Source of the DNA: Alphaproteobacteria bacterium HGW-Alphaproteobacteria-11
GTDB taxonomy: Bacteria; Pseudomonadota; Alphaproteobacteria; Parvibaculales; Parvibaculaceae
Length of the DNA: 49,422 nucleotides
Direction: 5' to 3'
NCBI GenBank assembly: GCA_002841195.1
Contig: PHEO01000002.1
Span: 1 to 49,422, forward strand
Positions 1 to 49,422 of the stretch are shown piece after piece. The notes under the pieces are model-generated. The model was not told the origin of the DNA. It worked only from the letters and a program-made list of their open reading frames with translations, and ran no database searches. Position 1 is the first letter of the stretch, and each line of letters starts with the position of its first letter. The position numbers and the translations under genes were made by a program.

Positions 1-265
1 CGCCGAGATAGCGGAAGCGCCCGGCGACGACGCCCGCCAGCGCACCCGCGACAATGCCGGCGGGCGCGCCACCCGCACCGCCCGGCAGGGCATCGCCGGC
101 CGCGCCGACAAGTTCATCGAGATGGGCGAGATAGGGATCGGGTTCGAGTTCCGGACGGTCGAGCGCGGCGAGCGTCAGCGCAAGGCGCGCCAGGTCGAGT
201 TCGCTCTCGGGCATCGCGCCCGCCCGCTGCAACTCGCTTTCCATGTCGTGCGTCGCTTCGTCCAT
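1..265 (-). CDS. SirB1-family transglutaminase-like protein, N-terminal part, truncated by the window edge
   Basis: Reverse-strand reading from the ATG at 265 gives MDEATHDMESELQRAGAMPESELDLARLALTLAALDRPELEPDPYLAHLDELVG..., which resembles SirB1-like N-termini. The frame stays open to the edge. Confidence 0.6.
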   Translation of the reverse strand, partial: MDEATHDMESELQRAGAMPESELDLARLALTLAALDRPELEPDPYLAHLDELVGAAGDALPGGAGGAPAGIVAGALAGVVAGRFRYLG

Positions 266-322
266 GCGACGATCATGGCGCGGCCGGGGCGGCGGATGCA
301 AGTGCTCTCGATGCAGGTCCGT

Positions 323-895
323 TCAGGGCTTCCTGACCTCGACATAGGAGACGACGTTCTTCACGCCCGAGATGTCGCGCGCATGGGCGATGACGCGGTC
401 GAGCTCGGCGCGGTCGAGCGCGGTGCCCATCAGGTAGACGGTGCCGTGCACGGTCTCGATCGAATAATTGATGCCGCTGACGTTGCGGTCGCCGGTCAGG
501 CGGGCGCGCAGCTTGGTCGTGATCGCGGTGTCGGTCATCGCCTGTCCGAAGCCGGCGCTCTCGCCGACCCGCAATTCGTTGATGACCTCTCTGACGCCGC
601 CGACGGTCCAGACGATGCGGACCACCCGCACGCGGTCCTCGACCTTCGGCACGACGCCGGACAGAAGCACCCGGCCGCCGCGCACCTGGGTCGCCACGCC
701 CTTGAAAAGATTGCCGTCTTCGGCCAGCAACTTGCGATTGATCTCGAAGGAAATCTCGTTGTCGTCGACGGCCTGTTCGAGGCCGCGCTCCTGCGAAGCG
801 CCGACCGCGGCCGCCCCGCCCGCGCCCAAGACCAGCGGCACACAACCGCCGAGCGCCAAAGCCGCAACAACCAGTATCGCCATGGACACGCGCAT
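323..895 (-). CDS. BON-domain lipoprotein (OsmY/DolP-like)
   Basis: Lipobox (ALALGGC) and two BON-like repeats (ISFEINRKLLAEDGNLFKGV... and DTAITTKLRARLTGDRNV...). Located beside yraN and rsmI. Confidence 0.85.
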   Translation of the reverse strand: MRVSMAILVVAALALGGCVPLVLGAGGAAAVGASQERGLEQAVDDNEISFEINRKLLAEDGNLFKGVATQVRGGRVLLSGVVPKVEDRVRVVRIVWTVGGVREVINELRVGESAGFGQAMTDTAITTKLRARLTGDRNVSGINYSIETVHGTVYLMGTALDRAELDRVIAHARDISGVKNVVSYVEVRKP

Positions 896-958
896 ATCTC
901 GATCTCCGGAAAGAGGAACCCCAACGGCTGCGACAATGAGGGGAGCGGTGCGGCGAGA

Positions 959-1354
959 TTAAGGCCGCCAGGCGTCCGGCAGATGGCGGGGAAGACGGCG
1001 CGGCGCGACCAGCACCAGATCGAAACGCAGGTCGAGGCCCGCCAGCGCCGGACGCATCGCCAGCAGATGCATGGCGGCGCGGGCCAGACGCTGCTGCTGG
1101 CGCGGCAGCAAGGCCTCGACGGCGCGCTCGCCCGCCATGGCGGCTTGCGCCGACGCCTTGACCTCGACAACGGCCAGCACCCTGCCCCGCCGCGCCACCA
1201 TGTCGATCTCGCCGGCGCGGGTTTTGAGCCGCCGGGCCAGAATGCGGTAGCCCTTGAGGCGCAGCCACAGGGCGGCAATCGTTTCGGCGCGCAGACCAAG
1301 ACGATGGGCGGCGAGGCCGCGCGCGGGATCGCCTTTTCTTGCGCCGAGTTTCAT
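959..1354 (-). CDS. yraN: UPF0102 YraN-family protein
   Basis: AAHRLGLRAETIAALWLRLKGYRILARRLKTRAGEIDMVARRGRVLAVVEVKA is the YraN nuclease-like motif. It overlaps rsmI by 4 bp. Confidence 0.9.
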   Translation of the reverse strand: MKLGARKGDPARGLAAHRLGLRAETIAALWLRLKGYRILARRLKTRAGEIDMVARRGRVLAVVEVKASAQAAMAGERAVEALLPRQQQRLARAAMHLLAMRPALAGLDLRFDLVLVAPRRLPRHLPDAWRP

Positions 1355-2211
1355 TTTTCCGCATCCGCGATTTCGAGGGCGCGGGCATAGATTTCGCGCC
1401 GCGGCAGGCCCGTCATCGATACGACTTCGGCAACCGCATCCTTGAGGCTCGAACGCCTGAGCGCGTTTTCGAGCATCGCGTCGATCTCATGAGCGCAGAG
1501 CGGCGCGCGCTTTTCGGGCGGGCCAACGACGATGACGATTTCGCCCTTCGGCGCGCCGGCCTGCGCATAATGCGCCGCGAGCTCGCCGAGCGGACCGCGC
1601 CGCACTTCCTCGAATTTCTTGGTCAGTTCGCGGGCGACCGCCGCTTCGCGGGGGCCGAGCGTTTCGGCCATGTCGGCAAGCGACGCGGCCAGACGGTTGG
1701 CACTTTCGAGGAACACCAGCGTTGCCGGAATGGTCGCCAGCTCGGCCAGTTCCTTGCGCCGGGCTTCCTGTTTGGCGGAGAGAAATCCACCAAAGAAGAA
1801 GCGGTCGGTCGGCAGGCCGGCCAGCGTCAGCGCGGCCAGAACCGAGGAGGCGCCGGGAACCGTCGTCACGGTGTGGCCGGCGGCAATCGCCTCGCGCACC
1901 AGCTTCAGGCCCGGATCGGAGACGAGCGGCGTTCCGGCATCCGAAACCAGCGCGATCGCCTCGCCGGCCTCGAGCCGCTTCAGGATGCGCGGCCGCATTT
2001 CGGCGGCGTTATGATCGTGATAGGGCGCGGTGCGTGCCTCGATATGGTGAATGGCGAAGAGCTTCGCCGTCACGCGCGTGTCCTCGCACAAGACAAGATC
2101 GGCGCGGGACAGCACATCGAGGGCGCGCAGGCCGATGTCGCCGGCATTGCCGATGGGCGTCGCCGTGACATAAAGGCCGGGCGCGAGCGGGGATCTGGAT
2201 TTTTCGTTCAT
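1351..2211 (-). CDS. rsmI: 16S rRNA (cytidine-2'-O)-methyltransferase
   Basis: GLYVTATPIGNAGDIGLRALDVLSRADLVLCEDTR...SDAGTPLVSDPG is an RsmI signature. Confidence 0.95.
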   Translation of the reverse strand: MNEKSRSPLAPGLYVTATPIGNAGDIGLRALDVLSRADLVLCEDTRVTAKLFAIHHIEARTAPYHDHNAAEMRPRILKRLEAGEAIALVSDAGTPLVSDPGLKLVREAIAAGHTVTTVPGASSVLAALTLAGLPTDRFFFGGFLSAKQEARRKELAELATIPATLVFLESANRLAASLADMAETLGPREAAVARELTKKFEEVRRGPLGELAAHYAQAGAPKGEIVIVVGPPEKRAPLCAHEIDAMLENALRRSSLKDAVAEVVSMTGLPRREIYARALEIADAEK

Positions 2212-2327
2212 CTCTGGCGACCTTGCGCCCGGAAGACACTTTTTGGCAAGAAGGCTCAGGTTTACTTGCCCCGGCGCGGCCGATACCCTTTGCCGGGCCC
2301 GACCCTCTTCGTTCAAGGAATATCCCG

Positions 2328-3593
2328 GTGACAGACGCCCGCCTCTTCTCTTCCGGCCTTCGGGCGGTCGTCGTGCTGTGTTTCGGCGCGATGCTGGCGG
2401 CCTGCAACGGGCTTGGCGGACGGCAAGCGCCGCCGCCGGTGGTGACGCCACCGCCCGTCGTGCAGGTGCAGCAGCCGCCGCGCGTCGAGACGCCGGCGAT
2501 GCGCAATCCGGCCAATTTCTATACGCCGGCGCACATGGCGGGCGAACAGGTGGTGCGCGTCGCGCTGCTGCTGCCGTTCAACTCGCCGCGCGACAATGTG
2601 CGGGCGCTCTCGAATGCGCTCTACAATGCGGCGCAGCTGGCGGTGTTCGAATTCGACAATGCGCAGGTGCTGCTGATCCCCAAGGCGACGGGCGGCACGG
2701 CGGGCGGCGCGCAACGCGCCACGCAGGAAGCGCTCAATGCCGGGGCCGATCTCATTCTCGGGCCGCTTTTCGCCGAGGAAGTCGCCGCCGTCGCGCCGCT
2801 GGCGGCTCAGTTCAATGTGCCCGTCGTCGCCTTCTCGTCGGACAGCGCGGTCGCGGGCAACGGCGTCTACCTGCTCTCCTTTCCGCTGCATGAAGACATT
2901 TCCCGCATCGTCGAATATGCGACGCTGCAGGGCATGACGTCGTTCGGGGCGCTTTATCCGCAAGGCAGCTATGGCGACCGGGCGCGGGCGGAATTCGACC
3001 GCGCGGTTTCGGCGCGCGCGGGCCAGGTGGTCGCCAGCACAAGCTATCCGGCAAGTTCGGAGGGCATGTACGAACCGGCGCGCCGCATCGCGGCGAGCTA
3101 TGGCGGCGGCAATTTCCAGGCGCTGTTCCTGCCCGAAGGCGGCGCGCAGCTCAAAACCATTTCGCCGCTGCTTCCCTATTACGATCTCGATCCGCGCGAG
3201 GTGAAGTTTCTCGGCACCGGGCTCTGGGACGACCCGACGCTGGCGCTCGAACCGCCGCTGCATGGCGGCTGGTTCCCGGCGCCGCCGCCGGAAGGCCATG
3301 CGCAATTCCTGACGCGCTACAAACGCGCCTATGGACCGGCGACGCCGCCGCGCATCGCAAGTCTCGGCTATGACGCGGCGAGCCTTGCGGTGGCACTGTC
3401 GACGCGGGCGCCTGGCGACCGCTTCACGGCGGTGGCGCTGACCGACCCCGACGGCTTTGCGGGTGTCGACGGCATTTTCCGGTTCATGCCCGACGGGCGC
3501 ACCGAACGCGGGCTTGCGGTGATGGAAGTCCGGGCCGGCGGCGCGGTCGTCATCGATCCGGCGCCGACGAGTTTCCGTCCGCCGGTTTTCTAG
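2328..3593 (+). CDS. LppC-like / penicillin-binding protein activator family lipoprotein
   Basis: Signal peptide with lipobox (MLAACNG), followed by a periplasmic-binding fold (VRVALLLPFNSP...LILGPLFAEEVAAVAPLA). GTG start. Confidence 0.85.
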   Translation: MTDARLFSSGLRAVVVLCFGAMLAACNGLGGRQAPPPVVTPPPVVQVQQPPRVETPAMRNPANFYTPAHMAGEQVVRVALLLPFNSPRDNVRALSNALYNAAQLAVFEFDNAQVLLIPKATGGTAGGAQRATQEALNAGADLILGPLFAEEVAAVAPLAAQFNVPVVAFSSDSAVAGNGVYLLSFPLHEDISRIVEYATLQGMTSFGALYPQGSYGDRARAEFDRAVSARAGQVVASTSYPASSEGMYEPARRIAASYGGGNFQALFLPEGGAQLKTISPLLPYYDLDPREVKFLGTGLWDDPTLALEPPLHGGWFPAPPPEGHAQFLTRYKRAYGPATPPRIASLGYDAASLAVALSTRAPGDRFTAVALTDPDGFAGVDGIFRFMPDGRTERGLAVMEVRAGGAVVIDPAPTSFRPPVF

Positions 3594-3602
3594 GACGCAC
3601 GC

Positions 3603-4256
3603 ATGACGCTCCGGCTGCATAATTTCTTTCGAAATTCCGCCGGTCACCGTGTCCGCATCGCGCTGGCGCTGAAGGGCCTCGACTACGAATATGTGTCGGT
3701 CAATATCGGGCCGGCCGGGGAACAGAATTCCGAGGCCTATCTCCAGCTCAATCCGCAAGGCCTTGTGCCGACGCTCGTGCATGACGGCCGGACGATCACG
3801 CAATCAAGCGCGATCATCGAATATCTCGACGAGTGCTTTCTCGAACCGCCGCTGCTGCCCGCCGATCCGCTGATGCGGGCGCAGGCACGCGCCTTTGCGA
3901 GCGCCATTGCCGCGGAAATGCACGCACTCAACAATTCCGGCGTGCACCGCTATCTCGCCGGTGCGATGGCGCTTGAGGAAAAGAAGCGCTTGCAATGGTA
4001 TGCGCATTGGGCGAAGCGCGGCTTCACCGCACTCGAGCAGACGCTGGCGACGCAACCGGCGACTTCGTTTTGCTTTGGCGAGAAACCGGGTATCGCCGAT
4101 ATATTCCTGGTGCCGCAGCATCTGAATTATCGCCGTTTCGACATTCCACTCGACGACTATCCGCGGATCAACGCCATCGTCGCGCATTGCGAAACGCTCG
4201 ACGCCTTCAAGGCAGCCGCGCCGGAAGCGCAGCCCGACTATGTTGAAGGTTTTTAG
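3603..4256 (+). CDS. maiA: Maleylacetoacetate isomerase / zeta-class GST
   Basis: LHNFFRNSAGHRVRIALALKGLDYEYVSVNI...NPQGLVPTLVHDG...ITQSSAIIEYLDE. Confidence 0.88.
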   Translation: MTLRLHNFFRNSAGHRVRIALALKGLDYEYVSVNIGPAGEQNSEAYLQLNPQGLVPTLVHDGRTITQSSAIIEYLDECFLEPPLLPADPLMRAQARAFASAIAAEMHALNNSGVHRYLAGAMALEEKKRLQWYAHWAKRGFTALEQTLATQPATSFCFGEKPGIADIFLVPQHLNYRRFDIPLDDYPRINAIVAHCETLDAFKAAAPEAQPDYVEGF

Positions 4257-5434
4257 GCGAGAAGCCGCGCCAGCAGCGCATCGAGGACGAGGCGGCCTTG
4301 CGGCGTGGCGCGGATGCGATCGCCGTCGCGCCGCAGCAATCCGCCGGCGGCAAGATTGTCGAGGCGCGTTTCGGCAAGCGCGCGGCCGGTGAGCTTCGCA
4401 TAGCGCGAAAGCGACACGCCTTCCTCCAAACGCAGGCCCATCAGCATCATTTCATCGCCCCGTTCGGCCGGCGAAATTTCATCCGACGCCTCAAGACCGT
4501 GGCCGTCGCGCTCGACCGCCTCGATCCACTGGCCGGGCGCGCGATGCGTGCGCGTCGCGAGATGCTTGTCCCCTGCCCTGACACGGCCATGCGCGCCGGG
4601 ACCGACGCCCGCATAGTCGCCATAGCGCCAATAGACGAGATTGTGGCGGCACTCGGCGCCGGGCTTCGCATAGTTCGAGACTTCGTAGGCCGACATGCCG
4701 ACCTCGGCGCAGATGTCGCCGGTCAACTCGTAGAGCGCGGCGGCGTCTTCTTCCGCGAGCAGCGCGAAGGCGCCCTTTTCATAAAGGCGCGCGAAGGCCG
4801 TTTCGGGCTCGATGGTCAGTTGATAGAGCGAGAGGTGATCGGCGGCATGGGCGAGCGCGGCGCGCAACTCGCGTTCCCAGGCCTCGCGCGTCTGGCCGGG
4901 GCGCGCATAGATCAGGTCGAAGGAGAGGCGCGGAAAGGTCTCGCGGGCAAGCGCGATGGCGCGGAGCGCCTCGTCGGCGGTGTGCAGACGTCCGAGAAAT
5001 TTCAGTTGTGCGTCTTCGAGCGACTGCACGCCGAGCGACAGGCGGTTGACGCCTGCTGCCCGGTAGCCGCGAAAGCGCGCCGCCTCGACGCTGGTCGGGT
5101 TTGCTTCCAGCGTCACCTCGACATCCTCGTCGACCTGCCAGAGCGCGTGGATGCGCTGGAGCACCGCCTCGACGGTCGCAACCTCCATCAGCGAGGGCGT
5201 GCCGCCGCCGAAAAAGATCGAGCGCACGCGGCGCGGCCCGGTCAGCCCGCGCATGTGTTCGAGCTCGCGCGTCAGCGCGGCCGCCCAGCGCGCCTGATCG
5301 ACCGCGGCAACGACATGCGAATTGAAATCGCAATAGGGACATTTCGACTGGCAGAAGGGCCAGTGCACATAGATGCCGAAGCCCGGACCGCGGGGATCGT
5401 CAGCCTGCGGAACGGTTTCAGCCGAAGCAGGCAT
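4253..5434 (-). CDS. hemW: Radical SAM HemW / coproporphyrinogen III oxidase-like
   Basis: [21 protein letters not shown] radical SAM motif and [10 protein letters not shown]. Confidence 0.93.
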
Positions 5435-6020
5435 CGACGAGCTGGCGGAAGGCGTGGGCGCGATGCGAGATACCATGTTTTTTCTCCGGCTCCATTTCGC
5501 CGAAGGTGATGTCGTGGCCGTCGGCCACGAAAATCGGGTCGTAGCCGAAGCCCTTATCCCCGCGCGGCGGCCAGACGAGTTCGCCGTCCACCCTGCCCTC
5601 GAAATATTCGACGTGGCCATCGGGCCATGCAAGCGCCAGCCCGCAAATAAAATGTGCGCGTGCATCGACCGGCCCGGTTTCGAGCATGCCGCGGCGAAGT
5701 TTTTCCATTGCGAAGTCGAAATCCTTCGTCGGGCCGGCCCAGCGCGCCGAATAAATTCCCGGCGCGCCATTGAGAGCGTCGACGCATAATCCGCTATCGT
5801 CGGCGAGCGTCGGCAGGTTTGCGGCGCGGGCGGCGGCAAGCGCTTTCAGTTCGGCGTTTTCGCGGAAGGTCGCGCCGGTTTCCTCAGGCTCGGGCAGGCC
5901 GAGCTCGGCGGCCGACACGGCTTCGATGCCGAACGGCGCCAGCAGGTCGCCGATCTCGCGGACCTTGCCCGGATTGTGGCTCGCGACGACGAGCCTGCCG
6001 CCTGCGAGCTTGTGCGTCAT
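5418..6020 (-). CDS. rdgB: RdgB/HAM1 XTP/dITP pyrophosphatase
   Basis: [18 protein letters not shown]...[25 protein letters not shown]...[11 protein letters not shown]. Confidence 0.95.
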
Positions 6021-6733
6021 GCGGAAACGGCTTCCTTCTGGCGAATGACCAGATCGGCGATGGCCGACTTCGCCAGGCCGAGCAGCTTGGAAAGTTCGTC
6101 CTCGCTGAAGGGCTCGCCCTCGGCGGTGCCCTGCACTTCGCAGATGCCGCCCTTGCCGGTGATGACGAAATTGGCGTCGGTGTCGGCCTCGGAATCCTCG
6201 GCATAGTCGAGATCGACCACCGGCTGGCCCTTGTAGATGCCGCAGGATATGGCCGCGACATGGTCTTTCAGCACCGGGCCCGACAGCATCGAGCGCGAAC
6301 GCATCCATTCGATGCACTGGTGAAGCGCGACCCAGGCGCCGGTGATCGAGGCGGTGCGCGTGCCGCCATCGGCCTGCAGCACGTCGCAATCGATCGATAT
6401 CTGGCGCTCGCCCAGCGCCCGGAGATCGACCACGGTCCGCAGCGAGCGGCCGACAAGACGCTGGATTTCCTGTGTGCGGCCCGATTGCTTGCCCTGCGCG
6501 GCCTCGCGGCGCATCCGTTCATGCGTCGAGCGTGGCAGCATGCCGTATTCGGCCGTCACCCAGCCCTTGCCGCCACCCTTCAGGAAAGGCGGCACGCGCT
6601 CTTCAAGGCTTGCCGTGCAGAGCACATGGGTGTCGCCGAAGCGGACAAGGCAGGAACCCTCGGCATGTTTGGCGACGCCGGGCTCGAAGGAGACCTGACG
6701 CATTTCGTGGGGCTGACGGCCGGAGGGACGCAT
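6017..6733 (-). CDS. rph: Ribonuclease PH
   Basis: [45 protein letters not shown]...; overlaps rdgB by 4 bp. Confidence 0.95.
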
Positions 6734-6821
6734 TCTCGGATTTCCAATCTATTGCTTTCGGGATTTGCGGAGGCCTTACTACCTTGAGCGGTGGCTTGCG
6801 TAAAGGAAGGCGGCCCGCGAA

Positions 6822-6850
6822 TTGACGGGAGCACCAGCGCTACCTAGATT
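6822..6850 (+). promoter_or_regulatory. Candidate housekeeping promoter for hrcA-grpE
   Basis: TTGACG, 17-nt spacer, TAGATT, 45 bp before the hrcA start. Confidence 0.5.
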
Positions 6851-6895
6851 TATCTTCCTCTTTCAATCACTTAAGGGCCGGGGACAGGGAAGCAC

Positions 6896-7954
6896 ATGGT
6901 AGCCGTCAAGGATCTCAACGAGCGCTCGCGCGAGATCCTGCGCCGTGTGGTCGAGAGCTATCTCGAAACCGGCGAGCCGGTGGGTTCGCGCATCCTGTCG
7001 CGCCAGCTCCCGATCTCGCTTTCGGCGGCCTCGATCCGCAATGTGATGTCGGACCTCGAGGCGCTGGGGCTGATCTTTTCGCCGCATACCAGCGCCGGGC
7101 GGCTGCCGACCGAGGCCGGGCTTCGGATGTTCGTCGACGGGCTGCTCGAGATCGGCGACCTCTCGGACGAAGAGCGCCAGTCGATCGAGCGGCAGGTCGT
7201 GGGCTCGCACAAGAATGTCGAGGATGTGCTGGACGAGGCCTCGAAGCTGCTTTCGGGCCTCTCCCATGCGGCCGGCTTCGTCGTCGCGCCGACCTATGAC
7301 GCGGCGCTGAAACATCTCGAATTCGTGCCCATCGACAATGAGCGGGCGCTGGTCGTCATCGTTACCGAGGGCGGCGCGGTCGAGAACCGCGTCATCGAAA
7401 TCCCCAAGGGGCTGACGCCGTCGGCGCTGGCCGAGGCCACCAACTATCTCAACGCCCAGTTGCGCGGCAAGACGCTGGACGAGGCGAAGGCGCATCTGGC
7501 GCGCGAAATGGAAACGCGCAAGGCCGAACTCAACGAACTGACCGCCAAGGTGATCGAGGCGGGGCTTGCGACCTGGTCGGGCACGAATGGCGGCGGCAGC
7601 GATCCGCTCGGCAAATCGCTGATCGTGCGCGGGCGCTCGCGGCTGCTTGAGGATGTGCATGCGATGGAGGATCTCGAACGCATCCGCCTCCTCTTCGACG
7701 ATCTCGAAAACAAGCGCGATCTGGTGCAGCTGCTCGGGCTTGCCGAACAGGCCGACGGGGTGCGCATCTTCATCGGCTCGGAGAACAAGCTCTTTTCGCT
7801 GTCGGGCTCGTCGCTGATCGTCAGCCCCTATATGGACGCCCAGCAGCATGTGGTGGGCGTGCTCGGTGTGATCGGGCCGACGCGGCTCAATTATGCGCGG
7901 GTGATCCCGATGGTCGACTACACGGCCAAGCTGGTCGGCCGGCTGATCAATTAG
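6896..7954 (+). CDS. hrcA: Heat-inducible transcription repressor HrcA
   Basis: [54 protein letters not shown]...[14 protein letters not shown]. Confidence 0.97.
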
Positions 7955-8059
7955 GGCAGGGCGCGTGAGACATGCTGCCGGGTTGACATATCGGTCCCCG
8001 GCGCGCAAATGCACTCGCCGGAAGAGCCGACAAACGACGTGGACGCGAGACGAAGCCCC

Positions 8060-8704
8060 ATGAGCGACGAAAACAGCAAACCCGACACCGGAACGCCCGA
8101 AACGGCCGCGAAACTGGCCGAAACGCTGGCGGCCGAGCCCGCCCGGCAGGGCGAGGCGGCCGATGCCGCGGCGCCCGAAACCGTCGAGGCCGGGCCGGAC
8201 GCGGCAGCGCTTCAGGCCGAGATCGCCGATCTGAAAGACCGGCTGCTCCGGATCGCGGCCGAAATGGAAAACACCCGCAAGCGCGCCGAGCGCGACAAGG
8301 CGGATGCGTCGCGCTATGCGGCGGCCAATTTCGCCCGCGACATGCTGCAGGTGTCCGACAATCTGCGGCGCGCCGTCCAGACGCTGAAGGACGACGAGCG
8401 CGAAGGCGCCGCCGAAAGCGTCAAGGCGATGATCGAAGGCGTCGAGATGACCGAGCGGCAGTTGCTGTCGATCTTCGAGCGCCACGGGATTCGCGAAATC
8501 ACGCCGCAACCGGGCGAGCGCTTCGATCCGAACCTGCATGAAGCGATGTTCGAGGTGCCGGGCACCGAGCATCCGGCCGGCGCGGTCGTGCATGTGCTCG
8601 AAGGCGGCTATCTGATCGGCGAGCGGCTGCTGCGCGCCGCCCGCGTCGGCGTCGCCAAGTCGGAGGGCGCCGAGAAGGGCGCCAATGTCGACACGACGGC
8701 CTGA
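8060..8704 (+). CDS. grpE: Nucleotide exchange factor GrpE
   Basis: LKDRLLRIAAEMENTRKRAERDKADASRYAAANFARDMLQVSDNLRRA...FDPNLHEAMFEV. Confidence 0.95.
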   Translation: MSDENSKPDTGTPETAAKLAETLAAEPARQGEAADAAAPETVEAGPDAAALQAEIADLKDRLLRIAAEMENTRKRAERDKADASRYAAANFARDMLQVSDNLRRAVQTLKDDEREGAAESVKAMIEGVEMTERQLLSIFERHGIREITPQPGERFDPNLHEAMFEVPGTEHPAGAVVHVLEGGYLIGERLLRAARVGVAKSEGAEKGANVDTTA

Positions 8705-8803
8705 AAAAGCGAAGCTCCATCCTCATCGCATGCCTTGAAACCGGGCCTGCGCGAGTCCATAGTTATAACGCTGTTATAGACTGGACAGGGGAGGAGACGG
8801 AAC

Positions 8804-9508
8804 ATGCTCGAACTTTGGGCGGCGGCGGCATTTTTTCTCGGAATACATCTCGTGATTGCGGGCACCGGCATACGCGGCCGGATTGTCGGCGTCATCGGCG
8901 AGAAGCCTTATCTGGGGCTTTTCTCGCTGGCTTCGCTTTGCGGCATTGTCTGGCTCGCCATGTCCTACAACGTGGCTGTTTCCGGCCCCAACCCGCTTCA
9001 CTGGGCGCCACCGCTCTGGGCGCTGCATCTGTCGCCGCTCGTCATGTTGCTCGCCACGCTGTTCGCGGTCATCGGCGTCACGACGCCCAATCCGACCGCG
9101 GCCGGCGCCGAAGGGTTGGCGGCCGACCCGGAGACGGTCAAGGGCATGCTGCGGATCACGCGGCATCCCTTTCTGTGGGGCGCAACGATCTGGGCGTCCT
9201 GGCATGTGCTGATCAATGGCGACCAGGCGTCGATCATTTTCTTCGGCACCTTCGCGGTGCTGGCCCTACTCGGCACTTTCTCGATCGACGACAAGCGCGA
9301 GAAGAAACTGGGCGAAGGCTGGCGCGATTTCGCGTCGAAGACCTCCAACCCGCCTTTCCTGGCGATTATCGCCGGGCGCAACACACTGAAGCTCGGCGAA
9401 CTTGGCTGGTGGCGAATCCTCGCCGCGCTGATCGTCTTCGGAGCCTTGTTTTACGGGCATTTGTGGGCTTTCAGCGTTTCGCCGGTGCCGGGCTGGTATC
9501 CGTACTGA
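8804..9508 (+). CDS. NnrU-family integral membrane protein
   Basis: HLVIAGTGIRGRIVGVIGEKPYLGLFSLASLCGIVWL...TRHPFLWGATIWASWH matches the NnrU pattern. Confidence 0.85.
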   Translation: MLELWAAAAFFLGIHLVIAGTGIRGRIVGVIGEKPYLGLFSLASLCGIVWLAMSYNVAVSGPNPLHWAPPLWALHLSPLVMLLATLFAVIGVTTPNPTAAGAEGLAADPETVKGMLRITRHPFLWGATIWASWHVLINGDQASIIFFGTFAVLALLGTFSIDDKREKKLGEGWRDFASKTSNPPFLAIIAGRNTLKLGELGWWRILAALIVFGALFYGHLWAFSVSPVPGWYPY

Positions 9509-9514
9509 CGAAAC

Positions 9515-10141
9515 TCACACCGGTTTCGTCACGCGCCTCAATGTCAGGTTGATCCTGCCGCCGCCGGGGATGAGTTGCGAGGAGCCGGAAATCACACGGT
9601 CGACGCCGTGAAAGCGCAGGCGTGATGCGCCGCCCATCACCAGCACGTCGCCGGAGGAGAGTCTGAAGCTTTTCGATTTGTCGCCGCGGGCGAATCCGCC
9701 GACGCGAAAAACGCAGGTGTCGCCCAGCGAGAGCGAGACGACAGGCGCATCGAGCGCCGCTTCGTCCTCGTCGCGGTGGAGGCCCATGCGCGCCTTCGGC
9801 TCCTCGTAGAGATTGACCAGGCAGCATTCGGGCGGCGCCGGATAGGCGGCCACTTCGTCCCAAAGCGCCAGTAGGGCCTCGGGAATGGCCGGCCAGGGGG
9901 CGTTGTTAACTTCGTCGCGCGCCGCATAGCCATAGCCCTGCGGTTGCGAGACCCAGCCGAGCGCGCCGAAATTGGTCTGGCGGATCGACCACGGCTTGCC
10001 GGTGCGCGGCATCTTCGGGCGATAGGGCGGGGCGCGCTCGAAGGCCTTTGCCAGCTCGACGACAAGCGCCTTTTGCGCCGCCGCGTCCAGATGGAGCGGA
10101 TAGAGCGTCAGGCCTTCAAATTCGGTTTCGACCGCTGTCAT
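9515..10141 (-). CDS. AlkB-like 2-oxoglutarate-dependent dioxygenase
   Basis: CCLVNLYEEPKARMGLHRDEDEAALDAPVVSLSLGDTCVFRVGG...SGDVLVMGGASRLRFHGVDRV; HxD and distal His consistent with the AlkB fold. Confidence 0.9.
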   Translation of the reverse strand: MTAVETEFEGLTLYPLHLDAAAQKALVVELAKAFERAPPYRPKMPRTGKPWSIRQTNFGALGWVSQPQGYGYAARDEVNNAPWPAIPEALLALWDEVAAYPAPPECCLVNLYEEPKARMGLHRDEDEAALDAPVVSLSLGDTCVFRVGGFARGDKSKSFRLSSGDVLVMGGASRLRFHGVDRVISGSSQLIPGGGRINLTLRRVTKPV

Positions 10142-10254
10142 GACACAAGTCTAGCGGCAAAAATCCGGCCTCGACTTTTGGCATTATGAGTGTCATATTG
10201 TTGCCCGACCGGACGGCGGGCCGCCCGGCACCAATCGGAGCGGAGGGGTGCGCA

Positions 10255-10797
10255 ATGATCAGGACGATCGGGATTTTGCTGACGGCGGCGATGCTTTCGG
10301 GCTGCGCGGCGGTTGCCATGCAGGGCGCGACGCGGGCAAGCGACAATGCCCGCATTCTCGCGAACGAGGATGCGGCGGAAGCCGGCGACGTCGAAGCGCA
10401 GATGAAGATGGGCGACAGCCATTGCTGCACCATTGCGGGCTCCGCCGGCGTTCTCAACAACCAGAAGGCGACTGAGTGGTATTGCAAGGCCGCGAAGGCC
10501 GGCGATCCACGCGCCAAATACGAACTCGGACGCATCTATTCGGGCGATCTCGTGCGCGGCATGAATGCGCCCGCCAAGGCCGCCGCCATGCTGACGACGC
10601 AGCGCGAGAACAAGCCGCTGGCGCTGATGTGGTTCAACCTCGCGGCGGCAGCCGGATATGACGGCGCGGCGAAGAAGGCAGGGCAGCTTGGCGAGGAAAT
10701 GACCGGGCCCGAGCGGTTGCAGGCGAACCTGCGGCAACAGGACTGGCAGAACCAGGCCTGCGAATGGAACGCGGTCTATCCGGACAACCAGCTCTAG
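10255..10797 (+). CDS. Sel1-like repeat lipoprotein
   Basis: Lipobox AMLSGCAA; ATEWYCKAAKAGDPRAKYELGRIYSGD and ALMWFNLAAAAGYDGAAKKA are Sel1-like repeats. Confidence 0.7.
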   Translation: MIRTIGILLTAAMLSGCAAVAMQGATRASDNARILANEDAAEAGDVEAQMKMGDSHCCTIAGSAGVLNNQKATEWYCKAAKAGDPRAKYELGRIYSGDLVRGMNAPAKAAAMLTTQRENKPLALMWFNLAAAAGYDGAAKKAGQLGEEMTGPERLQANLRQQDWQNQACEWNAVYPDNQL

Positions 10798-10820
10798 GGT
10801 TCCGAACAGATCGCGTGCTG

Positions 10821-10854
10821 ACGGACGGCGGGTGGGGTACGCGCCGTCCGTTTT
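10821..10854 (+). terminator. Intrinsic terminator candidate after the Sel1-like gene
   Basis: ACGGACGGCG / CGCCGTCCG stem followed by TTTT. Confidence 0.6.
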
Positions 10855-10961
10855 GCGTTTGAATACCGCACGGCCCCATGCGGGTTCCAAAAGAGAATGC
10901 ACTGCAGCGTTCCCTGAGTCCCAAAAGCCTCGCTTGCTGTGGCCATATTGCCGCATCAACG

Positions 10962-10990
10962 CTTGCGGGGCGTGAAACCCAAACCTATAT
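10962..10990 (+). promoter_or_regulatory. Sigma-32 (RpoH)-type promoter candidate for dnaK
   Basis: CTTG, 18-nt spacer, CCTATAT matches the alphaproteobacterial heat-shock pattern CTTG-N17/18-CYTATNT. Confidence 0.7.
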
Positions 10991-10996
10991 ACAGCG

Positions 10997-11189
10997 CAAC
11001 CGTTTCAACCCCCGGACCCCGGGGGCTTTGAGGGCCCGCCCTTGGGGAGCCCTCGTGCCCGCCGGGACGGACAACCCCTTTTCAGGGGGCCGGTTTCGAC
11101 CGGAAGCGCCCGCACGGGCGCATCCGGAAGACCCAAGCGGGCGCCAGATGAGGCCCGCCCGGCCCGCCGCAACGTGAGGACTACAGACA
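10997..11189 (+). promoter_or_regulatory. Structured dnaK 5' leader (predicted)
   Basis: Consecutive local hairpins at 11009-11025, 11030-11054, 11075-11088, 11090-11103 (CCGGT-TTCG-ACCGG) and 11106-11121. The 5' end is inferred from the candidate promoter. Confidence 0.55.
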
Positions 11190-13115
<1,926 letters not shown>

Positions 13116-13163
13116 TCCGGGGCCTCGAAATGACGCCCTTTTTTCTCACACAAGATGCCGCAC

Positions 13164-13183
13164 GGGCGCGCGCAAGCGCGCCC
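13164..13183 (+). promoter_or_regulatory. Perfect hairpin with GCAA tetraloop between dnaK and dnaJ
   Basis: GGGCGCGC-GCAA-GCGCGCCC, 8-bp perfect stem. Confidence 0.55.
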
Positions 13184-13216
13184 GCGACGGCTGCCCTGCG
13201 GTTACGGTGATCCCCG

Positions 13217-14374
13217 ATGTCGAAACGCGATTTCTACGACGTTCTGGGAGTTGGCCGCGATGCGAGCGCGGACGAGTTGAAGAAAGCCTATCGCAATCTC
13301 GCCAAGAAGCTTCATCCCGACCAGAACCAGGGCGACAAGGAAGCCGAGAAGCGTTTCAAGGAGCTCAACGAGGCCTATGACGCGCTGAAGGACGAGCAGA
13401 GCCGCGCGGCTTACGACCAGTTCGGTCATGCGGCTTTCGACGGCGGGATGGGCGGCATGGGGGCGGGCGCCCGCGGCGGCGCGCGCGGCTTTGCCGGCGG
13501 CGCGTCGATGTCGGACATTTTCGACGATCTCTTCGGCGAGTTCATGGGCGGGCGGCGCGGTCCGCGCGGCGGCGGTGACGGGCGCATGCGCGGTCACGAT
13601 CTGCGTTACAACATGGAGATCGATTTCGAGGAAGCCTTCGAGGGCAAGAAGGCGCAAGTGCGCGTGCCCTCATCGGTCGCCTGCGAGACCTGCAACGGGT
13701 CGGGCGCCGCACCTGGATCGAGCCCCGTCACCTGCACGACATGCCAGGGCCACGGCAAAGTGCGCGCGAGCCAGGGCTTCTTCACCATCGAACGCACCTG
13801 CCCGACCTGTCACGGGCGCGGCCAGACCATCGACAAGCCCTGCACCGCCTGTCACGGACAGGGCCGCGTCGAGAAGGAACGCACGCTGTCGGTCAACATT
13901 CCGGCCGGCGTCGAGGACGGCACACGCATCCGCCTTGCCGGCGAAGGCGAGGCCGGGATGCGCGGCGGGCCGGCGGGCGATCTCTACATCTTCCTTTCGG
14001 TCAAGCCGCACCGGCTTTTCGAGCGCGACGGCGCCGACATTTTCTGCCGCGTCCCGATTTCGATGGTCACCGCCTCGCTTGGCGGCGAGATCGAGGTGCC
14101 GACGCTGGGCGGCAAGAAGGTGAAAGTGAAGGTGCCGGAAGGCGCGCAGACCGGCCGCCAGTTCCGCCTCAAGGGCAAGGGGATGCCGGTCGTCAATTCG
14201 CGCGAGACGGGCGATCTTTATATCCAGATCACGGTCGAGACGCCGGTCAACCTCAACAAGAAACAGAAAGACCTGCTGAAAGAATTCGAAACCGCATCGA
14301 GCGACAGCAACAACCCGGAAAGCTCCGGTTTCTTCGCCAAGGTCAAGGAGTTCTGGGACGGGTTTCAGAACTGA
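13217..14374 (+). CDS. dnaJ: Chaperone DnaJ
   Basis: [36 protein letters not shown]-rich linker; four CxxCxGxG-type zinc motifs. Confidence 0.99.
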
Positions 14375-14396
14375 GGCTTTGCGCTATCCTCGAAAG

Positions 14397-14426
14397 GCCC
14401 CGCCGACATCCCGGCGGGGGCTTTTT
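14397..14426 (+). terminator. Intrinsic terminator after dnaJ
   Basis: GCCCCGCCG-acatcc-CGGCGGGG(G)C followed by TTTTT. Confidence 0.8.
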
Positions 14427-14443
14427 CGTGGGGCCTTCCCGGG

Positions 14444-14782
14444 ATGCAGAATCATCTCCTGCCGGTGGCGCTGCTCGTCGCCTCCAACGTCTTCATGACC
14501 TTTGCCTGGTACTGGCATCTGAAGTTCAGGACCATGCCGATCCTGACGGTCATCCTGATCAGCTGGGGGATTGCGCTTGCCGAATACATGCTGGCGGTGC
14601 CGGCCAACCGGATCGGCTATGCGGTCTATACGGCAGCGCAGCTCAAGACGATCCAGGAAGTCATCACGCTGACGGTTTTCGTCGGATTTTCGGCCTTCTA
14701 TCTCGGGCAGGGGCCGACCTGGAACACCGTCATCGGCTTTTCGCTGATCGCGCTCGGGGCTTATTTCGTCTTCCGGGGGTGA
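14444..14782 (+). CDS. DMT family protein (DUF486)
   Basis: LLVASNVFMTFAWYWHLKF...NRIGYAVYTAAQLKTIQEVITLTVFVGFSAFYLGQ. Confidence 0.85.
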   Translation: MQNHLLPVALLVASNVFMTFAWYWHLKFRTMPILTVILISWGIALAEYMLAVPANRIGYAVYTAAQLKTIQEVITLTVFVGFSAFYLGQGPTWNTVIGFSLIALGAYFVFRG

Positions 14783-14825
14783 TTGCGGGCTGCTATAGAG
14801 CCCCGAACGCTTTGGGATGATCGAC

Positions 14826-15653
14826 ATGGCGGCAGACATCAAGATCGCGGTGACGGGGGCGGGCGGCCGGATGGGCCGAACGCTGATCCGGCTCATCGAC
14901 GAGACGGCGGGGCTCGCGCTTGCCGGCGGCATCGAGGCCGAAGGCTCGGCCCATCTCGGCGCCGATCTCGGCACGCTGGCCGGCCTCGCGCCGCTCGGCC
15001 TTGCCGCGACGGCGGATGCGCTTTCCGTCATCAAGGATGCCGATGCGCTGGTCGATTTTTCGGTGCCGGCGGCGAGCGTCGAATTCGCGGCGCTGACGGC
15101 GCAGGCGCGGATCGTCCATGTGATCGGCACGACCGGCTTCAGCGAAGCCGACGAGGAGCGGATCGCGGCGGCGGCACGGCATGCGACCATCGTCAAGGCC
15201 GGCAATATGAGCCTCGGCGTGAATCTGCTGGCGGCGCTGGTGCGGCAGGCGGCACGCGCGCTCGATGCGTCGTGGGACATCGAAATCGTCGAGATGCACC
15301 ATCGCCACAAGGTCGACGCGCCGTCGGGCACGGCGCTGCTGCTCGGGCAGGCGGCGGCCGAGGGGCGCAATATCGAACTTCGGGACAATTCCGAGCGCGG
15401 GCGCGACGGGCAGACCGGCGCGCGCAAGGAAGGCGCGATCGGCTTTGCCTCGCTTCGCGGCGGCTCCGTCGTCGGCGACCATCAGGTGATCCTTGCCGGC
15501 GAACACGAGCGGATCGTGCTCGGCCACATTGCCGAAGATCGCGGCATCTTCGCGCGCGGCGCGCTGAAGGCGGCGGTCTGGGGGCAGGGCACCAATGGTC
15601 AAGGGAGAGGGCCCGGGCTTTTCAGCATGGCCGACGTGCTCGGCATCGGATAA
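14826..15653 (+). CDS. dapB: 4-hydroxy-tetrahydrodipicolinate reductase
   Basis: [20 protein letters not shown]...[20 protein letters not shown]. Confidence 0.96.
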
Positions 15654-15683
15654 TCCGTCTTCAGATAAATACGGGAGCGCGAC

Positions 15684-16316
15684 TTGTCGAACCTGCTTGT
15701 GCTTGTCCGCCACGGACAAAGCGAATGGAACAAGAAGAACCTCTTCACCGGCTGGCGCGATCCGGGCCTGACCGAACAGGGGATTGCCGAGGCGCGCGAG
15801 GCGGGCCAGGCGATGAAGGCGCGCGGGCTCGTCTTCGATGTCGCTTTCACCTCGGTGCTGTCGCGGGCGCAGGAAACAAACCGCTTCATGCTGGAGGAAC
15901 TCGGGCAGGCGAATGTCGAGATCGTCGAGGATCAGGCACTCAACGAGCGCGACTATGGCGATCTGTCGGGCCTCAACAAGGACGACGCGCGCGAGAAATG
16001 GGGCGAGGAGCAGGTACATATCTGGCGGCGCTCCTATGACGTGCCGCCGCCGGGCGGCGAAAGCCTGAAAATGACCGCCGAGCGCGTGCTGCCCTACTAC
16101 GAAAAGGTCATCCGCCCGCGCGTGCTGAAGGGCGAGCGGGTGCTGGTCGCCGCGCATGGCAACTCACTTCGCGCGCTGGTGATGCTGCTCGACAAGCTGA
16201 CGCAGGAACAGGTGCTGGCGCTCAACATCGCGACCGGCGCGCCGATCGTTTATGAGCTGGACGACAAGGGCGAAGTGCTGAAGAAGGAAATGCTGATCGA
16301 GCGCGAGGCGCACTAG
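15684..16316 (+). CDS. gpmA: 2,3-bisphosphoglycerate-dependent phosphoglycerate mutase
   Basis: [30 protein letters not shown]...[15 protein letters not shown] start likely. Confidence 0.95.
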
Positions 16317-16397
16317 AGTCGTTGTTTTGTCGCGTTTCCGGACGGTGAACCGCCTCCTTTGAATTGTAAGGAGGCACTTCACCTGGAAACACTCTAG
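16313..16397. repeat. Long imperfect palindromic intergenic element
   Basis: Nested arms CTAGAGT/ACTCTAG, GTTTCC/GGAAAC, GGTGAA/TTCACC and GCCTCCTT/AAGGAGGC. Confidence 0.8.
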
Positions 16398-16915
16398 ACC
16401 GGACGCGCGGTTCTTTGCGCGGCAAGGGCCGCCTCGAGCGCGCGGGCGAAATCTCGCCGTTCGGGTGCCGACAGGAAAGACGCGACCTCGAGCGTCCGGC
16501 CGTGGCTCAGCAGATGAAGATGGGTCGACTTGTCGGGATTTTCCTTCAGCGCGAGGCGCACCCAGTAGGGCTGGAAGCTGAAGGCGCGGGCGCGGCCTTT
16601 GGCATCGACGCGGCGGACGCGCAATTCCCCGTCCGACAATTGCACCGTTTCATGGGCGCGCGCCGCGCGGTAGTTGGCGCGGAAGGCCCACCAGACCAGC
16701 AGCACCTCCAGGCCGCAAAAGCCGAGCACCGGCCAGGCGCCTTTCGCCATGAAGAACGCGCCGGCGGTGAAATTGACCGCCGCGACGATGCCGATGACGA
16801 TGAAGAAGCCCTTGCGCGACAGTGAGCGGTGCGGCGTAAGCAGCGCGTTGAAATAGAGCGGCGGCGCGAGCGGCGCGGCGGGAGCGTCGGCGGGTCGGGC
16901 GATGGCGGCGGTCAT
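16394..16915 (-). CDS. DUF2244 membrane protein
   Basis: LYFNALLTPHRSLSRKGFFIVIG...RAHETVQLSDGELRVRRVDAKG...WVRLALKE. Confidence 0.8.
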   Translation of the reverse strand: MTAAIARPADAPAAPLAPPLYFNALLTPHRSLSRKGFFIVIGIVAAVNFTAGAFFMAKGAWPVLGFCGLEVLLVWWAFRANYRAARAHETVQLSDGELRVRRVDAKGRARAFSFQPYWVRLALKENPDKSTHLHLLSHGRTLEVASFLSAPERRDFARALEAALAAQRTARPV

Positions 16916-16997
16916 GGGCCGACGTTAGATCGCCGCGGCGTCGCCTGCAATGCGGCCTTGCGGCGCGGGCGCGTTATGGCCAAAGTCACGGGCAATC

Positions 16998-17642
16998 ATG
17001 CCGATGAAGAAGCCTGAAATCGAAGAGTTTTTCCGCCGCCTTTCGGCCGCCCTGCCGGCGCCGGAAACGGAACTCAAATATATCAATACCTATACACTGC
17101 TTGTGGCCGTGGTGCTGTCGGCGCAGGCGACCGATGTCGGCGTCAACAAGGCGACCGAGAAGCTTTTCAAGATCGCCGACACGCCGCAAAAAATGCTGAA
17201 GATCGGCGAGGCGGGGCTGACGCAGCACATCAAGACCATCGGGCTCTACCGCAACAAGGCCAAAAACGTCATCGCGCTGTCGCGGCTGCTGATCGAGCGG
17301 CATGGCAGCGTGGTGCCGCGCGACCGCGAAGCGCTGCAGGCGCTGCCCGGCGTCGGCCGCAAGACCGCCAATGTGGTGCTCAACGTTGCTTTCGGCGAAC
17401 CGACCATTGCGGTCGACACGCATATCTTCCGCGTCTCGAACCGGACCGGCCTTGCGCCCGGCAAGGATGTGCTGGCGGTCGAGCTGAAGCTCGAAAAGGC
17501 CGTGCCGGCGAAATACCGCTTGCATGCGCATCACTGGCTGATCCTGCATGGGCGCTATGTCTGCAAGGCGCGCAAGCCCGATTGCCCGGCCTGCGCCGTT
17601 GCCGATCTCTGCCAGTTCAAGGCGAAGACGACCGCCGCCTGA
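16998..17642 (+). CDS. nth: Endonuclease III
   Basis: YTLLVAVVLSAQATDVGVNKATEKLF...LPGVGRKTANVVLN...VDTHIFRVSNRTG; terminal CxxxxxxCxxCxxxxxC iron-sulfur motif. Confidence 0.96.
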   Translation: MPMKKPEIEEFFRRLSAALPAPETELKYINTYTLLVAVVLSAQATDVGVNKATEKLFKIADTPQKMLKIGEAGLTQHIKTIGLYRNKAKNVIALSRLLIERHGSVVPRDREALQALPGVGRKTANVVLNVAFGEPTIAVDTHIFRVSNRTGLAPGKDVLAVELKLEKAVPAKYRLHAHHWLILHGRYVCKARKPDCPACAVADLCQFKAKTTAA

Positions 17643-17645
17643 CCT

Positions 17646-18023
17646 TCACGACATCGGCGTGTTGCGCCGGGCCATCACCGCCGCGAGACAAGCCGATTTG
17701 TCGGCCGCGCCGCCTTCGAGCCTGCGGGCATCGACATGCCGCGCGCCGAGCGCGCCGGACGGCGTCTTGTAGAAATAGACGAAGAGACTGCAATCGCCGC
17801 CGGCATATTGCCAGACCTCGGCCTCAGGTTCGCTGCGGCGGAAATCCGGCGCGCCGAGGCGCGCGGAAATAGCCGACGGCGCCGCGCCGACAAGGCTTGC
17901 CGGCGTCAACCCGCCCGGCGGAAGCGCCGCCATGGCGCCGCCGCGCGCATCGATGCCGGTGCGGGGCGCCGTTTCGCAGGCGGCAAGCAGCAGAGGCAGC
18001 AGCACGATCAGAACGCGCTTCAT
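17646..18023 (-). CDS. Small conserved lipoprotein
   Basis: MKRVLIVLLPLLLAACETAPRTG lipobox; the ORF ends 3 bp from the nth stop. Confidence 0.7.
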   Translation of the reverse strand: MKRVLIVLLPLLLAACETAPRTGIDARGGAMAALPPGGLTPASLVGAAPSAISARLGAPDFRRSEPEAEVWQYAGGDCSLFVYFYKTPSGALGARHVDARRLEGGAADKSACLAAVMARRNTPMS

Positions 18024-18691
18024 GCAAAGCCCTCCGGGTTGGCGATTTTCTTGTAGGTGTGGACCATCAGGATGGTGCCGAAGAGCGGCGCGAAAAGATT
18101 GAGCACGGGCACGGTCGCAAAGAAGGCGACAATGACGCCGGCGGCGAACACGCGGCCGCGATGCTGGCGGCGAAATGCCGTCGCGGCGGCGGGGTCCATG
18201 TGCCGCAGCGCCACCAGCTCGAAATATTCGCGGCCGAGCAGGTAGCCATTGACGATCCAGAAGAGAAAGATATTGACGACCGGGATCAGATAGAACGGAA
18301 GCACCAGCAGGTTGACCGCGATCAGCACGGCGGTGAAACGCAGCGCAATGACAAGCGACTGCCAGAAGGACTGGTCGCTGCCCGGCGGATCGGACGGATA
18401 GGCGGTCTCTTCGGTGCGCGCGGCGACGTTTTCGAGGAAGAGGCCGGCGACCAGCGACACCGCCGGATGCACCAGCGGGATCAGCACGATGACGGCGAGG
18501 AAGCGCGCGGCGATGGAAACGACGGTGTCGATCCAGCCGATGCCGAATTCGGGCAGCGCGGCAAGCGACCATTGCAGCCCGGCGCCCAACAGCGCCAGCA
18601 CCAGCAACGTCAACCCCAGCGACAGCCACATGACGCGGCGGTAGGGGGCGGAAAAGGTTTCCCGCAAGGCACGCGCGGCATCGGACAGCAT
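18020..18691 (-). CDS. EI24-domain (CysZ-like) membrane protein
   Basis: Multi-pass protein; LSDAARALRETFSAPYRRVMWLSLGLTLL...VNIFLFWIVNGYLLGREYFELVALRHM. Confidence 0.8.
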   Translation of the reverse strand: MLSDAARALRETFSAPYRRVMWLSLGLTLLVLALLGAGLQWSLAALPEFGIGWIDTVVSIAARFLAVIVLIPLVHPAVSLVAGLFLENVAARTEETAYPSDPPGSDQSFWQSLVIALRFTAVLIAVNLLVLPFYLIPVVNIFLFWIVNGYLLGREYFELVALRHMDPAAATAFRRQHRGRVFAAGVIVAFFATVPVLNLFAPLFGTILMVHTYKKIANPEGFA

Positions 18692-18824
18692 TCCCGTAAA
18701 TCCTCATGCATCGCCGATCGGCGCAAACTTTGTCGGTCGGCATTCGACAGAATGCCCGGACGCGCCGAATGGGTCGAGACGCAATATCGCAACCGGGCCA
18801 ATATGTCCGCAGAGGACCGCGGTT

Positions 18825-18853
18825 TTGGACATATGGAGCAGGTTCCCTATACT
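18825..18853 (+). promoter_or_regulatory. Promoter candidate of the pfkB-family gene
   Basis: TTGGAC, 17-nt spacer, TATACT; the -35 overlaps the right arm of an inverted repeat at 18801-18834. Confidence 0.65.
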
Positions 18854-18897
18854 CCGGCCCCGAACCCCTCCCCGAACTTCAGTTAAATCCGAGGACC

Positions 18898-19893
18898 ATG
18901 ACCGATCTCAAATATGACGTTGCCGGCATCGGCAATGCGCTGGTCGACGTTATCGCCGACGCCGACGACAAATTCCTGACCGCCAACGGCATCGAGAAAG
19001 GCTCGATGACGCTGATCGACGACAAGCGCGCCGACGATCTTTATGGCCGCATGGGCCAGGCGGTCGAAATGTCGGGCGGCTCCTGCGCCAACACGATTGC
19101 GGGGCTCGCCTCGTTCGGCGGCAAGGGCGCGTTTTTCGGCAAGGTCAAACGCGACCAGCTCGGCGACGTCTTCATGCACGATATCGCGGCGCTCGGCGCC
19201 GATTTCCCGGCAAAGCCCGCAAGCGCCGGCGCGCCGACCGGACGCTGCCTGATCCTTGTGACGCCCGATGCGCAGCGCAGCATGAACACGTTTCTCGGCG
19301 CGGCGCAGAAACTCGGGCCCGATGACATCGACGAGGCGACGATCCGCGCTGCCGCGATCACCTATATGGAAGGCTATCTGTGGGACCAGCCTGACGCCAA
19401 GCAAGCCTTCCTCAAGGCCGCGAAAACCGCGCATGATGCCGGACGTCTCGTCTCGCTGACGCTGTCGGACAGTTTCTGCGTCGACCGCTACCGCGACGAG
19501 TTCCGCCGCCTGGCCAAGGACGAAGTCGACCTGCTGTTTGCCAACGAGGCCGAAATCCTGTCGCTCTACCAGACGGATGTTTTCGACGAGGCGCTGCAGA
19601 AGGTGCGCGCCGACTGCAAGTTCGCGGCGCTGACGCGCTCGGAAGCCGGCGCGGTTATCGTTGCCGATGGCGAGGTGCATGTGGTCGATGCCGACAAGGT
19701 CGCGAAAGTCGTCGACACGACCGGCGCCGGCGATCTCTTCGCCGCCGGTTTCCTCTACGGGCTGACGCGCGGCAAGGACCCGGTGACATGCGGCCGCCTC
19801 GGCGCGCTTGCCGCCGCCGAAGTCATCTCGCATTACGGACCGCGGCCGCAGGTTTCGCTGGCGAAACTCGCGAAGGAGAAGGGGCTCGTCTGA
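18898..19893 (+). CDS. PfkB-family carbohydrate/adenosine kinase
   Basis: GIGNALVDVIADADDKFL...GGSCANTIAGLASFGGKGAFFGKVKRDQLG...DTTGAGDLFAAGFLYGL. Confidence 0.93.
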   Translation: MTDLKYDVAGIGNALVDVIADADDKFLTANGIEKGSMTLIDDKRADDLYGRMGQAVEMSGGSCANTIAGLASFGGKGAFFGKVKRDQLGDVFMHDIAALGADFPAKPASAGAPTGRCLILVTPDAQRSMNTFLGAAQKLGPDDIDEATIRAAAITYMEGYLWDQPDAKQAFLKAAKTAHDAGRLVSLTLSDSFCVDRYRDEFRRLAKDEVDLLFANEAEILSLYQTDVFDEALQKVRADCKFAALTRSEAGAVIVADGEVHVVDADKVAKVVDTTGAGDLFAAGFLYGLTRGKDPVTCGRLGALAAAEVISHYGPRPQVSLAKLAKEKGLV

Positions 19894-19896
19894 GCT

Positions 19897-20856
19897 TCAG
19901 ATCTTCCTGAGAAACACGTCGCGGATGCGGTGGTCGTCGCCCTTGCGCAGGATCAGGTCGGCGCGCTGGCGCGTCGGCAGGATGTTCTTGTGGAGGTTCG
20001 CGAGGTTGATCGAGGTCCAGATCGAGTCCGCCGTTTCGATAGCCTCGTCTTCGGTAAGCTTCGAATATCGATGGAAATAGGCGGCCGGGTCCTTGAAGGA
20101 GGTCCGGCGCAAGCTCATGAAGCGTTCGATAAACCAGCGCCGGATCGCTTCCTCGTCGGCGTCGAGATAGATCGAGAAGTCGAAGAAGTCCGAGACGAAG
20201 GGTTGCGGCTCGTCGCCGTCGGCCGACTTCCAGGGCTGCAACACGTTGAGCCCCTCGACGATCAGAATGTCCGGCTGATCGACCGTAATCGTTTCGCCGG
20301 GCAGAATGTCATAGGTGAAATGCGAATAGACCGGCGCTTCGACGTGGGGCGAGCCGGCCTTCACGTCGGACAGAAAGCGCAACAGGCGTTTGATGTCGAA
20401 GCTTTCGGGAAAGCCCTTGCGCTGCATCAGTCCGCGTTCCTCGAGCACCCTCGTCGGATAGAGGAAGCCGTCGGTGGTGATGAGATCGACCTTCGGATGA
20501 TTGGGCCAGCGCGCCAGAAGCGTGCGCAGGATACGCGCCGTGGTCGATTTGCCGGACGCGACGGAGCCGGCGACACCGACGATATAGGGCACCTTGTCCT
20601 GTTCGCGGCCGAGAAAGTCGGAGGTGACGCGGTAAAGCTCCTGCGTCTCGCCGACATAGAGATTGAGCAGGCGCGACAGCGGCAGAAAAATTTCCGACAC
20701 TTCGTCGAGCGAGATGCGTTCACCGAAGCCGCGCAGTTCTTCGAGTTCCGCTTCCGAAAGCGGCAGCGGCGTGTCCTTGCGCAAATCGCCCCAGGCTTGC
20801 GAGGTGAAGTGGCGAAAGGGCGATAGAAGCGTGGTGTCGGTGCCGCTCAAAGGCAT
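19897..20856 (-). CDS. coaA: Type I pantothenate kinase
   Basis: [21 protein letters not shown]...[30 protein letters not shown]. Confidence 0.95.
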
Positions 20857-20887
20857 GGGCCGGTTTCCGCTACGGAGTTCAACGAGA

Positions 20888-21217
20888 TCAAGTCGGTTGT
20901 CTGGCTGCTTTTTCGTCGAGGCCGGACCGGCCTTCGCGCCGCGCCAGCTCGGCATAGACATCGGCAGGGTCAATCTCGAGTGCGGCGAGAAGCACCAGCC
21001 AGTGATAAAGGAGGTCGGCGCTTTCGGCGATGGTCGCTTCGGCATCGCCCTGCGTCGCCGCGATCACCGTTTCAACCGCCTCCTCGCCGAGCTTCCGGGC
21101 ACAGACGGGTACGCCGCCGGCCAGAAGCTTCGCCGTCCATGACGAAGCGGCATCGGCGCCCTTGCGGGCGGCGATCGTCGCGAATAGTCGGTCGAGTTGG
21201 CTGGCATCTGCGGCCAT
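20888..21217 (-). CDS. hisE: Phosphoribosyl-ATP pyrophosphatase
   Basis: [47 protein letters not shown]...[13 protein letters not shown]. Confidence 0.93.
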
Positions 21218-21335
21218 GCGCGGGCAGGCTCCGGAAGCGTTAACACAATCCGGCGGAGCCCCGAAACGGCGCCCGCGCGGCGGCTTTGCGTAGCAGATTT
21301 GGGCCCCGGAGGCCAGCAGCAGGGCGGTCGGCGGA

Positions 21336-22430
21336 CTAGAGCCGGGTCGAAAGGCTCGTTCCGGACAATTCGCCGGTTTTGGCGCCGTCGCGGCGGGCAT
21401 CCTTCATGTCGGCACCGCGCAGATCGGCGCCGCGAAGATCGGCACCCAGAAGATTGGCGCGCAACAGAATCGCATCGGTGAAATCGGCCGCGGCCAGAAA
21501 GGCATTCTCGAAATTGACGTCGGCAAGAATTGTTTCGCGAAACAACGCCCCGGCGAGCACCGCACGCGAGAAGTCGGTGCGCGACAGGTCCATGCGGGCA
21601 AAGTCGGCGCGGTGACCCTTTTGCTGACCGGTCTGGATCCAGAGCATGTGATCGGCCAGCACCTTCGCCATGCGTTCGGGCCCCGGTGCCGTGCGCGGCT
21701 TCACCGCGCGCATCATGTCGCCACGCGAAGCCGTCGCCTCATCGAGAACGGCGCGGCGGAAATCGGCATCGGCGAGGTTGGCGCCCGACAGTTCGACGCC
21801 CTTCAATTCGGCACCGGCGAAACTCGCGCCGCGCAGATCGGCGCCCTGGAGGCACGCACCCGATATCGCCGCGCCTTCGAAATCGGCGTCGAGCAGTTTG
21901 CATTCGGTCATGTTGGTGCCGTACATGCGCGCACCGCGGAAGCTCGAATTTTCCTTGCCGACCGGCGCGGAAGCGCCCCGGCGAATGACGGCGCCGCGGC
22001 GCAGATCGGCGCCTTCGAGACGCGCGCCTTCGAGCTCGGCGTTTTCGAACTGCGCACCGCGCAGGTCGGCGCGTGTGAAATCGGTGCGGGTCATGTTGGC
22101 GGCATCGAAATTGGCACTGAAGAGATTGGCGCCGGCGAAACGTGAATCCTCCAGATTGGCGCCGGTAAAGTCGCAACCGATGAAATGTCCATGCGAGAAA
22201 TTGAGATTGCGGAAGTCGAGACCTGAAAGATCGCATTCCTTCATGATGACGCACCAGCCATTGGGCACGCCTTTCAGATAGCGCGTGTGGAGATCGTTCA
22301 GGCGTTTCAGCGCTTCCTGGCTGATGCGCCGGCCGATGATGGCATGCGGCTCGCCCGACGATTTGCGCTCCGGCGCGGGCTCGCGCTCGATCGCAACCAT
22401 TCGCGGCGCATTGCTCGAACTCTCGGACAT
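21336..22430 (-). CDS. Pentapeptide-repeat protein
   Basis: Two blocks of A(D/N)LXX repeats (GANLEDSRFAGANLFSANFDAANMTRTDFTRADLRGAQFENAELEGARLEGADL and ...NLLGADLRGADLRGADMKDA). Confidence 0.9.
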   Translation of the reverse strand: MSESSSNAPRMVAIEREPAPERKSSGEPHAIIGRRISQEALKRLNDLHTRYLKGVPNGWCVIMKECDLSGLDFRNLNFSHGHFIGCDFTGANLEDSRFAGANLFSANFDAANMTRTDFTRADLRGAQFENAELEGARLEGADLRRGAVIRRGASAPVGKENSSFRGARMYGTNMTECKLLDADFEGAAISGACLQGADLRGASFAGAELKGVELSGANLADADFRRAVLDEATASRGDMMRAVKPRTAPGPERMAKVLADHMLWIQTGQQKGHRADFARMDLSRTDFSRAVLAGALFRETILADVNFENAFLAAADFTDAILLRANLLGADLRGADLRGADMKDARRDGAKTGELSGTSLSTRL

Positions 22431-22599
22431 CGATACACGACCCTCGCATGCAACTCGCCGCGCGACGCGCGGCGTTCAACCCGGACCGCGATGCTAGCCC
22501 GGCTCTTTTCACATTTGCTTAACGGTGCGGTGCAATCGGTCGAAAAGTCGCGAAATCGAAGTTTTTTCGTCGTGCCGCTTCGGGACAACGGCGCGGCGT

Positions 22600-24129
22600 T
22601 CAGTCCCGCCAGAAAGCGTCGGCTTCGCGGAAGCGCCGCCACAGCCCGAGCGCGCCCTTCCAGTCCTTCGCGGCGCGTTTTTCCGACCAGGCGAAAACGC
22701 GCGCCGCCGCCGCGGCGCTGTCGGGGGCGGCGAGCGGTCCGTCGAGAATGAGATGCGCTGTCGCGACATCGTTCAGGCCGCCAAACACATCCTGAAGCTG
22801 CGAAAGATGTTTGACATAGGGCTTGGCCGCGTCGCTGCCGAAAAGCGACGAAAAGAAATGCAGCGCATAGCGGAACTTTTTCAGCCGTTTGCGCAACTCG
22901 TGACGGCTCTCAAGGTCGAGCGTTTCGATTTCGCGGCCGAGCTTGACGACGCTGGCGAGGCGGCGGTCGAGCGCCTCGACCGCGAAGGCGTGTGCCAGAC
23001 GCGGCGCCTTGCGCTTGACGCGCCAGCCGCGGCCGGCAAGGAAGAGGCCGTATTCGAGAAGGAAGCGCGTGTAGCGGCGCGAGGCGATCGCTGTCAATGC
23101 CCGGTCCCATGCTTCCTCGCGCGCCGCGGCGGCGCGGGCGGCGAGCCGCGACAGGCCGGCGTCGCGCGGCATCACGGGCGCGAGAATTTCGCCGACGAAA
23201 ACATCGAAGTCGCGCGCCGGCCCAAGTTCATTTGCCAGCCACTTCGCTTCCTCGGCCAGCCGGTCGGCCATGCCGCCGCCGATCGCAGGGCGGAAGACGG
23301 CCAGCGCCGAGCGCGCGCGGCGCAGCGCCACCCGCATCTGATGCAACGCTTCGGGGAGGCGCGCCTCGACGGTCGCCGTTTCGTTAGACGTCAGATGAAC
23401 CAGGCAATGGCGCAGCACGGTCGCATAAACGTCTTCGAGCGTTGCGTCCGGCGCGAGCGTCAATGTCTCGGCCTTGACGGCCGCGGGTGTGCGCGGCCGC
23501 AGAAGCGCGAAGCCGCGTTCCGACTTGCTCTCGAAACCGACGCGCAGCGCCGCAATGTCGTTGAGATCAAGCGCCAGACGATAGAGGCTTTCGGGCGAAC
23601 CTTCCTTCAGTTCCAGTTCGATTTCGCTGACCGGAAGTTCCTTCGCCTTGCCGGCGCGCAGCGCGCCCTTGTCGAGCGCGAGCTCGATGACGTCGCCGTC
23701 GGGCGTCGTCAGATTGTGCACGGTGCGGCGGATGTCGCTGACGAGGCGGGGCGCAATCGGGCGGCCATTGGCAAGTTTCTGTATGCGCGATTTCAAACGC
23801 GCGGGCAATTTGTTGAGGTCGGGGCCGGCGGCGCCGCGCGGCAGCCGCGCTTCATATTCGCCGGTGTCGCGGGCGAGCGCGCCTGTCCGTTCGCCGGAGT
23901 GGCCGTTTTCGGTTTTCAGCGTTTGTGTGCAGGCGCCGCCCGAGCGGCGCAGCCGCAAGGCCAGCCCGTGATCGCCCAGCGCCAGATTGTCGGTGTCGAA
24001 ATAAACCGAGTGCAAATGCTTGCCGCTGGCGCGGCCGCTCTTCATCCGGCTCAAGGCCGGCGCACGGCGAAGGCGTTCCAGCTCAGCGGGTTCGCAGACC
24101 AGCTTCAGTTCGATTTCACGGTCAGACAT
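22600..24129 (-). CDS. CYTH-CHAD domain protein (inorganic triphosphatase-like, polyphosphate-associated)
   Basis: N-terminal EIELKL (ExExK CYTH signature), YFDTDNLALGDHGLALRLRRSG; C-terminal CHAD-like helices (LHQMRVALRRARSALAVFRPAI...HELRKRLKKFRYALHFFSSLF). Confidence 0.92.
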   Translation of the reverse strand: MSDREIELKLVCEPAELERLRRAPALSRMKSGRASGKHLHSVYFDTDNLALGDHGLALRLRRSGGACTQTLKTENGHSGERTGALARDTGEYEARLPRGAAGPDLNKLPARLKSRIQKLANGRPIAPRLVSDIRRTVHNLTTPDGDVIELALDKGALRAGKAKELPVSEIELELKEGSPESLYRLALDLNDIAALRVGFESKSERGFALLRPRTPAAVKAETLTLAPDATLEDVYATVLRHCLVHLTSNETATVEARLPEALHQMRVALRRARSALAVFRPAIGGGMADRLAEEAKWLANELGPARDFDVFVGEILAPVMPRDAGLSRLAARAAAAREEAWDRALTAIASRRYTRFLLEYGLFLAGRGWRVKRKAPRLAHAFAVEALDRRLASVVKLGREIETLDLESRHELRKRLKKFRYALHFFSSLFGSDAAKPYVKHLSQLQDVFGGLNDVATAHLILDGPLAAPDSAAAAARVFAWSEKRAAKDWKGALGLWRRFREADAFWRD

Positions 24130-24324
24130 GCAGTTGCCGCTTCGCGCCGCTCCCCGGGGGTGAAGTATCACGCCGATACGCAAGCAGCGCTTATTCTGCC
24201 GGGCCGTCTCGCGACGCGCAATTGTCACATTTGAGACTTCGACGCGTCATGCCGACGCGGCGACATTTGTCCACAGGATGAATGGCATATTCGCGCGCGG
24301 CACATACAAGATGTTGAATCCGCC

Positions 24325-25076
<752 letters not shown>

Positions 25077-25083
<7 letters not shown>

Positions 25084-25823
25084 CGTGCCCTCTCCTTCAG
25101 CAGCGCCAGCACTTCCTTCGGGTCGAGGCGGCCGTCGTAAAGCGCGCGGCCCGAAATTGCGCCTTCGATGTTCGTCGTGTCGGCGGCCAGAAGTTTTTTC
25201 ACATCGTCGATCGAAGAAAGACCGCCCGACGCAATGACCGGGATCGATATCGCATTGGCGAGCGCCACCGTCGCATCGATGTTGAGCCCTTCCAGCGCGC
25301 CGTCGCGGTCGATGTCGGTATAGATGATGGCGGCGACGCCCGCATCCTCGAAGCGGCGCGCCATGTCGAGCACGGTGAGGTCGGAGACATCGGCCCAGCC
25401 CTCGGTCGCCACACGGCCGCCTTTCGCATCGAGGCCGACCGCGATGCGGCCGGGAAATTTTTTGCAGGCGTCGATCACAAGAGCCGGGTTCTTGACCGCC
25501 GCCGTGCCAATGATGACACGGGCGATGCCCCTGGCGAGCCACATTTCGACGGTTGCCAGATCGCGGATGCCGCCGCCGAGCTGCGCCGGCATCGAGATCG
25601 CGGCCAGAATGTTTTCAACCGCCGATGCGTTGACCGGCGCGCCGGCAAAGGCGCCGTTGAGATCGACGATGTGCAGATATTCGAAGCCTGCCTGCTCAAA
25701 GGCGCGCGCTTGAGCCGCCGGGTCGTCGTTGAAGACGGTTGCCTTGTCCATCAGCCCGTGAACGAGGCGCACGCATTGTCCGTCTTTCAGATCGATGGCC
25801 GGAAACAGGATCATGGCCGCCAC
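25077..25823 (-). CDS. hisA: ProFAR isomerase HisA
   Basis: [20 protein letters not shown]...[14 protein letters not shown]. Confidence 0.97.
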
Positions 25824-26461
25824 TTCAAGAAGTTTCCGATCAGCGCCAGGCCGAGCGTCTGGCTCTTTTCGGGGTGGAACTGCGCGCCAACCATGTTGTC
25901 CTTCGCGATCATCGCGGTCACGGGTCCGCCGTAGTCGGTGCGAGCAAGCACATCGTCTTCCGATTTCGCATCGAGGAAATAGGAGTGGACGAAATAGGCA
26001 TGCAGGCCCGCCTCGCCGGTTTCGATGCCGTCGAGCAGGATGTGCGGCCGCGTTTGCGTCAGCGTGTTCCAGCCCATATGCGGGATCTTGAGCGCCGCGT
26101 CATCGGGCCTCATCACCACGACGTCGCCATCGATCCAGCCGAGGCCTTCATGTTGCCCGTGTTCAAGTCCGCGCGCGGCCATCAACTGCATGCCGACGCA
26201 AATCCCGAAAAAAGGTTTGGCGTCGCGTTGCACGGCTTCTGTCAGCGCCTCGACCATGCCGGAGACAGCATGCAACCCGGCGCGGCAATCGCCGAAAGCG
26301 CCGACGCCCGGCAGCACGACACGGTCGGCGCTGCGCACAGCGTCGGGATCGCTCGTAACCAGAACGTCGGCCACAATGGCGTTGTCGCGGGCGGCGCGTT
26401 CGAAAGCCTTGGCCGCCGAACGCAGATTGCCCGAGCCGTAGTCGATGATCGCGACTTTCAC
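25811..26461 (-). CDS. hisH: Imidazole glycerol phosphate synthase subunit HisH
   Basis: [21 protein letters not shown]...[16 protein letters not shown]...AQFHPEKSQ. Confidence 0.97.
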
Positions 26462-26467
26462 GGGACG

Positions 26468-26950
26468 CTAGCCTCCCGCCTTCGGAAAGAGGCCGAAAAC
26501 GTCGTCCGGCTTCGCCGCGGTTTCGGCGCGCCGCCCCCAGACCCGCTTCGGCGGCGGCGCGGGCGCGACATCGAGCGGCTGGTCCCATTTGGCAAAGAAG
26601 GCCCGCTCGGCTTCTTCGAGATTGCCGCCGCCGGCAAGGCCGACCATGCGATAGCCGCGGCGCGTCAGCGTCCAGCGGCGGATGTCGTTGGCCTCGAAGC
26701 CGAGCATCAGTTGCAGCGCCAGCGAACAGATGGCCGCACCTTCGGCGCCGAGAAGGTTTTGCGCGACCAGCGACACGACAATTATCAGCGCGATCCAGAG
26801 CGCAGCCGCGATCCACAAGCGATGCCAGAGCAGCCAGGCCCACGAGAAAGCGAAGGCCGGGAAGGAGAAACCCTCCTTGACCAGCACGATGCCGGCACCG
26901 TCGAGCGGGGCGCCGGAAAGCTCGTGAACCGTGTAGATGCGCATGGACAT
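26468..26950 (-). CDS. DUF2628-family membrane protein
   Basis: FVKEGFSFPAFAFSWAWLLWHRLW-like motif (VKEGFSFPAFAFSWAWLLWHRLWIAAALWI), between hisB and hisH. Confidence 0.8.
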   Translation of the reverse strand: MSMRIYTVHELSGAPLDGAGIVLVKEGFSFPAFAFSWAWLLWHRLWIAAALWIALIIVVSLVAQNLLGAEGAAICSLALQLMLGFEANDIRRWTLTRRGYRMVGLAGGGNLEEAERAFFAKWDQPLDVAPAPPPKRVWGRRAETAAKPDDVFGLFPKAGG

Positions 26951-27031
26951 GGGGCCCGTTCCGGGCGGCGTTGCGTTCGGCCCCTATCTAGGCCAGACGG
27001 CGCGAAAAGGCCAGACGGTTCCGCAAAGCGG

Positions 27032-27634
27032 TCAGCTGCCGAGCTTGCCCTTGGTCGAGGGGATCTGCGTCGATGCGCGCGGGTCGATCTCGACCGCCTC
27101 GCGCAATGCCCGGGCAAGGCCCTTGAAGCAGCTTTCGACGATGTGATGGTTGTTCTCGCCATACATGTTTTCGATGTGCAGCGTGATGCCGGCGTTCTGC
27201 GCGAAAGCCTGGAACCATTCCTTGAAGAGCTCGGTATCCATGTCGCCGAGTTTCGGCTTGGTGAAGTTGACCTTCCAGATCAGGTAGGGGCGCTGCGACA
27301 CGTCGATCGAGACGCGCGTACAGGTTTCGTCCATCGGGATGATGGCCGTTGCGTAGCGGCGGATGCCCTTGAAGTCGCCCAGCGCCTGGCGCACGGCCTC
27401 GCCGATGACGATGCCGGTGTCCTCGGTCGTGTGGTGAAAATCGATGTGGAGGTCGCCCTTGGCGCGGACCTTGAGGTCCATCAGCGAATGGCGTGAGAGC
27501 TGTTCGAGCATGTGGTCGAGAAAGCCGATGCCGGTCTCGATGTCGTACTCGCCCTTGCCGTCGAGATCGAGGGCGACCGAAATCGAGGTCTCCTTGGTCT
27601 GGCGTTCGAGACTGGCGGTGCGGGAAGCGGACAT
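27032..27634 (-). CDS. hisB: Imidazoleglycerol-phosphate dehydratase
   Basis: [44 protein letters not shown]...[16 protein letters not shown]. Confidence 0.98.
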
Positions 27635-27925
27635 TTCGATTTTCCGGCGGCGTGATTTCAGCGGGCTTTTAGCAGGCGGCGCGGGAACCGGCCAGCGCAA
27701 AGCCCCGAGAGGGGCCGGCTTTCCGGTTAAAGCGACAATTCAATTTGAATCACAAAGACTTACAGGACGTTAACCAATAAATCCCGGTTCGCCTCACATA
27801 TTACTTCAAGTAATTGCGCTTTTCCATGCGATAGCGGCGTTAAGTCATTGAATCGAATTGCAGCTATTAATCTTTCCTAGTATTCGGTTGAGCGCTGGCT
27901 ACCAGATATTGTTAAAGCTCGGACC

Positions 27926-28543
27926 TCAATAGAGGTTCTTCTTCGCGTCGTCCTCGAGCGCCGTGTCGATCAGGGCCGGGGCGACATCGAGCTTCATCTG
28001 GTCGCGCAGCATTTCGCCGAAGCTCGGCAGCGCCGTCCGCGGCACATGCTTTTCGGGGCTCCAGAGGGCCGACCGCCGCAGCGCCTTGGTGCAGTGCAGA
28101 TAGACCTCCTTTACCTCGATCACCAGGACCGAACGGGGCGGCTTGCCGTCGGCCGTGAAGCGGGCCATCAGGTCCGGCTCCACCGACGTCGTGGCCAGGC
28201 CGTTGATGCGCAGCATTTCCTCGAAACCGGGCAGGAAGAACAACAGGCCGACCGCCGGCGCATGGGCGATGTTGGTCAGCGTGTCGAGGCGGTTGTTGCC
28301 GGGCCGGTCGGGCATCGCGAGGCGGCGCTCGTCGAGCACATGGACAAAGCCCGGCTCGCCGCCGCGAGGGGACACATCGGCGAGCCCGTCCGGCCGGCTG
28401 GAGCCGATGCAGAGGAAGGGCGAAAGCTCGATGAAACGGCGCGAGTGCGGATCGATCCGGTCGAGCTGCTTGCCCAGCGCCCCGCCCGACGGTTCGGGAT
28501 AAACCGTGCGCAGCGCTTCTTCGGTTTTCAAAGGACCGGACAT
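27926..28543 (-). CDS. Pyridoxamine-phosphate-oxidase-type (split-barrel) FMN flavoprotein
   Basis: SPFLCIGSSRPDGLADVSPRGGEPGFVHVLDERRLAMPDRPGNNRLDTLTNIAHAPAVGLLFFLPGFEEMLRINGLA. Confidence 0.88.
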   Translation of the reverse strand: MSGPLKTEEALRTVYPEPSGGALGKQLDRIDPHSRRFIELSPFLCIGSSRPDGLADVSPRGGEPGFVHVLDERRLAMPDRPGNNRLDTLTNIAHAPAVGLLFFLPGFEEMLRINGLATTSVEPDLMARFTADGKPPRSVLVIEVKEVYLHCTKALRRSALWSPEKHVPRTALPSFGEMLRDQMKLDVAPALIDTALEDDAKKNLY

Positions 28544-28567
28544 CGGAATCTCCCTGCGATTCTAGTT

Positions 28568-28582
28568 TGAGAAAGATTATCA
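28568..28582 (-). promoter_or_regulatory. Fur-like box candidate upstream of the flavoprotein gene
   Basis: Minus strand TGATAATCTTTCTCA: 12 of 14 defined positions match the 7-1-7 Fur pattern TGATAATNATTATCA. It also fits TGA-N9-TCA. Confidence 0.4.
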
Positions 28583-28699
28583 CTCGCAACAGATGAGCGC
28601 CAGCCCGTAGGCCCGCCGGGGCTTGACCCTATGGCGCGAAGCCGCCACATGGTAGCGGCAATCCCCGGCCCTCCCGACAAGCAGCCGACAGGAAAAGAC

Positions 28700-29251
28700 A
28701 TGGCCCCGCACGACCCGATCAACTGGCACGGCACGACGATCCTTTCGGTGCGAAAGGCGGGCCGGGTCGCGATCGCCGGCGACGGGCAGGTGTCGATGGG
28801 CGACACGATCATGAAGGGCAATGCGCGCAAGGTGCGGCCGCTCGGCAAGGGCGACGTGATCGCCGGTTTCGCCGGCGCGACCGCCGATGCGATGACCCTG
28901 TTCGAGCGGCTGGAAGCCAGGATCGAGCAATATCCGGGGCAGCTGATGCGGGCCTGTGTGGAGCTCGCCAAGGACTGGCGCACCGACAAATATCTGCGCC
29001 GCCTCGAAGCAATGATGATCGTCGCCGACCGCCAAGTGACGCTGGTGCTGACCGGCAATGGCGACGTGCTCGAACCGGAAGCGGGCGTGGTCGGCATCGG
29101 CTCGGGCGGCAATTACGCGCTCGCCGCCGCGCGCGCCCTTGCCGACATGGATCTCGACGCCGAGGAGATCGTGCGCAAGGCGATGGGCATTGCGGCCGAT
29201 ATCTGCGTCTACACCAACAACAATCTGACGGTCGAGGTCATCGAGGCCTGA
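28700..29251 (+). CDS. hslV: ATP-dependent protease subunit HslV
   Basis: [38 protein letters not shown]. Confidence 0.98.
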
Positions 29252-29293
29252 CCGTACCTTCCCGCCTTACCGACCGGAGTTTCGTTTTCCCGC

Positions 29294-30601
29294 ATGACCA
29301 GTTTTTCGCCCCGCGAGATCGTTTCCGAACTCGACCGCTATATCGTCGGTCAGCGCGACGCCAAGCGCGCGGTTGCCATCGCGCTTCGCAACCGCTGGCG
29401 GCGGCAGCAATTGCCGGAAAATCTGCGCGAGGAAGTTCTGCCGAAGAACATCCTGATGATCGGGCCGACCGGCGTCGGCAAGACCGAAATCTCGCGCCGC
29501 CTGGCGCGGCTCGCCGAGGCGCCTTTCATCAAGGTCGAGGCGACGAAATTCACCGAGGTCGGCTATGTCGGCCGCGATGTCGAGCAGATCATCCGCGATC
29601 TCGTCGAAATCGCCATCGCCATGACGCGCACGAAGAAGCGCAAGGATGTCGAGGCGAAGGCGCATCTTGGCGCCGAAGCCCGCGTGCTCGATGCGCTGGT
29701 CGGGGCCAATGCCAGCGAGGCGACGCGCGAAAGCTTTCGCCGCAAGCTCCGCGCCGGCGAGCTCGACGACAAGGAAATCGAGGTCGAGGTCTCCGACAGC
29801 GGCGGCGGCATGCCGTCATTCGACATTCCGGGCATGCCGGGCAGCCAGGTCGGCATGATCAATCTCGGCGATATCATGGGCAAGGCCTTTGGCGGCCGCA
29901 CCAAGACGCGGCGCATGAGCGTGCGCGACAGCTATGACGTGCTGGTGGCCGAAGAGGGCGACAAGCTGCTCGACCAGGAACAGGTGACGCAGGAGGCAAT
30001 CGGCACGGTCGAACAGAACGGCATCGTCTTTCTCGACGAGGTCGACAAGATCTGCGCGCGCGCCGAGCGGCAGGGCGGCGATGTCAGCCGCGAAGGCGTG
30101 CAGCGCGACCTGCTGCCGCTGATCGAGGGCACGACCGTCTCGACCAAGCATGGCGCGGTCAAAACCGATCACATTCTTTTCATCGCGTCGGGCGCGTTCC
30201 ACATCGCCAAGCCGTCGGACCTGTTGCCGGAACTGCAGGGACGGCTGCCGATCCGCGTCGAGCTGAAAGCGCTCGGCAAGGACGAGCTCAGGCGCGTGTT
30301 GACCGAGCCCGAGGCGAGCCTGATCAAGCAATATGTGGCGCTGATGGAAACCGAAGGCGTGACGCTCAACTTCACCGACGAGGGGATCGACGCCATTGCC
30401 GACATCGCCGCGACCGTCAATGCGACGGTCGAGAATATCGGCGCGCGGCGGCTTCACACGGTCATGGAGCGTGTGCTCGACGAAATCAGCTTCGGCGCCA
30501 CCGACCGCACGGGCGAAACGGTGACGGTCGATGCGCCCTATGTGCAGAAACATGTCGGCGACCTGTCGCGCAATGCCGACCTGTCGAAATTCATTCTCTG
30601 A
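29294..30601 (+). CDS. hslU: ATP-dependent protease ATPase HslU
   Basis: [36 protein letters not shown]...[17 protein letters not shown]. Confidence 0.98.
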
Positions 30602-30607
30602 AGCGTC

Positions 30608-31681
30608 TCACACCGGTTCGCGTTCTTCCTTGCGCTCGGGTCGGCCGAAGGCCGTTGCGTGGCCTTCACTTTCGGGGAGCGCGAGCTTTCCCTCGGCGAC
30701 GCGCTTTTTCAGATAGCCGAAAGTCCGCATCGTCTGCGTCACCAGATGATCGCCGGCGACATAGGACGGGTAGCGCGCCTCGCCGTCGATGAATTGCGGC
30801 AGCGGCTCGATCACCGTGTCGTAGTCGACGGCGCAGAAGAGCGGAAACGAATAACGCTCGCTGGGCACGTTGCGCACGCGATGCGGCGTCGCGATGAAAC
30901 GGCCGTTTGTCATTGCTTCCAGCATGTCGCCGATATTGATGACGAAAGCGCCTTTGACGGGCGGCGCGTCGATCCAGCGTCCTTCGGCGTTCATCACCTC
31001 AAGTCCCGGCGCCGTTACATGCAGGATCGTGAAGCATTCATAATCGGTATGGGCGCTGATGCCCCATTCGGCGGTCATGCGCGCCGGGTCGGCCGGATAG
31101 TGAACCAGCCGCAATTGCGAGGGCGGCTTCGTCAGCAGGCTTTCGAAATAGTTCTCGTCGAGGCCGAGCGCCAGCGCGAAGCCGCGAAAGATCGTATGGC
31201 CGAGCGCCGTCGCGTGCTCGTAATAGTCATAGACGTCGCGTTGCATCTCCGGGCGTGCGGGCGGCCACTGGTTGGGGCCGAGCATTCGGTATCCCGCAAT
31301 ATGGTCGGGATCGTCGTCCGGCAATTCAATCGAGAGGTCGAAGGCTTCCTTTTTGTCGATCTTCGATGGATCGGTGCCGTCGTAGAAACCTTCCTCGCCG
31401 GTCGGCACATAGCCGCGATGGGCGCGCGACCTGCCGATGTAAAGCTCCATCTTTCGTTCGAGCGGTTCGGTGAAAAATTCCACGGCGCGCGTTTCGAGCT
31501 TTTCGATCGCCGCCTGCGGAATGCCGTGGCCCGTCACATAGAGAAATCCGACATGGCTGGCGGCGTCCGCCATTTCGGCGGCGACCTTGCGTTTGGCTTC
31601 AATGTCGTCCGAGAACAGCGGCGCGATGTCGACGACCGGGATGCGGGTGAAGGCCGTTCCCTTTGTTTCGGTCTCGCTCAT
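30608..31681 (-). CDS. 2OG-Fe(II) oxygenase, isopenicillin N synthase family
   Basis: IPVVDIAPLFSDDI...VGFLYVTGHGIP...GISAHTDYECFTILHVTAPGLEV (HxD)...FIATPHRVRNV...RYSFPLF. Confidence 0.92.
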   Translation of the reverse strand: MSETETKGTAFTRIPVVDIAPLFSDDIEAKRKVAAEMADAASHVGFLYVTGHGIPQAAIEKLETRAVEFFTEPLERKMELYIGRSRAHRGYVPTGEEGFYDGTDPSKIDKKEAFDLSIELPDDDPDHIAGYRMLGPNQWPPARPEMQRDVYDYYEHATALGHTIFRGFALALGLDENYFESLLTKPPSQLRLVHYPADPARMTAEWGISAHTDYECFTILHVTAPGLEVMNAEGRWIDAPPVKGAFVINIGDMLEAMTNGRFIATPHRVRNVPSERYSFPLFCAVDYDTVIEPLPQFIDGEARYPSYVAGDHLVTQTMRTFGYLKKRVAEGKLALPESEGHATAFGRPERKEEREPV

Positions 31682-32484
31682 GACAATTCCTCGTTCGGCG
31701 CGGCGTCGAAGACGGGCCGGCCGTGCAGGTCGGCGATTTCCCAATGGCGCACCGTCGCCCTTCCGCCGGCGTCGATGTCTGCGGTCGCAAGCGTCGATTG
31801 CCCGAGCAGCGGCGCCAGCGGCTTGCCTTCGCGGAACGGCAGAGTCGAGCGCTGCACGATCCATCCGGCGCTCGTCACCGTGCCTTGCGAAATCTCGCAA
31901 TCGACAAGCGCGCGCGCCGCGTCGAGCGTCGCGGCGCCGGCCACGCAGTCGCGCAGATGCAGACGCGGCGGCGGCGCGGCGGCGCGGTCGCGCGCATACA
32001 TGAAGAGATGGCCGAGACGGATCAGCGCCGCCTTCTGCCCGGTCGCGCGGTCGCGGAGCCGCATCGCCCAGGCGGGCCGCGCCGTGACCGGCTCACGGTG
32101 CCAATGCTCGATATAAGGAATGTCGGCGCCCTGCTCGACCATCATGCCGTCTTCAAGCCAGAGCCGGCCGCGATCTGAATAGATCGCCTCGGGCTGGAAA
32201 TCGATGTCGCGGCGCCACTCGAACCAGCCGTCTTCATATATGAGTTCGCCGGCAAAGCCTTCCTGGCGCGCCAGCCAGTCCAGGTCGCCGGGCGCGAGAT
32301 CGGAGAGCGAAGCGGCATGCGAGAAATCGGGGCGATGTTCGGGCTGGCGGAGGTCGAGATAGAGGCCCGGCCCCTGCAACCAGTTGACCCATGTGGTTTC
32401 GTCGCGCCGCCCGTCCGGCCAGAGGATCAGCGAGCGCCGCCAGAGGCCCGTCAGGCTTTCAAACGACGGTTCGGCGGTGGACAT
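31678..32484 (-). CDS. Conserved protein of unknown function, translationally coupled to the 2OG oxygenase
   Basis: 269-codon ORF; 4-bp ATGA overlap with the oxygenase start. No family recognised with confidence. Confidence 0.75.
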   Translation of the reverse strand: MSTAEPSFESLTGLWRRSLILWPDGRRDETTWVNWLQGPGLYLDLRQPEHRPDFSHAASLSDLAPGDLDWLARQEGFAGELIYEDGWFEWRRDIDFQPEAIYSDRGRLWLEDGMMVEQGADIPYIEHWHREPVTARPAWAMRLRDRATGQKAALIRLGHLFMYARDRAAAPPPRLHLRDCVAGAATLDAARALVDCEISQGTVTSAGWIVQRSTLPFREGKPLAPLLGQSTLATADIDAGGRATVRHWEIADLHGRPVFDAAPNEELS

Positions 32485-32540
32485 GGGCCCATGCTGCCCC
32501 GTGCGGGGTCATGGGGGTAGTGAGTAAATTTCGATGTTAT

Positions 32541-32559
32541 ACATAGATCAAATCTATGT
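32541..32559. promoter_or_regulatory. LysR-type operator candidate
   Basis: ACATAGAT-CAA-ATCTATGT, perfect 8-3-8 repeat containing T-N11-A. Confidence 0.55.
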
Positions 32560-33492
32560 GCCAGACTGTCCGCTCCCCAACCGCCCCAGGATTTCCGCCA
32601 GAAAAAGCTCGGTCGGCGTGTTGCGGGCCGGCTCGTCGCGGGTCACCAGATAGACCTGATAGGTGGGCAGCGCGGTTTCGGGCAGAAGCGGCCAGAGGGC
32701 GCCCCGGCTGTCGAGCGTTTCGGCGACGCAGGTCGGCAGGAAGCCGATGCCGACCCCGAGTTCGATCAGGCGCTTGGCCTCGTGCAGGTTTTCGGCGATG
32801 CCGCCGACCTTGCGGCCGAGCCCGTAGCGGCGGCGAAAGCTTGCCAGCTCCTCGGGCTCGTCGGCGCCGGTCGCGACGAAGGCGCGGTCGGCAAGGTCGG
32901 CGGGCCGGGGCACCGTCTGCCCGTAAAGCGCGTGGTTCCGGTCGCAATAGAGCTGCTGCACCTCCTTCATCAGCGGCTGGTAGCGCAATGCGGGATCGGG
33001 CGCGCTGTCGCAGGCGATGCCGATCTCCGCCTCGCCCGATTTCAGCGCCCCGATCACCTCGCGCCAGGGACAGACGTCGATATGAATGCCGACGCCGGGA
33101 TGGTGGCGGTGAAGGGCGACAAGCGCCGCGTCGAATTCCGCCGAGACGACGGACGAGATCATGCGGATGTTGATGACGCCCTCGACGCGGCCCGCCGCCT
33201 TCGCGACCTCATGCGGCGCGGCGCGCACGGCGCCGATCATCGTTTCGCACAATTCGAAAAGCGCTCGGCCCGCCGGCAGCAATTCGACGCCTTGCGCGGT
33301 GCGGCGCAACAGCGGCGTACCGAGATCGTCCTCGAGGCGTTTCAGCGCCGCGCTCAATGTCGGCTGCTGGCGGTTCAGCTTTCGCGCCGCCGCGCCGATG
33401 CCGCCGGCGCGCACGATCTCGTGGAAGATGCGAAAAAGGTTCCAGTCGACATGGCGGGGAAAGCGCGAATGGTCGGCGTTGCGTTCGGGCAT
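32554..33492 (-). CDS. LysR-family transcriptional regulator
   Basis: DWNLFRIFHEIVRAGGIGAAARKLNRQQPTLSAALKRLEDDLGTPLLRRTAQGVELLPAG. Confidence 0.93.
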   Translation of the reverse strand: MPERNADHSRFPRHVDWNLFRIFHEIVRAGGIGAAARKLNRQQPTLSAALKRLEDDLGTPLLRRTAQGVELLPAGRALFELCETMIGAVRAAPHEVAKAAGRVEGVINIRMISSVVSAEFDAALVALHRHHPGVGIHIDVCPWREVIGALKSGEAEIGIACDSAPDPALRYQPLMKEVQQLYCDRNHALYGQTVPRPADLADRAFVATGADEPEELASFRRRYGLGRKVGGIAENLHEAKRLIELGVGIGFLPTCVAETLDSRGALWPLLPETALPTYQVYLVTRDEPARNTPTELFLAEILGRLGSGQSGT

Positions 33493-33508
33493 GATTGGCC
33501 GTGGCGGC

Positions 33509-33553
33509 AAAAGGACGGATGTTTCATTGAAGCGGCTTTGCACGCATCCGTCC
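33509..33553 (-). terminator. Hairpin with U-tract between the XRE gene and the LysR gene
   Basis: Minus strand GGACGGATG-N23-CATCCGTCC followed by TTTT. Confidence 0.45.
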
Positions 33554-33668
33554 ATGCGCCCGTCTGCGAATCTTTGCGGGCTCGCGCAAATCGCGATTGG
33601 CGAATCCGAGTTTTCGCGGCTTCGCCGGATGCGAGTCCCAGCATTCGGCAATCTTCACCGGCAGCGAG

Positions 33669-34040
33669 TCATTTGCCGCGGCGGCGCTTGCGCGCTTCGA
33701 GAACCGAGAGCAGGCGGGCGATTTCGGCCGGGTTCATGTCGCCGATCTCCTCGGCCAGACGATTTGCCGCCTCCGTTGCCTCCGGGGCAAGACCCGAGGT
33801 ATCGATGACGACGCGCGGTTGGGAAATGCGCGCCAGTCGCTCCAGTTCCTCCGCTTCGTCCCAGATGACGTTGAAGTAGCCGACGATCGCCTGCACCAGA
33901 CGCCAGCTCGGACGGCCGCGCTTCCCGTGTTCGAGCGCCGAGAGATAGGCGGGTGTCACGCGCAGCGCGGCCGCCATCTCCTTCATCGTCGCGCCGCGCG
34001 CCTTGCGCAGCTCGCGCAGTTTGCGGCCGAAGGGCGTCAT
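33669..34040 (-). CDS. XRE-family helix-turn-helix regulator
   Basis: FGRKLRELRKARGATMKEMAAALRVTPAYLSALEHGKRGRPSWRLVQAI. Confidence 0.9.
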   Translation of the reverse strand: MTPFGRKLRELRKARGATMKEMAAALRVTPAYLSALEHGKRGRPSWRLVQAIVGYFNVIWDEAEELERLARISQPRVVIDTSGLAPEATEAANRLAEEIGDMNPAEIARLLSVLEARKRRRGK

Positions 34041-34684
34041 CTCTTCTTGCGCAGCCAGATATAGAAGGCGCCGCCGCCGCCATGCTTGGGATGCGCCGGC
34101 TGGAAGCCCGTCAGATGGGCGCGGAACGCCGCTTCCTCCAGCCAGCGCGGCACGGCGCTGCGCAGCACGCCCTGGCGCTCCGGCACGTCGTAGAAATCGG
34201 CGCCGTGCAGTGTGTGGCGCGCATAGGGCGAGGCGCCCTTGCCGGTGATGACCAGCACGCAGCGCAGGCCGCGCGCCCTTGCGCGGGTCAGAAACGAAAG
34301 CAGCGCGTCATGCGCCTCGTGCTGATTGTGGCCGTGGAGATCGAGCGTCGCCTCGACTTCCATCTGGCCGCGGGCCAGACGCTGGCTGACGCGGCGGTCG
34401 AGGCCGGTCAGCAGCGGCGGCTCGGGCGGGCGCGGTTTTGCCACTTTCGGTGGCAGTGGCGCGGCCGGGACGGCGGTTGTGCGCGGCGGCGGGGGCGCGA
34501 TGGCGGCGAGTTCGTCGGCTTCGGCCAGCGGAATTTCGACGGCGGATTTCCGGCGGCGGCGGACGAGCGGCTTGGCGTCCTTGACAACCGCCCGCCAGAG
34601 CTTGCGCTCTTCCTCGGTCAGCGGACGGGAGCGGCGTGGCGACGCTTTCTTTCGGTCGTCGGTCCTGTCGCCGCCGGCTGCCAT
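34037..34684 (-). CDS. Smr-domain protein
   Basis: EATLDLHGHNQHEAHDALLSFLTRARARGLRCVLVITGKG...LRSAVPRWLEE. Confidence 0.92.
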   Translation of the reverse strand: MAAGGDRTDDRKKASPRRSRPLTEEERKLWRAVVKDAKPLVRRRRKSAVEIPLAEADELAAIAPPPPRTTAVPAAPLPPKVAKPRPPEPPLLTGLDRRVSQRLARGQMEVEATLDLHGHNQHEAHDALLSFLTRARARGLRCVLVITGKGASPYARHTLHGADFYDVPERQGVLRSAVPRWLEEAAFRAHLTGFQPAHPKHGGGGAFYIWLRKKR

Positions 34685-34699
34685 TGCGCGCTTTCCGGT

Positions 34700-35830
34700 C
34701 TATCGGGGAGCGATGGTGTTCGGTACAAGGGCCGTGAGTTCGCCTTCGGCTTTCATGCGCCCGGCGATCTCGCCGGGCTCGTCGCCCGAACCGAAAAAGA
34801 TGTCGCCGCGCTGCACGCCCTTGATCGCCGAGCCCGTATCCTGCGCGACCACGAGATGCGCGAAGGGAACCTCGCCGCGGCCGTCGGGCGTCGGATGGCG
34901 CGTCGTCAGCCAGAACAGCGCGCCCAGCGGATGATGCGCGCGGTCGATGGCGAGGCTGCGGCGCGGCGTCAGGTTGACGCCCTCGGCGCCGGGGGGCCCG
35001 AGTTCCGGATCGATGTCCCTCAGTATACGGAAGAAAATGTAGGACTGGTTTTGCCGCATCACGTCGCGGCCTTCCGCCGGATTGGCCTCCATCCAGGCGC
35101 GGATCGTCTGCATCGAGACTTCCTCGCGCGGGATCGCGCCGCGGTCGATCAGCACCTTGCCGATGGAGGTATATTCATGGCCGCTCTTCGCCGCGAAGGC
35201 GAGGCGCACCGTCTCGCCGTTTTCGAGCCGCACGCGGCCCGAGCCCTGCACATGCAGGAAGAAGGCGTCGACCGGGCTTTCGAGCAAGACCAGCACCAGC
35301 GCATTGTGATCGAGCGCGCCGTCCTCGATTTCGGCGCGGGTCGGAAAGCCGGCGCCGCCGGCGCGCATCGTAAAGTCCGGCGGCGGCGCCAGAACCGGCG
35401 TCTGGTAAGGGCCGTGACGCGTCAGCGCGCCGCGCATTTCCGGTTCGTAGTAGCCGGTGAAAAGTCCGCGCTCGGCGGCGAGACGCACCGGCTGAAACCA
35501 GTGTTCGAAAAAGCCGCGCGCCGAACCCGGCGCAACGGACTGCAAGGCGGCGGCGCAGGCCGGCTGCCAGTCGCCGGCGCGGCCATAGATCGGGGAGGTT
35601 CCGGTCTTGCTGTCGAGCGGCGCCGAGGCGTCGAGCCCGGCGATGCGTGTGCAGGAACGTGCGAATGTCGCCAGCGCCGCGGCGTGGTCGTCGTCGGCCC
35701 AGCCGGGAAGATCGGCGAAAGAAATCGCACGGGCATCGGCGCGCGCATCCATCACAGTCGCCCCCGGCGCACAGGAAAGAACGGCAATCACGACAAATCC
35801 GGAAAGCAGAAGCCGCGCGGCCCGGCGCAT
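34700..35830 (-). CDS. mltA: MltA lytic transglycosylase
   Basis: FTGYYEPEMRGALTRHGPYQTPVLAPP...VQGSGRVRLENGETVRLAFAAKSGHEYTSIGKVLIDRG. Confidence 0.95.
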   Translation of the reverse strand: MRRAARLLLSGFVVIAVLSCAPGATVMDARADARAISFADLPGWADDDHAAALATFARSCTRIAGLDASAPLDSKTGTSPIYGRAGDWQPACAAALQSVAPGSARGFFEHWFQPVRLAAERGLFTGYYEPEMRGALTRHGPYQTPVLAPPPDFTMRAGGAGFPTRAEIEDGALDHNALVLVLLESPVDAFFLHVQGSGRVRLENGETVRLAFAAKSGHEYTSIGKVLIDRGAIPREEVSMQTIRAWMEANPAEGRDVMRQNQSYIFFRILRDIDPELGPPGAEGVNLTPRRSLAIDRAHHPLGALFWLTTRHPTPDGRGEVPFAHLVVAQDTGSAIKGVQRGDIFFGSGDEPGEIAGRMKAEGELTALVPNTIAPR

Positions 35831-35841
35831 CGCCGCGTCCG

Positions 35842-36606
35842 TCAGGCCGAAGCGCCGGTCGCGACCAGCTTCCAGTTCGGGTCGCGGCTCTTCACGTCGC
35901 GCTCGAATGTCCAGACATCGTTGACCTCGCGGATCGTCACCGGATCGCCTTCGATGACGACGCCGTCGGCGTTCTTGGTGCAGGAGGTGAGCTGGCTGCG
36001 GAAGTTGACCGTCAGGCGGGCGCGCGAACCGTCAAGCGTCGCGGTTGAAAGTTTTGCCTTGTCGATGCCGATGAAACTCTGCTCGATATGCTGGCCGTTC
36101 GTTTCGCGCGCTGCGATGGCGGCCTCGAAACTTCCAAAGACCTCGGCGTTCAGGAGCGGCCGCAAGGCGTCGCGGTCGCCTTCGGCAAAGGCGGTGACGA
36201 TCATTTCATAGGCCGCGCGGGCGCCGCCGATAAACGCCTCGGCATCGAAGCTCCGGTCGAGGCGCGCGATCGCGCTCAGCGTGTCGGCCAGCGGCGTGTT
36301 GTCCTCGGCGATACCGCGCCAGCGATTGCGGATTTCGAAAGGTTCGGCAAAGGGATCGCCCGCCGCATCGACGGTGCGGCCGCGGCCGGCGCTTTCGGCG
36401 GCCGCGCGCGGACGCTTCGTCGGCAGCGTGACGACCTTGTCGTTGCCCGAGGGGTTCGTTCCGGCCGGATTGCCGGTGTCGGAATAGGGATCGTAGGGCG
36501 GACGCTCATGGCCGGTGCGGCGTCCGAGCACGCTTCTCAGCTTCAGAAAGACGCCGATCGCCACCGCGAGCAGGATGATGTTGAGAAGTGTCAAGCCGCC
36601 GTCCAT
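35842..36606 (-). CDS. Tim44/TimA-like protein
   Basis: Single N-terminal TM segment; FDAEAFIGGARAAYEMIVTAFAEGDRDALRPLLNAEVFGSFEAAIAAR. Confidence 0.9.
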   Translation of the reverse strand: MDGGLTLLNIILLAVAIGVFLKLRSVLGRRTGHERPPYDPYSDTGNPAGTNPSGNDKVVTLPTKRPRAAAESAGRGRTVDAAGDPFAEPFEIRNRWRGIAEDNTPLADTLSAIARLDRSFDAEAFIGGARAAYEMIVTAFAEGDRDALRPLLNAEVFGSFEAAIAARETNGQHIEQSFIGIDKAKLSTATLDGSRARLTVNFRSQLTSCTKNADGVVIEGDPVTIREVNDVWTFERDVKSRDPNWKLVATGASA

Positions 36607-36837
36607 TCGCTCGATGAGCCTTGCCTGTGAACCGGAACGGACCCGTTGGCCGGGTCCTTGTTTTCGAAAGTGCCGAAGCGGCTTCGCGCCGCCGCAAGGG
36701 TGACGGGCAGGCCGCTATTCGCTACTGTGCCTATAACCTAGGGCAATCGGAGCGCTTTTGCTACCGGCGCGGTCGCGACGGATTGCCCCCGATCAGCCCC
36801 GCGGCGCGATTTGCGGGCCAACCATCCTGGAAGCACC

Positions 36838-37362
36838 TTGCCCGTCCCTGTTTTCCTGATCCTTGCCGGTCTGCCGCTGGCGGAGATCGCCGTTTTCATC
36901 CAGGCCGGCGCGCTTCTCGGCGTCTGGACGGTGATCGGGCTTGTGATCCTCAGCGTCTTTGGCGGCATCTGGCTGATGCGGGCGCAAGGTCCCGAGACGC
37001 TCCGGCGCGCGCAAGCAACGGTCGAGCGCGGCGAACCGCCGGTGGCCGAGATGCTCGATGGGGCAATCCTCTTCATTGCCGCCGTTCTTATGGTTACTCC
37101 GGGTCTGCTGACGTCATCCATCGGGCTGCTGCTGCTGATCGCGCCGCTGCGCCGCCGCGTGGCGCGCATCGCGGCGCGGCGGCTCGCGATGCGGGCCGAG
37201 GTTCACATCCGGACCGCGCATATGAGACGCGGACCCGGCGGCGGACCGATTATCGAGGCGGAAGAATGGGAGGTCGAGGAGGAGCGATCCCCCGACGGCC
37301 GCGGGCGGGGCGGGGACAGGGGCGGGGGCGGGCGGCTGCCGCCGCATTCCGGTCCGGATTGA
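36838..37362 (+). CDS. fxsA: FxsA-family membrane protein
   Basis: PVFLILAGLPLAEIAVFIQAGALLGVWTVIGLVILSVFGGIWLMRAQGPETLRRAQ; TTG start likely. Confidence 0.85.
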   Translation: MPVPVFLILAGLPLAEIAVFIQAGALLGVWTVIGLVILSVFGGIWLMRAQGPETLRRAQATVERGEPPVAEMLDGAILFIAAVLMVTPGLLTSSIGLLLLIAPLRRRVARIAARRLAMRAEVHIRTAHMRRGPGGGPIIEAEEWEVEEERSPDGRGRGGDRGGGGRLPPHSGPD

Positions 37363-37466
37363 GCGCAACCCGGAGGCCGGATTTCTTGTCGCAGGCGAGG
37401 TTCCGTGATAGCCAGCAGCCTCGCGATTTTGCAGAGATATATTGACGAAGACCGGGAGCGGCGAGG

Positions 37467-37964
37467 ATGTCGGACCAGAATACCAACGATGCGGGCAATG
37501 CCGGCCAGCCGGCTGTGGCGCAGCTTCGCGTGCTGACCCAGTATGTGAAGGACGTGTCGTTCGAAAATCCGAACGCGCCGCAGGCGCTCGGGCCGGTCGA
37601 CGAGCAGCCCAATATTTCCGTCAAGGTCGATGTCGGCGTCAATCGGATGAGCGATACCGATTATGAAGTAGCGCTGAAACTCGCCGCCGAGGCCAAGACC
37701 AAGGACAAGACGATGTTCCTGGTCGAGATCGACTATGCGGGTCTTTTCCGGCTGACCAACGTTCCGGAGGAAAATCTCGAGGCGGTGCTTGTGATCGAAT
37801 GCCCGCGCCAGATTTTCCCCTTTGCCCGCCGGATCGTCGCCGATCTGACGCGCGACGGCGGCTACCCGCCGCTGATGATCGACCCGATCGATTTCGTCGG
37901 CCTCTACCAGCAGCGCCGCCAGCAGATGGCGCAGGCGCCGGCGGGCGACGGACAACCAAACTGA
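37467..37964 (+). CDS. secB: Protein-export chaperone SecB
   Basis: VLTQYVKDVSFENPNAPQALG...YEVALKLAAEAKTKDKTMFLVEIDYAGLFRLTN. Confidence 0.97.
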   Translation: MSDQNTNDAGNAGQPAVAQLRVLTQYVKDVSFENPNAPQALGPVDEQPNISVKVDVGVNRMSDTDYEVALKLAAEAKTKDKTMFLVEIDYAGLFRLTNVPEENLEAVLVIECPRQIFPFARRIVADLTRDGGYPPLMIDPIDFVGLYQQRRQQMAQAPAGDGQPN

Positions 37965-37988
37965 TTTTGGCCAACTGATTTCGGTGAA

Positions 37989-38687
37989 CTAGCTCTTCGC
38001 GGCGTTCCACAACGCCTCGCCGCGTAATCCGGCAACGAAGGCCTCATGCGCCTCGCGCTCGGCATCGGTCAGGCGCGACGGCAGCGGCACGGGGCGGGCC
38101 TGCACCTCTACTTTCGCCGTTTCGGCGCCGGGCGAACGCGCCGCCTCGATGTCGGCCTGCAGCACCAGGCCCGGCTGGCGGCCGCCCATCAGCTCCAGAT
38201 AGACTTCGGCCAGCAATTCCGAGTCGAGCAGCGCGCCGTGTTTCTCGCGCGCCGAATTGTCGATGTTGAAGCGGCGGCAGAGCGCGTCGAGATTGTTCTG
38301 CGCGCCGGGAAATTTGCGCCGCGCGATGTCGAGCGTGTCGATGGCGCGCGCCATCGGCAGGACTTCGCGGCCGATGCGTTTCAACTCGGCATTGATGAAG
38401 CCCATGTCGAAGCTTGCATTGTGGATCACCAGCGGATCCTCGCCGATGAAATCCAGAAATTCGTCGGCCTTGTCGGCGAATTTCGGCTGGCCGCGCAGAA
38501 AGTCGGTGGTCAGCCCGTGAATTTTCAGCGCCCCTTCCGGCATCTCGCGTTCGGGATCGAGATAGGCGTGAAAGAATTTTCCGGTGGCGACATGGTTGAA
38601 AAGTTCGAGGCAGCCGATTTCGACCAGCCGGTGGCCGTCCTGCGGCGAGAGGCCGGTGGTTTCGGTATCGAGAACGATTTCGCGCAT
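37989..38687 (-). CDS. dnaQ: DNA polymerase III epsilon subunit
   Basis: REIVLDTETTGLSPQDGHRLVEIGCLELFN...GEDPLVIHNASFDMGFINAEL. Confidence 0.97.
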   Translation of the reverse strand: MREIVLDTETTGLSPQDGHRLVEIGCLELFNHVATGKFFHAYLDPEREMPEGALKIHGLTTDFLRGQPKFADKADEFLDFIGEDPLVIHNASFDMGFINAELKRIGREVLPMARAIDTLDIARRKFPGAQNNLDALCRRFNIDNSAREKHGALLDSELLAEVYLELMGGRQPGLVLQADIEAARSPGAETAKVEVQARPVPLPSRLTDAEREAHEAFVAGLRGEALWNAAKS

Positions 38688-38697
38688 CCGCTGTCTC

Positions 38698-39126
38698 TCA
38701 ATTCTCGGGGAAACGGAACGAGCCATCGGTGCCGATGACGCCTTGCGGGTTCCACGCCACTTCCCAGACATGACCGTCGGGGTCGGAGAAATATCCGGTA
38801 TAGCCGCCCCAGAAGGCATCCGAGCCGCGTTTCAGGATCTTGCCGCCGGCCGCCTCGGCCTCGGCAAGCGTTGCATCGACCTCGTCCTTTTCGCGCACAT
38901 TATGCGCCAGCGCGAAGCCCGAGAACCCCTCGCCATGCGGCGCGAGGCCGGCATCTTCGGCCAGCGCCAGGCGTCCGAACAGCGCGAAGACGATGCCGCC
39001 GCACTGGAAAAAGGCGACGCTCTCATTGCTTTGCGGCAGCGCGCGCCAGCCCAGCGCTTCGTAGAAGGCGCGGGCGCGGGCGACATCGGCGACGCCCAGC
39101 GTGATGAAGCTCACTCTCTGTTCCAT
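38698..39126 (-). CDS. VOC (glyoxalase/dioxygenase) family protein
   Basis: RVSFITLGVADVARARAFYEALGWRAL...GYFSDPDGHVWEVAWNP. Confidence 0.9.
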   Translation of the reverse strand: MEQRVSFITLGVADVARARAFYEALGWRALPQSNESVAFFQCGGIVFALFGRLALAEDAGLAPHGEGFSGFALAHNVREKDEVDATLAEAEAAGGKILKRGSDAFWGGYTGYFSDPDGHVWEVAWNPQGVIGTDGSFRFPEN

Positions 39127-39148
39127 GACCTCATTCTAGCCCGCTGCG

Positions 39149-39775
39149 TCAGTCCTTGCCGAGCCTTTCCTTCAGCACTTTTCCCTCGCGGCCCTTCAGC
39201 GCCTCGACGATTGCCTCAACTTGTGCGCGTGCATGATCGAGGCCCTTGTCGCTTTCGACGATGAAATCGGCGCGGGCGCGCTTTTCGGTGTCGGGCACCT
39301 GTTTGGCGTGAATGGCGGCGAACTTCGCCTCATCCATGTCGGGCCGCGCCAGCACGCGCGTCTTCTGCAGGTCGTAAGGCGCGGAGACCACCACCACGAC
39401 GTCGACGCGCGTCTCGCCACCCGTCTCGTAAAGCAGCGGAATATCGAGCACGGCCATCGCGTGGCCGGCGGCGACGCTTTCGCGCAGGAATTCGATCTGC
39501 GCCTCGCCGACCAGCGGATGAACGATCGCCTCGAGTTTTTTCATTTCGGCGGGCAGGCCGAGCACTGCGCGCGACAGCGCCTTGCGGTCGACCGCATCGT
39601 CGACTATGGCGGAAGGAAAGGCGGCGCGGATCAGCTCGACCGCCTTGCCGCCTTTTTCATAAAGGTGATGCACCGCCGCGTCGGCGTCGTAGACCGGAAC
39701 GCCCAGCGCGCGGAACATCTTGGCTGTTTCCGATTTTCCCATGCCGATGGAGCCGGTGAGGCCGACAAGCAGCAT
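39149..39775 (-). CDS. coaE: Dephospho-CoA kinase
   Basis: [38 protein letters not shown]. Confidence 0.96.
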
Positions 39776-39785
39776 GTTTTCCTCC

Positions 39786-40625
39786 CTAATGCTTCGCGAT
39801 GTCGGCAAGCACCAGCTTGCGCAATTGTTCCGTCACTTCGGGCCTGACGCCGAACCAGGCCTCGAAACCCGGCACCGCCTGGTGCAGCAGCATGCCGAGA
39901 CCGTCGACAATTTCGTGTCCCGCTTCGCGGGCGCGGCACAAGAGGCCGGTTTCGAGCGGCGTATAAACAATGTCGGAGACGAGCGCGTCCTTCGGCAAGG
40001 GCGCGAGGTCGAGATCGACGTCGCTTTCGCCCTTCATGCCGAGCGTCGTCGTGTTGACCAGTAGCGCGGCGCCATCGAGGGCGGACGCCACATCTGTCTC
40101 GGCGAAAATGCGGGCGGCCTTGAGACCCAGATCGGCGGCGAGCGCCTCGGCGCGGGCCGGTGTTCGGTTGACGATGCGGATTTCCGGTGCGCCTTCATCC
40201 TCGAGCGCGGCGGCGATGGCGCGCGCGGCGCCGCCCGCACCGAGAAGAACGGCAGGGCCGCGGCTCGCCTTCCAGCCGGCGGCGCGATCCTTCAGATTGG
40301 CGATGAAGCCATAGCCGTCGGTGTTGCGGCCTTCGAGCCCCTTTGCCGTGGTGACAATCGTGTTGACGGCCTTGAGCCGCCTTGCCACCGCGTCATGCCG
40401 GTCGAGCGCGGCGAAGGCGGTTTCCTTGTGGGGTACGGTCACATTGGCGCCGACAAAGCCGAGCTTCGGCAGGTCGCGGATCGTCGCGGCGGCGTCTTCC
40501 GGCTTCACCGCCATCGGCTCGTAGCGCGCGTCCGGAATCCTGTATTCGGCGATCCAGTGATTGTGGATCAGCGGCGAGCGCGAATGGGTGACGGGCCAGC
40601 CGATGACACATACTTTTCTTGTCAT
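39786..40625 (-). CDS. aroE: Shikimate dehydrogenase
   Basis: [21 protein letters not shown]...[17 protein letters not shown]...[15 protein letters not shown]. Confidence 0.96.
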
Positions 40626-40671
40626 GGTTTGGACCTCGCGGCGGGACGAAGAAGCTCCTTGCTCGGCCCTG

Positions 40672-41280
40672 TCATTTCAGCACCGCTCCCCGCGCGCGCA
40701 GCTCGTCGAGCAGCGGCAAGAGCGGCAGACCGAGAATGGTGAAGTAGTCGCCCTCGATCCGCTCGAACAATTGCACGCCCGGTCCTTCGAGCTGGTAGCA
40801 GCCGACGCTTTTCAATACGCGCTCGCCGGCCAGCGCCAGATATTCGTCGAGAAAATCATCCGTGAAGTCGCGCATCGTCAGATGGGCCTGCCCCGCATGG
40901 CTCCAGACGACGACATCGTTTGCCACCAGCGCAACGCCGCTATGCAGAATGTGCGGCCGTCCCCTGAAGGCAAGAAGGTTGGCGCGGGCTTCGGCCATCG
41001 ACTTCGGCTTGTCGTATCTTTTGCCCTCACAGGACAATATCTGGTCGGCGCCGATCACCAGCGCTTGCGGATTGCCGCGCGACACAGCGCGGGCTTTTTC
41101 CGCCGCCAGTTTCAGCGCCAGCGCGTCGGTATCGGCCGCATCGTCGCGGCCGGCGAATCCGCGCTTCACTTCTTCTTCGTCGAGCCGCGAATCCGCGACC
41201 TCGAAATCGAGGCCGGCGCCTTTCAGAAGGCTTGCGCGCACCGCGCTGGCGGAAGCAAGAATGAGAGGGGGTTTCGCCAT
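40672..41280 (-). CDS. maf: Maf-family nucleotide pyrophosphatase
   Basis: [23 protein letters not shown]...[27 protein letters not shown]. Confidence 0.93.
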
Positions 41281-41285
41281 CGCGC

Positions 41286-42110
41286 TCAGCCGGTCTTTTG
41301 CCGCTCATTATAGAGATTGAGCACGGCCGCCGCCGTTTCCTCGATCGAGCGCCGCGTCACGTCGATCACCGGCCAGCCGTTGCGGGCAAAGAGCTTGCGC
41401 GCGAAGGCGACTTCCTCGGCCACGACTTCCGGTTCGACATAATCGGTGTCGGCCTTCTCGTGCAGCGAAAGCAGGCGGTTCTTGCGGATTTGCACCAGGC
41501 GATCCGGGCTCGTCGTCAGGCCGACGATCAACGGATGCGCGGCGGTTTCGAGATCGGCGGGCATCACCGCGCCCGGCACGATTGGAATGTTGGCGGCCTT
41601 GATGCCGCGGTTCGCCAGATAGATGCAGGTCGGCGTTTTCGAGGTGCGGCTGACGCCGAGCAGGATCACATCGGCCTCGTTGAGGTCGCCGGCCGACTGA
41701 CCGTCATCATGCGCCATCGTGAAATTGAGCGCCGTGATGCGGCCGAAATACTCGGCATCCATTGTGTGCTGCGAGCCGGGCTTGTGCGAACTCTCCTTGC
41801 CCAGATATTGCCCGAGCGCCAGCATCGCCGGGTCGAGCACCGAAATGCAGGGCGATTGCAGCTCGGCGCAGCGCCGCTCCAGCCGCGCCCGGAGCTCGTC
41901 ATTGACCATCGTGAACATCACGATGCCGGGCGCCGCCTCGATCTCGCCGAGCACGCGTTCGAGCTGCTTGGGTCCGCGCACCAGCGCATAGACATGCTCG
42001 ATCGGCCGTGCGTCCTCATATTGGGCGCAAGCGGCGCGCGCCACCGTGTTCAGCGTTTCGCCGGTGGCGTCCGACACGAGATGGAGATGGAAAACGCGTT
42101 TGGCGCTCAT
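41286..42110 (-). CDS. ppsR: PEP synthetase regulatory protein (DUF299; kinase/pyrophosphorylase)
   Basis: VFHLHLVSDATGETLNTVARAACAQY...DVILLGVSRTSKTPTCIYLANRGIKAANIPIVPG. Confidence 0.95.
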   Translation of the reverse strand: MSAKRVFHLHLVSDATGETLNTVARAACAQYEDARPIEHVYALVRGPKQLERVLGEIEAAPGIVMFTMVNDELRARLERRCAELQSPCISVLDPAMLALGQYLGKESSHKPGSQHTMDAEYFGRITALNFTMAHDDGQSAGDLNEADVILLGVSRTSKTPTCIYLANRGIKAANIPIVPGAVMPADLETAAHPLIVGLTTSPDRLVQIRKNRLLSLHEKADTDYVEPEVVAEEVAFARKLFARNGWPVIDVTRRSIEETAAAVLNLYNERQKTG

Positions 42111-42660
42111 CGAAACCCTGGCTGCGGATTTAAGATCGTGGCGGCCGGAGCTGCCGCGCGGGCAAAGGTATCGGGGGCATCTTGTCCGCGCCAATTCTTT
42201 TTCCGCAAGCCGTATAACTGCGATGCGCCATGTTGCGGGCTTGCCTGTGGAACAGTGTGATTAACGGGGGTAAGCGGGGGTTTCGGCCCAAGCCCTACCC
42301 GGTCATACCCGTGTTTCGTTTTCGCTCCCCCGTTCCATAGGCCGGTGCGAAAAATCGCTGCAGTGCTTTGCAAAACGGGTATGACCGGCCGGTCGGCGCA
42401 GGCGCCAGGAGTTGTCCCCGTTGTTAACGTCTTGCAAGGGAAATGGCTCCACAGCCTATGCCCTTGCTGGCAAAGGCGCGGCTGTTTGGCAGGCTGTAAT
42501 TTGTCACAAGCTATGGCATGAAGGGCGCGGATGACGATCCGCGGGCAGGGCATGCGCGTATCTGTGGACAAGACGGCGCGGATATTTGATCCCCGGCATT
42601 CACAGCTATCCTTCACTATCCACTATTTTTAAGATTCTTGAATCGTAGGAGAAAAAGCGG
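42111..42660. other. oriC: Candidate chromosomal replication origin (Caulobacter-type, hemE-proximal)
   Basis: Non-coding gap between divergent ppsR and hemE-hemH-hemJ-rho; DnaA-box-like sites at 42563-42571 and 42616-42624; AT-rich tract about 42601-42656; 14-bp inverted repeat. Confidence 0.75.
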
Positions 42661-43713
42661 GTGACAAGCGCGAGCGCCGCGGAGAAACGGCTTCTGAAGG
42701 CGCTGAAGCGTCAACCCGTCGACCGTGTGCCTGTCTGGCTGATGCGGCAGGCCGGGCGCTATCTGCCCGAGTACCGGAAGGTGCGGGCGGAGGCCGGTAG
42801 CTTCCTCGATCTCTGCTACACGCCCGACTTCGCCGAGGAAGTCACCTTGCAGCCGATCCGCCGCTACGGCTTCGATGCGTCGATCCTCTTTTCCGACATT
42901 CTGGTCGTGCCGGATGCGCTCGGTCAGCCCGTTGCCTTCAAGGAAGGCGAGGGGCCGGTGCTGGAGCCGATCACGCATGTCGACGGGATCGCGGCGCTGA
43001 AGCCCGTCGCGGCGATCCGCGAGAAGCTGCAGCCGGTCTATGAGACGGTGCGGCGCTTGCGGGTCAGCCTGCCGGCCGAGACGACGCTGATCGGCTTTGC
43101 CGGCGCGCCATGGACGGTTGCGAGCTACATGGTGGGCGGGCGCGGTTCGCCGGATCAGGCCGCCGCCAAGGCCTGGGCCTATCGCGCGCCGGATGAATTC
43201 CAGAAACTGATCGACCTTCTCGTCGCAGCGACAATCGAGCATCTCTCGGCGCAGGTCGAGGCGGGCGTCGAGGTTGTGCAGGTTTTCGATACCTGGGCAG
43301 GTTCGCTGCCTGAACTTTCCTTCGAGCGTTTCGCGCTGAAGCCGATGCTGGAAATCCGCGCCGCCTTGAAGGCGCGCTTTCCCGATCTGCCGGTGATCGG
43401 CTTTCCGCGCGGCGCCGGGCCGATGACCGCGGATTATTTTCGCGCAACGAAGCTCGATGGCTTGAGCCTCGACACCGCGATGTCGCCGCGCTGGGCACGC
43501 GACAACCTTCAATGCATCGGTTGCCTTCAGGGCAACCTCGATCCGCTGCTGCTGGTCGCGGGCGGACCGGAGATGCGGCGGCAGGCGCTTGGCATTCTCG
43601 ATACGCTCGGCAAAGGCCCGTTCATTTTCAATCTCGGGCACGGCATCGTGCCGCAAACGCCGCCCGAACATGTGGCGGAGCTGGTCGAGATCGTGCGAGG
43701 CTGGCGGGTATGA
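42661..43713 (+). CDS. hemE: Uroporphyrinogen decarboxylase
   Basis: PVDRVPVWLMRQAGRYLPEYRKVRAEAGSFLDLCYTPDFAEEVTLQPIRRYGFDASILFSDILVVPDALG; GTG start. Confidence 0.98.
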   Translation: MTSASAAEKRLLKALKRQPVDRVPVWLMRQAGRYLPEYRKVRAEAGSFLDLCYTPDFAEEVTLQPIRRYGFDASILFSDILVVPDALGQPVAFKEGEGPVLEPITHVDGIAALKPVAAIREKLQPVYETVRRLRVSLPAETTLIGFAGAPWTVASYMVGGRGSPDQAAAKAWAYRAPDEFQKLIDLLVAATIEHLSAQVEAGVEVVQVFDTWAGSLPELSFERFALKPMLEIRAALKARFPDLPVIGFPRGAGPMTADYFRATKLDGLSLDTAMSPRWARDNLQCIGCLQGNLDPLLLVAGGPEMRRQALGILDTLGKGPFIFNLGHGIVPQTPPEHVAELVEIVRGWRV

Positions 43714-44747
43714 CGCGCAAGATCGCCATCGTGCTATTCAATCTCGGCGGTCCAGACGGTCCGCAAGCGGTCGAACCGTTCCTGTTCAACCTGTTCAGCG
43801 ATCCGGCGATCATTCGCGTGCCGCAACCCTTTCGCTGGCTGATTGCGAAGCTGGTGTCGAAACGCCGGGCGCCTGTTGCGCGGGCGATCTATGCCGAGCT
43901 TGGCGGCGGCTCGCCGCTGGTGCCGCTGACGGAGGCGCAAGCCCGCGCGCTCGAAGCGGCGTTAGCCGATGGCGAGTCCGACTATCGTGCGTTTCTCGCG
44001 ATGCGCTACTGGCATCCCTTCGCCGATGAGGCTGCCGCCGCGGTCAAGGCCTGGGGCGCCGATGAAATCGTGCTGCTGCCGCTCTATCCGCAATACTCGA
44101 CGACGACGACCGAGTCCTCGCTGAAAGACTGGGACCGCGCGGCGAAGTTGGCCGGACTTGCCGTGCCGGCAAAAGCGGTTTGCTGTTATCCGGTCGAGCA
44201 GGGTTTTGTTGCCGCTCATGCGGCGCTGCTCGGCGAGGCCTTGGCAAAGGCGGGGACGAGCGACAATCTCAGGGTGTTGTTATCGGCGCATGGGTTGCCG
44301 AAAAAGATCGTCGACGGCGGCGACCCCTACCAGGCGCAGGTCGAGCAGAGTTGCGCGGCGATCGTTGCGCGCCTGAACATGCCCGGTCTCGACTGGATCA
44401 CCTGCTACCAGAGCCGCGTCGGGCCGCTGGAATGGATCGGGCCCTCGACCGAGGCCGAAATCAAACGCGCCGGCGCCGAGGGCAAACGTCTCGTTGTCGT
44501 ACCGGTGGCGTTTGTCTCCGAACATTCCGAAACGCTGGTCGAGCTCGACATCGAATATGCAAAGCTTGCCGCGGAAAGCGGCGTGCCGGCCTATAGCCGC
44601 GTGCCGGCGCTCGGCGTCCATCCCGATTTCATCGCGGGGCTGGCCGGGCTTGTGCGGGCGGTGCGGACGGCGACCGAAATTCTTTGCCCGGAAGAGACGG
44701 CGGGCTATCCCTGCACGGCGAAACTCGCGCTTCAAACGGTGAGCTGA
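43710..44747 (+). CDS. hemH: Ferrochelatase
   Basis: IAIVLFNLGGPDGPQAVEPFLFNLFSDPAIIRVP...LLPLYPQYSTTTTESS; overlaps hemE by 4 bp. Confidence 0.97.
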   Translation: MTRKIAIVLFNLGGPDGPQAVEPFLFNLFSDPAIIRVPQPFRWLIAKLVSKRRAPVARAIYAELGGGSPLVPLTEAQARALEAALADGESDYRAFLAMRYWHPFADEAAAAVKAWGADEIVLLPLYPQYSTTTTESSLKDWDRAAKLAGLAVPAKAVCCYPVEQGFVAAHAALLGEALAKAGTSDNLRVLLSAHGLPKKIVDGGDPYQAQVEQSCAAIVARLNMPGLDWITCYQSRVGPLEWIGPSTEAEIKRAGAEGKRLVVVPVAFVSEHSETLVELDIEYAKLAAESGVPAYSRVPALGVHPDFIAGLAGLVRAVRTATEILCPEETAGYPCTAKLALQTVS

Positions 44748-45190
44748 TGGAATTTCTCGCGGGCTACTACGTCTGGATCAAGGCGCTGCACATCATTTCG
44801 GTGATCTTCTGGATGGCCGGCATGGCCTATCTGCCGCGGCTTTTCGTCTACCACGCCGAAGCGGCGCCCGGCTCCGACAAGTCCGAGACCTTCAAGATCA
44901 TGGAGCGGCGTCTGCTCCGGGGCATCGTCAACCCGGCGATGATCGCGACCTTTGTCTTCGGCATCGCGATGCTGGCCCTCAATCCGGGGCTCCTCTGGGA
45001 CTTGTGGATGCAGGTGAAGCTGGTGCTGATCCTCGTCATGTCGGGGCTGCACGGGGCCTTTTCGCGCTGGCGCAAGGAGTTCGAGCGTGACGAAAACCGC
45101 CGCGACGCCCGCTTCTACCGGATCGTCAACGAGGCGCCGCCGCTTCTGGTGATTTTCATCGTGCTCCTGGCGGTCGCGAAGCCGTTTTGA
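44747..45190 (+). CDS. hemJ: Protoporphyrinogen oxidase HemJ
   Basis: YVWIKALHIISVIFWMAGMAYLPRLFVYHAEA matches the HemJ/UPF0093 pattern. Confidence 0.95.
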   Translation: MEFLAGYYVWIKALHIISVIFWMAGMAYLPRLFVYHAEAAPGSDKSETFKIMERRLLRGIVNPAMIATFVFGIAMLALNPGLLWDLWMQVKLVLILVMSGLHGAFSRWRKEFERDENRRDARFYRIVNEAPPLLVIFIVLLAVAKPF

Positions 45191-45209
45191 CGGCGGACGC
45201 CAATTTCGT

Positions 45210-45238
45210 TTGAAATTTCCGCCGCCTGGCCTTATATC
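45210..45238 (+). promoter_or_regulatory. Candidate promoter of rho
   Basis: TTGAAA, 17-nt spacer, TATATC; about 270 bp before the rho ATG. Confidence 0.6.
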
Positions 45239-45507
45239 GATCTCAAGCCGGATTTCTTCCGGCGGCCTTCTTTCAAGTCCTTTCCCGGCCAAGGCCTTAC
45301 CCGGCGACGGCCAGAAGACCGTGCACAAGGCTCCAAGCCCGCAAAGGCGGCCCTCCTTGTGCGATGGCGGAAAGAGCGAAGGCCCGCTTTCCCATTCCCT
45401 TAAAAGACCGTCATCCGAACGACATCCCACCCCTTCAAAGTTCCGCTTCCTTCCGGCCCGTCAGAGGCCCCATCGCGGCAACTCCCAACGAAAGACCACC
45501 CAAGCCT

Positions 45508-46773
45508 ATGACGCAGATCAAGCTGCAGGACCTCAAGGCCAAGTCGCCGACCGACCTTCTGGCGCTCGCCGAGGAACTTGAAGTCGAGAACGCCTCGACG
45601 CTCCGGACGCAGGACATGATGTTCGCGATCCTGAAGCAATATGCCGAGCAGAGTATCGACATTATCGGCGAAGGCGTGGTCGAGGTGCTGCCCGACGGGT
45701 TCGGCTTCCTGCGCTCGCCGGAAGCCAACTACCTGCCGGGTCCGGACGACATCTACGTCTCTCCCTCGCAGATCCGCCGCTTTTCGCTCCGCACCGGCGA
45801 CACGGTCGAGGGCGAGATCCGCAGCCCCAAGGACGGCGAGCGCTATTTCGCCCTGCTGAAGGTCTCGACCGTCAATTTCGAGAGTCCGGACAAGGCCCGC
45901 CACAAGGTCCATTTCGACAATCTGACGCCGCTCTACCCGGATGAAAAGCTCAACATGGAGGTCGAGGATCCGACGCTGAAGGACAAGTCGTCCCGCGTCA
46001 TCGACATCGTGGCGCCGCTCGGTAAAGGCCAGCGCGGGCTGATCGTCGCCCCGCCGCGCACCGGCAAGACGGTGCTGTTGCAGAACATCGCCCATTCGAT
46101 CACGACCAATCATCCCGATTGCTATCTGATCGTGCTCCTGATCGACGAACGTCCGGAAGAAGTGACCGACATGCAGCGCTCGGTGAAGGGCGAGGTGATT
46201 TCCTCGACCTTCGACGAGCCGGCGACGCGCCACGTCCAGGTCGCCGAAATGGTCATCGAGAAGGCCAAGCGGCTCGTCGAACATGGCCGCGACGTCGTCA
46301 TTCTGCTCGACTCGATCACCCGTCTCGGCCGCGCCTACAACACCGTCGTGCCCTCCTCGGGCAAGGTGCTGACCGGCGGTGTCGATGCCAACGCCTTGCA
46401 GCGCCCCAAGCGTTTCTTCGGTGCGGCGCGCAACATCGAAGATGGCGGTTCGCTTACCATCATCGCCACCGCGCTGATCGACACAGGCTCGCGCATGGAC
46501 GAAGTGATTTTCGAAGAGTTCAAAGGCACTGGCAACTCGGAAATCATTCTCGACCGCAAGGTTGCCGACAAGCGCGTCTTCCCGTCGATCGACATTCTGA
46601 AGTCGGGCACGCGCAAGGAAGAGCTGCTGGTCGACAAGGGCCAGCTCTCGAAAATGTATGTGCTGCGCCGCATCCTCAATCCGATGGGGACGGTCGATGC
46701 CATCGAGTTCCTGCTCGACAAGCTCAAGCAGACCAAGAGCAACGACGAATTCTTCGACTCGATGAACACCTGA
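45508..46773 (+). CDS. rho: Transcription termination factor Rho
   Basis: [36 protein letters not shown]...[21 protein letters not shown]...[21 protein letters not shown]. Confidence 0.99.
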
Positions 46774-46875
46774 TCCGGAAAACTGCTATTCTGCCCAGGC
46801 GCCCGGCGGCGCGATGCGTGTGCCGGGTTGCATGGAGCGGGCAGAACAGGCGGTTTGTTGTCGGCGGGGGTGCGT

Positions 46876-47565
46876 ATGACGATTGGCGAGGGCGGAAACG
46901 GTCCGGCGGACAAGCGGCCGACCTGGGTACAGCCGCTGATGCAGTGGTCCTCGATCGAGACGGTGAAGGCGCGGCTTGCCGGGCCGGTCGATCATGTGCC
47001 GGTCGAGATCGGCGGATTGCCGCTTTCCAATATCGGCCGCCAGCTCTACGCCTGGTGGCTTGAGGCCCGCGGCGACAAGCCGATGCCGACCTCGAGCGAG
47101 GTCAGCCTCCGGGCGCTGGTCGAGCTTCTGCCTTACATCCGTTATCTGAGCTGGGAAGACGAGAAGTCGCTCGTCTTCCGCATCTATGGCAGCGCGCTTG
47201 TCGAGGCCAGCGGTCTCGATCTCACCGGCTACAATGTCTTCGGGCCGGCCGAACATGCCGAAACGGAAATCGACCGGGCGCGGCTTCGCGCCCTGCACGA
47301 GCAGCCCTGCGGCATCGTGATGATCCGCGATGTCTATGCGCGGTCGGGCAAACCCTTTGCCTGCGAGTTCATGACGCTGCCGATTGCCGCCGATACCGAG
47401 AATGGCGATGGCCGCGAACGCATCATCGGCACGGTCGTCCCTTGCGAGCAGATCGCCGAATGGAATGTCGATGTCGTGTTCGACCGCATCCAGACGCTGC
47501 ACCGCGCAACCTTCATCGATACCGGCTTCGGCGTACCGGCCGCCTCGCGCGGGCTCGGGAAGTAG
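46876..47565 (+). CDS. PAS-domain protein (PAS_5-like)
   Basis: LRALVELLPYIRYLSWEDEKSLVFRIYGSALVEASGLDLTGYNVF resembles the alphaproteobacterial PAS_5 pattern. Confidence 0.75.
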   Translation: MTIGEGGNGPADKRPTWVQPLMQWSSIETVKARLAGPVDHVPVEIGGLPLSNIGRQLYAWWLEARGDKPMPTSSEVSLRALVELLPYIRYLSWEDEKSLVFRIYGSALVEASGLDLTGYNVFGPAEHAETEIDRARLRALHEQPCGIVMIRDVYARSGKPFACEFMTLPIAADTENGDGRERIIGTVVPCEQIAEWNVDVVFDRIQTLHRATFIDTGFGVPAASRGLGK

Positions 47566-47566
47566 T

Positions 47567-47854
47567 TCAATCGAGATTGAAGAGATCGCGCCGACCGTGG
47601 ACCACACGGACGATTTCGATTCCGTCGCCGACGATACGATAGAGAATGAGGTGGGCGTCGACGACGAGGTAGCGCAAACCTGGCCGGATGTCGTGGCGTG
47701 CCGGACCGCTTCGCGGATGCTCGGCAAGTTTGCGGCAGGCCTCATCCAGCCGGTCGAGCAGGGCGTCCGCGGCGTCTGGATTGTCGGTCGCAACGAAACG
47801 CCAGATGCCGACAAGGTCCGCTCGCGCTTTTCTTGTGCGATGGACGCGCGCCAT
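47567..47854 (-). CDS. parE: ParE/RelE-superfamily toxin
   Basis: HRTRKARADLVGIWRFVATDNPDAADALLDRLDEACRKLAEHPRSGPARHDIRPGLRYLVVDAHLILYRIV...RVVHGRRDL. Confidence 0.93.
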   Translation of the reverse strand: MARVHRTRKARADLVGIWRFVATDNPDAADALLDRLDEACRKLAEHPRSGPARHDIRPGLRYLVVDAHLILYRIVGDGIEIVRVVHGRRDLFNLD

Positions 47855-47858
47855 TCGG

Positions 47859-48092
47859 TCAGCGGCCGCGTTTGCGGGCGGCGGCCTTGATGTCGTCGAT
47901 CGTTTCGGCGGGGTCGGCGCGGCCCGAATTCAGGCCCTCATCCCAAAGCTGGCCGAAGAGACGTTTGGTCTTCCACTCGCGCAACGCATCGCGGACGACT
48001 TCGCTGGACGAAGCGTAGTCGCCGCTCTCGACCGCATCGCCGATCAGCCGCGCATATTCGTCGGTCAGGGAAATACTTATCTTGGCTGACAT
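47859..48092 (-). CDS. parD: ParD-like antitoxin
   Basis: KISISLTDEYARLIGDAVESGDYASSSEVVRDALREWK (ribbon-helix-helix), immediately upstream of parE. Confidence 0.92.
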   Translation of the reverse strand: MSAKISISLTDEYARLIGDAVESGDYASSSEVVRDALREWKTKRLFGQLWDEGLNSGRADPAETIDDIKAAARKRGR

Positions 48093-48117
48093 TTGGCGAT
48101 CCTTTCGAGTGGAAATA

Positions 48118-48134
48118 GTAGGATTTTTTCCTAC
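48118..48134. promoter_or_regulatory. Inverted-repeat operator candidate for parDE
   Basis: GTAGGA-TTTTT-TCCTAC, 26 bp upstream of the parD start. Confidence 0.5.
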
Positions 48135-48170
48135 CATGCGCAAGATCGCTCATTGTGAGGACGCAAACCA

Positions 48171-48584
48171 TCATGGCCGCAAACTCTCCCACCCCGGATA
48201 AGGCCCGCGGAAATGCGGCGCGTCGTCATTGTCCGCCCATGAGGTTTTCGAACCGACATGCTCATGCGCGACAATGCGCGCCGCAATGTCGCCGTCGAGC
48301 GCGTTGGCCGCGAGGATGATCGTCTCGTCGGGTTCGATCAGATTGGCACCGGTCATCGCCGTGCCGCAACGCGAACAGAAGCTTCGTTCAAGAGTGGGCG
48401 AGCTTTTGTAGCTGGCGAGATGTTCCGCGCCCTCCCATGTCACCTCGTCGCGCCGCGCGACGAAGAAGGCGCCCGCCGCACCACCCGCGGCCTTGCGGCA
48501 CATCGAACAATGACAGACGACGATGCCGCTCATCCGCATCGCCCGGAAGCGCACCGCGCCGCAGAGACAGCTTCCCTCGATCAT
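48171..48584 (-). CDS. GFA-family (glutathione-dependent formaldehyde-activating-like) protein
   Basis: GSCLCGAVRFRA...CHCSMCRKAAGGAAGAFF...FCSRCGTAMTG, the zinc-binding GFA pattern. Confidence 0.9.
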   Translation of the reverse strand: MIEGSCLCGAVRFRAMRMSGIVVCHCSMCRKAAGGAAGAFFVARRDEVTWEGAEHLASYKSSPTLERSFCSRCGTAMTGANLIEPDETIILAANALDGDIAARIVAHEHVGSKTSWADNDDAPHFRGPYPGWESLRP

Positions 48585-48594
48585 GCGGTTGTCC

Positions 48595-49422
48595 TCACGG
48601 CACAAGTACGCTCGCGCCCGTCGTCTTGCGCGCCTCGAGATCCATATGCGCCTTCGCGGCTTCGCCCAGCGCGTAACGCTGGTTGACTTCGATCTTCACC
48701 GCGCCTTTCGCGACCACGTCGAAAAGTTCGGCGGCCATTTCCTGAAAGGCGGTCGGCGTTTTTGCCATGTAATGGAACATGGTCGGGCGCGTCACGAAGA
48801 GCGATCCCTTCTGCGCCAGGATGCCGAGATCGACGCCGGTCACCGGCCCGGAAGCATTGCCGAAGGAAACGAGAAGCCCGAGCGGCGCCAGGCTGTCGAG
48901 CGATCCGGCGAAGGTCGCCTTGCCGACGCCGTCATAGACGACCGGCACTTTCCGGCCGCCGGTGATTTCCTTGACGCGCGCCGCCACGTCTTCCTTCGTG
49001 TAGTCGATCACATGATCGCAGCCATGGGCGCGGGCGAGCGCGGCCTTCTCGTCCGAGCTTGTCGTGCCGATGACGGTGGCGCCGAGATGTTTTGCCCATT
49101 GGCAGGCGATCAGGCCGACGCCGCCGGCCGCCGCGTGCCACAGGATCGTCTGGCCCTTCTCGACGCGGAAAGTCTGGCGCAACAGGAATTGCGCGGTCAT
49201 GCCTTTCAGCATCATCGCGGCGGCGGCCTCGTCCGAAACGTCGTCGGGGATTTTCGCGACCGTGCCGGCATTGACGTTGTGCATTTCGGCATAGGCGCCG
49301 ATCGGTCCCGACGCATAGGCGACGCGGTCGCCCGGCTTCAGATGCGTCACGCCGTCGCCGACCGCCTCGACCGTGCCCGCCGCTTCCATGCCGATGCCAG
49401 ACGGCAGCGCCACCGGATAGAG
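48595..49422 (-). CDS. Zinc-type/quinone oxidoreductase (MDR family), truncated by the window edge
   Basis: GIGMEAAGTVEAVGDGVTHLKPGDRVAYA...ILWHAAAGGVGLIACQWAKHLGATVIGTTSSDEKAALARAHGCDHVIDY; frame open to the edge. Confidence 0.93.
   Translation of the reverse strand, partial: LYPVALPSGIGMEAAGTVEAVGDGVTHLKPGDRVAYASGPIGAYAEMHNVNAGTVAKIPDDVSDEAAAAMMLKGMTAQFLLRQTFRVEKGQTILWHAAAGGVGLIACQWAKHLGATVIGTTSSDEKAALARAHGCDHVIDYTKEDVAARVKEITGGRKVPVVYDGVGKATFAGSLDSLAPLGLLVSFGNASGPVTGVDLGILAQKGSLFVTRPTMFHYMAKTPTAFQEMAAELFDVVAKGAVKIEVNQRYALGEAAKAHMDLEARKTTGASVLVP

Follow-up and report, generated by a model that had tools for sequence, protein, structure and literature searches.

The 550-bp non-coding gap between ppsR and hemE (42111-42660) is, to judge from its sequence and that of its relatives, with great confidence a chromosomal replication origin of the alphaproteobacterial hemE/COG1806 type, and very probably a new example of this known type, not a new kind. 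The initial annotation had named this gap oriC, a proposal that gains support from the conserved position of the gap, its enrichment in DnaA-core motifs and a tandem DnaA module, unique in the genome, that adjoins the least stable DNA. Further support comes, in relatives, from GC-skew and GGGCAGGG polarity switches, a nearby parS and a dif-like site opposite. Several computed lines in relatives support the origin position, and we consider the assignment a strong inference, not a demonstration.

Results

The ppsR/hemE gap and its neighbourhood

The window, i.e. the whole stretch of 49,422 nucleotides analysed, starts at the first base of its contig (C153) in a Parvibaculum-like genome of 398 contigs (G000), whose HemE shares 96% identity with its counterpart in a Parvibaculum sp. 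The limits proposed for the gap are exact: ppsR, encoding a COG1806/DUF299 kinase-pyrophosphorylase (41286-42110, minus strand; PF03618, E 1.9e-92), starts at 42110, and hemE (42661-43713, plus strand; PF01208, E 2.6e-120) has a GTG start at 42661. All flanking genes were found in the order and on the strand initially described, with maf (40672-41280), aroE (39786-40625) and coaE (39149-39808) on the minus strand to the left, and hemH (43512-44747), hemJ/UPF0093 (44684-45190) and rho (45364-46773) on the plus strand to the right. Origins of the Cori type have more than 300 bp of intergenic DNA between hemE and COG1806/ppsR, a higher A+T content than the genome and a tract for unwinding. The gap, with its 550 bp, shares these features: its G+C is 57% versus about 64-65% around, and the AT-rich tract noted at its end lies at 42614-42644.

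The same divergent arrangement, with a gap of 326-730 bp, is present in more than 100 alphaproteobacterial loci from Parvibaculum, Rhodospirillales, Magnetospirillum, Thalassospira, Azospirillum and Rhizobium relatives, some genomes appearing twice under different locus ids. The background given in the initial annotation, a Caulobacter origin beside hemE and a recurrent alphaproteobacterial neighbourhood, agrees with this survey and with the literature (PMC1914354). Within 24 aligned Parvibaculum gaps, islands of conservation stand out from a diverged background. They comprise TGTGGA at about 42246, both arms of an inverted repeat, TCCACA at about 42448, TGTGGA at about 42563, and the block TTTGATCCCCG-NCATNCACAG-NCATCC-NNCACTATCCACTAC adjoining AAGATTCTT. 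Part of this conservation would be explicable by the promoters of the two divergent genes.

Conserved weak DnaA sites

Three DnaA-box-like sites are distributed along the gap: TGTTCCACA (42246-42254, minus strand; core TCCACA), whose TGTGGA is invariant in the 24 aligned gaps, GGCTCCACA (42445-42453, plus strand; core TCCACA), retained in most relatives, and TTGTCCACA (42563-42571, minus strand), whose core is found in nearly all aligned gaps. The last is the best box of the gap, with one mismatch to TTATCCACA, and the closest to the strict consensus TTATNCACA, of which the gap contains no exact copy, carrying conserved weak sites instead. We did not treat this consensus as defining, since it is the search rule of one paper (PMC1914354) and Cori itself uses TGATCCACA and TCCCCA (PMC4285127). 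Canonical boxes with one mismatch number one in the gap and five in the window, where 2.2 would be expected; these counts alone are weak and were set aside as evidence, the support beyond chance coming from relatives. Among 60 dereplicated ppsR/hemE gaps, TCCACA/TGTGGA ranks first of 2,056 hexamers, with 170 occurrences against 12.3 expected from dinucleotide shuffles, and the hexamers ranked next (CCACAG, TTATCC, ATCCAC, ATCCCC, TCCCCA) are overlapping or related DnaA-box words. The gap is, like a Cori-type origin, enriched in conserved DnaA-core motifs.

Searches of the gap for other origin motifs revealed no full CtrA site (TTAA-N7-TTAA), with a single degenerate candidate at 42628, and no IHF consensus (WATCAN5WTR).

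A tandem DnaA module next to easily melted DNA

At 42587-42605 on the plus strand, sequence comparison identifies a tandem DnaA-site module, in which TGATCCCCG (42587-42595) is directly abutted by GCATTCACA (42596-42604) and followed by a G. Its pattern recurs across families of the class as abutting nine-mers TRATCCCCR and NNNTYCACA, a G, a CTA-containing strand and AT-rich DNA, with conserved spacing. A search with TRATCCCCRNNNTYCACAG, allowing at most one mismatch, found a single exact match per genome, at the hemE gap, in the host and four relatives (G001, G013, G028 and G035), and few further matches in these five genomes, every one with one mismatch. In gaps of the whole class, CTA follows the box 64 times versus 37 expected (z 4.7), and TTT is higher still. 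In the window, the run of trios is short and degenerate (CTA TTT TTA at 42623-42631), and the repeat step appears nearer 9-10 bp, with ATCC/ATTC at 42589, 42598, 42608 and 42618.

The DNA following the module (42606-42655, plus strand), where an ATCC-repeat and DnaA-trio-like strand grades into the AT-rich tract, is the proposed unwinding region on grounds of stability and motif comparison. The 50 bp from 42606 have the lowest nearest-neighbour duplex stability among 50-bp stretches of the window; at 30 and 40 bp the gap stretch ranks second in instability, behind a site near 32520. This other AT-rich, very unstable stretch extends over 32517-32566.

Two adjacent GANTC (CcrM-type) sites, GATTC and GAATC, occupy 42633-42644 at the AT-rich end, and a GANTC is retained near this position in 23 of the 24 Parvibaculum gaps with a varying middle base. 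Together with the presence of GcrA homologues in the host genome, this retention at the putative unwinding region suggests control by CcrM-type methylation. The host GcrA gene appears split across the ends of two contigs (C249 and C272), probably by an assembly break and not as two genes.

A genus-specific inverted repeat

Two arms within the gap, CCGGTCATACCCGTGTT (42299-42315) and AAAACGGGTATGACCGG (42372-42388), form an inverted repeat (42299-42388) specific to the Parvibaculum genus group. Arm spacing is fixed at 75-76 bp, start to start, in more than 20 Parvibaculum gaps, and the exact arm pair is found only in this gap in the host and in G001. All arm changes keep pairing (100% of cells), including one double change; as a covariation signal this is not significant, 35 of 500 shuffles being equally good. 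An Rfam search of the gap gave no match. We tentatively consider that the repeat might be an element dedicated to the origin of this genus, as two sites for an unknown regulator of initiation or as the stem of an RNA that the origin encodes and that works like CcnA of Caulobacter, a reading that we hold to be possible and somewhat less probable than its contrary.

Probable origin position on the chromosome of relatives

As the host assembly is fragmented, all chromosome-scale tests of the origin claim were made in relatives. They bear directly on the alternative that replication starts beside dnaA, the ppsR/hemE gap being merely a conserved neighbourhood. This alternative benefits from the position of dnaA some 130 kb from hemE in four relatives (G001, G028, G032 and G035), where coarse skew cannot separate the two loci. 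In G028, which belongs to another genus, GC skew is steadily negative to 3.605 Mb, then about zero to positive, and its cumulative curve has a flat minimum at 3.605-3.617 Mb; the ppsR/hemE gap (3,605,166-3,605,821) coincides with this change, which occurs 137 kb before dnaA. The GC skew of two Parvibaculum genomes, G001 and G013, is noisy with no clean minimum at hemE. The GC-skew check that the initial annotation had called for is borne out by the sign change at the gap of G028 and not by the two Parvibaculum genomes, this comparison being confined to relatives.

For G001, the nearest of the long assemblies, the analysis drew on one region and on pattern searches for the strand-biased octamer GGGCAGGG; its hemE lies at 2.016-2.017 Mb and its dnaA at 2.145 Mb. 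Here GC skew speaks for dnaA, since it remains negative as far as about 2.14-2.2 Mb, beyond hemE and close to dnaA. The octamer speaks against it: between 70 kb and about 2.0 Mb it is carried by the minus strand (more than 100 minus, 6 plus), and after 2.055 Mb mostly by the plus strand. Its polarity thus changes somewhere from about 2.0 to 2.055 Mb, and it is already on the other strand at 2.055-2.11 Mb, before dnaA is reached. The octamer switches in the other direction at 65-71 kb, in the interval that holds a dif-like site (66.1 kb). G013, a complete chromosome in a single contig of 3,914,745 bp, gives the clearest case, and the dnaA origin was rejected as it fails there: dnaA and hemE are 1.39 Mb apart, and a dif-like site at 3.330 Mb delimits arms of 1.941 and 1.974 Mb from hemE (ratio 1.02), versus 3.328 and 0.587 Mb from dnaA (ratio 5.67). 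An origin at dnaA would leave arms of 3.33 and 0.59 Mb, whereas one at hemE gives 1.94 and 1.97 Mb. Moreover, dnaA is devoid of a DnaA-box cluster, with no box (at most one mismatch) in the 3.5-kb locus of the host and a single one in the initial 6 kb of G013. Altogether we regard a start of replication at dnaA as highly improbable. Even less credit can be given to the idea that the gap is an ordinary divergent ppsR/hemE promoter region, possibly DnaA-regulated and devoid of origin function. The gap does separate two divergent genes, and DnaA of Caulobacter also binds promoters (PMC4468827). Such a region, however, leaves unexplained the genome-unique tandem module and the lowest duplex stability adjoining it, as well as the polarity switches, the proximity of parS and the opposite dif-like site.

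Words of the GGGNAGGG type were read as FtsK-orienting sequences, which point from origin to terminus, and their polarity in G028 agrees with this reading. In sampled stretches of G013, GGGNAGGG favours the plus strand to the left of hemE (90:27 over 0-1.389 Mb) as well as to its right (144:35 over 1.389-3.346 Mb); a minus bias is confined to the remainder beyond 3.346 Mb (11:35). From this pattern and from the orientation of dnaA, reversed relative to hemE, most of the left replichore of G013 (contig C1, about 0-1.38 Mb, loci L127-L156) is apparently inverted. The apparent inversion, which could also be an assembly error, sets dnaA apart from hemE and makes GC skew less clear; it is the best explanation for the missing clean minimum.

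In six genomes of the family with both loci on one contig, parS is 12-18 kb from hemE; in the host it is on a separate contig, C324. A switch of strand composition at the locus with the terminus opposite, another property of Cori-type origins, is observed here in the relatives only.

Discussion

The proposed hemE-side origin suggests the following sequence of events. DnaA would most likely load on several weak sites across the gap and on the tandem pair at 42587-42604, and would be directed from this pair into the adjoining 42606-42655. This region would then melt and receive the helicase, and two forks would leave the gap and converge close to the dif site. Motif anatomy and published systems are the basis for this order of steps, as for DnaA binding and the melting site. 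The assignment gives a probable origin to a genus where the position of dnaA and the GC skew are misleading guides, and provides a minimal origin that can be tested.

Among the closest known systems is Cori of Caulobacter crescentus, an experimentally placed origin that lies between hemE and COG1806; the ori region of Rickettsia prowazekii has the same position (PMC1914354). Both Cori and our gap have the same boundary genes, an AT-rich tract and parS within some 8-18 kb, and the weak DnaA sites of the gap resemble the weak G- and W-boxes of Cori, TGATCCACA and TCCCCA (PMC4285127, PMC4468827). On the other hand, the gap differs from Cori by having no full CtrA site, IHF consensus or exact canonical DnaA box, and by carrying the genus-specific inverted repeat. 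Caulobacter also makes an RNA, CcnA, from its origin (PMC8959179). The conserved element of the gap, likewise within a hemE-side origin, could form paired RNA; it has no Rfam match and no known transcript, and we see in this likeness a lead only. The origin of Hyphomonas neptunium was located near hemE by a maximum of marker frequency (PMC6650430). This bacterium also has parAB and parS close by and a weak bioinformatic skew signal; it belongs to another order, and the comparison covers its origin region.

The basal unwinding system (BUS), made of tandem DnaA boxes and DnaA-trios, is described as broadly conserved (PMC8287927). The gap differs from it by its short, degenerate trio run (3'-GAT-5') and its apparent step of about 9-10 bp. 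As in BUS, judged by sequence only, two head-to-tail DnaA sites adjoin CTA-containing, easily melted DNA, and this holds class-wide. The module TRATCCCCR-NNNTYCACAG could be used to recognize hemE-type origins simply by sequence, including those in fragmented metagenome assemblies.
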